Position numbers and translations under genes: made by a program
Notes under the pieces: model-generated
Seen by the model: only the letters and a program-made list of their open reading frames with translations
Databases searched by the model: none
Told to the model about the DNA's origin: nothing
Assembly (NCBI GenBank): GCA_013820875.1
Contig: JACDHS010000005.1
Span: 30,569-94,568, forward strand
Direction of reading: 5' to 3'
DNA: 64,000 bases
Source: Verrucomicrobiota bacterium
Lineage (GTDB): Bacteria; Verrucomicrobiota; Verrucomicrobiia; Limisphaerales; JACDHS01
Shown here: in pieces, positions 1-64,000 of the stretch
Layout: every line of letters begins with the position of its first letter
How positions within the stretch are numbered: the stretch's first letter is position 1

Positions 1-2646
1 GTTGTCTACGATGATTTCGCCGAAGGACGAATTGTTCGCTTTCAGATAAACCGTTCCAGCGCCACCGTAATTGAAGCCTGCTCCGCCGCGAGCCGTCAGG
101 TTTCCGGAAAACAGATTGGTTCCGTAAAAGATCGCAATACGGCCACCGCCACCTCCACCGCCGAATGGAAACTCGCCTGCTCCGCCGTTTACAGAAACAG
201 ATCCTGTTCCCAAAAGTCTGCCGACCGTCAAATGAATGCTTCCCCCCGCTCCTCCACCGCTGTTGGAACCCGGGCCGCGAATTCCTTGCGCCGAGAGCGT
301 TCCGTTGAGAACCAAATCTTTGTTTACGGTCACTCGGATCGCACCTCCACCGGCTCCGCCTAAATGAAACGGGCTTGTGCCTCCACCGTTTCCACCAGCA
401 CCGCCACTGCTGAGAAGTGTCAAGCTCCCGAAGGCAATTCCACCAGAAGCATTCGTTCCTCCTGTTCCCCCATTGCCCCCGTGCCCCCCACCGCCTCCGA
501 CCATTCCAACGCTTTGCCCCAAACCCTGTCCAAAAGGATGTCGCCCATCTGCCGAAAATCCGCCTGTTGCATCAATCACCAGATTACTGGCGACAATCAG
601 CAAACTGGATGAACTCTGCTGATACCAGCTATTGGAGCCAATCACGAGGTTGTTCAACGTGCTTCCTACACTGTTCGAAACAACGGCCCCTGCGGCGATC
701 GTCAAATTAATACTGCTCGCCCCGAAAGTGGTGAGCCCCTCCCGACCTCCATTATCAATCAACAAATCAGGAATGACTATAGTGCTGGCTTTCAAATAGA
801 TCGTTCCGGCTCCACCGTTTTGCCATCCCTCACCGCCATAAGCCGTGAACTTTCCGGAAAATAAGTTCGTGGAATAATACAAAGCGATGCGCCCACCGCC
901 ACCGCCACCACCTTGAGGCAAAGATCCATGGCCACCATTGGCAGACACTCGGCCAGTTCCTGAAAAGGAGGCAGCACTCAGGAAAATACTTCCGCCGGAA
1001 CCACCACCACTGGCCACCCCTGTTCCCCAAGCTCCATCCGCCAGGATTGCTCCATCCACGATCATAGGCCCCAGGACTGATATTTTGATGGCACCGCCCC
1101 CCGTTCCACCTGGGCCGCTTCCCGAACCGGAGGAACCTCCGCCGCCACTGCCAACGTCAACCGGGGTCGCCAGGATCCCATAGGTATTACCGCCTGTTTG
1201 ATTCAAACTGCCACGCCCGCCGTTGCCACCATAACCTCCACCAGAACCGGACGAACCCGACTGACCAGCGCCCGATCCCATTCCCGACAGCCGCCCTCGT
1301 TCAATTGCATTCAATCCTCCATTCGACTGGATCGTAACAGAACCAGCCGCGTCTATAATTAAAGGGAAAGCTGCTGGCGTGATCATCCAACTGTTCGAGC
1401 CAACAAAAAGATGTTGCACATGCAAATTGGTGGTGTTCAGGATAGCTCCACCTTTTATTGTCAGGTTGTACGAATCGCCTGGAGAAGGGAGGAAATAAGC
1501 CGTGTTCGTCCCCACAATCCCGCGGTTATCCAGCGTAAGTTGCGCGATTGCGCTTTTCGCTTTTGTATAAACTGTCCCTGCCCCACCCGGAACCCACCCT
1601 GCCCCGCCACGCGCCACGGTATCACCCACAAAGGAGCTCTCGTCAAAGTATACAGCAATCCGACCACCGCCGCCGCCCCCACCGTTATGGGGCTCACCAC
1701 TGCCGCCGTTCGCTGAAATCACGCCGCTGCCAGAAAAACTTTTTGTGTTGAACCAAAGAGAACCGCCCGCGCCACCGCCGGAATGTGAGTTAGTCCCTCG
1801 TGCTCCATCCGCCGTTACCGCACCATCCACACGCAACAAATTCCCCACCGTGATTCTTCCCAAACCACCTCCCCAACCACCGGCCCCGTTGCCGGCTCCG
1901 CCGCCGCTCCCCAGCGTAGCCGGGGTCAAAACAGTTCCATAGATATTACCACCGGAAGCAGCGCTCACACTCATTCCCCCATAACCGCCATGCCCTCCTC
2001 CGCTCCCATTCGTATAAGTGTAGGGACTGTTCGTGGTGCGACTCAATCCCGCTCCAGGTCCGAAGCCCCCACCGAAACCAGCACCGATCAAGTCGATCTT
2101 TCCACCCACCTCGATCTCGAGGTTGTTCGTGATGGTCAGAAACATCCCTGCTGCCGCCAACCCCCCGACGCATTCATAATCTACTGCAATTGTTCCACCC
2201 TCTGGAATCGATGAATTCATCAGGCGCATGATTTGCGGCATGCTGCCGACGCTGATGTAATAATCGACGTTGTTCGTATAGATCACCTCGCCGGTTATAT
2301 CTGTTACCACGATGCTGTTGATCGCCACATCGGAACGCAGAAGAGTAATCGTATTCCCGTCGCTGAAACTATGCAATTCATCCTCCACGGTGATGATCTC
2401 CTGCACCATTCCATTCCACGACGACGAATGCCGCACCACACCGCCATTGAGGATGCGCAGATTGGCAAACGTATGCGGGCCATTAACCGTCAACGTACAA
2501 TTCGATACAACCAATTCCTGTCCCTCGAAATTGGTGTTGCTAATGCTGATGATTGCATCGTTCGTGAAAGTAATTGCGCTGGAAGTAAGTGCCCCAGGAA
2601 GAATACCCACCATTGCCAGCGCCAATCGCCAAAGTTGTTTACTCAT
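1..2646 (-). CDS. Giant glycine-rich secreted repeat protein, 3' end truncated by window edge
   Basis: Manual minus-strand translation from ATG at 2646 (MSKQLWRLALAMVGILPGALTSSAITFTNDAIIS...) stays open to position 1. Contains three repeats of the form GGGGGGRIAxYxxxxFxGxxxAxGGxGxxxGGAGTVYLKA. Not in the supplied ORF track, probably because no stop is present. Confidence 0.85.
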   Translation of the reverse strand, partial: MSKQLWRLALAMVGILPGALTSSAITFTNDAIISISNTNFEGQELVVSNCTLTVNGPHTFANLRILNGGVVRHSSSWNGMVQEIITVEDELHSFSDGNTITLLRSDVAINSIVVTDITGEVIYTNNVDYYISVGSMPQIMRLMNSSIPEGGTIAVDYECVGGLAAAGMFLTITNNLEIEVGGKIDLIGAGFGGGFGPGAGLSRTTNSPYTYTNGSGGGHGGYGGMSVSAASGGNIYGTVLTPATLGSGGGAGNGAGGWGGGLGRITVGNLLRVDGAVTADGARGTNSHSGGGAGGSLWFNTKSFSGSGVISANGGSGEPHNGGGGGGGRIAVYFDESSFVGDTVARGGAGWVPGGAGTVYTKAKSAIAQLTLDNRGIVGTNTAYFLPSPGDSYNLTIKGGAILNTTNLHVQHLFVGSNSWMITPAAFPLIIDAAGSVTIQSNGGLNAIERGRLSGMGSGAGQSGSSGSGGGYGGNGGRGSLNQTGGNTYGILATPVDVGSGGGGSSGSGSGPGGTGGGAIKISVLGPMIVDGAILADGAWGTGVASGGGSGGSIFLSAASFSGTGRVSANGGHGSLPQGGGGGGGRIALYYSTNLFSGKFTAYGGEGWQNGGAGTIYLKASTIVIPDLLIDNGGREGLTTFGASSINLTIAAGAVVSNSVGSTLNNLVIGSNSWYQQSSSSLLIVASNLVIDATGGFSADGRHPFGQGLGQSVGMVGGGGGHGGNGGTGGTNASGGIAFGSLTLLSSGGAGGNGGGTSPFHLGGAGGGAIRVTVNKDLVLNGTLSAQGIRGPGSNSGGGAGGSIHLTVGRLLGTGSVSVNGGAGEFPFGGGGGGGRIAIFYGTNLFSGNLTARGGAGFNYGGAGTVYLKANNSSFGEIIVDN

Positions 2647-3042
2647 AAAAATTATCCCAAAAGCAATTCACCACTAGCGACATTACCCTTTGTGTTATGT
2701 GCCCATGATGAGCTGCCCGATATAACCGTCAATGGAAATAGCTGAGGCGATACCTGAAGGAAATGTGCGTCTAAGTGCTCACCCTAAAGAGGAATCTCAG
2801 CAGGCGGAGCGGCGGCGTGCGATGCATCAGCCGGAGCGGCAAGGCTGCAATTATAGATTTCGGACCACCAACGTTACTCGCATCTCCTTACGCGCTGCGG
2901 CTGAATCTGCGAGCAAGCGAGAACTATAGAAACAACGAACCGCATTGCGGTTACGCCGCGCTCCATTGCGCAATTCGCGGTTGAACTGCACCGTTACAGC
3001 CAAGGGCCTACCGCAAAAAAATACGAGGAAATGCAGTTTTCA

Positions 3043-4971
3043 TCACTTCGGTAGATCATCGAAGTAATCACGCACGGCACCGCGATACGCTTTGGGAACC
3101 TGATCCTGGTTGATGGCGCTTTGAGCTTCGCTTTGGGCGGCGGAGACGGCTTCCTGGTAACCAACCGTGCTTGATCCTTTTATACTGACCCCTTTCAAGG
3201 TGATGCTCGGCATCGGTCCGCCTGGGGAAATCTGGCCACGCACTTTCGTGGGGGTGAGAGTGTCGGGTAGATCAAGTTCGCGTTCGGTGTGACCTCGGGA
3301 ATCGGTGTCCGGACGGTTCAAACCGGAGTTGTCCCACCCAGCGGATGATTCGGGGATTTGAATCCAACCGGTTTCATCGGCCCACGTTCCCACACCCGCC
3401 CCAGGTTTTCCGCCTTTACCAACCCCGGGACTACTGCAACTGCCCCAGCTTTGACAATTACCAACCGCCATCTGGGCACGTTTCAAATGCTCGAGCGATG
3501 CCATCAATTGCGCGGCGTCATTCATCTGTTCCAACAGCTTCTTCAACTCTTCACTCGCATCCGCAAGCGACTTGGCTGCGCCCGGTTTCTCGCCTGCTTT
3601 CATCTGTTTCGCAGCGTCATTGAGACATTCACCGACTTTACCGTATTCGCTCGCCGGATCCACCGCTTTGGCAACTTCCTCCATCAGCTTCTGCAATTGT
3701 TCCGGAGTAAGATTCGCAGTCTTCAATTGCTGGATCATCTTCTCCAGTGTCTCCTGCGCCAACTCGGCCTGACCATTTTTCAATTGTTCCGCCAGATCCT
3801 TGCCAAATTTCGAAGCGGCATTCTGCAACTGTTGCAATGCCTGCGACATCTCCTGCAGTTTCTCCAGGTCAGTCATCGCCAAATCGAGTCCTTTCATGAA
3901 CAAATCCGTTTGATCCGATTGCAAGGCGGCGATCGCTTCATCCAGATCAGGCAAACTCATTCCCATTTCACGAGCTTGTTGCGAAAGATTCGCGAGGTTT
4001 TGCGCCATCTGTTGGCGTGCTGCCTGACCTTCCGGAGAATCTTTGCTCGGCATGCCGGCAGCCGCTTTCTGCGCCTGCTGCAATTCATTCTTCATCTTCT
4101 CCATGGCATCCGGGCTTCCGGCGTTTTTCCCTAGCGATTTCTGCATCTCATCAATCTTCTTTTGCAATTCACCGGGTGTGGCGGCTCCCGTCCGCTCAGC
4201 ATTGCGCGCGGCGCGTTCCAGCGGCTTGAGCGCAGGATTGCGACCGAGTTCATTCAAATCATTCTTCAAACGATCTGTAACGCTTGCCAGATCTTTGAGT
4301 GCTTCGTTACGGGTGATGGGACTCTTGGCCAGCGCATGTCCGAGTTCCTCCACAGTTGCGAGACTTTCACGGATGGGTTCGAACGCAGGTGGACGCCGCT
4401 GCAAATCGCGCCGGGTGAGTTCGGCAATTTGCGCGCCCACTTCCTTGATGACCTCTTTTTCCTTCTCGCCCTGCAGATGGGCTTTGCTGCGATATTCCGG
4501 AACGAAACCGAGCCCAGCACCTATCGCCAGTAACAAAAGCGCCCAGCGACTCGCCTTCGGCAGGTAAAGCGGGGCGAGCTTTCGCAGGTCGATCTTCTGC
4601 GCGTGATGGGCAGCGTCGGAAATGAGGAGTTGTTTCCAATTGGCATCCACCGGTTTGTCGGACAGTTCCAGGGCAGTGCTAAGTCGTTCCTGCAGATGCG
4701 TTTTTTCATCTAGCCAGCGCGCGGTCTCCTGCGCTCTTAAACGCCGGAAAAAGCCATGGGCAAACCCGATCAAAATACAGGCCACCCCTGCAATCGCCGT
4801 CGCGGTGACAACCTCGAATGGGATGGGGAAAATTTTGTAGGCGATGAATGCAGGGAGCCAGAGCGCGGCGCCGATCAGCAACCCCTGCCAACTCCCAACC
4901 CACGCCCTTTGCCAGCGGCGGCGTTGCGACGCCCGATTGACCGCAGACCGAATCGATTCCATTTCGCTCAT
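3043..4971 (-). CDS. DUF4175-like membrane/coiled-coil protein
   Basis: 642 aa, N-terminal hydrophobic helices followed by a long Gln/Glu/Lys-rich helical region. Confidence 0.75.
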   Translation of the reverse strand: MSEMESIRSAVNRASQRRRWQRAWVGSWQGLLIGAALWLPAFIAYKIFPIPFEVVTATAIAGVACILIGFAHGFFRRLRAQETARWLDEKTHLQERLSTALELSDKPVDANWKQLLISDAAHHAQKIDLRKLAPLYLPKASRWALLLLAIGAGLGFVPEYRSKAHLQGEKEKEVIKEVGAQIAELTRRDLQRRPPAFEPIRESLATVEELGHALAKSPITRNEALKDLASVTDRLKNDLNELGRNPALKPLERAARNAERTGAATPGELQKKIDEMQKSLGKNAGSPDAMEKMKNELQQAQKAAAGMPSKDSPEGQAARQQMAQNLANLSQQAREMGMSLPDLDEAIAALQSDQTDLFMKGLDLAMTDLEKLQEMSQALQQLQNAASKFGKDLAEQLKNGQAELAQETLEKMIQQLKTANLTPEQLQKLMEEVAKAVDPASEYGKVGECLNDAAKQMKAGEKPGAAKSLADASEELKKLLEQMNDAAQLMASLEHLKRAQMAVGNCQSWGSCSSPGVGKGGKPGAGVGTWADETGWIQIPESSAGWDNSGLNRPDTDSRGHTERELDLPDTLTPTKVRGQISPGGPMPSITLKGVSIKGSSTVGYQEAVSAAQSEAQSAINQDQVPKAYRGAVRDYFDDLPK

Positions 4972-5159
4972 GGCAACCTTAATCTGCGCTATTTTCCCGC
5001 TGAAGCGAGAGTAAATCTAAAAAACGCGAGTCAGTGGGCCTCCGGCCTGGGGGGACTGGATTTTTCTTTCGCAGACATCGTTGCAGATCCTGCAACGGTA
5101 AATCCAAGGGTTTCTGGCTGTAAGGGAAATGCAAATTGCTATACTGAACAATCCTTCCG

Positions 5160-5834
5160 TCACGCGGTGCGCCAATAGACCCCGGCGGTACTTTCAATTT
5201 GCAGTCCCATGGCCATTTTCGCCACGGCCACCGCGCCAACTGCATTGTTGCTGCTGCCGTCAGCGCCGATTTCCTGGGCGAACTGGCGCGTCACAGGCGC
5301 GCCTCCGATGAGCACTTTGACTTTATCCCGCACACCGGCCTGAACCATTGCATCAATGGTTGTCTTCATTGAATACATTGTGCTGGTGAGAAGGGCGGAC
5401 ATGCCGACGATATGCGGATTCCGTTCGTTGATCGCAGCGATGAACTTCTCCGGGGAAACATTCACCCCGAGATCAACCACTTCAAAACCACAACCTTCGA
5501 GCATCGCGCCCACCAGATTCTTGCCAATGTCATGCACGTCCCCGTTCACCGTGCCAAGGACAACGCGTCCGGCGGATTTGATTTGAGCCGCGACAAGGAG
5601 CGGACGCAGGATTGCCATCGCTGTTTTCATGGCCCTCGCGCGGATCAACAGGTCCGGCACAAAGTATTCTCCAGCAGCGAAACGCTTTCCCGCATCTTCC
5701 ATCGCGGGGATCATGTAGTCATTGACCAGGGAGAGCGGCGCAACGCCTTCGGCAAGGGTGCGCACGGTGACACACCGGGCGGCTTCGGCGTCGCCGGAAA
5801 TCATTGCGTCATAGAGCGGATGTGAGGGTGTCAT
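5160..5834 (-). CDS. Corrinoid (B12-binding) methyltransferase protein, MtaC/MtbC-like
   Basis: 224 aa, contains GDVHDIGKNLVGAMLEGCGFEVVDLGVNV cobalamin-binding signature. Confidence 0.9.
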   Translation of the reverse strand: MTPSHPLYDAMISGDAEAARCVTVRTLAEGVAPLSLVNDYMIPAMEDAGKRFAAGEYFVPDLLIRARAMKTAMAILRPLLVAAQIKSAGRVVLGTVNGDVHDIGKNLVGAMLEGCGFEVVDLGVNVSPEKFIAAINERNPHIVGMSALLTSTMYSMKTTIDAMVQAGVRDKVKVLIGGAPVTRQFAQEIGADGSSNNAVGAVAVAKMAMGLQIESTAGVYWRTA

Positions 5835-5860
5835 GATGGAGATTTGTTAAGTGTGAAGGA

Positions 5861-6049
5861 TCAAAAGGAAACCAGGCAGTGCCAGACATAGGTGTAACCG
5901 AGCGCATCGACATCCTCCCAAACCTTTTTGGCAATTTGCGGATCGCCGGAGATCTCGGGAATTTCGCGCAACTTCTCCTCCCAGGGAATGCAGACGCCGG
6001 GCAGCTTCGCAACCTGCGGCAATTCGTTTTTATTTATGTTCTGCTCCAT
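5861..6049 (-). CDS. Small hypothetical protein between the corrinoid and URO-D genes
   Basis: 62 aa ORF filling the gap between two co-directional genes. Confidence 0.45.
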   Translation of the reverse strand: MEQNINKNELPQVAKLPGVCIPWEEKLREIPEISGDPQIAKKVWEDVDALGYTYVWHCLVSF

Positions 6050-6061
6050 AAGATGTTCGTT

Positions 6062-7285
6062 TCAATAAACCCCGTACTCGTGCGTAAACTCCGTCCATGC
6101 CCGCATGTTTTCCACGCTCATGTCGTTCTGCATGATCGCGCTGGCGTCCATGATGTAGCCGCCGTCCCGCGCCACGCTATCAATCACCTTTTTGCAGTAC
6201 TCGCGGATTTCCTTCGGCTTGCCGAAACTCAGCAGCACGTTGGGAATGCCGCCGCTGATCGCGAACTTATGCCCTATTTTCTTATGCACCTCGAAAACGT
6301 CATCCTGATCGACGTGGTAAATGATGCTCCCATCCGGCAGTTCGGCGAAGGCATCCAGGTGAGCGCCCCATTTTCCTTCCGCATAGAACAGCGTCTGATG
6401 GCCGCGACGCCAGATTTCGAGAACGATTGGCTTGAGCGTCGGCCAATAGATTTCGTTGAAATGTTTGTATGAAACAAAAGGGACGCAACCGCGGTGCATC
6501 CAGATGGTGATCGGAACATTCTTTTGCGGGTCAGCACCCGAGAGCGCCACGTGCAACAAATGCGGCGCGAGCGCTTCGCATGCTTTACGGACCTTTTCGG
6601 GGCGTTCGTGCAAATCCATGCAAAGGCCGACGTAGCCGCGCAGTTTGTCGGCGAGAATGTCCATCGGCGCTTTCAAAATGCCACTGATAGCGTGGACAGT
6701 TCCCGACTCGGTGCGAAGCAGGTCAACTTGCCGGCCGAAACCCATGAAATAATTCCACATCGCCATGCCGCCTTTAAGAAAGGAGAGATTGTTCCGATAG
6801 GTAGCCGGGCTGCCGATCGGCGCAACATCACTCGAAACCCGCGGCAACCAGACGTTAAATAAAAAAGCAGTCGGATCAGCGATCAACGCGTCGTAATCAT
6901 CGGGTTGCATGAACGCGTTTTCTTCGGATGGCTCGTGGTATTGGAAGCCAGTGTCCGGCGGCACATCAATTCCCGGCACGCCGTAGTATTTCAATCCGAT
7001 GGCCTGTGTCAGTCCCGTCCAGACATAAACCATGTTACCCACCACCGCGTCCCAATCGAAATCCGCGGCGCATTTTCGCGCCGCCGCAAACGCTTTTTCG
7101 TAATCGTGGGTCACTTCCTGGCAGGTATATCCAGCGTATTTTGCGGCGAACTCGGCCACGAACGGACGCATCGGGATTCTGTCCGGCTTGCCGTTGCGCA
7201 TCGCCGTCACGTAACGGCGCAGGCGTTCATCGTAGAGTCTGCTGTTACGGTCGGATACGGTCTCGTTCTGAACAGGGTCGGTCAT
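6062..7285 (-). CDS. Uroporphyrinogen decarboxylase (URO-D/MtaA/CmuA) family protein
   Basis: 407 aa, MRNGKPDRIPMRPFVAEFAAKYAGYT start and C-terminal GGYIMDASAIMQNDMSVENMRAW typical of the family; paired with a corrinoid protein. Confidence 0.85.
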   Translation of the reverse strand: MTDPVQNETVSDRNSRLYDERLRRYVTAMRNGKPDRIPMRPFVAEFAAKYAGYTCQEVTHDYEKAFAAARKCAADFDWDAVVGNMVYVWTGLTQAIGLKYYGVPGIDVPPDTGFQYHEPSEENAFMQPDDYDALIADPTAFLFNVWLPRVSSDVAPIGSPATYRNNLSFLKGGMAMWNYFMGFGRQVDLLRTESGTVHAISGILKAPMDILADKLRGYVGLCMDLHERPEKVRKACEALAPHLLHVALSGADPQKNVPITIWMHRGCVPFVSYKHFNEIYWPTLKPIVLEIWRRGHQTLFYAEGKWGAHLDAFAELPDGSIIYHVDQDDVFEVHKKIGHKFAISGGIPNVLLSFGKPKEIREYCKKVIDSVARDGGYIMDASAIMQNDMSVENMRAWTEFTHEYGVY

Positions 7286-7388
7286 TGCTTCAATCGGGCT
7301 TCCCGAAGAATACCGTTAGTCTCGTCTGGCCAGCCTTGACCCAAGTCAATGCTGTTAAGGGATTCCGTGTGAATAATTCAGCTTCGCG

Positions 7389-9401
7389 GTGATCAGTGTT
7401 CCTTTAAGATATTTTGTTCTGGCAGCAGCATTGGCGCTGATGCCCCTCTGCGAACGGTCATCCGAGGCCGCGCCGGTCGTGCAGGATCTGGTAAACCAGT
7501 TTGATTCGGATAGATACTACGATTTGGTCGCAAACAAACTCTACACGCGTCAGGGCATGAATCGCGCTCCGGGGATTGGCCCCGAGAATCCACTTTGCCG
7601 GGAGGCCATCTATGCCGAATTACAGAGTTACGGATACACCGCCTACAAAGACCAGTTTGACTATGTGGATACGAGCGGTGTTCCTCGAATCGCCTGCAAT
7701 GTGATCGCGATCAAACCGGGCGTGCGCAATCCCGATAACGAAATCTTCGTCGTCGGCTCGCACTTCGATTCAGAGGATAATCCGGGCGCCGATGACAACG
7801 CCACCGGAGTGGCCGCGCTGTTGGAAATGGCCCGGATCTTCAACCAGCACAACTTTGCCAAAACGATTGTGTTCTGCGCGTTTGATGCCGAAGAGGTTTA
7901 TGATTACTACGGCGCTCGCCGGCTGGGCAGTTCCCGCTATGTGAGTCAGCACCTTAATGACAATATCAAAGGCATGGTTTCGGTGGATATGATCGGATGG
8001 CAGGCTTCCGGCAGCAGTTCCAACCAGGCCTATATCGAAGGTCGTTCGACAATGGCTGTCATCCGCAATGAATTGAGGCTGGTAATGCAAACCTACGGAG
8101 GAGGCATTGTTCCGGTGTTGCGCAGTACTTCCGGCGATCTCAGCGACCATGTGGCATTTGCAAATGCCGGGTTCCAGGCCTGCCTGTTCATTGAAGGATA
8201 CTTTTCGAGCAACCCCAACTACCACAAGCTCACCGATTACGTCGAAATGCCTGGTTACATTGACTGGATCTACGCGGGCAAGATGGCGAAGACCGCGATC
8301 GCCTACTTCGCAACCAAGGCAGAAATTGTGGACACCAATTCGATGACGACCACCCTGTTCCGGGACGAATTTGAGACATCGGACAGCGCGAACAACTGGC
8401 TCCTGTTTGAAGGCTCCGCAAACGGCATCCCTGACTACACGGTGGACTGGTCATTTGATTACAGCACCTATCACAGCGCGTTCAATGGCACGACGATTCC
8501 ACCCGCGCCCAACACAACCAACGGCACCACGCGCGGGCTAAAGTTGACCGTCAATAATAATGACATAACCGGCGCGCTTGCCGCTGTCAGTCTCTACCCA
8601 AACAATTTGGTCCTGAGCAACGGTTACAGCTTCAAAGTGGATATGTGGATGAACTATCCCGGCGGGCCAGGCGGAAGCGGTTCAACCGGCAGCACCGAAA
8701 CGGCGACCATCGGAATCAACCACTCCGGCACCCGCGTCAACTGGCAAAACGGCAACCCGAGCGACGGCTTGTTTTTCGGCTTCAACGGCGAAGGCGGCGT
8801 CACTGACGATTACCTCGCCTATGCGGGCAACGCTGCCTCAATACCCACAAAACTGAGTTTCGCCGCCAGCGGACTCGTTGGCGTCAACAACACTCACGCA
8901 TTTTTCCAAACCATTTTTCCCGCGTCGCAATTTGAAACCGCTGGCACCCCGGGAAAACGCTGGGTGGAAGTGGAACTAAGCCAGGACGTGAACAACATTG
9001 TTGCCTTGCGTATGAATGGCCACCTGGTTGCCCTGCGCACCAATAGTTCGCCATTCATCGCTGGCACAGTGATGCTCGGTTACATGGATTTATTTGCTTC
9101 CATTGCAACTCCTGCCGCGGATGCCTTCGTGATTTTCGACAATGCGCGTGTCGAAGCCACCCAACCCGTCAGCGCTCCAATCATCAACGGCTTTGGCATC
9201 AGTCCAGGAGGAGAATTTCAACTGCAATTCAGCGGAGTTGCCGGGGGCACTTATTCTGTGTTGAGCACCACGAATAACCTGGAAACGCCGATCGACTGGA
9301 CAGTGGTCGGAACCGCCACGGAACAATCTCCGGGCCAGTTCGAATTCATTGCTCCAGACATTGGAACCACACAACGATACTTCCGGCTTCGCCAACCGTG
9401 A
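7389..9401 (+). CDS. Secreted M28-family metallopeptidase with C-terminal accessory domains
   Basis: 670 aa, signal peptide, VVGSHFDSEDNPGADDNATGVAALLEMARI and FCAFDAEEVYDYYGARRLGS zinc-peptidase motifs. Confidence 0.88.
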   Translation: MISVPLRYFVLAAALALMPLCERSSEAAPVVQDLVNQFDSDRYYDLVANKLYTRQGMNRAPGIGPENPLCREAIYAELQSYGYTAYKDQFDYVDTSGVPRIACNVIAIKPGVRNPDNEIFVVGSHFDSEDNPGADDNATGVAALLEMARIFNQHNFAKTIVFCAFDAEEVYDYYGARRLGSSRYVSQHLNDNIKGMVSVDMIGWQASGSSSNQAYIEGRSTMAVIRNELRLVMQTYGGGIVPVLRSTSGDLSDHVAFANAGFQACLFIEGYFSSNPNYHKLTDYVEMPGYIDWIYAGKMAKTAIAYFATKAEIVDTNSMTTTLFRDEFETSDSANNWLLFEGSANGIPDYTVDWSFDYSTYHSAFNGTTIPPAPNTTNGTTRGLKLTVNNNDITGALAAVSLYPNNLVLSNGYSFKVDMWMNYPGGPGGSGSTGSTETATIGINHSGTRVNWQNGNPSDGLFFGFNGEGGVTDDYLAYAGNAASIPTKLSFAASGLVGVNNTHAFFQTIFPASQFETAGTPGKRWVEVELSQDVNNIVALRMNGHLVALRTNSSPFIAGTVMLGYMDLFASIATPAADAFVIFDNARVEATQPVSAPIINGFGISPGGEFQLQFSGVAGGTYSVLSTTNNLETPIDWTVVGTATEQSPGQFEFIAPDIGTTQRYFRLRQP

Positions 9402-9649
9402 TCGTTTTTTGATTGAGAGATTTGACCGTTTCCCACTCCCTCGCCCTTTCCGAAAGGGAGAGGGCCGGGGTGAGGGATTGCCGGCAGGGCGTTTTGAAGG
9501 AGATGTGGTGGTGGCTCCGTTGAGTCCTGTTGCGTTTAGTCACCTGACCTTGATCGGGGCGAATGCCATTGCGGTAAGGCGCACAAACGGAAGTTAGTGG
9601 GGAATTTACAGCCCGATGCAACTTCAACGATGCAACGATTCACCCCCCA

Positions 9650-10558
9650 TCACTTCAGCACCACAATCTCACTCATCCGCCCCTCCCCGCGCCGATTCAA
9701 CGCCGTCATTCCAATCTCCACCTCCGCATTCAGCGCGATGCCGTTCAAAACAAACGAAGGATCTGATCCACTCGCAACCGGCCGCATCTCTGCATCCACG
9801 CCGACGACTCGCACCCAGACCCGGTAACGCTCCGCCAGCGGCACAGGCGGACACTCCACGATTATTCCACCTGGCTCAACTACCGTGGCTTTCACCTTCT
9901 CCGGCGCCGCAGGAGTTTTCTTCAATCCCGGCTGATTAAAACCAAACTCCACCCAGCGCCCATCCAGCGGATCCAGCGCATAGGCCACATCATTGAACAC
10001 CTTGCGCACCAGGCGACGCGCCTTGCCGAGCAGGACAGCCCGCGCCTGCAACGCCCGTTGCACATCCGCTTTCGCGAGGTTCACCGCCGCCACCCGATCC
10101 ATCAACGCCTTCTTCAACACTCCCGCCTGCGCGGAAGTGATGTCGATCCCCGAATAATCCAACTCCGGACGGCTCTCCAGATACCCTCCCATCGTCCCGA
10201 GCAGCACGTAAACCTTATCCACCGTCAGCGGCACCTGGCGCGATCCCCTGAAACCGAGCGCCTCCCATTCCCGCGAACCTTTCGGCCCCAACGCATCCTT
10301 GCGCAACACGCGCAACACCGTGGCAAAAGTGCGTCCCGTCTTCAGCGCCAGCTCCAATTTCTCCCCTTTCTTGCGCAGCATCACCCTCGCTTCCAGAAAT
10401 TGGCTGTGCGAAAGGTCCAAAGCCTCCTTCTCAGCGGTGAGCAACCCCGCCAGGTTGGACGCCAACCCCAGTTGACTCCCCAAATTGAGGATCCCGGGAA
10501 TAATATTCCCCATCTGAACCACCATTTTCGCCGCTGAATTGGCTAATCTATTTTCCAT
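9650..10558 (-). CDS. Hypothetical protein with C-terminal fibronectin type III-like domain
   Basis: 302 aa; C-terminal half is similar to the fragment at 36073..36483. Confidence 0.7.
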   Translation of the reverse strand: MENRLANSAAKMVVQMGNIIPGILNLGSQLGLASNLAGLLTAEKEALDLSHSQFLEARVMLRKKGEKLELALKTGRTFATVLRVLRKDALGPKGSREWEALGFRGSRQVPLTVDKVYVLLGTMGGYLESRPELDYSGIDITSAQAGVLKKALMDRVAAVNLAKADVQRALQARAVLLGKARRLVRKVFNDVAYALDPLDGRWVEFGFNQPGLKKTPAAPEKVKATVVEPGGIIVECPPVPLAERYRVWVRVVGVDAEMRPVASGSDPSFVLNGIALNAEVEIGMTALNRRGEGRMSEIVVLK

Positions 10559-11252
10559 ATTTTTGTTTTCGTTTGATGTTTAAAAATTAACAACCCCCTT
10601 TATCTCACAAACGGACATCCCCGCATAAGGACAACATTCTGTCGCAGTGATTGTCCACCCTGTTAACCCACTGATGCAGAAGGCATTCTGCACGCAAAAA
10701 AAGTTCAAAATATTTTCAAATAACCGCAAACCCGCATGAATAAAGGCCGAAACGTGGGCCACCGCGATAATCACCCGTAAAACATAGGGCGACGCAAGCC
10801 ATGGTTGGGAGACGTAAAGCGATAAAACACCTTCAAACGCGCAAAAACTGACTCCGTAAAAACAAACAACTCCGGTTCCAATCGGATCCCCTGTCCAACA
10901 AAAGAATGAACCACCCAACCGATCGGAACCGAACCGCTCAAACTCAAAACAACCCCTTCCCAATCGTGCGACGACTTATCGAAATGCATCCCCCGGAGTT
11001 CCGCCCGGAAACGCCCTTGAAAAATCCAAAAAAATGCATTTCCGGACGGAAACCGGCTCAAGTGAGCGAGAAAAATGGATTTCCAACCGGAAACAGCCCA
11101 AGTGGAAACAAATAAATCGATCACCGAACGGATAAGCTGCCCGCAGAGCGGCAATTGAAGGTGGCCGAGGATTTCAACCGGTTTCAACCCACCGATCAGG
11201 AAGCAGTTGCCGATCCCAGTCGCGGAGTGACGACCCGCCTTGTAGCCGTGCG

Positions 11253-11363
11253 CGGAACGCTGGATTTATCCGGCAGCAATCTCCCAAACCGAACGCTGAC
11301 TCCAGAACCACCTGGCGCATTCGGGACAGATTCACGTTTCTGCCGGATGAATCCGGCGTTCCG
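11253..11363. repeat. Imperfect inverted repeat (25-nt arms) in non-coding DNA
   Basis: cggaacgctggatttatccggcagc (11253-11277) versus tctgccggatgaatccggcgttccg (11339-11363), 22/25 complementary. Confidence 0.7.
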
Positions 11364-11536
11364 TTGCAATTTCAACTGAATCGTTCCGGCTATAGCGTTT
11401 ACCAAAAGTAATTTCCGGATAGGCACTTCAAGTTTCATCGGAAACGTCTGTCTTCCCGACGCCTTTCCGTTCGACCTCCGCTGTCGGGGTAATCAACGCG
11501 GACTGATCACAAACGCTTTTCTCGCAGAAAGGAAAT

Positions 11537-11639
11537 GAGCCTCCTGACGTCGTCTGCTACCAGATTTTGATCCGCCGTCGACCGCGGCGCACGCTCGTGC
11601 GCAAGCCTCTCTCTCGTGGCAGACGACGTGAGGAGGCTC
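11537..11639. repeat. Long hairpin / palindromic intergenic element
   Basis: gagcctcctgacgtcgtctgctac (11537-11560) pairs with gtggcagacgacgtgaggaggctc (11616-11639); inner GC-rich palindromes in the loop. Confidence 0.75.
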
Positions 11640-11763
11640 TGATTATTTCCGCGAGATTACTCGCAAAACGTCATAGCGGCTCCGGATTATGATCCAATGC
11701 TCCGCCAACTGCCGGAAGGATAATGGCCCCAGAAGTTTCAACCTGATTACCGGGATGCTGAGA

Positions 11764-12672
11764 TTATTGTGCCATGGGTTTGATACTCAGACGGACCGCC
11801 CAATCGAAAAAACGCCGGGCCTGCTCCACTGCGTTCACCTCGTTGTGGCGCTCGATGTATTCGCAAACGTAAAATCCACGATACCCGACGGCTTCCAGGT
11901 TTTTGACGATCTTCACGAAATCAATCGGCCCTTCACCCCAGGGCAATTGGATTTCTTTCCATGTCATGCCACCCGCGCGAAAACCGGTTCCCTGTGTCAA
12001 CGGCAGCAATGCATCAAAAGAGGCGCCCTGATTTGTGCCGGCGTAATAATGGGCCGGATCAAGCGTCAACCCGAGGCCCGGCACATCGCGGCATAACTGC
12101 AGCGCGTCGGCTGGACGTTCCGTTATCTGGAAGCAATGGGTTTCGACAGTCAGCAGAATGCCGTGCTTTGCCGCAATCGCCTGAAGCTGCCGCAAGCGCG
12201 CCACCTGTTCGTCGCGGTCTGACTTGAGTGATGGGGCCATGAGATTGATCAGGCGCGCATCGAGACGGGCCGCCAGTTGAGCCAGGGCGGTGAACTCGCG
12301 TTCATATTGTTCAAAAGCGCGCGCCTCCACTGGGTCGAATGTGAGATTGGAAACGCGCAGGCCGTTCGCCGCCAGCAACGCTTCCACTCGCGACGCTTCG
12401 GCATCGAAATCCTCGAGCAACTTTTCCACCGAAACGTGCGGCGCCCATTTCAAACACGAGAGATCAACCCACTTGTAACCGATGTCGGCCATCGCCTTGA
12501 ACGCTGTTTCGGTCGATTGCTTGGACTGGATCAGCGACGAACAGGAAATGCGATCCGTGCGAACCGTCGCTTCGGAGGTAGCAGCGTTGGTCTTTGTGAT
12601 TTCCGCTCCGCTACTTTTGCAGGGGAGCATGGCCGCGAAGATGGTCGCGAGGAGCGTGATGAATATTTTCAT
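11764..12672 (-). CDS. Sugar phosphate isomerase/epimerase (xylose isomerase-like TIM barrel)
   Basis: 302 aa, signal peptide; GILLTVETHCFQITERPADALQLCRDVPGLGLTLDPAHY typical of the family. Confidence 0.85.
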   Translation of the reverse strand: MKIFITLLATIFAAMLPCKSSGAEITKTNAATSEATVRTDRISCSSLIQSKQSTETAFKAMADIGYKWVDLSCLKWAPHVSVEKLLEDFDAEASRVEALLAANGLRVSNLTFDPVEARAFEQYEREFTALAQLAARLDARLINLMAPSLKSDRDEQVARLRQLQAIAAKHGILLTVETHCFQITERPADALQLCRDVPGLGLTLDPAHYYAGTNQGASFDALLPLTQGTGFRAGGMTWKEIQLPWGEGPIDFVKIVKNLEAVGYRGFYVCEYIERHNEVNAVEQARRFFDWAVRLSIKPMAQ

Positions 12673-12875
12673 GCCAGATTTTCAGGAATGGAGTGTTCAG
12701 GCAGGGCAAAGAAAACAGGTGACAGGGACACGTTGAGCAAACAATGGCTCAACATCACTCCACCTTCCTTGATCCGCGTCAAGGACAGTGACATAGAGTT
12801 TTTGCCAGACGGTCTTGTCATTAGCCATAATCTCTTCCATCAGCCCTTCTTCCATCGGCAAAGGAGGCGACGTCG

Positions 12876-13021
12876 CTGGCATGGAACTCGCCAGACGAAT
12901 CGGGTTGGACGGACTTCAGGTCAGTCTCGGTTTCCTGGCAAACGATCTGCATCCGCGCAAACCAGAGATGCAGTTGCGCTACAAGGAAGCCGCGAAACAC
13001 GTTGGGCGTCATACCTGGTAA
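12876..13021 (+). pseudogene. N-terminal fragment of another sugar phosphate isomerase/epimerase
   Basis: GDVAGMELARRIGLDGLQVSLGFLANDLHPRKPEMQLRYKEAAKHVG resembles the N-terminus of the family, then terminates. Confidence 0.55.
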
Positions 13022-13116
13022 ATCTCTCTTTTACCATTTTCACTTAAAACGAACCACAACCAATCCCTCACCGCTTTTGTGGGTTGAAACACCTCCCTGC
13101 GGGCGTAGGTTGTTTC

Positions 13117-13488
13117 ATGAAAAGAGAAGCGACTCCGGGCAAGATTTCCAATCATTTCAGAGGACTCGGAACCGTCACTCGCGACATGGTTCAAGAACGC
13201 GCGAAGGAACTGGCGCAGATCAAGGGGCACGATCGCTACACTGAAGATGATTGGCATGAAGCCAAGCGTGAACTGATTGGGATTCATGGCGATACACCTG
13301 AAGATGAATCCATCAATGCGCTGACCCGTTGGGATGAGGATCCCGGCTCTTCCGGTCATCGCGTGCCGCACATTGAGCCGACTGATGAAGAAGTTCTGGC
13401 GGAACAATTGGTCGAGGAAGGCTCGGAGGAAGCAGAACACGATCGTATGGTGGAAGGCAGCCGTCCGAACCGTAACGAGGAGATTTAG
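13117..13488 (+). CDS. Small hydrophilic hypothetical protein, DUF2934-like
   Basis: ORF 13084..13488; better start MKREATPGKIS at 13117. Motif AKELAQIKGHDRYTEDDWHEAKRELIG. Confidence 0.65.
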   Translation: MKREATPGKISNHFRGLGTVTRDMVQERAKELAQIKGHDRYTEDDWHEAKRELIGIHGDTPEDESINALTRWDEDPGSSGHRVPHIEPTDEEVLAEQLVEEGSEEAEHDRMVEGSRPNRNEEI

Positions 13489-13494
13489 ATCGCC

Positions 13495-14157
13495 ATGATC
13501 GAGAGATTTCGAGACCGCAGAGAAGCTGGACGCTGGCTGGCGAACACGATGGATCATCTCACCGATCAGGCAAATGTGGTTCTTGCTTTGCCAAGGGGTG
13601 GTGTTCCCGTCGGCCTTGAAGTAGCTCACCGTCTCCATGCGCCTCTCCAGGTATTTGTGGTGCGAAAGCTGGGGGTTCCAGGCCATGAAGAATATGCCAT
13701 GGGCGCGATCGCCTCCGGAGGTGTCACACTCTTGAACGAAGAAGTTATCCGGCAACTGCGGATTTCCCGGTCTGAAGTGGAGTTTGTAATTGCACGAGAA
13801 AACCGGGAGTTGGAACGGCGGGAACAACTTTACAGCGGTGAACAGCCACAAGTGGACATCAGCAGGGGGACAGTGATTCTTGTAGATGATGGTCTTGCGA
13901 CAGGTTCCACAATGAAAGCGGCTGTGCGAGCAGTCAGGCAACGGGGCGCTGACAGGATTGTCGTTGCTGTTCCAGTAGCTCCGGCATCCGCCAGGGAAGA
14001 ATTTGAAGCGATAGCCGATGAGTTTATATGCGTGCTTGAGCCTGAACTGTTTTATGCAGTTGGCCAATGGTACGAAAATTTTTCACAGACAACGGATGAC
14101 GAAGTCCGGGAGTTGTTGGCCGCTCAAAACCAAGTGGTTTCAGGCTCCAGTTTTTGA
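13495..14157 (+). CDS. Phosphoribosyltransferase family protein
   Basis: 220 aa, PRPP-binding motif VILVDDGLATGSTMKAAVRAVR. Confidence 0.9.
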   Translation: MIERFRDRREAGRWLANTMDHLTDQANVVLALPRGGVPVGLEVAHRLHAPLQVFVVRKLGVPGHEEYAMGAIASGGVTLLNEEVIRQLRISRSEVEFVIARENRELERREQLYSGEQPQVDISRGTVILVDDGLATGSTMKAAVRAVRQRGADRIVVAVPVAPASAREEFEAIADEFICVLEPELFYAVGQWYENFSQTTDDEVRELLAAQNQVVSGSSF

Positions 14158-14180
14158 TTTCCAAGCGAAAGGAGGTTTCA

Positions 14181-15524
14181 ATGGCGTTAGCAGTTGATGC
14201 GACAACCGAGATTATCGGTGAGTCCGCCCACCGACTTACAGGTTCCAATAGGGATTATGATCCACTGTTGGAGATGATTGGTGATGCCCGATTTGTCCTG
14301 CTGGGAGAGGCTTCCCATGGCACACACGAATTCTATCGCGAACGCGCCCAGATCACTAAACGGCTGATTCAGGAAAAAGGTTTTACCTCCATCGCAGTCG
14401 AAGCCGATTGGCCGGACGCCTACCGGGTAAACCGATTTATTCGCAACGAAAGCGAAGATGAAGATGCTGAAGAAGCTCTGCAGGATTTCAAAAGATTTCC
14501 CACCTGGATGTGGCGCAATGCTGACGTGCTCGATTTCGTGGGATGGTTGCGCGATTACAATGACAACATTCTTGAGCCAACACAAAAAGTCGGTTTCTAC
14601 GGGCTGGATCTCTATAGCCTCCATAGCTCGATCCAGGCGGTGCTGGACTACTTGAAAAAAACTGATCCTGAAGAAGCTCGTCGCGCCAGGTCGCGATACT
14701 CCTGCTTTGAGCATTTTGGAGAAGATCCGCAATCCTACGCTTTCGCCGCCACCACTTCGAACGCAAACTCCTGTGAAGAAGAGGTCATTCGCCAACTGGT
14801 GGAGTTGCGTCGTCGCTCGGAAGATTACCTCCGTGCGGAGGGCAAAAGCGTCGCCGACGAATTCTTCTTTGCCGAACAAAATGCACGCCTGGTGAAAAAT
14901 GCGGAGCACTATTATCGCTCCATGTTTTATGGGCGGCAATCTTCCTGGAATCTTCGCGATCAACACATGGCCGACACACTCGATTCCCTCATGGGACATC
15001 TGCAACGACATCGTGTGCCGCAAAAAATAGCCGTCTGGGAGCACAACTCGCACCTGGGCGATGCTCGTGCGACCCAGATGGGTGAACGCGGCGAACTAAA
15101 TGTGGGACAACTCATCCGGGAACGTCATTCAGGCCAATCTGTTTTGGTTGGCTTTACGACGTATTCCGGGTCCGTCACAGCAGCTTCCGAGTGGGATACA
15201 CCTGCCGAGCGCAAACGTGTGCGTGATTCCCTTCCTGAAAGCTATGAGGCTCTGTTTCACGAAGTGGGATTCGATCGTTTCTTTCTAAACATGCGAGATA
15301 TTCCAGCAGTCAAAGAAAAGTTGCAAGAACCCCGCCTCGAACGTGCCATTGGAGTCATTTACATGCCGCAGACCGAACGAATGAGCCATTATTTCGAAGC
15401 TTATTTGTCCGATCAGTTTGATGCGATCCTGCATTTTGACCAAACCCGCGCAGTCGAACCGCTGGAGCGCACGGTTGAATGGAGAAAAGGCGATATCCCT
15501 GAGACATTCCCATTCAGCGTTTAA
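14181..15524 (+). CDS. Erythromycin esterase family protein
   Basis: RFVLLGEASHGTHEFYRERAQITKRLI...FTSIAVEADWPDAYRVNRFIR. Start at 14181 is preceded by the strong RBS aaaggagg. Confidence 0.9.
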   Translation: MALAVDATTEIIGESAHRLTGSNRDYDPLLEMIGDARFVLLGEASHGTHEFYRERAQITKRLIQEKGFTSIAVEADWPDAYRVNRFIRNESEDEDAEEALQDFKRFPTWMWRNADVLDFVGWLRDYNDNILEPTQKVGFYGLDLYSLHSSIQAVLDYLKKTDPEEARRARSRYSCFEHFGEDPQSYAFAATTSNANSCEEEVIRQLVELRRRSEDYLRAEGKSVADEFFFAEQNARLVKNAEHYYRSMFYGRQSSWNLRDQHMADTLDSLMGHLQRHRVPQKIAVWEHNSHLGDARATQMGERGELNVGQLIRERHSGQSVLVGFTTYSGSVTAASEWDTPAERKRVRDSLPESYEALFHEVGFDRFFLNMRDIPAVKEKLQEPRLERAIGVIYMPQTERMSHYFEAYLSDQFDAILHFDQTRAVEPLERTVEWRKGDIPETFPFSV

Positions 15525-15532
15525 TTTTATAT

Positions 15533-15952
15533 ATGAAAAACTTAGCTATTCATCCAAATCAATGGGGAGCTTTCTGTGAAGCTTTTACTGAACTGAACCG
15601 CGGCACTTTAATGTCCGTGGATTTGCATCATCTCGATAATAGGCGGGATGGGATTGCACGCGACGCCGTGTTTCAGGAGATGATTTGGGATACAAGCCCA
15701 GCGTGCAGCAGTATTATAACGTTGCGCTTCGGACAGGAAGGCGAAATGCGGACCGACCACGTCGTTATCGAACCCATCCATCTCCGGGTAAAGCAAAACG
15801 GTGACGGCCAAAAGTTCCTTCAGATCGAAGCGGAGAACGGTGTCACGCTCGTTAATTTTAGGTCCGGCCGTTTACCTATGGAAGATTTCGAATCTGAATT
15901 CAAAAGCTTTGGAAGAGGTAAAAACCAAAGCGAAGTGGCAGCATCATCATGA
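15533..15952 (+). CDS. Hypothetical protein, possibly DUF5335 family
   Basis: 139 aa, in operon order with neighbours. Confidence 0.6.
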   Translation: MKNLAIHPNQWGAFCEAFTELNRGTLMSVDLHHLDNRRDGIARDAVFQEMIWDTSPACSSIITLRFGQEGEMRTDHVVIEPIHLRVKQNGDGQKFLQIEAENGVTLVNFRSGRLPMEDFESEFKSFGRGKNQSEVAASS

Positions 15953-16614
15953 AAACTATCATAGAACATGGACATGGAAAACTGGTGACGATTCCCGCGG
16001 GAGATGTCGCGTTGGAAGGCAATCTTATTGTTCCGCCAAAAGCATCCGGGGTGGTGCTGTTTGCGCATGGGAGTGGGAGCAGTCGATTCAGCTCTAGAAA
16101 CCGTGCGGTTGCCGCCTATCTGAATGAAGGCGGCCTGGGAACTCTGCTGATGGATCTCCTATCCGAAAGCGAGGAGGCTATCGACCTCCAGACAACGCAA
16201 CTTCGTTTCGACATCGCATTTCTTGCCGAGCGACTTCTCTACGCCAAGGCATGGCTGAAAGAAACCGCAGAAACCAAAGATCTAAAAACAGGGTTGTTCG
16301 GTTCAAGCACCGGAGGCGGCGCCGCGCTGGCTGCTGCTGCTCAGGAACCCGCCGAAATCTCCGCAGTGGTTTCGCGCGGTGGCAGGCCTGATTTGGCAGG
16401 GCCCGCCCTGCCCGATGTCAAATGCCCAACACTTCTCATCGTGGGGGGAAGGGATTTTCCTGTTATTGAATTAAACAAGGAAGCCTACGAGCAACTCACC
16501 TGCACGAAGGCGATGGAGATTGTCCCGGGCGCGACTCATCTGTTTGAAGAACGAGGCGCTCTTGAGGAGGTTTCCAGGCTCACCCGTGACTGGTTCCGGA
16601 AATATCTGCAATAA
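15949..16614 (+). CDS. Dienelactone hydrolase-like alpha/beta hydrolase
   Basis: 221 aa; VVLFAHGSGSSRFSSRN oxyanion region and GLFGSSTGGGAAL nucleophile elbow. Confidence 0.88.
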   Translation: MKTIIEHGHGKLVTIPAGDVALEGNLIVPPKASGVVLFAHGSGSSRFSSRNRAVAAYLNEGGLGTLLMDLLSESEEAIDLQTTQLRFDIAFLAERLLYAKAWLKETAETKDLKTGLFGSSTGGGAALAAAAQEPAEISAVVSRGGRPDLAGPALPDVKCPTLLIVGGRDFPVIELNKEAYEQLTCTKAMEIVPGATHLFEERGALEEVSRLTRDWFRKYLQ

Positions 16615-16622
16615 ACCCGACG

Positions 16623-18104
16623 CTATTCCTTCAATTTCTTTTCCAGCATCTCTCCGATCAGGTTCGGGTTTGCTTTACCTTTGCTCAACTTCATGACCTG
16701 CCCTTTGAGAAAATTTAGTGCGGCAACCTTGCCCGCTCTGAAATCAGCAGCAGAATTCGGATTTGCAGCAATCGCGTCGTCGCAAAACTTTTCGATCGCA
16801 CCGGTATCGCTGACTTGAGCGAGACCTTTCTTCTGCACGATTATTTCTGGCGATTCACCGCTTTGGAACATTTCAACGAAAACGTCCTGTGCAATCTTGG
16901 AACTAATCTTCCCGCTTTCGACCAGGCCGACCAGTTCAAGGATACCCTCTGGCTTGAACTTGAGATCTGAGAAACTGAACTTCTGTTGATCTTCCGGTTC
17001 GATTCCCATCGCCGCCTGTTCCGAAACAAGTGTTTCATTTGCTTCGGTCATTTTGGCTCGAAGGTTGTTAATCACCCAGTTCGCAACCGTTTTGGGATTC
17101 TTCGAACGTTTGGCGAGTGCCTCAAAATATTCTCCCAGAGGCCGATCCCATACGAATGATTGTGCGTCGCCCGCAGGAAGTTGGTAATCCGTCATAAAAC
17201 GTTGCTTCTTTGCGAGTGGCAGTTCCACAACGCGTCCTGAAACTTCTGCAAGCCACGGCTCAGTCGGTTCGAACGGCATCAGATCCGGTTCAGGGAAATA
17301 GCGATAATCATGCGCCATTTCTTTGCTGCGCATTACTTCAGTAATGCCGGCAACATCATCCCATCGACGTGTTTCCTGAAAGAGTTGCCCCCCGTTTGTC
17401 AGCGTTTCAATTTGACGCGGGATTTCATACTCCAGCGCGCGTCGCGCGCCGCTGAAGCTGTTCATGTTTTTGATTTCGATCTTCTTGCCCAGTTCCTTTT
17501 GCCCCTTGGGTCGGACACTCACATTCACATCGCAACGCACCATCCCCTTTTCCATATCGCAATCGCTCACCCCGCCATAGAGCAGGATATCCTTGAGCGC
17601 ATTCAGGTATTCGTAAGCCTGCTCGGGACTTGTCAGGTCGGGTTCGGAGACGATCTCCAGGAGCGGCACACCGGCGCGGTTGAAATCCACTCCGCTAAAC
17701 CGATCGAAATGAATGTTTTTCCCGACATCCTCTTCCAGGTGTGCGCGGGTGATGCGCACACGTGAAATACCACCCTCAAATTCGAATTCCACGTAGCCAT
17801 TGGCAGTGGAAGGTTTGTCGTATTGAGTGACCTGGTAATTCTTGGCCACATCAGGATAAAAGTAGTTTTTGCGATCGAACTTGGCGTGGCTCGGGATCGA
17901 GCAGTTCAATAGGTAACCGGTTAGCACCGTGAGTTTGAGCGCCTCTCCATTCGCCACTGGGAGAACGCCTGGCATGCCAAGGCAAACCGGACAAACATTG
18001 CTGTTTGGCGCCGCACCAAAAGCGTTGGCACACCCACACCACATCTTCGACTTGGTTTTGAGTTGGACGTGTGTTTCCAACCCGATGACTGCTTCGTATT
18101 CCAT
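16623..18104 (-). CDS. gatB: Asp-tRNA(Asn)/Glu-tRNA(Gln) amidotransferase subunit B
   Basis: 493 aa, MEYEAVIGLETHVQLKTKSKMWCGC and full-length GatB pattern. Confidence 0.97.
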   Translation of the reverse strand: MEYEAVIGLETHVQLKTKSKMWCGCANAFGAAPNSNVCPVCLGMPGVLPVANGEALKLTVLTGYLLNCSIPSHAKFDRKNYFYPDVAKNYQVTQYDKPSTANGYVEFEFEGGISRVRITRAHLEEDVGKNIHFDRFSGVDFNRAGVPLLEIVSEPDLTSPEQAYEYLNALKDILLYGGVSDCDMEKGMVRCDVNVSVRPKGQKELGKKIEIKNMNSFSGARRALEYEIPRQIETLTNGGQLFQETRRWDDVAGITEVMRSKEMAHDYRYFPEPDLMPFEPTEPWLAEVSGRVVELPLAKKQRFMTDYQLPAGDAQSFVWDRPLGEYFEALAKRSKNPKTVANWVINNLRAKMTEANETLVSEQAAMGIEPEDQQKFSFSDLKFKPEGILELVGLVESGKISSKIAQDVFVEMFQSGESPEIIVQKKGLAQVSDTGAIEKFCDDAIAANPNSAADFRAGKVAALNFLKGQVMKLSKGKANPNLIGEMLEKKLKE

Positions 18105-18109
18105 TTACG

Positions 18110-18473
18110 TTAATTCTTTGCGGTTTTCTGATACGGAACAACGATGTTGTTCAGCATGGGAAAATGTTTTTGATTCAAGGTGGCAAGCTGCAAATTATGG
18201 GCAAGCGCGGTTGCTGCCAGGAAAGCATCGGGAAGTCCCACGCCATGTGAACGACCGTAATGAACCTGAACGGCGATCCCATTCTGATCGCAGTGAACGG
18301 ACATCTTGCAAGTCGGAACGATCCTTCCAGATCCCCCTGGCGTTCCGAAGGATTTCAACGCGCATTTTAGAATCCAAACGAGGCAGGTTCGAAGCCAGCC
18401 AAACGGCGAGAGTTCGAACTTCTTCGGGCGGCAATTTTTCGATGGCCGCTTCAATTTCTTGAACAGTGCTCAT
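18110..18473 (-). pseudogene. Degenerate VapBC toxin-antitoxin pair (antitoxin N-terminus joined to toxin C-terminus)
   Basis: Antitoxin-like MSTVQEIEAAIEKLPPEEVRTLAVWLASNL...ARGIWKDRSDLQDVRSLRSEWDR (about 18273-18473), then in another frame the PIN-domain C-terminus GRSHGVGLPDAFLAATALAHNLQLATLNQKHFPML (18110 to about 18292). Confidence 0.7.
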
Positions 18474-18572
18474 GCTTGCAGAGAAATCTCGTTATAGGTC
18501 TTTGATAATCTGTTCCACGCCACTTTGCAAACTGCGATTCCCATGTCAATGGCTCCAGATCTTGACTAAAAA

Positions 18573-19553
18573 TTACGCTTTTCCCGTCCCCCGCTTTTTC
18601 CACTCGGTCTTGGGCGGCTCCGGCAATCCTTGCGCCCGCAACGCCGTTCGAAAATGCATCTTAGCCACTTTAGGAAGGTTCTCCGCGCCGTGTTTGGCGA
18701 TGAACTCCTTGGCCGCTGCATCCACGGCGGCCGAGGCGCCTTTGGGAAGTCTGGTTCCAAACTGCTTCTCCATGGCGCCCAACCGACTCACAAATTCATT
18801 CCGCGCCAGGATCGAAGCCGCCGCCACTGCCATGTCTTCTTCCGCTTTGTGGCGCTGCACCAATTCGATGGTCTTGCCCATCTTCATCAAGGCGTTTTCC
18901 ACCGTGGATTTAGTGGCGGCAAATTGATCGCTGATGGCACGCACCGGAGGTGGGTTCATGCGATGCACCTGCCCCATTAAGTTTTCGATCACGCGGGCAT
19001 GGCCCCAGGCAAGAATGTTGTTCACACTCCGCATCGTTTTGTAGAGGCGGTTGTAGGCTTCATTTCCGATTGGCACGACGGCCCACACGCAACCCGGCGT
19101 TTCACGAATCACTTTCGCAAGCTCCGCCATTCTCCGATCGCTACTGATATTTTTCGAATCGCGAATGCCGGCCTCTTTCCACGAAGCCAGCACCGATTCA
19201 TTGACATAAACTCCAGCAACGCACATGGGGCCGAAGAAATCGCCTTTACCACTTTCGTCCACACCGATGCGCGGCAGCAGCAGGTCGGGATTCAAAATTT
19301 CTTCGTAACCGAGCTTCACCTCCTGCAGAATCTGCGGCTCCAACACAAACTCGACGAATTCCTGTGTCCCCTTCCCCTGCACCACCAACTTCCCGCTCTG
19401 ATAAAAAACGACGTTGGTCTTATTCTTTTCCCCTGCGTAGCGGGCATACGGCACATCCCGAAAAATGAAATCGTTTGCCCGGAGGTATTGCTCCAGTGCG
19501 GTCGCCTGCACATCGTTCAACTTGGCCGTGTAACTCGTTAACGGTTTCAACAA
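18573..19553 (-). CDS. rnhC: Ribonuclease HIII
   Basis: 326 aa, RIGVDESGKGDFFGPMCVAGVYV catalytic motif and N-terminal TBP-like domain. Confidence 0.93.
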   Translation of the reverse strand: MLKPLTSYTAKLNDVQATALEQYLRANDFIFRDVPYARYAGEKNKTNVVFYQSGKLVVQGKGTQEFVEFVLEPQILQEVKLGYEEILNPDLLLPRIGVDESGKGDFFGPMCVAGVYVNESVLASWKEAGIRDSKNISSDRRMAELAKVIRETPGCVWAVVPIGNEAYNRLYKTMRSVNNILAWGHARVIENLMGQVHRMNPPPVRAISDQFAATKSTVENALMKMGKTIELVQRHKAEEDMAVAAASILARNEFVSRLGAMEKQFGTRLPKGASAAVDAAAKEFIAKHGAENLPKVAKMHFRTALRAQGLPEPPKTEWKKRGTGKA

Positions 19554-19654
19554 GATTTAAATACCCACAAAAATTCGCAAAAGACACCAAAGTTTTTCAT
19601 TTCGGAATTCGGCAGGACACCCGATAGGCTTTGATCGTGCAGCGCAGGAAAAAC

Positions 19655-19731
19655 GAGCGGAGTAATGGAGTGTTGGAGAAGTGGAGTAATGAATGATGGA
19701 AGACAGACTCCAACACTCCATCACTCCGCTC
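19655..19731. repeat. Inverted repeat overlapping the mutY start
   Basis: gagcggagtaatggagtgttggag (19655-19678) / ctccaacactccatcactccgctc (19708-19731), 23/24 complementary. Confidence 0.85.
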
Positions 19732-20793
19732 CTACTCCGTTGGTTTCGCGCCAACGCCCGCGAACTTCCCTGGCGCAAAACCCGTGATCCTTATGCCATC
19801 TGGGTTTCCGAAATCATGCTGCAACAAACGCAGGTCAAGACTGTAATCCCGTTTTGGGAGCGCTGGATGAGTGAACTGCCGGATATCACTTCCCTCGCCC
19901 AGGCCCCATCGGAAAAGATTCATAAACTGTGGGAAGGACTCGGCTACTACACCCGCGTCCGCAATATGCAGAAGGCGGCGCAGGTTATTCTCGAAAAGCA
20001 TGGAGGTATCTTCCCGAACGAGTTTGAGTCTGTCCTCTCGTTGCCAGGGATCGGACGCTACACCGCCGGTGCCATATGCAGTATCGCATACAATCAGCCA
20101 ACGCCGCTTCTCGACGGCAATGTCATCCGCGTATTGACCCGCGTGTATGGGATTAGTGAAAATCCGCGGGACAAAAACACCAATGCACGGCTATGGGCGT
20201 TGGCGGAGGAGTTGGTAAAGGACGCGAGCCAGATTGAGTGCGGCAGGCGCCCGGCCAACCGGCGAGAGACGTTTCCCCACTGCTCCTACCTCAATCAATC
20301 TCTCATGGAGCTGGGCGCGCTGATCTGCACGCCGCGCCAAACCAAATGTGACGAGTGCCCAATCCAACAACATTGCTCCGCATTTCGCGAGAACCGGGTC
20401 CATGCACTACCCAACCTGGGCGAACGGGTCGCAACGACCGATCGCCGTTTCGTTGCATTCATCGTCGAGCAAAAAGGGAAATTTTTCGTGCAACAACGGC
20501 CCGAAGGGGTGGTAAATGCCCATCTCTGGGAGTTTCCGAATTTTGAAATCACTGGAAAGCTGGCTGGAGCTGTCTCGCATTTTTCAAAAATCTCCAAAAA
20601 GCCCGTTTGCCGCATCAAACACTCCATCACCCGGTATCGAATCTCCCTGGAAGTATTCCGGGCTGAAATTGCCGACAAGGAAGGCGTGCCCGGCCATTGG
20701 ATGACTCGAGTGGAGTTAGAGAAACTCGCCTTTCCAAGCGCCCACCGAAAAATCCTTCGGCATCTTGATCCAGTGGCCGCAATGCTGGACTAG
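19693..20793 (+). CDS. mutY: A/G-specific adenine glycosylase
   Basis: 366 aa; ELPWRKTRDPYAIWVSEIMLQQTQVKTVIPFWERWM, HhH LPGIGRYTAGAI, Fe-S cysteines CTPRQTKCDECPIQQHC. Confidence 0.95.
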   Translation: MMEDRLQHSITPLLLRWFRANARELPWRKTRDPYAIWVSEIMLQQTQVKTVIPFWERWMSELPDITSLAQAPSEKIHKLWEGLGYYTRVRNMQKAAQVILEKHGGIFPNEFESVLSLPGIGRYTAGAICSIAYNQPTPLLDGNVIRVLTRVYGISENPRDKNTNARLWALAEELVKDASQIECGRRPANRRETFPHCSYLNQSLMELGALICTPRQTKCDECPIQQHCSAFRENRVHALPNLGERVATTDRRFVAFIVEQKGKFFVQQRPEGVVNAHLWEFPNFEITGKLAGAVSHFSKISKKPVCRIKHSITRYRISLEVFRAEIADKEGVPGHWMTRVELEKLAFPSAHRKILRHLDPVAAMLD

Positions 20794-20984
20794 ATGAACA
20801 CGAACTCGCCATTCGGCGAACACAGGCCACTCGGCGGGTTCCGCACACATACCTTTCCGTTCGCACTGGTCACTCGGACAAATCGAAGCCACAGATCAGA
20901 CTTTAGCTGTCCTAACCGTCTGCCCTGAAGTCGGTGTTAAGCCTGATGGACATTCTACCGCCATGATGGAAAAGTCGCAGGCGT

Positions 20985-22394
20985 ATGGTTCAAACGTCTC
21001 AATTCGCCGAATTTGCTGATAAGATGCGCAACGCCAATGTCAGCGATGCCGCCATCCGCGCTTTCGAAAATAGCTATTCGAACCTCGAAGCCGGACAAAC
21101 CGGTCTGATCGCCGAGAGCGACATCCAACCGGTTACCTCCCTGCCCCGTTTTGAAGAACTGGCCGACGGCCCCATCAACGCCCAATCCCTCCTTTCTCAG
21201 ACCGTCGTTCTGAAACTCAACGGAGGCCTTGGCACGAGCATGGGACTGGAAAAAGCGAAGTCGCTGTTGCCCATCAAGGACGGCCTCACCTTTCTCGACT
21301 TCATCGCGCGCCAGATTCTTTTCCTTAGGGAACAGCACAAGTCCCCCCTGCGCTTTCTGCTGATGAATAGTTTCAGCACCAGTGAAGACACACTGAAGTT
21401 TCTGAAAAAATATCCGCAGCTTGGCGAAGCCAAGTCGTTGGAGTTGATGCAAAATGCCGTTTTAAAAGTGGATGCGAAAACGTTGCGACCGATTTCCTGG
21501 CCAGCCGATCCCGACTTGGAATGGTGCCCACCGGGCCATGGCGATTTGTATCCTTCCCTGCTCGGTTCCGGACTGCTGGGTCGGTTGCTGGCGGATGGAG
21601 TGAAGTTTATGTTTGTTTCGAATTCCGACAACCTGGGCGCGAGCCTTGACCTGAAGTTACTGAATTACTTCGCAGAATCGAACAAACCTTTCTTGATGGA
21701 GGTGTGCGAGCGCACCTCCTCAGACAAAAAAGGTGGTCATCTGGCCCAGCGGAACGGCAATCTCCTCCTGCGCGAATCCGCCCAGTGCCCGCCATCCGAT
21801 TCCGACGCCTTTCAAGACATTCACCGGCATCGTTTTTTCAATACAAACAACCTCTGGGTCCGGCTGGATGAATTGAAGAAAGCGCTCGATCGAAACGGCG
21901 GCTTTATTCCGCTGCCAATGATCAAAAACGCAAAGACGGTGGATCCACGCGACAAAAATTCACCCCAGGTTTTCCAACTGGAAACCGCCATGGGCGCCGC
22001 GATCGAATGTTTTGATGGCGCGGGGGCTATGGTCGTTCCACGCAGCCGTTTCGCTCCGGTGAAGACCACAACCGACTTACTCGCCCTGCGATCGGATGCT
22101 TACGACGTCACAAAAGATTATCGGCTTGAACTCTCCCCCATCTGCCAGGGAATGCCACCAGCCATCGATCTTGATACCGATCACTACAAGCTCGTGGATC
22201 AACTCGACGAAAAACTAACCGGCGGCGCCCCTTCATTAAAACTATGTCGCGAATTAAAAGTCTGTGGCCCCATCGGCTTTCAATCAGGAAACATTCTGAT
22301 CGGTAAAGTTGAATTGAAGAACCCTGGCAATACCCTTCGGCAACTACCTGCCGGTGAATTCAAAGACATCTCTGTTGATCTTGCACAGGGCTAG
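20985..22394 (+). CDS. UTP--glucose-1-phosphate uridylyltransferase (UDPGP family)
   Basis: 469 aa; VVLKLNGGLGTSMGLEKAKSLLPIKDGLTFLDFI and FNTNNLWVRLDELK. Confidence 0.93.
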   Translation: MVQTSQFAEFADKMRNANVSDAAIRAFENSYSNLEAGQTGLIAESDIQPVTSLPRFEELADGPINAQSLLSQTVVLKLNGGLGTSMGLEKAKSLLPIKDGLTFLDFIARQILFLREQHKSPLRFLLMNSFSTSEDTLKFLKKYPQLGEAKSLELMQNAVLKVDAKTLRPISWPADPDLEWCPPGHGDLYPSLLGSGLLGRLLADGVKFMFVSNSDNLGASLDLKLLNYFAESNKPFLMEVCERTSSDKKGGHLAQRNGNLLLRESAQCPPSDSDAFQDIHRHRFFNTNNLWVRLDELKKALDRNGGFIPLPMIKNAKTVDPRDKNSPQVFQLETAMGAAIECFDGAGAMVVPRSRFAPVKTTTDLLALRSDAYDVTKDYRLELSPICQGMPPAIDLDTDHYKLVDQLDEKLTGGAPSLKLCRELKVCGPIGFQSGNILIGKVELKNPGNTLRQLPAGEFKDISVDLAQG

Positions 22395-22537
22395 TTTTGC
22401 GTATTCTTCTCTGTTACAGAAGATTTGGTGCCTAATGGAAGTTATCCGAATTGAGACGATAAAGATAAACGAGTTCGAAAAAGGACGCAGGTTAGCTCAA
22501 TACAGAACTTGCGCGGAAGCCGAACAGAGGCAAAACT

Positions 22538-24361
22538 TTGCTGTCTTTTTTCATGGTGAACGTTACGGACCTTTACAATTTGTATATCAAACGGGTTTGG
22601 TTGGCGCTGTTGCTGGTGTGCGCCGCCAGTTTTGTGCTGGGCAATAGCGCACGGGCCGCCAGCTTCACCGCTACTTTAGATCGCCACAATGTAAGCGTGG
22701 GAGAAAGCGTAAACCTTTCTCTGATTTTTCAGGATGGTTCTCCTTCTACCCAACCGGATATTCCAACCATTCCCGGCATCCAGGTCGGCGGTATCACCGC
22801 TTCGCAAAATTTCCAGATCGTTAATGGGAAATCATCCGCGCAGGTGCATTACAATTATGCGCTGATCCCGACGAAAGAAGGCGAATTTACCATTCCGGCT
22901 ATTACGGTGAAAGCAGGCGGTCAAACTCTGACCAGCCAACCGCTCAAACTGACCGTCACAAAAGCTCCCGTTGTCACCGCAAAAACAGCAGACGGCACTC
23001 CCCCGGATGCGTTCGTGCAATTAATCGTGCCGAAATCGGAAATCTATTTCGGCGAAGTTGTGCCTGCCGAGTTCCGGCTTTATTTCCAAACGATGGTGCA
23101 GGATGTCCAATTGCCGGAAGTCAGTGCGGAAGGGTTTACAATGACCCCTTTCAACCAACGCCCCGACCAGAGCCAGGTGCAATTGAATGGCATGACATAT
23201 AATATGGCGATCTTCCGATTCACCATCAGCCCAGCCAAAACCGGCATGTTAAAACTCGGCCCGGCGCGTTGTCGTCTAGCGATTTTGTCCGAACCTCGCC
23301 GCGATTTTTTTGGCCAGACAGTTTTCTCCAAATCACGCCCGGCGAATCTTGTTAGCGAGGAAGTGCCGATTCGAGTCCTGCCGCTTCCGGAACAAAACAA
23401 GCCTGCCACTTTCAGCGGGGCTATCGGCCGGTTCAATATGAAGATGGAAGCCGGTCCCACCGAATTAGCGGTCGGCGATCCTATCACGGTGCGAGTGCAG
23501 ATCAGTGGACGCGGCGCGTTGGAATCCTTGAAATTGCCTGAGCAACCTGCCTGGCGTGATTTCAAAAGCTACACTCCTTCCAGCACAGTGGAGACGCAGG
23601 ATCCGCTCGGCTTGCAAGGCACGAAGAAATTTGAACTGGTGATTTCGCCGCAGAACGCAGGCATCAAAGCTCTGCCGCCGTTTGAATTCAGTTTCTTTGA
23701 TCCCGAGCAGAAAGCGTATCGCACGTTAAGTTCACAGGAGGTTCCGCTGCAAGTGCGACCCTCAGCGCTTACTCCGCAACCTACTATCGTGTCCACGGGC
23801 AGTAGCCGGGCTGACGCAATTGAAGCGAAGGAAATTGTGCATATCAAACCACAACTCGGCACGATTCGAACAAGCGCACCACCCCTTGTGACGAAACCCG
23901 GCTTCTGGATCGCTCAATCACTTGCGCCTGCCCTGTGGCTGGGAGCCATGTTCTACCGTCGTAGGAAGGAAAACCTGGACAAGAACCCGAAGTTGCGACG
24001 ACAAAAAGAAGTGGAACGGATCATCCAACGCGATTTGCAAAAACTCCGTGAACATGCCGCCGCGAATAAGTCGGACGAATTCTTCGCCACCGTGTTTCAT
24101 TTGTTACAGGAACAAATTGGCGAACGACTCGATACGCCACCATCCGGGATTACCGAGGCAGTGGTGGATAGCGAATTGAAACCACGCGGGCTGAATGCTG
24201 AATCTCTCGCGCTGTTGCACAGCTTGTTCCAAACGTGCAACCAGGCGCGTTACGCTCCCGTCCGCGGCAGCCACGAACTCGCCTCCCATATCACGAAGGT
24301 GGAACAAGCCTTGGCTGAATTGAAGAAATTGAAGAATGAACCTGTTGCTGTCTCAGTTTAA
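22538..24361 (+). CDS. batD: BatD family protein
   Basis: 607 aa; signal peptide, SFTATLDRHNVSVGESVNLSLIFQDG, C-terminal TM and cytoplasmic region. Confidence 0.85.
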   Translation: MLSFFMVNVTDLYNLYIKRVWLALLLVCAASFVLGNSARAASFTATLDRHNVSVGESVNLSLIFQDGSPSTQPDIPTIPGIQVGGITASQNFQIVNGKSSAQVHYNYALIPTKEGEFTIPAITVKAGGQTLTSQPLKLTVTKAPVVTAKTADGTPPDAFVQLIVPKSEIYFGEVVPAEFRLYFQTMVQDVQLPEVSAEGFTMTPFNQRPDQSQVQLNGMTYNMAIFRFTISPAKTGMLKLGPARCRLAILSEPRRDFFGQTVFSKSRPANLVSEEVPIRVLPLPEQNKPATFSGAIGRFNMKMEAGPTELAVGDPITVRVQISGRGALESLKLPEQPAWRDFKSYTPSSTVETQDPLGLQGTKKFELVISPQNAGIKALPPFEFSFFDPEQKAYRTLSSQEVPLQVRPSALTPQPTIVSTGSSRADAIEAKEIVHIKPQLGTIRTSAPPLVTKPGFWIAQSLAPALWLGAMFYRRRKENLDKNPKLRRQKEVERIIQRDLQKLREHAAANKSDEFFATVFHLLQEQIGERLDTPPSGITEAVVDSELKPRGLNAESLALLHSLFQTCNQARYAPVRGSHELASHITKVEQALAELKKLKNEPVAVSV

Positions 24362-24426
24362 TTTCTGGTCGCGATCTGCTTTATCTCAGAACACGTTAGA
24401 AGGTCCAACGTTTTCACCCTCACCTG

Positions 24427-25181
24427 TGTCCTCTCCCTCAAGGGAGAGGAAAACGCATATTCGCCTCATCACCCTGCTCTTCCTCAGCACCTTGTTAACC
24501 ACTTCCATCCAGGCAAACCCCGCTAACTTTATCGCCGCCAACGATCTCTACGAACAACAGAACTTTTCCGAAGCCGCTTCTGCTTACAAGAGTTTGGTGG
24601 AATCCGGCACCGTGACGCCGAATATCTTCTTCAATCTCGGCAATGCTCATTTTAAAAGTGGTGAATTCGGCAAAGCCATCGCCGCCTATCGCGCCGCACA
24701 AAACCTCACCCCCCGCGATCCGGATATTCGTGCAAATCTCCGCTTCGCACGTGACAAAGCACAAAACGCCGGGGCCAGCGCAGCACAGGAAAGTTGGCTG
24801 AATCGTCTCACCGCGAATGAATGGATTCTTCTTGCGAGTGTTCCGTTCTGGCTCTGTTTTATCCTGCTCGCGTTCGCACAAATCAGGCGCGACTGGCAAA
24901 AGATTGTCCGCAGCTACGCGACGATTCTTGGAGGTCTGGCGCTGGTGTTTGGCATCTGTGCCGCTGTCGCCGCGCAACATGATGCACATCAAGCGGCAGT
25001 CGTTACTTCCGTGGAAGCCGTTGTTCGGCACGGGCCGTTTGCCGAATCACAGACTGCTTTCACCTTGCGTGACGGCGCGGAATTAACCGTACTGGACCAA
25101 CGCGAAAACTGGATCCAGGTCTCGGCAGGACCGAATCGAATCGGCTGGGTTCGCGCCGCTCAGGTTACAGTAATCAATTGA
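24427..25181 (+). CDS. BatE-like tetratricopeptide repeat protein
   Basis: ORF 24336..25181; TPR (FFNLGNAHFKSGEFGKAIAAYRAAQNLTPRDPDIRANL), TM helices, C-terminal SH3-like domain. Start may be GTG at 24427 inside a palindromic repeat. Confidence 0.8.
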
Positions 25182-27319
25182 TTCGATTCCTCATTTCGAA
25201 TTTTCCCCTCGTCAGACTTCGTTTTTCTCACACAATCGGTGCAATGATTTCACGATCAATTGCACTGCTGCTTCTTTTTCTGACGAATGCAGTTTTTGCC
25301 CAGGAACTGAAACCAATCTTCGACGGCAAAACATTCAAAGGATGGGAACAGCGCGGTGAAGCCATTTGGGAAATAGATGATCGCGTCATCACCGGTCGCA
25401 CTGGCAAAGGCGGTCACGGCTGGCTTTGCACCGATCGCACCTACGGCGACTTCATCCTCGAACTGGAAGTCAAAATCGAGAGCGGCAACGCCGGCGTACA
25501 GATTCGCAGTCATTTCGAAGAGGGCGACAAAATGGTCGGCTACCAGGTCGAAGTGGATCCTTCCGCGCGCGCCTGGTCCGGCGGACTTTACGAACAAGGA
25601 CGACGTGGCTGGCTGCAAAACCTGACAAACAATCCCGCTGCTCGCGCCGCGTTTAAAGCGAATGACTGGAACCGTTACCGGATCGAATGCCGCGGCGATT
25701 CCTTCCGCACCTGGATCAATGATGTTCCAGCAACAGATTACCGCGATTCACTCGACGTCGAAGGAATCATCGCCCTCCAGGTTCATTCGGGAAAAAACCA
25801 CAAGGTGCAGTTCCGAAACATTCGCATCGCTGATCTTGGCAAAAGAAAATGGGAACCGCTCTGGGACGGAGCAACGTTCAATGGCTGGGAAAAAATCGGC
25901 GCAGGGGATTGGACGATCAAGGATGGAATGCTCATCGGAACGCATGCTCAAAACGTTAAACCCTTCGGGCATCTTATTTCAGAAAAGCGGTTCAACGATT
26001 TTACCGTGCGTTTGAAATACAAAGCGCTCGCGGGTAACAGCGGTGTTTATTTCCGCACCGATAAAGGCGGCGGCTCGGGAGTGGTCGGATTCCAGGCGGA
26101 AGTGGATGCCACAAAAGATGCGGGCGGCCTCTACGAAACAGGCGGACGCGCCTGGGTAGTTCAACCAGATCCAAAGAACCTTCACAAATATTTCAAAACG
26201 AACGATTGGAACTCCATGACTGTCTCGGCTCATGGCAGTCGCATTGCCGTCGATGTGAATGGATTTCGCACCGCGGAAGTGATCAATGATCCTAGCCGTC
26301 GTGAAGGTCATTTTGCATTTCAACTCCACGGCAGCCAGGATCTGGAGGTTTACTTCAAAGACATCGAAATCCTGAGCGCACCGGACCAAAAACCTTCTGC
26401 TAAAAAGATAAAACCCTCGGTGCAGATCACGGAACAACCAGAGAAATTGCGCGTCGAACTCGATGGTGTCCTATTCACCGAATATCACTTTGGCAGCGTT
26501 CCCCGCCCTGTTCTCTATCCGGTCTTCGGTCCTGGCCAGGTTTCAATGACGCGCGACTGGCCGATGCGCGAATCCACCGGCGAAGAGCGCGATCATCCGC
26601 ATCATCGTGGATTATGGTTTACGCATGGGAACGTGAACGGTGTTGATTTCTGGAGTGAACAAAAGCAGTTCGGAAAGATCGTGCATGATAAGTTTACGAA
26701 AATTTCCTCAGGCAAAGAAGGTGTCATTCAATCTGAGAACAAATGGATCAGCGCGGATGGAAAACTAATCTGTCGCGACAAACGGACATTGCGGATTCAT
26801 GGAACCGGCAATCCGCGGATTCTCGATTTCGACGTCACCATGGTTGCTTCTGAAGGCGACCTCGTAATCGGCGACACCAAGGAAGGATCGATGGCGATTC
26901 GCGTGAATGAATCCATGCGGGTGAAACCGAATTCCTTCAATCAAGGCAAACTCGCCGGGCGCCTTGTTCAGGATACAGAAGTGACCGGCGCTGATACCTG
27001 GGGAAAGCGCGCCGCCTGGACGGATTACTCTGGACCAGTGATGGGACAGACGGTCGGCATTGCCATTTTCGATCATCCGAAGAATCCGAGACATCCAACG
27101 TGGTGGCATGTGCGCGATTACGGGTTGTTCGCCGCCAATCCTTTCGGCGTGCATGACTTCGAGAAGAAATCGAAAGGTGAAGGTGATTTTAAGATTCCCG
27201 CCGGCAAAAGTGCGACGTTCCGTTACCGCTTTATTTTCCATGAAGGCGATGAGAAACAGGCAAATGTCACTGAACTCTATCAAAGCTATTCCAAAGAAAA
27301 ACTTAGTGCCGCTAAATAA
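25178..27319 (+). CDS. Fusion of two DUF1080 (3-keto-disaccharide hydrolase) domains and a DUF6807/PmoA-like domain
   Basis: Two copies of the LxPIFDGKTFKGWE...GVQIRSHFEEGDKMVGYQVEVD type, then EERDHPHHRGLWFTHGNVNGVDFW. True start may be ATG 25244. Confidence 0.85.
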   Translation: MIRFLISNFPLVRLRFSHTIGAMISRSIALLLLFLTNAVFAQELKPIFDGKTFKGWEQRGEAIWEIDDRVITGRTGKGGHGWLCTDRTYGDFILELEVKIESGNAGVQIRSHFEEGDKMVGYQVEVDPSARAWSGGLYEQGRRGWLQNLTNNPAARAAFKANDWNRYRIECRGDSFRTWINDVPATDYRDSLDVEGIIALQVHSGKNHKVQFRNIRIADLGKRKWEPLWDGATFNGWEKIGAGDWTIKDGMLIGTHAQNVKPFGHLISEKRFNDFTVRLKYKALAGNSGVYFRTDKGGGSGVVGFQAEVDATKDAGGLYETGGRAWVVQPDPKNLHKYFKTNDWNSMTVSAHGSRIAVDVNGFRTAEVINDPSRREGHFAFQLHGSQDLEVYFKDIEILSAPDQKPSAKKIKPSVQITEQPEKLRVELDGVLFTEYHFGSVPRPVLYPVFGPGQVSMTRDWPMRESTGEERDHPHHRGLWFTHGNVNGVDFWSEQKQFGKIVHDKFTKISSGKEGVIQSENKWISADGKLICRDKRTLRIHGTGNPRILDFDVTMVASEGDLVIGDTKEGSMAIRVNESMRVKPNSFNQGKLAGRLVQDTEVTGADTWGKRAAWTDYSGPVMGQTVGIAIFDHPKNPRHPTWWHVRDYGLFAANPFGVHDFEKKSKGEGDFKIPAGKSATFRYRFIFHEGDEKQANVTELYQSYSKEKLSAAK

Positions 27320-27352
27320 ACCATCCGCAACTCACGTCAGATTTTAAACACC

Positions 27353-28795
27353 ATGAAACTCACTCGTAGAAATTTCCTCAAAGCCTCGGCCTTTACCGCT
27401 GCTGCCTTCAGCCTCCCTGCCCGTTCCTGGGCAAACGTGGTCGGGTCAAACGAAGCCATTCGTGTCGCGGTGGTTGGATTTAACAGTCGAGGAATGGACG
27501 CGCTCGGCAATTTTACAAAAAAGGAAATCGGCACACGTGTCGTTGCAATCTGCGATGTCGATTCCAATGTTCTCAATCGCGAAGTGGACAAGTTCAAGAA
27601 GCGCGGGGAAACAGTCGCGCCTTATGTTGATTTCCGGAAATTATTGGAAAGCAAAGAAATCGATGCCGTCGCAATCGCCACGCCGAACCATTGGCACGCG
27701 CTGGGCGCCATCTGGGGGGTGCAGGCCGGAAAAGATGTTTACGTTGAAAAACCCGTTTCCCACAACGTATGGGAAGGTCGCAAGATCGTCGAAGCAGCCC
27801 GTAAATATAACCGCATCGTCCAAACCGGAACCCAGGCCCGATCCAGCTTTGCCATTCGCGAAGCCGTCGAATGGGTGCGCCAGGGCAATCTCGGCAAACT
27901 CCTGGTCGCACGCGGCACCTGTTATAAACGCCGGGAAAGCATCGGCAAAGTAACCTCGCCCCAACCGATCCCTGACAACATTGATTACAACCTCTGGTGT
28001 GGCCCGGCGCAGATGAAGCCGCTCATGCGCTCCAAACTGCACTACGATTGGCATTGGGACTTCGAAACCGGCAACGGCGATCTCGGCAACCAGGGCATTC
28101 ATCAGATGGATATCGCCCGCTGGTTCCTCGGCGAAAACGCACTTTCACCCCGCGTGTTCAGCATCGGTGGACGTTTGAGTTACGACGACGATGGCAACAC
28201 GCCAAATACCCAAATCGTTTTTCACGATTACAAAGCCGCGCCACTTATCTTTGAAGTTCGCGGTCTTCCAGAGAAGAGCGGCGCAAAAGACATGGATAAA
28301 TTTATGGAGTCACGCGTGGGCGTGTTGATTCATTGCGAAGGAGGCCATGTGCTCGTGCCGAATTACTCCAGCGCCATCGTCTATGATAAGGAAGGCAAAG
28401 AGATCAAACGTTTTCAGGGCGCCGAAAATCACTATGCGAATTTCGTCAAAGCGGTGCTAAGCCGCAAAAGCAGTGATTTGAATGCGGACATCCTGGAAGG
28501 CCACCTTTCCAGCGCGCTCTGTCACACCGCGAACATCTCGTACCGGCTCGGCAAGGAAGCACCGGTCGGAAAAATCAAAGAGAAGATCAAAGGCAACAAG
28601 GAAGCTTCAGAAACACTCGGACGCATGTTGGAACATCTGCAACTCAATGATGTGGATGTGAACAAGACCCCGCTGACCATGGGAGAGTTTTTGAAAATGG
28701 ATCCACGCGCGGAGAAATTCATCGGCAACCGCAAAGCCAATCAATTGCTCACCAGAAAATACCGCGCTCCCTTTGTGGTGCCGGACCGCGTTTGA
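27353..28795 (+). CDS. Gfo/Idh/MocA family oxidoreductase with Tat-like signal
   Basis: 480 aa; TRRNFLKASAFTAAAFSLPARSWA, VEKPVSHNVWEGRKIVEAARKYNRIVQTGTQ. Confidence 0.93.
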   Translation: MKLTRRNFLKASAFTAAAFSLPARSWANVVGSNEAIRVAVVGFNSRGMDALGNFTKKEIGTRVVAICDVDSNVLNREVDKFKKRGETVAPYVDFRKLLESKEIDAVAIATPNHWHALGAIWGVQAGKDVYVEKPVSHNVWEGRKIVEAARKYNRIVQTGTQARSSFAIREAVEWVRQGNLGKLLVARGTCYKRRESIGKVTSPQPIPDNIDYNLWCGPAQMKPLMRSKLHYDWHWDFETGNGDLGNQGIHQMDIARWFLGENALSPRVFSIGGRLSYDDDGNTPNTQIVFHDYKAAPLIFEVRGLPEKSGAKDMDKFMESRVGVLIHCEGGHVLVPNYSSAIVYDKEGKEIKRFQGAENHYANFVKAVLSRKSSDLNADILEGHLSSALCHTANISYRLGKEAPVGKIKEKIKGNKEASETLGRMLEHLQLNDVDVNKTPLTMGEFLKMDPRAEKFIGNRKANQLLTRKYRAPFVVPDRV

Positions 28796-28844
28796 CCATT
28801 CTTTTAACGTGACTTTGCAGCGCCAATCCTAATGGTATGCCGCC

Positions 28845-29759
28845 GTGCTCGCGGCACTCATTACAACTCTTCTCTGGTCGGCTTCGGTCACGTTTGGCCA
28901 TCGTTCCGCGAAGATTCTTGGCGGCACAGAAGCAAATTTCTGGCGTCTTGCGATCGCCACGATGTTGCTTGCCATCTGGGCGCATACCATTGGCCAGGGA
29001 TTGTCTGGCGCGAGTTTCCTTCTCTTCTTTCTTAGCGGCGTGATTGGTATCGGCATGGGCGATGTCGCTTTGTTCCAGGCATTGCCACGACTCGGCTCGC
29101 GCCTTTCCATTTTGTTGGTGCAATGTTTGTCCGCTCCCTTCGCCGCGCTGACTGAGTATCTTTGGCTTGGGACAAAGTTGACCCTGTTCCAAATGATCTG
29201 CGGCGGAGTCATTTTGACCGGTGTCAGCATCGCGCTCAGTCCGGGTAAGCATCTGAATCTCACCCGACGACAACTAACCGTCGGCGTCATCTTCGGGACG
29301 ATCGCCGCCTTGGGGAATGCCATCGGCGCGGTGCTCAGTCGGAAAGGATTTGCCGTGGCCGAAGCAGCCGGCCAGGATATGGATGGCGCAACCACCGCCT
29401 ACCAGCGACTAATTGGCGGCCTGTTGTTCGGCGGAATCTGTTTGCTCGTGGTGAAACGCAACCAGTTCAATATCCATAAATTACTTCCCCCGGCGGAGAA
29501 ATGGAAAATCGCATGGAAATGGGTTTTACTAAACGCCATTGCCGGACAAACCCTCGGCGTCAGCTTTTATCAACTCGCATTGAAAACCGCGCCCACCGGC
29601 ATCGTTCTTGCCATTACCGCGCTGACGCCGTTGATGGTCATTCCATTTGCCAGTTACTTTGAAAAGGAGAAGCCGCAACCGAAATCCATTTTCGGCGGTG
29701 TCCTGGCAGTTTTTGGAGTGCTCGGATTAATCTATTCCAAATACGTTTTTGAAAAATGA
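28845..29759 (+). CDS. EamA/DMT family transporter
   Basis: 304 aa, about 10 hydrophobic segments, two EamA-like halves. Confidence 0.88.
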   Translation: MLAALITTLLWSASVTFGHRSAKILGGTEANFWRLAIATMLLAIWAHTIGQGLSGASFLLFFLSGVIGIGMGDVALFQALPRLGSRLSILLVQCLSAPFAALTEYLWLGTKLTLFQMICGGVILTGVSIALSPGKHLNLTRRQLTVGVIFGTIAALGNAIGAVLSRKGFAVAEAAGQDMDGATTAYQRLIGGLLFGGICLLVVKRNQFNIHKLLPPAEKWKIAWKWVLLNAIAGQTLGVSFYQLALKTAPTGIVLAITALTPLMVIPFASYFEKEKPQPKSIFGGVLAVFGVLGLIYSKYVFEK

Positions 29760-30448
29760 AACCCGGTCTTGAACTCGATAAAGTGGTCTTGCTTGGACGC
29801 ACCCTCGAAGAATACACCCGCTATTTCGGCCTTACTGAAGACGATCTGCGCGGGAAGAAGGTTTTGGATGTCGCCAGCGGCGTCAGTTCCTTCACCGCAG
29901 AAGCGCGTGAGCGCGGCTACGATGTCACTGCCTTCGATTTGATCTACCAGTTTCCGCTCGAAGAGATTCAGGCCAAATGCGAACCCGACCTCGATTACGT
30001 GACGAAGGAAATCGGCAAAGTAAAAGCCTACAAATGGGAGTTCTACAAAAGTCCCGAAGGAATGCGCGTTTACCGTGAGCGCGCCTACAAACGTTTCCTG
30101 GAGGATTACCGGCAGCACCGAGGCACGGGCTACATTTTTGGCAAATTGCCGCAGACACCATTTTCAGAGGGCCAATTCGATCTCACGCTTGTCTCTTACC
30201 TGCTGTTCGTTTACGACGATCACCTTGATTACGCCTTCCACAAAGAATCAATACTTGAACTGCTCCGCATCACCCGCGGCGAACTACGCCTCTATCCATT
30301 GGTAAACTTCCGCGCCGAACCCTCCAAACATTTCGAAAAGATTAAAACCGATCCTGATTTCGCCCCCTTCACGTTCGAAGAGTTCACAACCGATTTCGAA
30401 TTTCTCACCAACTCAAATCGTTACCTCAAGATTCGCCGCCGCGCCTGA
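29756..30448 (+). CDS. Class I SAM-dependent methyltransferase-like protein
   Basis: 230 aa; KKVLDVASGVSSFTAEARERGYDVTAFD motif I. Confidence 0.8.
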   Translation: MKPGLELDKVVLLGRTLEEYTRYFGLTEDDLRGKKVLDVASGVSSFTAEARERGYDVTAFDLIYQFPLEEIQAKCEPDLDYVTKEIGKVKAYKWEFYKSPEGMRVYRERAYKRFLEDYRQHRGTGYIFGKLPQTPFSEGQFDLTLVSYLLFVYDDHLDYAFHKESILELLRITRGELRLYPLVNFRAEPSKHFEKIKTDPDFAPFTFEEFTTDFEFLTNSNRYLKIRRRA

Positions 30449-30532
30449 GGATCACTCCCCCACTCGACAATTCCGCGCTACCACACAAAAAGCGCTTCCC
30501 AGTTGCCCACTCTTCCTGCATAAACGGCCCGC

Positions 30533-31633
30533 ATGAAATCTGGAAACGGCAAACAACGGCGGGCACAAACCAAAAAAACAGCCAACAAAAAATCAAAAAC
30601 TCCAAAACCATCGCCCAATCCCAAGGGACGCGATGGGGACGACGAAGCACCGCGCACCGAACGGCGGCAAAAGCTTCACCTGATGATCCGATCTGGAATG
30701 TATCCCAACAAGAGAAGCGCCGCTCGCGACTTGGAAGTGGATCAGTCGACGATTCGGAAGGATCTGCGTCACCTGGAGCGCGTCGGCATGCCGCTGGCGT
30801 TCGATAAGGTCAGGAACGGATTCTATTACACGCATGAAGTGCCGGAATTCCCCACGCTCCAACTCACCGCCAAAGAATACGGAGCATTGACCGCCACTGC
30901 CCAACTTGCCGCTCAACAACTTCCCGGAACCGAACTGAAGCGTGGATTGAAGAGTATCCATCGCAAAATGCAACGTGGACTCGACGCAGGCCTGCGCATG
31001 AAGCCCAGTGAGATTCGCAAATATCTTTCCATCCATTACACCGCCGAATCGCTCATTGATCAGGTCATGATGGATACTCTTTACCGCGTCATCATTCAGC
31101 ACAAACAGATCAGGCTGTGGTATCGCAAACCAAGCGACAAAGAATTCAAACTGCGCCTTTTCGATCCCCTGCACCTCTTCAACATGAACGGCGAATGGTT
31201 CCTCGCGGCCTACGATTACAATAGCAAAGAAATTCGCCGCTTCGCTCCCATCCGCATGCGTGACATCGAGGAAACGGGTAAGGTTTTCGACCGCCCCGAT
31301 TTCGATATAGATAAATATCTTGATAAGAGTTTCGGCATGCATTCCGCCGAAGGCATTTACGACATCGTCCTCCGCACCAACGCCAGCGCGGCCGATTTCA
31401 TTCGTGAAAAGAAGTGGCGCGGCGAAACGAAGAAGGTTGAACTCCCCTGCGGCGGCATCGAACTCCATCTTACCCTATCGAGTCTCGCCGAGATCGAACG
31501 TTTCGCCATTTCATACAAGGGCAACACCGTCGTCCTTGCCCCGCGCGAATTTCAGGAACGAGCGCTCGCGGCAGGGCAAAATTTTGTTTGTGAGCAGATG
31601 AAGGTGATGGGGGGAATTGCAGGCAATGCGTGA
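30533..31633 (+). CDS. WYL-domain transcriptional regulator
   Basis: 366 aa; N-terminal HTH, RVIIQHKQIRLWYRKPSDKEFKLRLFDPLHLFNMNGEWFLAAYDYNSKEIRRFAPIRM WYL region. Confidence 0.9.
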   Translation: MKSGNGKQRRAQTKKTANKKSKTPKPSPNPKGRDGDDEAPRTERRQKLHLMIRSGMYPNKRSAARDLEVDQSTIRKDLRHLERVGMPLAFDKVRNGFYYTHEVPEFPTLQLTAKEYGALTATAQLAAQQLPGTELKRGLKSIHRKMQRGLDAGLRMKPSEIRKYLSIHYTAESLIDQVMMDTLYRVIIQHKQIRLWYRKPSDKEFKLRLFDPLHLFNMNGEWFLAAYDYNSKEIRRFAPIRMRDIEETGKVFDRPDFDIDKYLDKSFGMHSAEGIYDIVLRTNASAADFIREKKWRGETKKVELPCGGIELHLTLSSLAEIERFAISYKGNTVVLAPREFQERALAAGQNFVCEQMKVMGGIAGNA

Positions 31634-31662
31634 AGCACGGGGATTGGAAAGCCGATTCCCCG

Positions 31663-31943
31663 AATCCCAAAGGGATTCCGTAACGAAGCCCAGGGTTGCG
31701 AGGCACGAGCTACCCTGGGTAAAACGTCCGTAGATCAACAACCCCGAAGCGGGTTGCGTAAATCGTTTCGGAAATATCAATAACACCTACGCCACAATCG
31801 GCGCGCTTTTGAGGATGAAAAGTATGTTGGGATTGATTTACGCAACCCCGTTGGGGTTGTTGATGTTTTTTGACGTTACCCAGGGTAGCTCCGATCCGAT
31901 CGGAGCAACCCTGGGCTTTGTTACGGAATCCCTTTGGGATTCA
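31663..31943. mobile_element. Miniature RAYT-derived element (two inverted three-hairpin repeats around a 71-bp core)
   Basis: Left repeat 31663-31766, right repeat 31838-31943 in inverted orientation. The core keeps gccacaatcg (RAYT codons 1-4) and gatgaaaagtatgttgggattga (RAYT last codons) from the element at 34428-35112. Confidence 0.85.
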
Positions 31944-32023
31944 TTTGCGGGAACCTCTTGAGCTTGTGAGCCAAGGAACAAATTTTGCAATGAAATGACC
32001 AGCATCCTCAGCCAATACTTAAA

Positions 32024-32407
32024 GTGATCCACATGCGCACAATTCCCAGCGTTCTACTGCTCTGCATGTTGTTTCTCGGATGCAAGCACACGCAATCTTT
32101 ACCGATCGTAGCCGAATACGGCACCGCAGGAGCGGACAATATCCAAGTCACGATTCGAGGTGATGTAAAGCACCCGGGGAAATATTGGATACCAAATGGA
32201 ACAACTCTGGCTGGGATTGCGAAAGTATTCGGTGGCTCCGGCGGACGCGGTGACTTCGGCGGCGTCGGACCATTAAGCGTAATCCTGACACGCGAGATCG
32301 CTGGCAAGACAATAAAAACGAAATACTCACTGCGGCATCAAGAGCAATTAGAGGCGATCCAGTTAAAAGATGGAGACACTCTGCACTATCCCGCTGTATT
32401 GTTTTGA
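32024..32407 (+). CDS. Small lipoprotein with SLBB-like domain
   Basis: 127 aa; lipobox LLCMLFLGC, IQVTIRGDVKHPGKYWIPNGTTLAGIAKVFGG. Confidence 0.65.
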   Translation: MIHMRTIPSVLLLCMLFLGCKHTQSLPIVAEYGTAGADNIQVTIRGDVKHPGKYWIPNGTTLAGIAKVFGGSGGRGDFGGVGPLSVILTREIAGKTIKTKYSLRHQEQLEAIQLKDGDTLHYPAVLF

Positions 32408-32435
32408 AGGTGTCCTATGACGCTCTCCTCACCCC

Positions 32436-32534
32436 GAATCCCAAAGGGATTCCGCAACAAAGCCCAAGGGTTGCGAGGCACGAGCTACCCTGGGTATAAC
32501 GTTCTTGAATCAACAACCCCCAAGGGGGTTGCGC
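32436..32534. repeat. Solo REP-like three-hairpin repeat (copy C)
   Basis: gaatcccaaagggattc / cccaagggttgcgaggcacgagctaccctggg / caacccccaagggggttg. Confidence 0.85.
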
Positions 32535-32742
32535 ACGGGATTAACAAATACTTCGCATCCCCAGTCACATCATCCGTAAACTGAGTGCTGAAACGAATAG
32601 GATTCTTTTGCGCCATTTCACCAGTGGCTCGCAGAGTTTCACCGAATGGACTGTATGCGTATCTGGCACTTTCGGCACCTTGAACGGCATTAACCAGAAG
32701 ATCAACATTGCCGTTGCCATAAAACAGTAATTGATTGCGCAT
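32535..32742 (-). pseudogene. RHS-repeat core remnant
   Basis: Minus frame: LLFYGNGNVDLLVNAVQGAESARYAYSPFGETLRATGEMAQKNPIRFSTQFTDDVTGDAKYL, then runs into repeat copy C. Stop TAA lies just upstream of the first Met. Confidence 0.75.
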
Positions 32743-32776
32743 TGTTTATCGCGGCACGTCGTGGCCTAGTTATCAA

Positions 32777-33406
32777 ATGAGGAAGGCGCTTACGTTATTT
32801 ACCTTGGTTTTCGCGATCTTCGCAAGCTCAAGCCTTTGCAGCGGAGTTGAAAACAAACCTGGCACCGGAAAGCGCCACTTGGGATGGTTTTTTTTAAATG
32901 ACAAAATTGAGGTTCCAGTAAAAATTCGATATGATTCCTCAAATATTGTAGTAGAAATCGAGACTTCTGTCAGCAATGCTACTTTCAAAAAGGAGTTGCA
33001 GACGTGGATTTTAGTGAGGGAAGGAGCAGTGATTCCGCACAAATCAGACACTCTGCATGTTTCTGGAACCGACCATCTGTTTTTGCAGGCCGATAACAAT
33101 GCGAGGACACCATTGGGAGTTGTCCTAAAAGTCGAGGATGTGTTCCACACATTTCGAATACAACCTAGAGTAGCAGGCGCTTCTGACGAGGCACAATATC
33201 TTATTGATCAGCTACTTGCAACTCCAAAGGTTGATCAAGAGGCATTTGAGACTTCCAAATCCACACCAGCCTCCGTGCCGCACGTTAGGATTGGCAACCT
33301 CAAGCAGCAACTTTCTAGGATGGGCGTTGAAGTTAAGTGGTTGCCCTCAACAAAGAGCTACGAAATAAAAACGCAACGTGTCGATAGAGAACGGCAGGTT
33401 TTTTAA
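32777..33406 (+). CDS. Hypothetical secreted protein
   Basis: ORF 32735..33406 with a signal-peptide-like start MRKALTLFTLVFAIFASSSLCSG at about 32777. Confidence 0.55.
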   Translation: MRKALTLFTLVFAIFASSSLCSGVENKPGTGKRHLGWFFLNDKIEVPVKIRYDSSNIVVEIETSVSNATFKKELQTWILVREGAVIPHKSDTLHVSGTDHLFLQADNNARTPLGVVLKVEDVFHTFRIQPRVAGASDEAQYLIDQLLATPKVDQEAFETSKSTPASVPHVRIGNLKQQLSRMGVEVKWLPSTKSYEIKTQRVDRERQVF

Positions 33407-33815
33407 TTCTGTTGGCTGGTCGGCTCGCAATAGTGCCCATTATTTCCGGAGCCAAGCGTGATATGGCCGAAGGTTTTATCGTGATACTCTCGTGTACAAT
33501 GTTGTCCTCTTTCTCTGCCAATATGCGTTGCTCTCGCATATGCGTTGCTCTCGCAAGCCTCGGCTGGAGGATTCTTAGTGCACGATGATTTTCCAGAAAA
33601 GTATTCATCGAAAAGTCCCAGCCACGTTTATCCAGAAGCCAATTGGATCTAACGATATCCCACATGTCTTTTTTAATAGCCCACCCAATGGAAGTAAAAT
33701 AGCGTGATTCCTCAGTCCCTACAGAATCGGCATCATCGCTCGTATACAACTGCTGCTCACCGTTGAACCCATCGTATCTGATCAAGTTTAGGGATTTTTC
33801 ATTCGCGATCTGACC
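33403..33815 (-). pseudogene. Hypothetical gene frameshifted by a 17-bp tandem duplication
   Basis: Perfect tandem atatgcgttgctctcgc x2 at 33521-33554. Removing one copy gives ...RLARATHIGRERGQHCTREYHDKTFGHITLGSGNNGHYCEPTSQQN* ending at 33403, adjacent to the convergent gene's stop. Confidence 0.6.
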
Positions 33816-33912
33816 TTAATTTACCTCGCAGGTTTTTTGTGCGGTCTGGTTTCCCTGAAGAAAAAGAAAAGCTGAATATAAAAGTGAGTGAAAACAACAC
33901 CGTGTAGCATTT

Positions 33913-33977
33913 CCCCAAGGTAGCTCCGATCCGATCGGAGCAACCCTGGGCTTCGTTACGGAATCCCTTTGGGATTC
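33913..33977. repeat. Truncated REP-like repeat (copy D)
   Basis: ccccaaggtagctccgatccgatcggagcaaccctgggcttcgttacggaatccctttgggattc; lacks the CAACCCC hairpin. Confidence 0.8.
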
Positions 33978-34010
33978 GAAGTTGAATTTGTAAGACTCCT
34001 TCCAACGATC

Positions 34011-34412
34011 ATGCGCTTTCTATACATACTTTTTATATTTTCGATCGCTGCTCTGTTATTAGGTTGCAACAACGCATCGTCGGTTCTTTCCAAAGCACGG
34101 GAAGCGGGCATACCATCGCTACGAAAAGATCTAGAGAAGCTCGCCACTTCAAACGAATCCGCATCGCACGACATTCCACAGGCTTCGTGGCCTGCTTCCG
34201 TTCGTCGCATGAAACCAATTGCGGTAGAGCATCACAACGAAGGACTGCTGCTGGTGTATAAAAAGTCCGAAAGAAATCAGGAAGGTTTGCTCGTGATGCT
34301 GGATGTCAACAAGGACCCGGGATCGGGAGGTAGCGGTGTAAGTTACGAAAGCTTGCGTGATGGCTTGTTTTGGTGTCGGGAGAAAATCCGGACTCCGCAG
34401 ATGAAGCGATAA
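34011..34412 (+). CDS. Small hypothetical lipoprotein
   Basis: MRFLYILFIFSIAALLLGCNNASS lipobox; the longer ORF start at 33969 lies inside repeat copy D. Confidence 0.6.
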   Translation: MRFLYILFIFSIAALLLGCNNASSVLSKAREAGIPSLRKDLEKLATSNESASHDIPQASWPASVRRMKPIAVEHHNEGLLLVYKKSERNQEGLLVMLDVNKDPGSGGSGVSYESLRDGLFWCREKIRTPQMKR

Positions 34413-34427
34413 CGTTCTCCCTTCCCC

Positions 34428-35112
34428 GAATCCCAAAGGGATTCCGTAACAAAGCCCAGGGTTGCGAGGCACGAGCTACCCTGGGTAAAACGTCCGTAGA
34501 TCAACAACCCCAACGGGGTTGCGTAAATCGTGCAGAAACAAATTTAAAAAACATTATGCCACAATCGCTCTCTGCTGTTTATATCCACCTCGTTTTCTCA
34601 ACAAAGGATCGTCGTCCTTTTCTGCGGGATCAAACGTTGCGACATGAAGCGCATTCCTACCTTGCAGAAGTTTCAAACAGACTCGACTGCCCTGCTCTTC
34701 TCGTCGGCGGCGTAGAAGATCATGTTCATATCCTGGCGCGTTTTGGCCGGACGATCACACAAGCCGAATGGGTCAAGGAATTGAAACGCGCCTCCAATGA
34801 ATGGATTAAAGGCAGAGGCTGTGATTACGCTGACTTCCAATGGCAAGGTGGCTACTCCGATTTTTCTGTCAGCCAATCGAATCTGGAGCAGGTCTTCAAA
34901 TACATCGCCAATCAGGAAGAGCATCATCGGAAGGTAAGTTTTCAAGACGAGTTGCGCGTGCTTTTGACTAAGCACGAAACCAAATGGGACGAGAAATATG
35001 TGTGGGATTGATTTACGCAACCCCGTTGGGGTTGTTTGGTCTTTTGACGTTTTACCCAGGGTAGCTCGTGCCTCGCAACCCTGGGCTTTGTTACGGAATC
35101 CCGTTGGGATTC
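34428..35112 (+). mobile_element. Complete RAYT element: transposase gene flanked by inverted three-hairpin repeats
   Basis: Left repeat 34428-34530, RAYT ORF 34556-35011, right repeat 35012-35112 in inverted orientation starting immediately after the stop codon. Confidence 0.9.
34556..35011 (+). CDS. REP-associated tyrosine transposase (RAYT), IS200/IS605 TnpA-like Y1 HUH family
   Basis: MPQSLSAVYIHLVFSTKDRRPFL, HUH motif GGVEDHVHILARF, C-terminal GYSDFSVSQSNLEQVFKYIANQEEHHRKVSFQDEL. Confidence 0.92.
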   Translation: MPQSLSAVYIHLVFSTKDRRPFLRDQTLRHEAHSYLAEVSNRLDCPALLVGGVEDHVHILARFGRTITQAEWVKELKRASNEWIKGRGCDYADFQWQGGYSDFSVSQSNLEQVFKYIANQEEHHRKVSFQDELRVLLTKHETKWDEKYVWD

Positions 35113-35301
35113 GGGGGCCAAGATCCACCGGGATGCACCAACAGAACCTCCAGGTTCCCCCTCGCGCCTCCGATACATCAGGATTCCGGCACTTTCCTTT
35201 TCATGAGGTGCAATCGTGTTCGGAATTATCAGTAGAGACATTTTTTAACGTCTCCGCAGCTCTTGAACTCCCGTCAAAATATCTTTGGCGGCTCGGAAAT
35301 T

Positions 35302-35742
35302 CTACAACTGCTGAATGCGCTTCGATTTATTCGGTGGCCAATCCGAAAAAAACGTCTTTAACGTGTCCGGATTGGTATAAAATCTATAAAAAATAAATAG
35401 ACCCGCTGCAAAAATTGCTGATGCGAATGCGAATGCGAAGAAGTTGGATTCTTTTCCAAAAGCGAACTGCCGTACAGCCATAACCAAAAACAGCACAGGA
35501 AGCATCTTTAACAACCGTCCCCTAACTCGATCGTTGCCGACAACTAAGGCGCTACCGGCTAAAAATACAGAAAGTCCAACCAACGCTATCATTACCTTCA
35601 AAATTTCCACTTGCTCGTGTCGGATCGCCCAAACTAGCTGGCCAACGGAGCCTTGAAAACAAAAGAACAGAAAACAACAGCCAACCATGTGTTTAATCCT
35701 CCTAGTAAGCGGCACGCTACCAAACCGGATGTTCACGGCCAA
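35302..35742 (-). CDS. Small hypothetical membrane protein
   Basis: 146 aa with about four hydrophobic segments. Confidence 0.5.
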   Translation of the reverse strand: MAVNIRFGSVPLTRRIKHMVGCCFLFFCFQGSVGQLVWAIRHEQVEILKVMIALVGLSVFLAGSALVVGNDRVRGRLLKMLPVLFLVMAVRQFAFGKESNFFAFAFASAIFAAGLFIFYRFYTNPDTLKTFFSDWPPNKSKRIQQL

Positions 35743-35887
35743 AATTACAAGAATAACGGGAATAAACTCACTTAAGAAAGTATTCTTGGATAATCAGCAC
35801 ACTGCGGAGAATGCACATGATTTTCCGTTAAGTCCCGAACTAACTTCCCGGCACCATGCCTGGGTAAAGTGAACATCGAATGGGCCC

Positions 35888-36062
35888 GAGCGCGGCGTAA
35901 CCGCCAGAGCGGTTCGTCTCATTTATAGTTCTGGTTTGTCCGCAGGATCAGCCGCAGCACTTGAGTTTTGAGAGCGATATCGGAGCTCCAAGCGCTCTAA
36001 TCCAGTTTCACGCGCTGCGGTTGATGCTTCGCACAAACCAGAACTATAGAAACGACGACGGC
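35888..36062. repeat. Dispersed intergenic repeat with 16-bp perfect terminal inverted arms
   Basis: tatagttctggtttgt (35924-35939) / acaaaccagaactata (36033-36048); related sequences at 2890-2964 and 37484-37510. Confidence 0.7.
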
Positions 36063-36072
36063 CGTCGGGGAT

Positions 36073-36483
36073 TTGATAAAGGCTCGCAATGAAAGAGCCA
36101 AAAAGTTGCGCCTGCGCATTCGGGCAACCATCTCCGCTCTCGCCCAGGAGCTCGATTCCCTGGATATGCGCTGGGACGCGTTCGGCTTAAATCAGCCCGG
36201 ACTCAAGGCGCGTCCGGATCGGCCGGAAGGTGTGACGGCCATCCTGATCGGGCCCAATGCCATTTCGGTGAAATGGAAACGGTCGGCGCGCGCGGAATAT
36301 TATCGCGTGCGACGCCGGGTGAATGGGGTGGACGAAATCATGGTGGCAGTCGGCAGACCGGGTGACCTGGACTTCACGCTCGAAAACCTCCCGTCGAATT
36401 CGGTGATCGAGATCACCGTCTCCGCAGTGAACAACGGCGGCGAAAGCGTCCAGAGTGAAGTAGTGATTCTTGCGACGACTTAA
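36073..36483 (+). pseudogene. 5'-truncated paralog of the 9650..10558 FN3-like protein
   Basis: LDMRWDAFGLNQPGLKARPDRPEGVTAILIGPNAISVKWKRSARAEYYRVRRRVNGVDEI aligns to LDGRWVEFGFNQPGLKKTPAAPEKVKATVVEPGGIIVECPPVPLAERYRVWVRVVGVDAEM. Confidence 0.65.
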
Positions 36484-36520
36484 GTCTCAGCAGGCCGCGA
36501 AGCGCCCCGCCAGTCCCCAC

Positions 36521-36553
36521 GCGCAGCAAGGTCCAAACCCTTGCTGCGCTTTT
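36521..36553. terminator. Intrinsic terminator-like hairpin between convergent genes
   Basis: gcgcagcaagg-tccaaac-ccttgctgcgc followed by tttt. Confidence 0.7.
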
Positions 36554-36567
36554 GCAATAGGTGCAAC

Positions 36568-37419
36568 TCACACCTCTTTGACCACACCCCAGAAGACATC
36601 CAGGCGTTTGCTGAGATAAAGCTTCACAGCTTTGACGAGTGTTTTGGCTTCGATCTTTTGGCCGGATGCAACGATCTCTTTCAAGGTGGCGTTGGATCGC
36701 ACAGAAAAACTGTCCTGCGCAATGATTGGCCCCTCATCCAGGTGCATGCTGACAAAGTGAGCGGTCACCCCGACGATTTTCACTCCATGCTCGTAAGCCT
36801 GACGGTAGGCTTGCGGCCCGGGAAAACTCGGCAGCAACGACGGATGGATGTTGATGATTTTGTTTTTGAACCGCCAAACGAAATTCGGCGAAAGAATTTT
36901 CATGAACCGCGCCAGGATAACGAAATCAACTTCGTGTTTGTCGAGAATGCTCAAGGCATGCGATTCCGCAGGCCCGCGTTCTTCCCAGGGAATACAATAG
37001 AACGGGAGTTTATATTTATCGGCCAAAGGCTTGAGATCGCCGCGGTTGCCGATCACGACCACCGGTTGCGCTTTGTTTAATTTCCCGGCACTGAAAGCTT
37101 TCATCAGCGAATCCAAACAGTGCGTTTCTTTGGTCACGAAGATGGCGCAGCGTTGGCGCCGGTTTGCTTCGGTGAAACGCACCTTGATCTCCATGTCGAG
37201 AGTCTTGGCGAGTTTTTGCAAGCCCGCGCGGACAGTATCCATCGCGGTCTGTTCGGGTTTCCACGAAGCCTGGATGGTCATGCTGAATTGGCCACGGGTC
37301 ACCTGCTCTTCCAATGCCTCGATGTTGGCGTGTTGTTCGAAAAGGAAACTGGTGACTTTTGCGACCACACCGGTTTTGTCGCGTCCGATCACAGTGATCG
37401 TGGCGTAGTAAGGCTTCAT
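36568..37419 (-). CDS. purU: Formyltetrahydrofolate deformylase
   Basis: 283 aa; N-terminal ACT domain, NIHPSLLPSFPGPQAYRQAYEHGVKIVGVTAHFV. Confidence 0.95.
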   Translation of the reverse strand: MKPYYATITVIGRDKTGVVAKVTSFLFEQHANIEALEEQVTRGQFSMTIQASWKPEQTAMDTVRAGLQKLAKTLDMEIKVRFTEANRRQRCAIFVTKETHCLDSLMKAFSAGKLNKAQPVVVIGNRGDLKPLADKYKLPFYCIPWEERGPAESHALSILDKHEVDFVILARFMKILSPNFVWRFKNKIINIHPSLLPSFPGPQAYRQAYEHGVKIVGVTAHFVSMHLDEGPIIAQDSFSVRSNATLKEIVASGQKIEAKTLVKAVKLYLSKRLDVFWGVVKEV

Positions 37420-37571
37420 TATCCCATAGTGAACGGCATAACAAGCCAGCGGAAAAGTTCAAAATAGCGGGCAAACGCCAGATGGAGCGCGGCGTAACCG
37501 CAGAGCGCTTGCGTCGGGCTCCGCATAACTTTCTCTTGGCTCATTTATTTTGCTGTGCCTAGACTTGGCTT

Positions 37572-38645
37572 GTGCTGACAACATTCACTGAACAATTGCT
37601 GCGCGGAACGGCACTCTCTTCCGAACAGGTTTCCGCAGCCGTTTATCAACTCACCGAAGAACTCATCCCGACCGACGCAAAAGCAGAGTTCCTGATGGCA
37701 CTCGCGCGCAAAGGTGAAACGGTGGAAGAGATCGCCGGTTTCGCTCGTGAACTGCGGGAGAAATCTGTGCGACCACCCCTGGACGAGACAGTTCGCGCTG
37801 GCGAGATCCTTGATGTCTGCGGCACCGGCGGCGATCATCTCGGCACGTTTAATATCTCCACGACCGTCGCACTTCTTGCGGCGGCGGCAGGAGTGACGGT
37901 GGCCAAGCATGGCAACCGAGCCATCACCTCCCAGGCTGGCAGTGCCGATGTTCTTGAAGCGCTCGGCGTTAAAATCGATGTCACCCCGGAGCAAGCCGCG
38001 AAATCACTTAAGGAACATCAGTTCGCATTTTTCTTTGCACCGAAATATCACCCGGCATTCAAGCACATTGCGCCTGCTCGAAAGCTTTGCGCCGAACGCG
38101 GGCAACGGACGATCTTTAATTTACTCGGGCCACTCCTGAATCCAGCAAGGCCCACGGCGCAACTCATTGGCGTGCCGAAACCCGAATTCTGCGAACCTGT
38201 CGGGCGCGTGCTCCAATCGCTCGGACTGCGACGCGGCATGGTGGTTTGTGGCGAAGTTTCCCCACTCAGCATGGCCGATCCAGCCGGACGTTCCTACCTG
38301 GACGAAATTTCCATTTTTGGTCCAAATACCATTGCTGAATTCTATCATGAACGCGGCTTCCATTTGTCCACGTTGAACCCCTCGGATTACCCGGTGCAGA
38401 CGGCGCGCCTGGACGATTTGGTCGGAGGCAACAGCCAGGCCAATGCGCAAATCCTGCGAGACATTTTGAGCGGTGAAGATCGCGGCCCGAAACGTGACGC
38501 CGTGCTGCTCAATGCTGCAGCAGCATTGTTGATGGCCGCAAAAGTAGAATCGCTCATTGAAGGTTGGGAACTCGCCGCGCTCACCATTGATAGCGGAAAA
38601 GCTGCCGAAAAACTCGAAGACTTGATCTCTTACGAACCACGCTAA
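37572..38645 (+). CDS. trpD: Anthranilate phosphoribosyltransferase
   Basis: 357 aa; [53 protein letters not shown]. Confidence 0.95.
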
Positions 38646-38692
38646 GGAAAATCTTCTCGCCGCCATTTTCAACTTCTGTAAAGTTCGCATCC

Positions 38693-40162
38693 ATGGAACC
38701 ACAAGCTGACATCGCTGTAATCGGTTTGGCCGTCATGGGTCAGAACCTCATTTTAAACATGAACGACCACGGTTTTACGGTCGTTGCCTTCAATCGGACA
38801 GTCTCCAAAGTGGACGATTTTCTCGCGAACGAAGCCAAGGGCACCAACGTCATCGGCGCTCATTCGGTCGAGGAAATGGTCAAGCTGCTCAAACGGCCGC
38901 GTCGTGTGATGCTCATGGTCAAAGCCGGTTCCGCCGTGGACGAATTCATTGAGCAACTGCTCCCCTACCTCGAACCGGGTGACATCATCATTGACGGTGG
39001 CAATTCCCTTTTCGGCGACACGGCGCGCCGCGTGAAGTATCTCGAATCCAAAGGTCTGCTCTACGTCGGTACCGGTGTCAGCGGTGGTGAAGAAGGCGCT
39101 CGACGCGGCCCGAGCATCATGCCCGGCGGTTCACCCGCTGCATGGCCGCACGTCAAAGATATTTTCCAGGGTATCGCCGCCAAAGTTCAGGATCCCACCA
39201 CTGGCAAAACGGAAGCCTGTTGCGATTGGGTCGGCGAAGGTGGCGCGGGGCACTATGTGAAGATGGTACACAACGGCATCGAATACGGTGACATGCAACT
39301 CATCTGCGAAGCGTATCAACTGATGCGGGACGGACTCGGCATGACTGCCGACGAAATGTCCGCAGTGTTTGCCGAATGGAACAAGGGCGACCTGGATTCC
39401 TACCTGGTAGAAATCACCCGCGACATCCTGGGATTCAAAGACACGGACGGACAACCGCTCGTGGATAAGATTCTCGATACCGCAGGCCAAAAAGGCACCG
39501 GCAAATGGACGGTCATCGATTCCGCGGAACTCGCCGTGCCGGTGACCCTCATCGCTGAAGCCGTTTATAGCCGCTGCATTTCAGCACTGAAAGAGGAACG
39601 CGTCGCTGCTGCCAAAAAATTGAAAGGTCCCAGGCCGAAAATTTCCGGTGACCGCGCGAAGTTCATCGAGCAAATTCGCCAGGCTCTTTACGCCTCGAAG
39701 ATCGTCAGCTACGCGCAGGGTTATATGCTCATGCGAGCGGCGGCGAAACAGAACGACTGGAACCTCAACTACGGCGGCATCGCATTGATGTGGCGCGGCG
39801 GATGCATCATTCGCAGTCGTTTTCTCGGCAAGATCAAAGAAGCTTACGCCAACAAACCCAAGCTCACGAACCTGCTATTGGATCCTTTCTTCAAAAAGGA
39901 AATCAAAAAATGCCAGCGCGCCTGGCGCAATGTCATCGCAACTGCCGCAAAGAAAGGCGTCCCGATACCTGCGTTTTCCACCGCACTGAATTTCTTTGAT
40001 GGCTATCGCACCGAACGGCTGCCAGCCAACCTTCTCCAGGCGCAACGAGATTACTTTGGCGCGCACACCTATGAGCGCATTGACAAACCGCGCGGAGAAT
40101 TCTTTCACACGAATTGGACAGGCCGCGGCGGAACAACCGCTTCTTCGACTTACAACGCCTGA
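38693..40162 (+). CDS. gnd: 6-phosphogluconate dehydrogenase (decarboxylating)
   Basis: 489 aa; [49 protein letters not shown], full length. Confidence 0.97.
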
Positions 40163-40254
40163 GATCCAGGTCTCGACTTAACACGCTGCCTGAATCGTGC
40201 TGCCAGGTCTTCCCTGAAGCAGCCTTTTCTGTCGGCAAGAGTCGGCAGCACAAT

Positions 40255-40288
40255 AAAAAAAGCCCCGCGTGAGCGGGGCTTGAGTTTT
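40255..40288 (+). terminator. Intrinsic terminator downstream of gnd
   Basis: aaaaaagccccgc-gtga-gcggggcttgagtttt. Confidence 0.8.
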
Positions 40289-40694
40289 GCAATCAAGGAG
40301 AAGGGACAGGGGACACCCCTCTTGTCCTAAAGTTTTCCGCCAACGCCACTGCGTTTGGCACCATGACCGTTTCGCCCCGAAACCACTACGACGACCCGAT
40401 CCGCAACATCGATTGGAAATGTCATGGAGCGATTCCGAAAGCCTACGGGTGTCGCCTACAAAGGATTTGAAAGCCCTGGCCGCGAAACACGAGCGCGAAG
40501 ACGAAGCCATCCGCACCTACACCCGCCTCACTTGTTGGCCAATCCGAAGGTCTTTGTGGCGGCAGAACACACCCAAACGAAAACTCAGCCGCGCCGACGA
40601 AACAACGCAAAGTTTCTCACTTTCGTCCGATCGTCTCGACCTTGGGATCAACGAGGTTTTTTTAAAGATTTTCCGCCTCCCCTGGAGGGTCTGC

Positions 40695-41012
40695 GCACCG
40701 GCAAAAAAGGGATTTTGGGGAGTGCGCAAAGGTTGTTGGATGTCGAAAAAGGGTTTTTTGACTGTCAGCAAGCTTTGCGCACTCCCCAAAATTGCTTTTT
40801 TGACTGTCCGCAAACCTTGCGGAGGTCGCAAAAAGACTTTTTGGACCCTCCCAAGCTTTGTTGGGTGTCGAAAAACGGTTTTTTGACTGTCAGCAACCTT
40901 TGCGCACTCCCCAAAATCCCTTTTTTGACTGTCCGCAAACCTTGCGAGGGTCGCAAAAAGCCTTTTTTGACTCTCCGCAAGCTTTGTTGGGTGTCAAAAA
41001 TCCCTTTTTTCG
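40695..41012. repeat. 42-bp minisatellite, about 7.5 units, with 126-bp higher-order period
   Basis: Units such as cactccccaaaattgcttttttgactgtccgcaaaccttgcg (40780-40821) and cactccccaaaatcccttttttgactgtccgcaaaccttgcg (40905-40946), separated by two diverged 41-42 bp units. Confidence 0.9.
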
Positions 41013-41067
41013 TCATTTTGCGCCCAAACTCAGGTTTTTGCATTAAAAACCCGGGCGGCCGAGCGTT

Positions 41068-41093
41068 GAATTCCAAAGGGATTCCGTAACAAC
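41068..41093. repeat. Partial REP-like repeat (copy G)
   Basis: gaattccaaagggattccgtaacaa matches one end of the three-hairpin repeat. Confidence 0.6.
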
Positions 41094-41300
41094 GTCCCGC
41101 CCCCATCTGATCACTTTTTGGGTTTGGAATGCCAGAGTTGTGGGTAATGACAGGCGGGCCAGCGTCTGGGTGTGGACCAGGTGAACGAATAAGTGTTTAC
41201 CTGTGTCAGGGGAGCACCCTAACCAGGGCTGGGTGTGTCCCTGAGCTTTTGCTTGTTTTAACTGGCCGAAAAACTAAGCTCTGGCTGAATCTATCCTCAC

Positions 41301-44300
41301 ATGGGCAATCGACTCTTCAACCTGTTTGGCATTTTTTTTGCGTGCTTTGGCTTTTCCTTTTTCGCCGACGCTCAACAGTTTACCGGCACCAACGAACCGG
41401 GCAGTGCGAAGAGTTTTAGCTTTACGATTCCCGCGGCCACCACCAACTGGACGTTGACGGTGCCGGGTGGGACGAGCGCTTATTCCTATCTTTATGTGAG
41501 GAAAGGTGTGGCTGCTTCGGCAACCAACTATAATTATTCATCCCAATCGATAGGGCGGACCAACACGATAGCGTTGGAAAACCCGGAAGCATCCGGCACC
41601 TGGCATGTCAGTGTGGTCACGCCAGAGGAGTCGGAGTCTCACTCGTTCACGATGGTGTTGAAGCAAAATGTTGCGGGTTTTCGGGTGCTTCAACCAATCA
41701 ATAAACCTCTCGCTTTTTCCACGACGGGAATCGTGAACACTGGAAAGTGGAACTACTATCGCATTGAAGTGCCCGACAGACCGGTGCGGGTGAATTTAAT
41801 CCTGACCGGTCCCGACCCATCGCCTAATCTTTACATTCAAAAAGAGGTTATCCCCACTACCTCCTCTTATTGGCGGCGGAGCATTAACGCACTGACTGAC
41901 AAGCTGAGCTTCACTGACACAGAGTTGGTTCCGGGAGTTTATTTCATAGGGGTTCACTCACCATCGAGCAAGGTAAGCTACACATTGACATCGAAAGTTC
42001 TGAAAATGGTGCAGCTTCCTTTTGACTCGGGATTTGAGCAGGAAGGTACCGATTTCTATGAGCATCCTGTGACTGCCGCAGGTGATACCTACTTTCGAAT
42101 CCGAACGGAGCTTCCTTCAGTGGGCGCGTGGCGAACTGCTCTGAAAGTGATCTCGGGAGAGGCCGATCTCTACATCTCCCGGGGCGTCCTGCCAACGGCT
42201 ACGCTTGCGCAATTTAAGTCCACACGAGTTGGCTCGGATGGCATTGTGCTGGGAACGTCGCAGTTCACGGCGGGACAGGATTGGTATATCCTGGTTCGAG
42301 CAGCGGCGAATAGTAAATGGAAACTGGTGAGCGGGGCTGCCTTTGTAGCGGACCTGGGGACATTGAGCGAAACAGGATCCAGTGGCGATACAACGAAAAT
42401 AGGTCCGGAAGGCTGGCTTTTCTATAAGACCGGGATTGGGGAGGGAACGTTGGCATGGCGTTTGTCTTTGAATGGAGCGACGAACAATATTTTCGTGAAG
42501 AAGACCAGCCTCCCCATTGGTAAACACGAAGCCAAAAGCGCAAAGCAGATGCTCCTTGTGCCTCCCTACCTGGTCGCCGGGGAACAATATTTTGTAGGCA
42601 TTCCGGGTGTGCCGGGACGCACCATTTCTTTGGACTCGCGGGCGCAAATCATTCAAGACATCGCGTTCAACTCCAGTTCATCCACCACTTCATCGGGCTA
42701 CAGTTACACGACTTATCGAGTGGAGGTGCCACCCAACATTGTAGCATGGCAGTTGGACCTCACCGGTTCTGCCAAGGCGACGAAGTTTTATGTCCGACGA
42801 TCTCTCGTTCCGAATGAATGGAATAACCAGGCGTATTGCGAAACGGTCGCGACGAACAAGAGTCTCGCGCTGGTTCCGCCCATTCTCACAGACGGGACTT
42901 ATTACATAACCGCTGTTGGGAACGGAGCACACAGTTTCACCCTGAAGAGTGGTCCCGCGCAGATCACGGATATCAATTTCACATCCCAAACAGTCAACGC
43001 CGCGGCTGCCCGGGTAGGTTGGCGGTATTTCCGGGTGGCAGATATTGACGCGCAACTCGGGGCACTCGGCTGGGAACTTCTGTTGAGCAATGCTGTTCCA
43101 GGAACTCGCATTGTGATTCGCAGGAGCCAGGCACCGGGAATCTGGGATTTCCGGGGTGGCAACACCACCAGCAGCACAGCCGTACGCCACTATGATTACA
43201 TCAGCCAGGCGACTTCGTTGAAACGTCCGGGGCATCAGGCTGACGTTTGGTATGTGGGAGTTTATAATCCGGACATTGCCCTCGGAAATTTTACGTTAAC
43301 CTCACGGGAAATCGGAGCTGCAATGTTGACGGGAGACGGTGGAACACACACTCGCAACTTGATCAATGGGAACTGGGCTTATTACCGCGTCGATGTTCCC
43401 GATGATGTTCTTGGATGGGATCTGCGTCTCGTCAATGTAACGGGCACTCCCAAAATGGTTGTTTGCCACCAGGCACTTCCAGGCCCCAACATCAGCAGCG
43501 GTGTTGTGACAACAAACGTCAGCACCACCCTTTCTTCGCCTTCGATCGCCACAAGCTGGCCAATCGCAAAGCAATGGGCGGCAAATCAGGATTGGACCTC
43601 GCGATCTCTTAGCGCGTTGGGTACGAATGAAACCGGTCGCATCCTTGCGATGGGAATGGGACGCCCATTGCAGTCCGGCACCTACTATGTAGGGGTCTTT
43701 AACCATGGAAACACAAAAGCCAGTTTTACGATTGCAAGCCGGTTCATCGGCCCGGGCCGAAAGATACCGGTAACCGATCTGGCATTCGCGAATGGATCTG
43801 CCACCGGCGGTGTTGGACCACGGGGGGCAGCGTATTACCGGGTGACCGTTCCGCCGTTGACCCGGAGTTGGAGGGTTAAGCTCACCGTCAACACTGGCGA
43901 GGCGATGTTGGTGGTGTCCACGAATAAGGTGCCGAATGTCGAATCCGCCAAACGGATGCAGAAATTGGGCACAGAGCACTATCTCCTTTTGCCGGATCGT
44001 GGCAGCGACTTCCTGAAAAGCGGCGATCATTACCTGGCGGTTGTCGGGGAAGGTGCGAATCCGCAGCCCGGACGTGTGGGAACGGGATCAAGCAGCTACA
44101 CGATTCAAAGCCTTGGGCAACTGCCAGAGCGAGATCTTGGCCCGATCACTTCGGCGGGAATTGTTCGAACTGACGCGCTCGAGGGTGGAGCGGTAAAAGC
44201 TTACCATTTCACGGTGCCCGGGAACATTGCCGGGTATGAATGCTTCCTCAAAAAGAAAATCGGAAATCCAGTGGCAGTGATCCGGGCCGGGCCAGAGCTT

Positions 44301-47300
44301 CCATCTCCCGGCCTTGGAAAATCGTTGCCTAAGGATCCTTACGGGAATCAAGGAGGAGAAGATTTTGCGCCCGATTGTGAAGTGTTCAATTCGCACCTGT
44401 ATGCGGCAGCTATTCCAGGCATCGAATTCACCGACACCATAATGATGATGGCGAGGTCTGCCTCAGGAGGTTATCCCGATGCGAATTATACTCTCCAAAT
44501 TAAAGAATTGGTTCCGAAAACAATCGCTTTCGACAACGGCATCGAAAAAATGACCAATCATCCGGCGGGGCAATGGAAATTTTTCCGAATTGTTGTTCCG
44601 GCAAACGCCGCAGGCTGGGATCTGCGGTTGGCCAATGTCACAGCAGGAACGCCAAAGCTCATTGTGAATCGTGAGATTCTTCCCATCCCCTATAGAAACG
44701 ACGGGTTCACTGGCGTCAGGGCTTCATTATGGGGGGTGAACCAACGCTGGCCTGCAGGCAAAGATTGGACCGGACGATCGTTATCCGCCCAAGGCGTTTC
44801 TGAAGACGGTCGCATCCTGGCAATGGGGATGGGCCGTCCATTGGTGGCGGGCACCTATTACGTGGGTGTGCAATCACCTACGCTATCCAGTTATACACTC
44901 GTCAGCCGCGGGATCGGCGCTGGCTTTACAATTCCCGTTCGGGATCTGGCATTCAACGGAACCTTCAGCACGACGGCGACCACTACGTTGCCCCCCCGCC
45001 ATGCTGCGTATTTCCGGGTCAACGTACCTCCAAATATGCAGAGCTGGAAACTGTCACTCACACCGACATCGAAAAGTGAGGTGAATCTTATTGTCCTGAA
45101 AGATGTGTTACCAAATGTGCTTGCTGCCGCGAGTTTAGAAGTGGCCAAAACCACCTCGGCTGGAAGGCGAACTAAAAAGATCGGTGCGGAAGATTTTCTC
45201 CTTTTACCCTCCGACAAGCAGTCAACCTTGACCCCGGGCCTGTACTATATCGCGGTTGTTTCTGAAGGAATGAATGCGACGAATGCAACACGAGTGGGGA
45301 CGGATAAGGTAGGTTACACTCTCACGAGTCATGGATCTTTGCCATTGACCGACCTCGGGACACTTACCACCTCGATCACGAATCAAGGTGCGATGAAAGG
45401 AGGACAGGTGGTTGGTTATCAATTCGAAATTCCACCTGGCACAGTAAGTCTTGAAGCGGTACTGGACAACAAGGTGGGAAACCCGGTGATGGTTCTTCGG
45501 CGCGGACCTTTATTGCCGGATCCTTCCATCTCGGTGACTGGTGTTGCGGCCGATGGCTATGGTGTTGACGGTGGTGAGACCACTGGAACCAAAGGCGGAG
45601 CCAATATCATCACTTTCGCCAATCCTACGAATGGGATTTATTATCTCCTGGTTAAAGCACGCCCGGTCAGTGGCATTTACACCAATGCCAGCTTTAGATT
45701 ACGTCTTTCCGTTATTACATCGGAGCCATTGGATTTCGATGGTGGAACCACAACGATTGCGAACCAGCCAAGTAGTTCATGGAAATATTTCCGGGTGGAC
45801 GTGCCAGAGGAAGCTTTGGGCTGGGATCTGCGCCTCACGAACGTCTTCGCAGGTCTCCCAAGAATGGTAGTCAGCAAGGATGCGTTGCCGGGTTCGCTTT
45901 CGACCAAACCATGGTCCAGTCCAGGCAATCAGTCATTGTGGCCGACCACAAATCACTGGGCGGCAGGCGCCGATTGGACACGGCGACAGTTCTCAGCGGA
46001 CGGTACCGTGGATCAAAATGGACGCATCCTGGCGATGGGAATGGGGAAACCGTTGATGCCCGGCAGCTATTATGTCGGCATCGTCAACAGTGTCGGCACT
46101 GCTTCGATGTCCTACACCCTCGTGAGTCGTGGCATCGGAGAGGGCTACACCATTCCAATCACCCCCCTGCCCTACGAAGGCGGCAGCGTGACAAATTTGG
46201 CGCTCCCCCCTCGCGAGGCTGCTTATTTTAGCGTCGAGATCCCGTCGAATGCCCCTTCATTTAAAATGAAATTAACCGGCCTGTTCGGTGAGGCGATGAT
46301 GGTGGGATTGCGCGAACACGTGCCCAACGTCGAGTACATCGATACCACGCGGTCCATCCAAACAGGCAAAACCATTCAAAAAGCCGGCAACGAACATTTC
46401 CTGCTTTTGCCACCGGCAAATGAAAATCAGATTGCGACCGGGATGGTATATTTCGCCGTAGTCGGCGAGGGAGCAGTAACCAACAACACCCGTATTGGAA
46501 GCGGCTCAAGCGCCTTCGTTTTGAACACACTCGGAGCACTTCCCCTGACGGCTCTGGGCGTTTTGGCGGGAACCAATGAGGTCGAGTACATGGATGCATT
46601 GGAAGGCGGGGAATCCAAAGGCTATGAATTTGTGCTTGCTCCGGAAGTTCTTGGGGTGGAGCTGAAACTTGAGAATCGGGTGGGAAATCCAGTGATGGTA
46701 TGGCGCGAAGGAGAACTTTTGCCCAACCCAGGCGGCTCGTTTTCATCATTGCCTAACGAACCCTACGGAAATGAAGGAGGATCGGGAGTAGTGGCCGCTT
46801 CACAAACTCTGCTCACCCTCGCCACCACCACCGCGCAAGCTGGCGAAGGATACTCGACAAATCGACTCATGGTAAAAGCGCGATCCACCAGTGGAGTGTT
46901 TTCCGATGCGACTTACAAATTGCGAATCCGTCCAATTAACGTTCCTGAACTGAATTTCTCGGCTTCGACGAATGAAAATGGCCTCACGAATGCGATAACA
47001 GCCAGTTTGGAAAACGGTCATCGCGCTTTCTATAAAGTGGTTGTTCCTGAAGATCAGGTGGGTTGGAAGCTGGAATTGGCGCAGGCATCCGGCACTGCAT
47101 CGGTGCGAGCCAGAAAAAATCAGTTTCCAAGTGACATTCCATTAACCGGAACCCCATTTGCCACTCCCGCAGCTTATATAGTTGCACCGGTGCTCACTCC
47201 GGGAACGTGGTTTGTGGAGGTGAAAGCCCAAAGTTTGACGACCTACACGTTGACGAGCAGCCCACTGGAACTTGAGCGGCCAGCCTGGAATATGCCGGCG

Positions 47301-49460
47301 AGCGGTGAAACGAACACAGCACCGGGTGTCAGTCTTCCGTTCTTTGGCGACACCGCGATTGACACGAACGGGCTTTCCTTCCCAAGCACAAGCGTGTTTC
47401 TTGAATCCGGCTATCAACATTACTACGCGTTTCATATCCCTGCTCAGAACGTCGGCCTTGTGCGGTTGCAATTGGAAGCGATCAGTGGCAACCCAAATCT
47501 TTATCTGCGCTATGCCGGTGCGCCGACTATCACGCACAATATGACTGGAGTGAACGGGGTCATTTATGACCGTACTGTCGCAGGCAATCTCGGAACTGAA
47601 TACGCGAACTTCGTCCCAGTTGATGGAAAGGTGGAAGAGAGCATGAAAGCCGGTCTTTGGTACCTGGCGGTGCGCGCATCCGGAGCGAACTCCCGTTATC
47701 GAATTCGCTTTTCCATTGGAAACGTTCAGGAAATTCCGATGGATGGAACTTTACTCACCGACCAGGTCGTCGCAGGCGGAGACTGGCGTTATTACAGTTT
47801 TCGCATGCCCGATCCGGTGGCAGCACAGTGGCAGTTGGCCTTTTCCAAGCAACTGGGTGATATGGCGATTTCCATTCGCGATACCGTGCCTCCGGGATTG
47901 GGAGCCTCAGTAACACAGCGGCGCCATTGGGGAACCGATGCTAAGAATCATGGACCTTATCTTGAGTTCAGCACAGCCGGAACCTATACCTTCAACACAC
48001 CTCCATCACGTCCGGGCGAGCTTTACTATGTCGGAGTACGCGGGCTGAACGACGCAACCTTCTCATTGAGTGTGAAAATTCTCGATACAGGGGCCGTGGC
48101 TCCACAAATGATTAGTTTCTATTCAGGCAGCACGGAAACAGATTTGGCTCCATTTACGCAGAGGACATATCGCATCGATGTGCCAAATGAGGCCACCCGG
48201 TTGAAGCTAATCAATACTCATTCCTCCCTCGTAAAGCTTCATATGGAGCAAGGCACACTTCCATTGAAAACAAGTGCGGATGATTGGCGCAGCACCACGG
48301 CGAATTCTTTACTAAACCAGTATTTAGGCGGGTGGCCATGGAAGCCGGGTAAGGCATATTTTCTCGTGGCCTCCAATACCACCGCCAATGTGCAGACATT
48401 AAAAATCCAAACAGATGGCAAAAACGCTGTGACCGATGATGAAGACAACGATGGAATGTTGGACGAGTGGGAACGGCAGTATTTCGGGACTACCACGCAA
48501 ACCGCATCCGCTGACTTCGATGGAGACGGAGTGAGTAACCTGGACGAATATCTGGAGGGAACAAATCCAGCAGACAATAACTCGTTCAACCCGCGTTTAA
48601 CGATCTCTGCGGCAAATGGGGTAGTCACGAAAAGCCCTGACACTTCGTTTTACGCCATGAATACGACTGTTCAGCTTACGCCTGTTCCCACGAATGAATA
48701 TCTCTTCGCAGGATGGTCCGGCAGTCACATCGGTATTGAGAACCCGCTAAACCTGCTCATGGATACAAACAAATCTCTCACAGCAACCTTCAAGGTCAGA
48801 GGGGACGATTTTGGAATGGCTGTGCCGCTTACCGGCACTTCAATCCTGACGAATGGGACCAATGTAAATGCCACCAGGGAAATGTTCGAAGTCGATCACG
48901 GCGGCAATCCGGGCGGAAAATCTTTGTGGTGGTCATGGACCGCACCGTCGTCCGGGACAGCCAGCATTAGTACCGAAGGAAGTTCATTCCCAACCTTATT
49001 GGGAGTTTATATTGGGAACACACTCACAAACCTGCTGTTGGCAACCAACGACACGAACCTAAGCGGGGGATCTTATCGTGCCAGGGCCACCCTGGGGATT
49101 GAAGGCGGCACCACCTATCAGATCGCTGTCGATGGATTAAACGGCGCGTCAGGTAGTGTGCAGTTAGCCATAGCTCTTTCGCCTTCTGCAAAACCAGGGA
49201 ATGTTTCCGTTGATCCTGTTGTTATACAATCGACGGTCTCGGAGATTGCTATCAATCTGCTTCTGCCTGAACCGGTGGGCGAACGACAGTTGCGGTTCAA
49301 AATAGCGAGTGACACAAACCAAGTTTATTTCATCGAAGCATCAACCAACCTAATGGATTGGGAATCAGTCGGAATTGTGGAGAATGGTGTAACCCAACCG
49401 ATACAGCACAAGTCATCCGCAATGGGAAAAAGTATGTTTTACCGATTACGAGCGCCGTAA
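41301..49460 (+). CDS. Giant (2719 aa) secreted repeat protein with PPC-like modules, TSP3-like Ca-binding segment and InlB-B-like repeat
   Basis: Signal peptide MGNRLFNLFGIFFACFGFSFFADA; recurrent WxYFRVDVPxxxLGWDLRLxNVTxGxPKxVV...GRILAMGMGRPLxxGTYYVGV modules; DEDNDGMLDEWERQYFGTTTQTASADFDGDGVSNLDEYLEGTNP; VTKSPDTSFYAMNTTVQLTPVPTNEYLFAGWSG. Confidence 0.93.
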   Translation: MGNRLFNLFGIFFACFGFSFFADAQQFTGTNEPGSAKSFSFTIPAATTNWTLTVPGGTSAYSYLYVRKGVAASATNYNYSSQSIGRTNTIALENPEASGTWHVSVVTPEESESHSFTMVLKQNVAGFRVLQPINKPLAFSTTGIVNTGKWNYYRIEVPDRPVRVNLILTGPDPSPNLYIQKEVIPTTSSYWRRSINALTDKLSFTDTELVPGVYFIGVHSPSSKVSYTLTSKVLKMVQLPFDSGFEQEGTDFYEHPVTAAGDTYFRIRTELPSVGAWRTALKVISGEADLYISRGVLPTATLAQFKSTRVGSDGIVLGTSQFTAGQDWYILVRAAANSKWKLVSGAAFVADLGTLSETGSSGDTTKIGPEGWLFYKTGIGEGTLAWRLSLNGATNNIFVKKTSLPIGKHEAKSAKQMLLVPPYLVAGEQYFVGIPGVPGRTISLDSRAQIIQDIAFNSSSSTTSSGYSYTTYRVEVPPNIVAWQLDLTGSAKATKFYVRRSLVPNEWNNQAYCETVATNKSLALVPPILTDGTYYITAVGNGAHSFTLKSGPAQITDINFTSQTVNAAAARVGWRYFRVADIDAQLGALGWELLLSNAVPGTRIVIRRSQAPGIWDFRGGNTTSSTAVRHYDYISQATSLKRPGHQADVWYVGVYNPDIALGNFTLTSREIGAAMLTGDGGTHTRNLINGNWAYYRVDVPDDVLGWDLRLVNVTGTPKMVVCHQALPGPNISSGVVTTNVSTTLSSPSIATSWPIAKQWAANQDWTSRSLSALGTNETGRILAMGMGRPLQSGTYYVGVFNHGNTKASFTIASRFIGPGRKIPVTDLAFANGSATGGVGPRGAAYYRVTVPPLTRSWRVKLTVNTGEAMLVVSTNKVPNVESAKRMQKLGTEHYLLLPDRGSDFLKSGDHYLAVVGEGANPQPGRVGTGSSSYTIQSLGQLPERDLGPITSAGIVRTDALEGGAVKAYHFTVPGNIAGYECFLKKKIGNPVAVIRAGPELPSPGLGKSLPKDPYGNQGGEDFAPDCEVFNSHLYAAAIPGIEFTDTIMMMARSASGGYPDANYTLQIKELVPKTIAFDNGIEKMTNHPAGQWKFFRIVVPANAAGWDLRLANVTAGTPKLIVNREILPIPYRNDGFTGVRASLWGVNQRWPAGKDWTGRSLSAQGVSEDGRILAMGMGRPLVAGTYYVGVQSPTLSSYTLVSRGIGAGFTIPVRDLAFNGTFSTTATTTLPPRHAAYFRVNVPPNMQSWKLSLTPTSKSEVNLIVLKDVLPNVLAAASLEVAKTTSAGRRTKKIGAEDFLLLPSDKQSTLTPGLYYIAVVSEGMNATNATRVGTDKVGYTLTSHGSLPLTDLGTLTTSITNQGAMKGGQVVGYQFEIPPGTVSLEAVLDNKVGNPVMVLRRGPLLPDPSISVTGVAADGYGVDGGETTGTKGGANIITFANPTNGIYYLLVKARPVSGIYTNASFRLRLSVITSEPLDFDGGTTTIANQPSSSWKYFRVDVPEEALGWDLRLTNVFAGLPRMVVSKDALPGSLSTKPWSSPGNQSLWPTTNHWAAGADWTRRQFSADGTVDQNGRILAMGMGKPLMPGSYYVGIVNSVGTASMSYTLVSRGIGEGYTIPITPLPYEGGSVTNLALPPREAAYFSVEIPSNAPSFKMKLTGLFGEAMMVGLREHVPNVEYIDTTRSIQTGKTIQKAGNEHFLLLPPANENQIATGMVYFAVVGEGAVTNNTRIGSGSSAFVLNTLGALPLTALGVLAGTNEVEYMDALEGGESKGYEFVLAPEVLGVELKLENRVGNPVMVWREGELLPNPGGSFSSLPNEPYGNEGGSGVVAASQTLLTLATTTAQAGEGYSTNRLMVKARSTSGVFSDATYKLRIRPINVPELNFSASTNENGLTNAITASLENGHRAFYKVVVPEDQVGWKLELAQASGTASVRARKNQFPSDIPLTGTPFATPAAYIVAPVLTPGTWFVEVKAQSLTTYTLTSSPLELERPAWNMPASGETNTAPGVSLPFFGDTAIDTNGLSFPSTSVFLESGYQHYYAFHIPAQNVGLVRLQLEAISGNPNLYLRYAGAPTITHNMTGVNGVIYDRTVAGNLGTEYANFVPVDGKVEESMKAGLWYLAVRASGANSRYRIRFSIGNVQEIPMDGTLLTDQVVAGGDWRYYSFRMPDPVAAQWQLAFSKQLGDMAISIRDTVPPGLGASVTQRRHWGTDAKNHGPYLEFSTAGTYTFNTPPSRPGELYYVGVRGLNDATFSLSVKILDTGAVAPQMISFYSGSTETDLAPFTQRTYRIDVPNEATRLKLINTHSSLVKLHMEQGTLPLKTSADDWRSTTANSLLNQYLGGWPWKPGKAYFLVASNTTANVQTLKIQTDGKNAVTDDEDNDGMLDEWERQYFGTTTQTASADFDGDGVSNLDEYLEGTNPADNNSFNPRLTISAANGVVTKSPDTSFYAMNTTVQLTPVPTNEYLFAGWSGSHIGIENPLNLLMDTNKSLTATFKVRGDDFGMAVPLTGTSILTNGTNVNATREMFEVDHGGNPGGKSLWWSWTAPSSGTASISTEGSSFPTLLGVYIGNTLTNLLLATNDTNLSGGSYRARATLGIEGGTTYQIAVDGLNGASGSVQLAIALSPSAKPGNVSVDPVVIQSTVSEIAINLLLPEPVGERQLRFKIASDTNQVYFIEASTNLMDWESVGIVENGVTQPIQHKSSAMGKSMFYRLRAP

Positions 49461-49544
49461 CCGGTTTACGGCTTGTTCCAGGAAAGAACAGACACTCCTG
49501 AAACAGCAACTCCAATTCATGATTAAGCCAAACTGAACACTGGC

Positions 49545-50333
49545 CTATTTCTCACAGTAAAACAACCGGGCTGGAAGGATATTGAAGGCTTCGAAATCGG
49601 TCTCAACCCGACTGAATGACTGTTGTAAGTGCGGCAGAACTTTCTTGGAGAATTGATAGACCAACATTCGACCGTCAGCCGCAAGCACGGAGGAAGTTGA
49701 TTTCAGGATGGCTGTCCTCACATCAGGCGGCATCGTGCTGAATGGAATTCCGGAAATGACGTAGTCAACGTTTTGGATTCCGGCGCACTCCAGGACCTGA
49801 GCCACATTCTCGGCAGAACCTTGAAACGTCCGGAGGCGCGGATCGCGGATATTGTTTTGCAAATGCCGAACGAAAGCTGGATTCATTTCGATCACTATCA
49901 AGGTGCCGTCCGGTCTCAATCTCTTTAGTATTTCTCCCGTGAAACAACCGGTGCCGGGGCCGAACTCCACGATAATCCGGGTACTCCCCCAATTAATTTT
50001 CCCCAACAAACGATTGATCAAGAAGGATGAACTGGGAATGGCTGATCCGAGCATTTGGGGGTGCGCGATGAAATTTCTGGCAAACACCAGCGCGCCATTT
50101 TTCTGTTTTTCCGGCATGCCATTTCTGCGTTCGCCATCGCGCATCAGTTCGTTCGGAACAGGAATCGACAAGGAACGCGCTTCACGCGCATTGATACCGA
50201 GGAATAGATTCTTCAATAGTTTCACTTCGCCTCCCGGACAGTTTTCAGCAGAACGAATCAACCTAAACCCGAATGAAGAGTGAACAATCGGGATGCACCC
50301 CCTTGTACCATCGGGATTTGCCGTGGTTTGCAC
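49545..50333 (-). CDS. SAM-dependent methyltransferase, phospholipid N-methyltransferase / rRNA dimethylase-like
   Basis: IIVEFGPGTGCFTGEILKRLRPDGTLIVIEMNPAFVRHLQ; likely start is internal (MPEKQKNGALVFARNF). Confidence 0.82.
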   Translation of the reverse strand: MQTTANPDGTRGCIPIVHSSFGFRLIRSAENCPGGEVKLLKNLFLGINAREARSLSIPVPNELMRDGERRNGMPEKQKNGALVFARNFIAHPQMLGSAIPSSSFLINRLLGKINWGSTRIIVEFGPGTGCFTGEILKRLRPDGTLIVIEMNPAFVRHLQNNIRDPRLRTFQGSAENVAQVLECAGIQNVDYVISGIPFSTMPPDVRTAILKSTSSVLAADGRMLVYQFSKKVLPHLQQSFSRVETDFEAFNILPARLFYCEK

Positions 50334-50423
50334 ATTTTCTTTCCAATGGGAACTCCGCTATCTTCTCCCCCAGTGAAACTTTTCCAGCGGCCCTTTCGTC
50401 TGAATCGTTGAACCTCTGATACC

Positions 50424-51854
50424 ATGGATGATAAAGCCAAATTTTTCAGTGAACATTCCGCGCGACCGGATGATTTTTTTGTAACGCGCCGGCAGTTCCT
50501 CAATCGTTTCGGAATGGGGTTCGGGGCCCTCGGACTCGCTGGCTTGATGGGGGATGGTTTACTCAACCAGGCGCAGGCGGAATCGGAATTGTCTCCGTTG
50601 CTGCCGAAGAAACCTCATTTCACAGGTAAAGCAAAACAGGTTATCCACATTTTTGCACAGGGCGCACCATCGCAGGTGGATACATTCGATCCAAAGCCGC
50701 ACCTGGAAAAGTATGCCGGACAATCGCTCCCAGGGATGGACGGCGGGGTTGCCATGCCTTCGCCTTTTAAATTCAAAAAGCATGGCAAATCGGGAATCGA
50801 AGTCAGTGAGGTCTTTCCTCATCTTGCGCAGCATGTGGATGAAATGACGGTGATCCGGTCCATGTTCACCGACATCCCGGCGCATGAAGTCGCGACGACA
50901 TTCATGAACACGGGATCATTGCGCCTGGCCAGGCCGTGCCTTGGTTCCTGGGCGGTTTACGGCCTGGGAACTGAAAACCAGAACATGCCCGGCTTCATCT
51001 CGTTGCGTCCAGGCGGCGGATTGCCGGCGGGTGGGACGCAAAATTGGCAGTCGGCTTTTCTGCCGGGTGTTTACCAGGGTTCGAGCATCAACACGACTCT
51101 CGGTTCGCCGGAGGAAATGGTGCAGCACATCAAGAATTCGTACGTCTCGCAAAAGGAACAACGGCGCCAACTGGACCTGGTCAAACAGCTCAACGAATTT
51201 CACAGTCTGAACCTGCAAAAAGATGCGAATCTCGAAGCCCGCATTCAGGCATTCGAGATAGCTTTCAAAATGCAGACGGAGGCAACGGATGCTTTTAATT
51301 ATTTCAAGGAACCGGTCGCGATGCGTGAAAAATACGGAAACACACCGCAAGGACGGCAGCTATTGATCGCCCGCAGGTTGATTGAGCGGGGGGTTCGTTT
51401 CGTGCAAGTCTGGGCCAGCGGTTGGGATCATCACCAGGACATTGAAGAAAGGCTGCCGCAACGGGCGCGTGATATCGATCAACCGTTCGCCGCATTAATT
51501 GCCGATTTGAAAGAACGCGGATTGCTCGATAGCACACTGGTCATCTGGGGCGGAGAGTTCGGTCGCAAACCTGTCCGGGACCGCAATGGGAATGATACCC
51601 CGGGGCGCGATCACAACAACCAGGCGTTTACAACCTTGATGGTGGGCGGCGGAGTGAAACGCGGACATGTCTATGGCGCAACGGATGAGATCGGGGCGAA
51701 AGCTGTCGAGAACCGCGTCCATGTTCACGATCTGCATGCCACCATTTTGCATCAACTCGGCTTTGATCACACGAAACTGACCTATCGTTATAACGGACGC
51801 GATTTCCGGCTCACGGATGTGGCGGGCAATGTGGTTAAGGGAATTCTCGCCTAG
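50424..51854 (+). CDS. DUF1501 domain protein
   Basis: 476 aa; RRQFLNRFGMGFGALGLAGL signal, HIFAQGAPSQVDTFDPKPHLEKYAGQSLP. Confidence 0.92.
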   Translation: MDDKAKFFSEHSARPDDFFVTRRQFLNRFGMGFGALGLAGLMGDGLLNQAQAESELSPLLPKKPHFTGKAKQVIHIFAQGAPSQVDTFDPKPHLEKYAGQSLPGMDGGVAMPSPFKFKKHGKSGIEVSEVFPHLAQHVDEMTVIRSMFTDIPAHEVATTFMNTGSLRLARPCLGSWAVYGLGTENQNMPGFISLRPGGGLPAGGTQNWQSAFLPGVYQGSSINTTLGSPEEMVQHIKNSYVSQKEQRRQLDLVKQLNEFHSLNLQKDANLEARIQAFEIAFKMQTEATDAFNYFKEPVAMREKYGNTPQGRQLLIARRLIERGVRFVQVWASGWDHHQDIEERLPQRARDIDQPFAALIADLKERGLLDSTLVIWGGEFGRKPVRDRNGNDTPGRDHNNQAFTTLMVGGGVKRGHVYGATDEIGAKAVENRVHVHDLHATILHQLGFDHTKLTYRYNGRDFRLTDVAGNVVKGILA

Positions 51855-52011
51855 ACGAAAAGGCGCTTATGTTTTCGAAACTTTTCTCCGTCTCCCCTGC
51901 CCCGACCGCGTCAGCGGTCAGCGACTCTACAGTTCTGGCTTCCCGTTGGAACAAGCCGAATATATCACCTCCCTCTCCCTCTGAGGGAGAGGGTTGGGGT
52001 GAGGGTAAAAA

Positions 52012-54406
52012 CGTGACCAAGCCCTTTAGGACCAAAAAATCAATTGCGCATCATTTTATTCTCTCATCCGCACTCTTTCTTTCAACTCACTTAACCGCCG
52101 CCGAACCAACACCCGCTGAACTGGCATTCTTCGAAAACAAAATTCGTCCCGTGCTCGTGAACCGCTGTTACAAATGTCACAGCACCGATAGCGAAAAACT
52201 GAAAGGCAATCTCTCGGTTCAGTTCCGTGAAGCTATTCTCAAGGGTGGTAACAACGGTCCAGCCATCGTCCCCGGCAAACCTGAAGAAAGCCTCCTCATT
52301 GCCGCGATCCGCCACGACGATCCCGATTTAAAAATGCCTCCCAAAGGCGAAAAACTTTCAGACAGCGAGATTAACGATTTTGTAACCTGGATTAGGATGG
52401 GGGCTCCAGACCCTCGGAAATCCGATACGCTCGCCGAAACGACCTGGGGCAAGACCACGCGGGATCATTGGGCCTTTCAACCAATCCAATACCCCGCTGT
52501 TCCCAAAGTAAAAAGTAAGGAATGGTCTGCGAACCCGGTGGACGTATTTATCTATGCCAAACTCGAGGAGAACGGAATGAAACCTTCCGGGCCAGCCGAG
52601 AAACGGACCCTTATCCGGCGCGCCACTTTTGATCTGATTGGTCTGCCGCCAACACAAAAAGAGGTAAACGCTTTTCTTACAGACGACTCTCCAAATGCTT
52701 TCGCCAAGGTGGTGGATCGCTTGCTCGCTTCCCCGCAGTACGGCGAACGTTGGGGACGTTACTGGCTTGATGTCGCGCGCTATTCCGATACCCGCGGGGA
52801 TATTCAACGCAATCGCATGGACGAGAATTATCCCCACGCATGGACTTATCGCGATTACGTCATTCGATCTTTCAATGAAGATAAACCGATGAACCGTTTC
52901 ATCGTGGAACAGATCGCGGCAGACAAAATCCCGCTCGGCACCAATCGGTGGACACTCGCCGCGCTCGGTTTTCTGACGCTCGGCGATCGTTTTAATAACA
53001 ATCGTCATGACATCATCAACGACCGCATTGATCTCGTCACGAAAGGGTTGATGGGCCTTACGGTCTCCTGCGCTCGTTGTCACGATCACAAGTTCGATCC
53101 CGTTTCCCAAAAGGATTACTACGCATTGTATGGTGTCTTCGCCAACACCTATGAACCAGAGGTCGGTCCTGCCCTGCTGCCCGTCAGGCAAACCGCCGAA
53201 TATGTCGACTACCAAAAGAAACTTGCCGCGTTCGAAAAGGAAGCGCGCGAATTGCAAAACAAACGCGGCCGACGTTCCCGGGAAGACCTGCGCGCGGAAT
53301 TGGATCTTCGCAAAGGCTACGCCAAACTTGAAATGCAACATGCGGCGGCACCGCCCCGCGCCCATGTTCTGTTTGATATTCCGCGTCCGAAAGATTCGCG
53401 TGTCTTCATCCGCGGTGAAGCTGGCAATCCCGGTCCGATTGTTCCGCGTCGATTTCTCGAAATCTTTTCCGGCACCAATTCTGTTTTCAAAGGCGGCAGT
53501 GGACGTCACGAACTGGCGCTCTCCATTGTTCACACCAATAATCCGCTCACTTCGCGCACCCTGGTTAACCGGGTCTGGATGCATCATTTCGGTGAGGGTT
53601 TCGTCACGAGCCCGGACGATCTTGGGAATCAATCAACACCACCCAGCCATCCGGAACTGCTGGATTACCTTTCGATCCAATTCATGGAAGAAGGTTGGTC
53701 CATGAAGAAGCTTCATCGTTTGATCATGCTTTCGAATGCCTACCAGCAAAGCAGCGTCAATAACGCCGCCTACGCCGAGCGCGATCCGGAAAATCGTTTT
53801 CTCTGGCGCGCGAACATCCGGCGTCTCGACCTGGAAGCCGTCCGCGATTCCATCCTCGCGATTGGCGGCAATCTCGACACCACGATGGGTGGGCGGCCCG
53901 TTAATCTGGGTGAATCGCCTTATTCCAAACGACGCACTGTTTATGGTTTTGTGGATCGCCGCAATCTGCCCGAGATTTACACGCAGTTCGATTTTGCCAA
54001 CCCCGACCTTTCCACCGGCAAACGTCACGAAACCATCGTTCCGCAGCAGGCCCTTTTTATGATGAACAGCCCGCTCGTTGTGGAACAAGCGCGCAACATT
54101 GTTCTTCGCAGAGATTTCCAGGAGGAGCCCCATCCCGAAGCGCGCATCCGACTTCTTTATTCGCTGATTTATCAACGGTTCCCCACCGATTCCGAAATCC
54201 TGCTCGGGTTAAGTTTTATTGATGAATCACCCGCCGATGAGAAGGTCCAGATAACAAAACAAAACGTCCGCAAACCGGTGCGGCGTCCCGGGAACAGCGC
54301 CATGTCACTCGCCACTCTTTCCTCTGCGGATTACAAACCGCTTGATGCGTGGGCCAAATACGCTCATGCACTGCTCCAGGCAAATGAGACGATGTTTCTG
54401 AATTGA
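52012..54406 (+). CDS. DUF1549/DUF1553 protein with N-terminal planctomycete-type cytochrome c domain
   Basis: ORF 51869..54406; VLVNRCYKCHSTDSEKLKGNL heme site, RRATFDLIGLPPTQKEVNAFL, CARCHDHKFDPVSQKDYYALYGVFANT. GTG at 52012 precedes the signal peptide; upstream ORF portion is palindromic repeat. Confidence 0.88.
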
Positions 54407-54423
54407 AGCTCTTTCGCAAAATG

Positions 54424-56205
54424 CTAATCAGCAGCCGGTAATTCCAACCAAAACCTGCTCCCTTTGCCGCTTTCAGATTCAACACCAAGTCGCCCCCCCA
54501 TGCGCTGAATGGCTTTGGAAACAATCGCGAGGCCGATCCCGGTGCCATCCTTCTGATTGGCAAGGCGTTCAAAGATGCCAAAGATTTTCCCATGGAATTC
54601 TGGTGAGATACCAATCCCATTATCTTCCACCCATATCCGTATCCAGCGTGAGTTGATTTCACGCAATGGAGGCTCCGGAGTGTCAGCAGTCACTGATGGA
54701 TTCAACGGCGGGGGTGCTGAGGATTGCGTCGAAAAATCTTCACCTTTACTTACTGTCCTCAATTCACTTCGAACGATGATGCGAGGTGGGACATGGGCGG
54801 GAATAAATTTCAGGGCATTATCGAGAAGGTTTGTCAGGCACTGATCCAAAAGACTGCGTTCGGCCAGGACAGGTTGCAGAGGCGATTCAACGGTCACAAC
54901 CCCTGGCGCGTTTAAGGTGGCATTATGTGAGACGACATCCTTTACCAGGACTTCCAAATCAACCGGACTCAATTCCACTGATTTGTTGGACAGTTTACTA
55001 TACTCAAGAATCCCTTGAGTGAGTGCCTCCAACCGCCGAATCGCACGGATAATCGAGTCAACGTAGGTCCGGGCGCCTGCTGGCAATCCCTCGCCATAAT
55101 CCTGCAACAACGCTTCGGAAAACCCCTGGATGTGACGCAGCGGAGCGCGGACATCATGAGCCAGGCTGTAGGAAAAACTTTCGAGATCTGCGATCGTTTC
55201 CTGAAGTTTGCGCGTGCGTTCCTGAACGGCCTGCTCCAGGGCTCCAGCATGGTCACTTAGTTCCTCCTGGGCTTTGCGAAGCGCTGTTTCGTTCCAAGCT
55301 CTGTCAATGGCAATGGCAACGTACTGAGCGACGATTCGAGTGAACTCGATTTCATCCTCATCGAAATGATCGCGGCTACGGCTCGCGAATGCGAGGGTTC
55401 CAATCATCTTGTCACCCACATATAATGGATGACAAATGTAGGCGCGCAGATTCAGTCGTTTCGCAAAAGACGACCGCGCCTCTTCAGATGCAACGGTCAC
55501 CGACTCCTCTTGTACGACACTGGCATTGCAGAGTGCCTCTTCCATTGTGATGACAGCGATTTTTTTCTGTATCTCTCTAGAAATTCCTCCGGAGCTGTGG
55601 AGACGCAGGTGCTTGCCATCCTGCTCAAGCAAGTAGTTAAAATAGGTGTCCACCAATATATGAGCTGAAATCCTTGGAAAAATGCTCTTCACCATCGTTT
55701 CCGGATCTGGAGTTTTGAGTAATTGGGCCAATGACCAGGAAAACAGCTCCTGCCGCTGATGTTGACGAGTGACAATGGTGTTCTGATGCTCGCGCTGAGT
55801 GACGTCTTCGATCGTGGTGATTGTCCCCACGATGTTACCTTCCTCCATCAGGGGGGCGATGCGGGACGTTTGCAGCATGTTGAGCAAACCAGATTCCCGG
55901 ACGGGAGATTGAAATGGAAGCAAGTAGCCGTGAAGCCCCGCGGAAAGCACGTTAACTTCGCCGTCCAGCGCGCGATGAAAATAGCGGTCGAGGCGGCGTT
56001 TCAGGAGTGTAGGAAAGACTTCGAGCAACGATCGATTAATGACGTTAGCCCTTTTCAAGCCGCTGTTCGTTTCCAACCAAAGATTCCACCGTTTGATTCG
56101 CAACTCGGTATCAGTAACGAAGATCCCATGGGGAGACAATTCCTGGATCCAGCCTAAAAGGGCTGGATCGAGTGAGTTTTCAACTGGTGGATAATTCGCG
56201 CTCAT
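54424..56205 (-). CDS. Sensor histidine kinase (PAS-GAF-HisKA-HATPase)
   Basis: 593 aa; FSYSLAHDVRAPLRHIQGFSEALL H-box, WVEDNGIGISPEFHGKIFGIFERL. Confidence 0.93.
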   Translation of the reverse strand: MSANYPPVENSLDPALLGWIQELSPHGIFVTDTELRIKRWNLWLETNSGLKRANVINRSLLEVFPTLLKRRLDRYFHRALDGEVNVLSAGLHGYLLPFQSPVRESGLLNMLQTSRIAPLMEEGNIVGTITTIEDVTQREHQNTIVTRQHQRQELFSWSLAQLLKTPDPETMVKSIFPRISAHILVDTYFNYLLEQDGKHLRLHSSGGISREIQKKIAVITMEEALCNASVVQEESVTVASEEARSSFAKRLNLRAYICHPLYVGDKMIGTLAFASRSRDHFDEDEIEFTRIVAQYVAIAIDRAWNETALRKAQEELSDHAGALEQAVQERTRKLQETIADLESFSYSLAHDVRAPLRHIQGFSEALLQDYGEGLPAGARTYVDSIIRAIRRLEALTQGILEYSKLSNKSVELSPVDLEVLVKDVVSHNATLNAPGVVTVESPLQPVLAERSLLDQCLTNLLDNALKFIPAHVPPRIIVRSELRTVSKGEDFSTQSSAPPPLNPSVTADTPEPPLREINSRWIRIWVEDNGIGISPEFHGKIFGIFERLANQKDGTGIGLAIVSKAIQRMGGRLGVESESGKGSRFWLELPAAD

Positions 56206-56214
56206 TACGTGACA

Positions 56215-56832
56215 TTATTCGGCAACTTGCCGTTCCTCCCATCGTTCCAGTTCTTCAAGCAACCTATCCAACGATGTCACTCCCAGGACGATTACCAGGT
56301 AACCACTGACATCACTTTCACGGAGATGAAAACTCGTTTGAATCATGAGTGCATAGTGCAATTCCTCGTGCGCGACTGTGATGGAATTCAAAACGCTGGA
56401 TACCGATTCGATATGCAACCGCGGAACAGCGAATGTGACTTGAACCTGCAATATATTTCCAAAAACACCGAGGCAGGCATTAAGCACAATGTTGCCCACC
56501 TCCGTGAGGACTTCGCGGGCAGATGCATCCAAAGGGCTGTTGCCATGACCATTCGTCAACAACCGGTTGAGCAGTTGTGCTGCTTTATGGTCCAGGAGAA
56601 GTAGGGCATTGCCAGCGACCGGCCCTGAAAAAACCTGGTGGACACTGGCCACTTCACCGCGGATGTGACTGCTTAGTATATCTCCAACTTCGCTGATGGG
56701 GTGAACCGCCACCTGTGGGACTTCCAGCATGATCTGATGCCCTGTAAGTTCGGATAGCGCACTGGCGGCTCGGGCGTATCCTATATTGATCAACTCCGTC
56801 AGTGCGTCGGTCTGATTTTCGGTAAGTTGCAT
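56215..56832 (-). CDS. CheC-like chemotaxis phosphatase
   Basis: 205 aa; DALTELINIGYARAASALSELTGHQIMLEVPQV and EVLTEVGNIVLNACLGVF. Confidence 0.85.
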   Translation of the reverse strand: MQLTENQTDALTELINIGYARAASALSELTGHQIMLEVPQVAVHPISEVGDILSSHIRGEVASVHQVFSGPVAGNALLLLDHKAAQLLNRLLTNGHGNSPLDASAREVLTEVGNIVLNACLGVFGNILQVQVTFAVPRLHIESVSSVLNSITVAHEELHYALMIQTSFHLRESDVSGYLVIVLGVTSLDRLLEELERWEERQVAE

Positions 56833-57200
56833 TATGACCTCCCTGCCAGCACGTTCTCGAGCGCGCTGAGCACGCGATCCCGGGTGAACGGTTTATTGAT
56901 CACTTCATATGCCCCCAAATTTTCGGCGTTCATTCGTGTGCCACTTTGAATGTCGGCCGTGGCGACAATGACGCGGGCGTGAGGATCCATCTCCCGCAAT
57001 TTGCGCAGAACCTCCAGTCCCTGCATGTGCTCCATCACCATGTCCAGAAAGACAATGTCGGGGCGATTTAGAAAATATTTCTCCAACCCTTCAGCGCCGT
57101 TCGTTGCCTCTTCAACAGTGTGCCCAACACTTTCCAGAATTTGGCGGAGCGTCCGTCGCGCCAGGCTTGAATCGTCTACCACAAGAATCTTAGCATTCAT
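56832..57200 (-). CDS. CheY-like response regulator
   Basis: 122 aa; ILVVDDSSLARRTLRQIL...PDIVFLDMVME. Confidence 0.93.
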   Translation of the reverse strand: MNAKILVVDDSSLARRTLRQILESVGHTVEEATNGAEGLEKYFLNRPDIVFLDMVMEHMQGLEVLRKLREMDPHARVIVATADIQSGTRMNAENLGAYEVINKPFTRDRVLSALENVLAGRS

Positions 57201-58231
57201 AATCGGTCCAATATTGTTTGAAGCATTTCATCCAAAGTCGCCGAGGCATCGCTTAAACCAGCTTCCACTACTGATCGCGGCATACCGTAAATGACACAAC
57301 TTCCTTCAGCTTCTGTGAGAACAGTCCCTCCTTGCGCTTTAATCCATGCCGCCCCCTTTTTGCCATCGTCCCCCATCCCGGTCATCACCACTCCAAGCAC
57401 TTTACTACCATAACACTCACTTGCGGATTGGAACAGGACGTCAGCCGAAGGCCGATGCGGTGTATCGAACGGTGTCGCGGAGAGTTGCGCCACGACTTCG
57501 CCTCCTGCGCGGCGCAGCATCAAATGTCGCCCGGCGGCTGCAAGGAGCGCGGTTCCCGGGTGCAGCAGACTCCCGTCTTTTGCTTCGATCACTTTCAGCA
57601 TGGAAATCTCATTGAGCTTCTGCGCAAACATTTCGGTATAGCCAACCGGCATGTGCAGGACCATCGCGATTGGCACCGGAAAATTGGCGGGAAATTGCGG
57701 GATCAAATAACGAAGCGCCTGCGGCCCTCCCGTGGAAATCCCGATGACGATGATTTTCGTTTCTACTTCCCGTTTGATTGTTGGCCTTGGAAGTCGAGGC
57801 GGTGCGGTGATTGGCTGTAGCTTCGAAGCCGAGGCCTGCGCCGCTCCTTTTACTTTATCCACCAGTTCATCACGGATACTAAGAATCTCATTCGTAGCCC
57901 GGGCTGTCGGTTTTTGCACGATGTCCACCGCTCCCGCTTCCATCGCCTCCAATGCCTTTTCCCCATCCTCCGGCGTGGCAGTAAGAATGAGAATGGGCAA
58001 GGGCCGGCGTTTCATTTGTTCGCGAACAAATCCAATTCCATCCATGCCCGGCATCATCAAGTCGCAGGTCACGACACTCGGTTTCAACTTCTCAACCAAT
58101 TCAAGAGCTTCCGCTCCATCCCGGGCAACGCCGACCACTTCAATCAAAGGACTTCGGCCAAGCATCTCCTTCACCACTTTTCGGACGAACGCCGAATCAT
58201 CCACCACCAGAGCTTTTATTAGAGTGCTCAT
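57197..58231 (-). CDS. cheB: Protein-glutamate methylesterase CheB
   Basis: Receiver domain plus IGISTGGPQALRYLIPQFPANFPVPIAMVLHMP; start MSTLIKALVVDDS at 58231. Confidence 0.94.
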   Translation of the reverse strand: MSTLIKALVVDDSAFVRKVVKEMLGRSPLIEVVGVARDGAEALELVEKLKPSVVTCDLMMPGMDGIGFVREQMKRRPLPILILTATPEDGEKALEAMEAGAVDIVQKPTARATNEILSIRDELVDKVKGAAQASASKLQPITAPPRLPRPTIKREVETKIIVIGISTGGPQALRYLIPQFPANFPVPIAMVLHMPVGYTEMFAQKLNEISMLKVIEAKDGSLLHPGTALLAAAGRHLMLRRAGGEVVAQLSATPFDTPHRPSADVLFQSASECYGSKVLGVVMTGMGDDGKKGAAWIKAQGGTVLTEAEGSCVIYGMPRSVVEAGLSDASATLDEMLQTILDRL

Positions 58232-58235
58232 ACGT

Positions 58236-59105
58236 TTACGGGGCCATCGCTGTGAGCTGCGGCTTGCGGACATACACAAACGAGCCTCCTACTTCCACGA
58301 GGTCGAAATCGTTTGTAAGTTTTAGCAGCGATTCCGATATGCCGACGAAAAGATATCCGCCTGCGGGCATCTGTTCCGCGAAATGCCGGACAACCTGCCG
58401 AATGACTTCCTGGGAAAAATAAATGAATACGTTTCGGCAAAGAATAACGGGCGAACGGGCAAGTTCTGCAGTCTCAGCCTTGACCACGAGGTTCACTCGC
58501 TCGAACCGAATGCGGCTCATGATTTGAGGGTTCACCAACCAGCGATCGCGGGATTGCCGAAAATACTTATCCCGAATCTCCGGAGGGAGTACCCGGAATG
58601 ATCGCTCACGAAAGAGGCCCGTTCGCGCTTTTTCCAAGGCCGCCTCGCTTGCGTCTGACGCCACAATCTGAATCGGAAATCTCGAAAATCCCGCTTCCTC
58701 AAGTGCGATCGCGATGGTGAACGCCTCTTCACCGCTGGAACACGCTGCGATCCAGATCCGCAACAGCTCACGTGATTTTGAAAACCATTGCGGCACGATC
58801 ACATTCACAAGCGCGCGGATCTGGTCCATCTCGCGCCAGAAATAAGTCTCCTGCACTGACAAGGTATCCATCAGCCTGCGCCAATCCTCGAAATAGTGTG
58901 GCTGTTCCTTCAGCAGGTAATAATAATCCAGCACCGAGCGGAATCCCTTTTTCAAGATTAACGGCCGCAGCTTGTCGAACATCAAGTCAAGGTGCCCGTC
59001 ATGGAAGTGAATCCCACTCCTGGCGTGTATCAGATCGCGCAGTAATTCGAGCGACCCAACCGGAGCCGCAATTTGCGAATCCTGAACTGTAGGAAGCGAA
59101 TTCAT
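58236..59105 (-). CDS. cheR: Chemotaxis protein methyltransferase CheR
   Basis: 289 aa; IWIAACSSGEEAFTIAIALEE, VILCRNVFIYFSQEVIRQVVRHFAEQMPAGGYLFVGISES. Confidence 0.94.
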   Translation of the reverse strand: MNSLPTVQDSQIAAPVGSLELLRDLIHARSGIHFHDGHLDLMFDKLRPLILKKGFRSVLDYYYLLKEQPHYFEDWRRLMDTLSVQETYFWREMDQIRALVNVIVPQWFSKSRELLRIWIAACSSGEEAFTIAIALEEAGFSRFPIQIVASDASEAALEKARTGLFRERSFRVLPPEIRDKYFRQSRDRWLVNPQIMSRIRFERVNLVVKAETAELARSPVILCRNVFIYFSQEVIRQVVRHFAEQMPAGGYLFVGISESLLKLTNDFDLVEVGGSFVYVRKPQLTAMAP

Positions 59106-59114
59106 TCCAGAGAG

Positions 59115-61244
59115 TTACTTATCCCCTCTAAGGCGCCGGCTGCGTTCCTGCCCTTTTTGCGGAGAAGAGGTCGTTACGCGTGACGATCGAGGGGTCGCAC
59201 TTTTACCCGCTGCAACAATCCCGGATAAACTCTCAACCGCTTTCATCAAGTTCTCCATGCTCGTTTCAGTCTCTTTCGCGTTATCCGCGTTGCGATCAGC
59301 GATCTTCCCGATTCCCGTGAGATTGGTGAGGATGCCTGCGCCTGCCATGGAATGCTCACGATTCGCGTTGGACATAAGCCGAACCTGCTTTGCAATGTTT
59401 TCCGAAGCGATGGTCATGTCTTTCAAAGCGCGGGCCTGTTCGAGCATCGCCCGCGATGACTGGTCCGATTGGAGCCGGACATTATCCGCCAAATTTGCCA
59501 TCTGCCCGGTGCTCGTGGATTGCTCAGCCATGGATCGACTGACACCGGCGATCATCTCGGCGAGGCGTCCGATTTCCCTGCTCACCTGCTCGGAGGCTCT
59601 TGCCTGCTCGCCGACAGCACGCGAACTGGCATCAGCAGTGCGGCGCATGCTATCCACAGCCTTGGTGATTTCTCCGGCGCTTGCCGACTGTTCTTCCGTG
59701 GCCCTGGCGACCTGCTTCGACAGTGCGGTGGTGTTTTCCGCCGCTTTGATCACCTCTCTCGCGGCCCGACTGTGCTCACCCATCGATTGCGAAACTTCCC
59801 GGGCAATATTCCGCATTTGGGCCGTTGCTTGGACGATGCTGTTCGCGCTTTTGGCTTGCTCGGAAGTCGTAGTCGCGATCTGACGCGATTGGGCAGCAGT
59901 AGCGTTGACCGCCTCTAAGACGTCGCGTCCTGCTTGAAGTTGTTCGCCCGTGGCTTTGCTTATCTGGGTAACCAGTTCTGCCGTTTCACTGACTCCACCA
60001 AGGATTTTTTCCAATCCGCCAAGACCTTCTTGTGATTGCTGGGTGCTTTCTTCAGCCAGACGAACACCGTTTTCGGCCGCCTGGCCGGCTTCCGCGACAA
60101 CTTCCTGCAACCCTTTGATGATGCCAGAGATATCAGAAGTCGCTTTCGCCGACCGATCCGCCAGGTTACGAATTTCTTCAGCAACCACTGCAAAACCACG
60201 CCCAGCCTCCCCGGCGCGAGCCGCTTCAATCGAGGCGTTCAAGGAAAGCAGATTAGTGCGCTCCGCAATCAGGTTGATGGTGTCCACAATGGAAGAAATT
60301 TCACTTGCCCGCTTGTTCATTTCACGCATCACCCGCGCCGCATCTGTGATCGAGTTAGAGACACGTCCGATGCCTTGAATGGATCTCTGCACAATTTCTC
60401 CACCCTGCTTCGCGTCCTGGGAAACGCGGCGTGTGGTTTCATCTGCCCGTTTCGTCAGGTCCGCAACGGAACGAAGCGAGCGATCCATCTCTTCTGCACT
60501 CGCCGCGGCATTGGTCCCAGCTTCCGTGATTGCGTTTGTGTTCTGGGATACGGCTTGAATGGAACGCGCCATCTCTTCGATGGATGCAGACGTTTCTTCG
60601 ACCGACGCAGTAAGGTTTTCGGACAGGGCGGACACTTGTTCGATTGAGGCGGCCATCTCATTCATAGCGGAGGAGGTATGCTCGGCTGAATCGGTCAGGC
60701 CCTGGGCATTGCCGGCAACCCCTTTAACCGATCTGCTCATCTCTTCTATGGCGCTCGATGTTTGCGTGATGGAAGTGGCAAGATCTTCGGTGTCCCGGGC
60801 AACGCCCTGGATAGACATTGTCATCTGGTTCATCGTCGTTGTGATTTCCTGCGCCGAAGTTGCCATGTCCTGAGCCGTGGTGCTCACACTGTGAATGGAC
60901 GTGTTCACCTGTTTAAGGGTGGTTGCTGTTTCCCCCACACTGCTGGCGACCTGCGTCGTATTGCCGGTGACTTGATCCACAGACGCGGCGATCTCGTGCA
61001 GCGAGGAGACCATCTCCTCCGATGAGACGCTGAGCGACTCCGCCTGGGTGGCGGTTTCCTTGAGTGAAGCCGCCAATTCATTGGCGTTACTCACAGCCGA
61101 TTCGATGGAACGGTTCTGTTCCTCCGCGCCCTCGGACACACCCGTTGCAAGGCGTGCAACCTCGTTGACGGAAGTGGAGATGTCAGAAGCGAGTTCCTGC
61201 ACCCGTTGCAGGTCGCTGCTCATTTGCCCGTTTTGCTTTTTCAT
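59115..61244 (-). CDS. Soluble methyl-accepting chemotaxis protein without sensor or TM domain
   Basis: 709 aa, entirely heptad coiled coil; signalling tip [40 protein letters not shown]. Confidence 0.93.
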
Positions 61245-61295
61245 AGACGTAGTCGTTTTGGAAGCAGCCCTTGGTAAGGCCGCCTCTCTTGAATA

Positions 61296-61772
61296 TCAAA
61301 TTGCCATGGCAGGCCCGGCCGTGTTGGCCGCCTCCGTTTCGATCAGATCCAAAGTCGCTTGAACATCGAGAAGCAGAATTAATCGGTCATCCATACTGGC
61401 GATCCCTGTGAGAAATTTTCCGCTTAAGCCGCTAATCGCAGCATCCGGTGGTTGGATCACGTGAGCGGGAATCATTCGAAACTCCCGGGCCGAATCTACG
61501 ATTAACCCCACTGCCCGGTCGTCCACCTGCACCACAAGCAATCGCGTCCGCAACGTGTGCGACTGTCTCGGAAAACCAAAGCGAACACGCAGATTGACGA
61601 TTGGAATGACCTGTCCCCGCGAAAAGACGACCCCATCCACGAAAAGTGGCGCATTCGGAACGGGCGTAACCTGGTCCAGCATCTCCATGTGCAGGACCTC
61701 CCGGCTTTTCACTCCGTAGCTGGTTCCACCGAGTTCAAACAGGATGTAAGATTCCAAATCTTGCGTTGTCAT
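61296..61772 (-). CDS. cheW: CheW adaptor protein
   Basis: YILFELGGTSYGVKSREVLHMEMLDQVTPVPNAPLFVDGVVFSRGQVIPIVNLRVRFGFP. Confidence 0.92.
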   Translation of the reverse strand: MTTQDLESYILFELGGTSYGVKSREVLHMEMLDQVTPVPNAPLFVDGVVFSRGQVIPIVNLRVRFGFPRQSHTLRTRLLVVQVDDRAVGLIVDSAREFRMIPAHVIQPPDAAISGLSGKFLTGIASMDDRLILLLDVQATLDLIETEAANTAGPAMAI

Positions 61773-63759
61773 GATCACCTTTGCCGTAATCGCCTTCCAT
61801 CGTTCGTGAACGAGTTCCGTTTTGCTTTACCAACGCGATTGCGTCCAAAATTAGTAGCGGCTTTCCATCGCCCAGTTCCGTCGCGCCGATCACGCCTGGA
61901 ACATGAATCAGCGGATCGCGGAGTGACCGCACCACGATCTGGCGCTGTCCGACGATTCGGTCCACCACGAGGCCGACCTTGCCCCGGTCGGTTTGTGAAA
62001 CCAGAACCAGCGCGTGGGAATGGGTTGCAACCGGAAAACCAAAAAGCCTCCTCAATCTTACCAATGGCAAGACCACCCCTCGCAGCGAAAGCAACTCAGC
62101 CCGCTCCATTCGTTTCACCTGGACCTCTTCAATCTGCACCACTTCATCCACGCTGTTTTGCGGCACCGCATAGTTTTGGCCGCCTACAGAAACGATCAGT
62201 GCATCAGTGATCAACAGGGTTAGTGGCAGGCGAAGAGTGAAACGCGTGCCGCGCTGCAACTCCGTCTGTAAAAATAACGTACCACCGAGTTCACGCAAAG
62301 TATTCGCCACCACAGCCATGCCGACACCACGCCCCGCAGCACGATCCGCCTCGTCACGCGTGGAAAAGCCCGGGGTAGAAATCAAATCCAGAATGGCGGG
62401 ATTATCCAACGTGTCAGACTTTGTAAGTCCCATTTCCTTCGCCCGCAGGACAATTTCCTCTGGATCAATGCCTCTGCCGTCATCCGCAATTTCAATAACG
62501 ACAGTTTCTCCGGAAGTGGTGGCCGATAGTGCGATGGATGCCTCTTCCGGTTTTCCCAAACCAATGCGTTCATCGGTGTCTTCAATTCCATGGCTCACTG
62601 CATTTCTCACCAGGTGAAGCAAAGGTTCTTTCAACCGCTCGACCACGTATTTATCCAACTCAGTCAAGTGCCCTCGCACTTCCAACCGAACTTTTTTACG
62701 CGATCCCCGGATCAGATCGCGCACAACAAACGGCATTCGATCGAAGATTTCTGCAATGGGAACCATGCGCAATCGCATCACATTTTCGCGAAGATCTCGA
62801 AAGTGCCGCGCAAACCCATGATTCACCTCCTGCAACCCCCGCACATCCACGCTTCCGTCCACTGCCAGGAGGTTGATTTGGGCTTCCAGGCGCGCGCGCT
62901 GTGTCACCAACTCACCGGCAATACGCATCAATTCGTCCAACCGTTTAAGTTCGACCCGGATTACTTGCGAGGGCGCGACCGCCATTTGTGCGGCAGGGGA
63001 CGCGCGGGTGTCCGGCTGAATTCGGTTCGACGACGGCTCTGCAATGGCGATCCACGTGACCCCGGATTTGATCCAGGCGTCCATATTCGCTGGCGGTTCG
63101 CGCAGAGCCACAAAGAACTCGAACGCAATTGTGCCACCGGGCCCGATATGCGGCGCGGCATGTATAATTTCACCAAGAGCCGTTAAGCGACTGCGAATCG
63201 CATTCACGTTGATGCCGCTTTCGTTCAATGCCGGCGACGGAATGAATGTGGCTTTCCAAACGAAAAAGCCATTCCCTCGAGCGCTCTCAACCCGGCTTTG
63301 CAATGCGTCGCCTAACGGGTTTGCAATGATCGGTTTCTCTTTTTTTTCCTGAGCGGAAACAAGCAATGCATCGAACTCTTGTATCCTTCTCTCAACGTCC
63401 GGATAGGGCTGCTTTTGACGAAATGCAGTGATGCTCTGCTCAATCAACTGCACAGCGTTGGCGAGGCTATCCAATCCTTGCGGAGTCAGTTGAATGGTTC
63501 CTCTCGAAAATTCCCGCAAATAGTCTTCTGTCCGATGGGTCAGTTGCTCCGCAGACCGGATGCCAGCCATTCCGAGAATGCCTTTGAGAGAATGAAAACT
63601 GCGAACAAGCCTGTCCAGGAGAGGCGTCGTCTCCTGCTTATCAATGCCCTTTTCAAGGGTCGCCAATGATTGCCGAATAAAGTTCAAATGCTCTTCGCAC
63701 TCGGCATAAAAATCATTCAGCAATTCCGGTGTGAACTCAGTTATATCATCATCCTCCAT
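61735..63759 (-). CDS. cheA: Chemotaxis histidine kinase CheA
   Basis: 674 aa; HPt SFHSLKGILGMAG, HLVRNAVSHGIED, GRGVGMAVVANTLRELGGTL, C-terminal CheW-like domain. Overlaps cheW by about 38 nt. Confidence 0.95.
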   Translation of the reverse strand: MEDDDITEFTPELLNDFYAECEEHLNFIRQSLATLEKGIDKQETTPLLDRLVRSFHSLKGILGMAGIRSAEQLTHRTEDYLREFSRGTIQLTPQGLDSLANAVQLIEQSITAFRQKQPYPDVERRIQEFDALLVSAQEKKEKPIIANPLGDALQSRVESARGNGFFVWKATFIPSPALNESGINVNAIRSRLTALGEIIHAAPHIGPGGTIAFEFFVALREPPANMDAWIKSGVTWIAIAEPSSNRIQPDTRASPAAQMAVAPSQVIRVELKRLDELMRIAGELVTQRARLEAQINLLAVDGSVDVRGLQEVNHGFARHFRDLRENVMRLRMVPIAEIFDRMPFVVRDLIRGSRKKVRLEVRGHLTELDKYVVERLKEPLLHLVRNAVSHGIEDTDERIGLGKPEEASIALSATTSGETVVIEIADDGRGIDPEEIVLRAKEMGLTKSDTLDNPAILDLISTPGFSTRDEADRAAGRGVGMAVVANTLRELGGTLFLQTELQRGTRFTLRLPLTLLITDALIVSVGGQNYAVPQNSVDEVVQIEEVQVKRMERAELLSLRGVVLPLVRLRRLFGFPVATHSHALVLVSQTDRGKVGLVVDRIVGQRQIVVRSLRDPLIHVPGVIGATELGDGKPLLILDAIALVKQNGTRSRTMEGDYGKGDHDNARFGILHPV

Positions 63760-64000
63760 CTACCGCGTCGTCTCCTTCGTTGAGTTTACTCCGAATGCTG
63801 ATAGCCCGCAATGAAGTGGCCATTACTTACCCTCGGCTAATGCGGAACCCCAACGGTCCTGTCTTTGTCTTTCAACCTTAAAACGGCAGTTAATAGCCGC
63901 GAAAGAACGCAAAAGGCGCAAAAACAAAAGGAGAAGATTGGATAAGGTAACTTTTTTGCTTTCACCCGCTGAATGAAAGTAAAAGTGCAACCGTTTCAGC

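Follow-up and report, generated by a model that had tools for sequence, protein, structure and literature searches.

A transposase-less miniature element in a Verrucomicrobia genome as a probable internal-deletion derivative of an IS200-like Y1 transposon

A 281-base element of a Verrucomicrobia genome, located at 31662-31942 of the window (the whole stretch of 64,000 nucleotides that was analysed), is very probably, at a rough probability of 0.92, the transposase-less internal-deletion derivative of an IS200-like Y1 transposon, its parent having been a second copy or a close sister of the full-length element at 34428-35112. A first-pass annotation of the same DNA had described the sequence and position of this miniature correctly and had regarded it as an internal-deletion product of the neighbouring element's lineage, a view which is sustained by colinear pieces of the transposase gene in the core, by the arms and by independent cases with other junctions. 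The features concerned are as follows:

31662..31942, plus strand: miniature element (doublet), two inverted arms of about 105 nt flanking a 79-nt core
31662..31758, plus strand: left arm of the miniature, three palindromes, 99/103 positions shared with the full element's left arm
31789..31800, plus strand: remnant of transposase codons 1-4 (M P Q S), 11/12 against 34556-34567
31801..31812, plus strand: remnant of late transposase codons (..RVLL..), 11/12 against 34956-34967, p ~0.0005
31813..31836, plus strand: remnant of the last eight transposase codons including the stop (DEKYVWD and stop), 21/25 against 34987-35011
31838..31942, plus strand: right arm of the miniature, 94/109 against the right arm of the full element
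32435..32533, plus strand: solo left-type arm belonging to the repeat family of the miniature's arms
33911..33977, plus strand: solo right-type half arm, also of this repeat family, 96% identical to the right arm of the miniature
34428..35112, plus strand: full-length element consisting of left arm, transposase gene and right arm, arms with 99/105 inverted identity
34556..35011, plus strand: TnpA-Y1 transposase gene, 151 aa, Pfam Y1_Tnp 7e-21

Each arm of the miniature holds three palindromes, and the two arms lie in inverted orientation with an identity of 89/109 (score 111, against a maximum of 27 in shuffles). In the left arm, an outer palindrome (GAATCCCAAAGGGATTC) is followed by a middle one (CCCAGGG...CCCTGGG) and an inner one (CAACCCC...GGGTTG, then CGTAA). 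When inspected by eye, the feet of the inner and outer palindromes read TTACG(C/G); the only occurrences of GTAG are within the middle palindrome and within a spacer. As single-stranded DNA the element is predicted to fold into one long imperfect hairpin (-102 kcal/mol, z = -15.6). This inverted palindromic pair within one hairpin is a structure of the REPIN type, with long three-palindrome arms in place of classical REPs; an Rfam search of the window returned no match. Both ends of the parent element have been kept, as in other internal-deletion derivatives, with the left-arm match including the non-palindromic spacer GTAAAACGTCCGTAGATCAA and the right inner arm being identical to that of the full element (24/24).

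By the boundaries used here the core of the miniature measures 79 nt (31759-31837), in place of the 71 bp given earlier, and three pieces of it match, colinearly and in register, the transposase gene that lies 2.5 kb away. The start piece ACGCCACAATCG (31789-31800) agrees with ATGCCACAATCG (34556-34567) at 11/12 positions, confirming the earlier reading that its start codon has decayed from ATG to ACG. A middle 12-mer that had gone unnoticed, GCGCGCTTTTGA (31801-31812), matches GCGTGCTTTTGA (34956-34967) at 11/12. The end piece GGATGAAAAGTATGTTGGGATTGA (31813-31836) corresponds to GGACGAGAAATATGTGTGGGATTGA (34987-35011) at 21/25, with one 1-nt deletion and three base changes, each at a third codon position and each synonymous. 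The earlier statement that only the first and last codons had been retained thus holds in that both ends are present, but these extend to the first four and the last eight codons and a middle four-codon piece has been kept as well. Missing from the gene are 388 + 19 + 1 nt (456 - 48 = 408 nt), so that colinear remnants adjoin each arm while the central part is gone, the arrangement expected of an internal-deletion derivative. In the miniature and the full element alike, TTTACGCAACCCC comes after the stop codon TGA, and the identity of this junction indicates that the end piece is still attached to its own arm. No direct repeat has been recognised at the deletion junction.

Alignment to the full element, a check suggested with the first-pass annotation, gives an end similarity that is better than chance. 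The observed score was reached by 7/5000 dinucleotide shuffles for the 5' piece and by 2/5000 for the 3' piece, and that of the middle piece by 0.05% of shuffles. Since the dinucleotide shuffles ignored colinearity and register with the arms, the joint match is far rarer than these figures. The start (ATGCCnCARTC) and end (GAYGAR..TAYGTnTGGGAYTGA) of the gene are conserved across nearly all relatives, so that a match to them is diagnostic. When 48 doublet cores were scored against a profile built from 48 transposase ends, the end motif of the miniature ranked best, with 30.9 bits, while no shuffle exceeded 15.7. A 17.7-bit candidate on the reverse strand of another core (locus L099), TGGGATTGA, is a 9-mer only and has been taken as a chance match. 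It could be argued that the core resembles the transposase by accident and that the doublet is unrelated to it, given that the start and end matches cover merely 12-25 nt each and that the cores of the genome's other doublets are unrelated; this reading has already been refuted by the shuffle tests on all three pieces, by the diagnostic gene ends, by genome-wide controls and by the independent cases described below, whose controls stood at zero (the G008 and G678 searches), and hardly any weight is left to it.

The same type of product has been detected in other genomes by the kind of search that had been suggested for further copies with other junctions, the own genome holding a single copy. 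An order-wide search of 320 genomes, using a pattern that joins gene start and gene end at 3-33 nt, matched the window, genome G225 and two sites inside unrelated genes (in G130 and G242), which were rejected as chance matches; the reversed-pattern control gave 1. A longer-gap pattern in the 320 genomes recovered G225 again together with G008 (control 0/320), and a start-to-end pattern in 388 genomes across the phylum recovered G678, which belongs to another class (control 0/388). The G225 fusion encodes MPQSLGFVLIHVNDERYVWD and a stop, joining the first ~12 and the last 8 codons in frame, and that of G008 encodes MAQKNELRVLLRKHDMQRDERYVWD and a stop, joining the first 3 and the last ~22 codons, also in frame. 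In G678, MAQSLS is joined out of frame to LKRYCVDDDERYVWD and a stop, between clean three-palindrome inverted arms (76/93), with the stop codon placed against its own arm as in the miniature. No left arm was detectable in G008 and only partial arms in G225, which makes them deleted genes whose arms are incomplete, and not clean doublets. An acidobacterial record (L136) contains a start-only derivative whose doublet arms have an inverted identity of 96/115 and in which the full gene's ribosome-binding site and ATGCCTCAA are still present (a 27-column alignment, reached by 0/5000 shuffles). A full-length gene begins within ~100 nt downstream of this doublet, which thus adjoins its full gene, as the miniature in the window lies near its own element.

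The fusions in G225, G008 and G678 are independent joinings of the same gene ends at other junctions, and internal or partial gene loss is a repeated event in this IS200-like Y1 transposase family. A full-length gene with a matching 3' end was not found in G225 or G678, where the derivatives may have outlived their parents. In the own genome, one 3' remnant of a C145-type Y1 element comprises 37 codons and an arm (L054, C92:22154-22264), and another, of a C73-type gene, comprises the gene end and a palindrome (L200, C41:36283-36306). A truncated or deleted remnant has been found for all three Y1 families of this genome, indicating that copying and cutting of such elements does take place. The frame is kept, and start and stop are intact, in two of the four two-ended fusions, and it is conceivable that the fused reading frames of G225 (MPQSLGFVLIHVNDERYVWD) and G008 (MAQKNELRVLLRKHDMQRDERYVWD) are translated as regulatory peptides, with the window copy having decayed. 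This is highly improbable: the frame is lost in the fusions of the window and of G678, chance alone would often enough put two of four in frame, and no fused peptide is conserved between genomes.

The enzyme of the full-length element had been labelled a RAYT, a designation that has to be abandoned, as the protein is a TnpA-Y1 of IS200-like type that bears the subclass 1.2 signature. The Y---NP of class 2 RAYTs (PMC6006769) is absent from the catalytic-tyrosine region here (YIANQEEHH), and Y116, Q120 and H123 are invariant among 26 relatives. The NCBIfam model for REP-associated tyrosine transposases (NF047646) scores 22.1 bits, below its cut-off of 80, and the IS200/IS605 model 49.8 bits (cut-off 55); all 26 relatives match the IS200 model and 10/26 match the RAYT model, weakly. 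A profile search of the PDB matched ISDra2, IS608 and related structures, and a RAYT structure was not found at E <= 0.01. The predicted structure (pLDDT 89.6) suggests the HUH/Y1 fold of IS200/IS605 TnpA, with ISDra2 (1.9e-8) and IS608 (6e-8) as best Foldseek matches and the RAYT 4er8 at 2.2e-5. The subclass assignment is based on a motif and length signature, consisting of DHVH, WQ, YIANQEEHH, 151 aa and a conserved tail ending in DEKYVWD, and the genome has the low number of divergent copies found in this subclass (three genes, the other two 46-52% identical). Filing the protein under RAYTs or TIRYTs has been ruled out by motifs and model scores. The partner RAYT that defines a REPIN is thus replaced by a Y1 enzyme which has matching arms and the subclass 1.2 signature.

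With regard to its origin, the parent of the miniature would have lost 388 nt and 19 nt inside its gene, in a deletion that would have left both palindromic arms, the first four codons, the late four-codon piece and the last eight codons; subsequent decay would have turned ATG into ACG and removed 1 nt. An ordinary slip of replication or repair, promoted by the hairpin-forming arms, is the most likely cause of the deletion. Some observations count against simple descent. The leader between the left arm and the start codon shares only 16/28 positions with its counterpart in the full element, as against 96% identity for the arm, which indicates that arms and interior differ in history, either by arm homogenisation or because the parent was somewhat unlike the present neighbour. 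The miniature, two solo arms and the full element are packed within 3.5 kb, and their arms have probably been homogenised among one another. The middle loop of the right arm (GCTCCGATCCGATCGGAGC) is unlike that of the full element and the same as in the solo arm at 33911-33977. The three terminal substitutions, all being synonymous, fit divergence while the sequence was still a gene better than pure post-deletion decay, and part of the divergence may therefore predate the deletion.

This packing and the loop shared with a solo arm would also suit an assembly of the doublet by recombination between solo arms, with a scrap of the transposase gene having been trapped between them. Such an origin is improbable, considering that both gene ends are present, that the junction between the stop codon and its own arm is the very one seen in the full element and that G678 has the same arrangement. 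The ~1.4 kb between the two solo arms contain an ORF (32735-33406) and an Rhs-like fragment (ORF 32485-32742, minus strand), the latter recognised by eye and without a Pfam match.

In IS608 and ISDra2, TnpA works as a dimer that recognises the terminal hairpins of single-stranded DNA and cuts and rejoins the ends. By analogy, the arms of the miniature may act as recognised ends, forming single-strand hairpins for the neighbouring subclass 1.2 TnpA in trans, and any DNA between such arms, a gutted gene included, could be excised or moved with the enzyme supplied in trans. The miniature is potentially a non-autonomous TnpA substrate, although today it is probably inert or only rarely moved. Another reading is that it has itself moved since the deletion, as a true MITE inserted here by the neighbour's transposase in trans. 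The retention of full arms and the many short doublets genome-wide would agree with such movement, as would the coincidence of arms and transposase gene among 58 genomes (26 with both, 5 with arms only, 9 with the gene only and 18 with neither; Fisher p = 1e-4). Movement is nonetheless rather unlikely, in view of the single copy in the own genome; a MITE in the strict, mobile sense would be betrayed by dispersed near-identical copies or by empty sites. A comparison with G001, G037 and G045 yielded no empty site, the genes around the site not being syntenic there: the upstream WYL-domain gene has only 29-41% relatives in these three genomes, without conserved neighbours.

The internal deletion favoured for the miniature had been put forward as showing how non-autonomous doublets could arise. 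One route has indeed been shown, but only a single miniature copy exists, and a transposase remnant convincingly above shuffles occurs in 2 of 48 doublet cores (those of the miniature and of L136), with the other 46 being without one. Four doublets of the own genome (C9, C238, C20 and C104) were rejected as siblings of the miniature, their cores showing no significant similarity to that of the miniature, among themselves or with the gene ends; of 30 comparisons a single one gave a p of 0.006, and the C9 core appears suggestive by eye. Deletion thus accounts for some doublets and not demonstrably for all, and those without a transposase trace may be older or of different origin. In many Limisphaerales relatives (L114-L128), the transposase gene is immediately preceded, ~100-250 nt upstream, by a complete short doublet and has single arms downstream, a recurrent layout that differs from that of the window. 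G052 has at least 37 arm matches and, as its only transposase relative, a fragment with a stop, and arm matches without an intact transposase relative have also been observed in G016, G021, G025, G042 and G053. In arm-bearing genomes of this kind, the doublets may be maintained in the gene's absence or may depend on a different Y1 enzyme.

Inverted flanks exceeding 100 shuffles were detected at 40 of 54 related loci, two Flavobacterium loci included. Distant subclass-1.2-like genes from Bacteroidota and from a deltaproteobacterial MAG likewise lie between long inverted repeats, at L145 and L146 (Flavobacterium) and L147 (110/152, 82/112 and 91/128), which departs from what has been published on the subclass. 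It can tentatively be proposed, at somewhat less than even odds, that subclass 1.2 drives a widespread REPIN-like system of its own, with its genes placed between long inverted arms that bear palindromes, across Verrucomicrobiota, Acidobacteriota and Bacteroidota, and with doublets repeatedly made by internal deletion and then persisting, some without the gene. For the miniature itself, a step in the origin of a doublet has been caught in the sequence, with gene ends still lying between the arms and near the full element. The recurrence of the deletion step at other junctions, in no fewer than three further genomes, offers one concrete route to enzyme-less passenger repeats, and the recognisable ends carried by this overlooked subclass make its activity testable.

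Core-deleted IS200/IS605 elements have a precedent in the PATEs (palindrome-associated transposable elements) of Haloquadratum walsbyi, which are core-deleted IS605-type elements, some with C-terminal remnants (PMC3119063). In contrast to the miniature, with its subclass 1.2 parent, long inverted three-palindrome arms, single copy and junction lacking a recognised direct repeat, PATEs descend from archaeal parents of the IS605 type, have palindromes near their ends but no terminal inverted repeats, often show deletions between direct repeats and form mobilised multi-copy families (PMC3119063). The origin of REPINs, REP doublets mobilised by RAYTs, was called unknown by their discoverers, with palindromes flanking an IS200-like ancestor as one possibility (PMC3116915). 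Like REPINs, the miniature has inverted palindromic repeats, a short core without a gene, an intergenic location and a Y1 transposase with matching arms in the genome; unlike them, its arms are ~105 nt long with three palindromes instead of one short REP, its copy number is low, no GTAG tag was seen by eye at the hairpin foot and the partner enzyme is not of the RAYT class (PMC3116915). It would thus work like a REPIN but is not one of the known kind, because its partner Y1 enzyme has the subclass 1.2 signature. TIRtrons, with their TIRYTs, likewise have a Y1 gene between long inverted repeats, some of them self-complementary, which also occur as dimers elsewhere in the genome (PMC3733652); TIRYTs, however, are RAYT-like class 2 proteins, mostly of subclass 2.1, with ~238 aa and Y---NP (PMC6006769), whereas the protein described here has 151 aa and Y---Q--HH. 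Subclass 1.2 has been described as low in copy number, as generally devoid of terminal IS200 structures, as lacking REPs and as hosted mostly by Cyanobacteria and Bacteroidetes (Quentin et al. 2018, PMC6006769). The present proteins share its DH[IV]H, WQ and Y---Q--HH motifs, a length of ~148-151 aa, a conserved C-terminal tail and few divergent copies per genome, and depart from that description in their Verrucomicrobiota and Acidobacteriota hosts, in inverted flanks at most loci and in their deletion derivatives (PMC6006769). The present case therefore joins features of PATEs, REPINs and TIRtrons in a different enzyme subclass.
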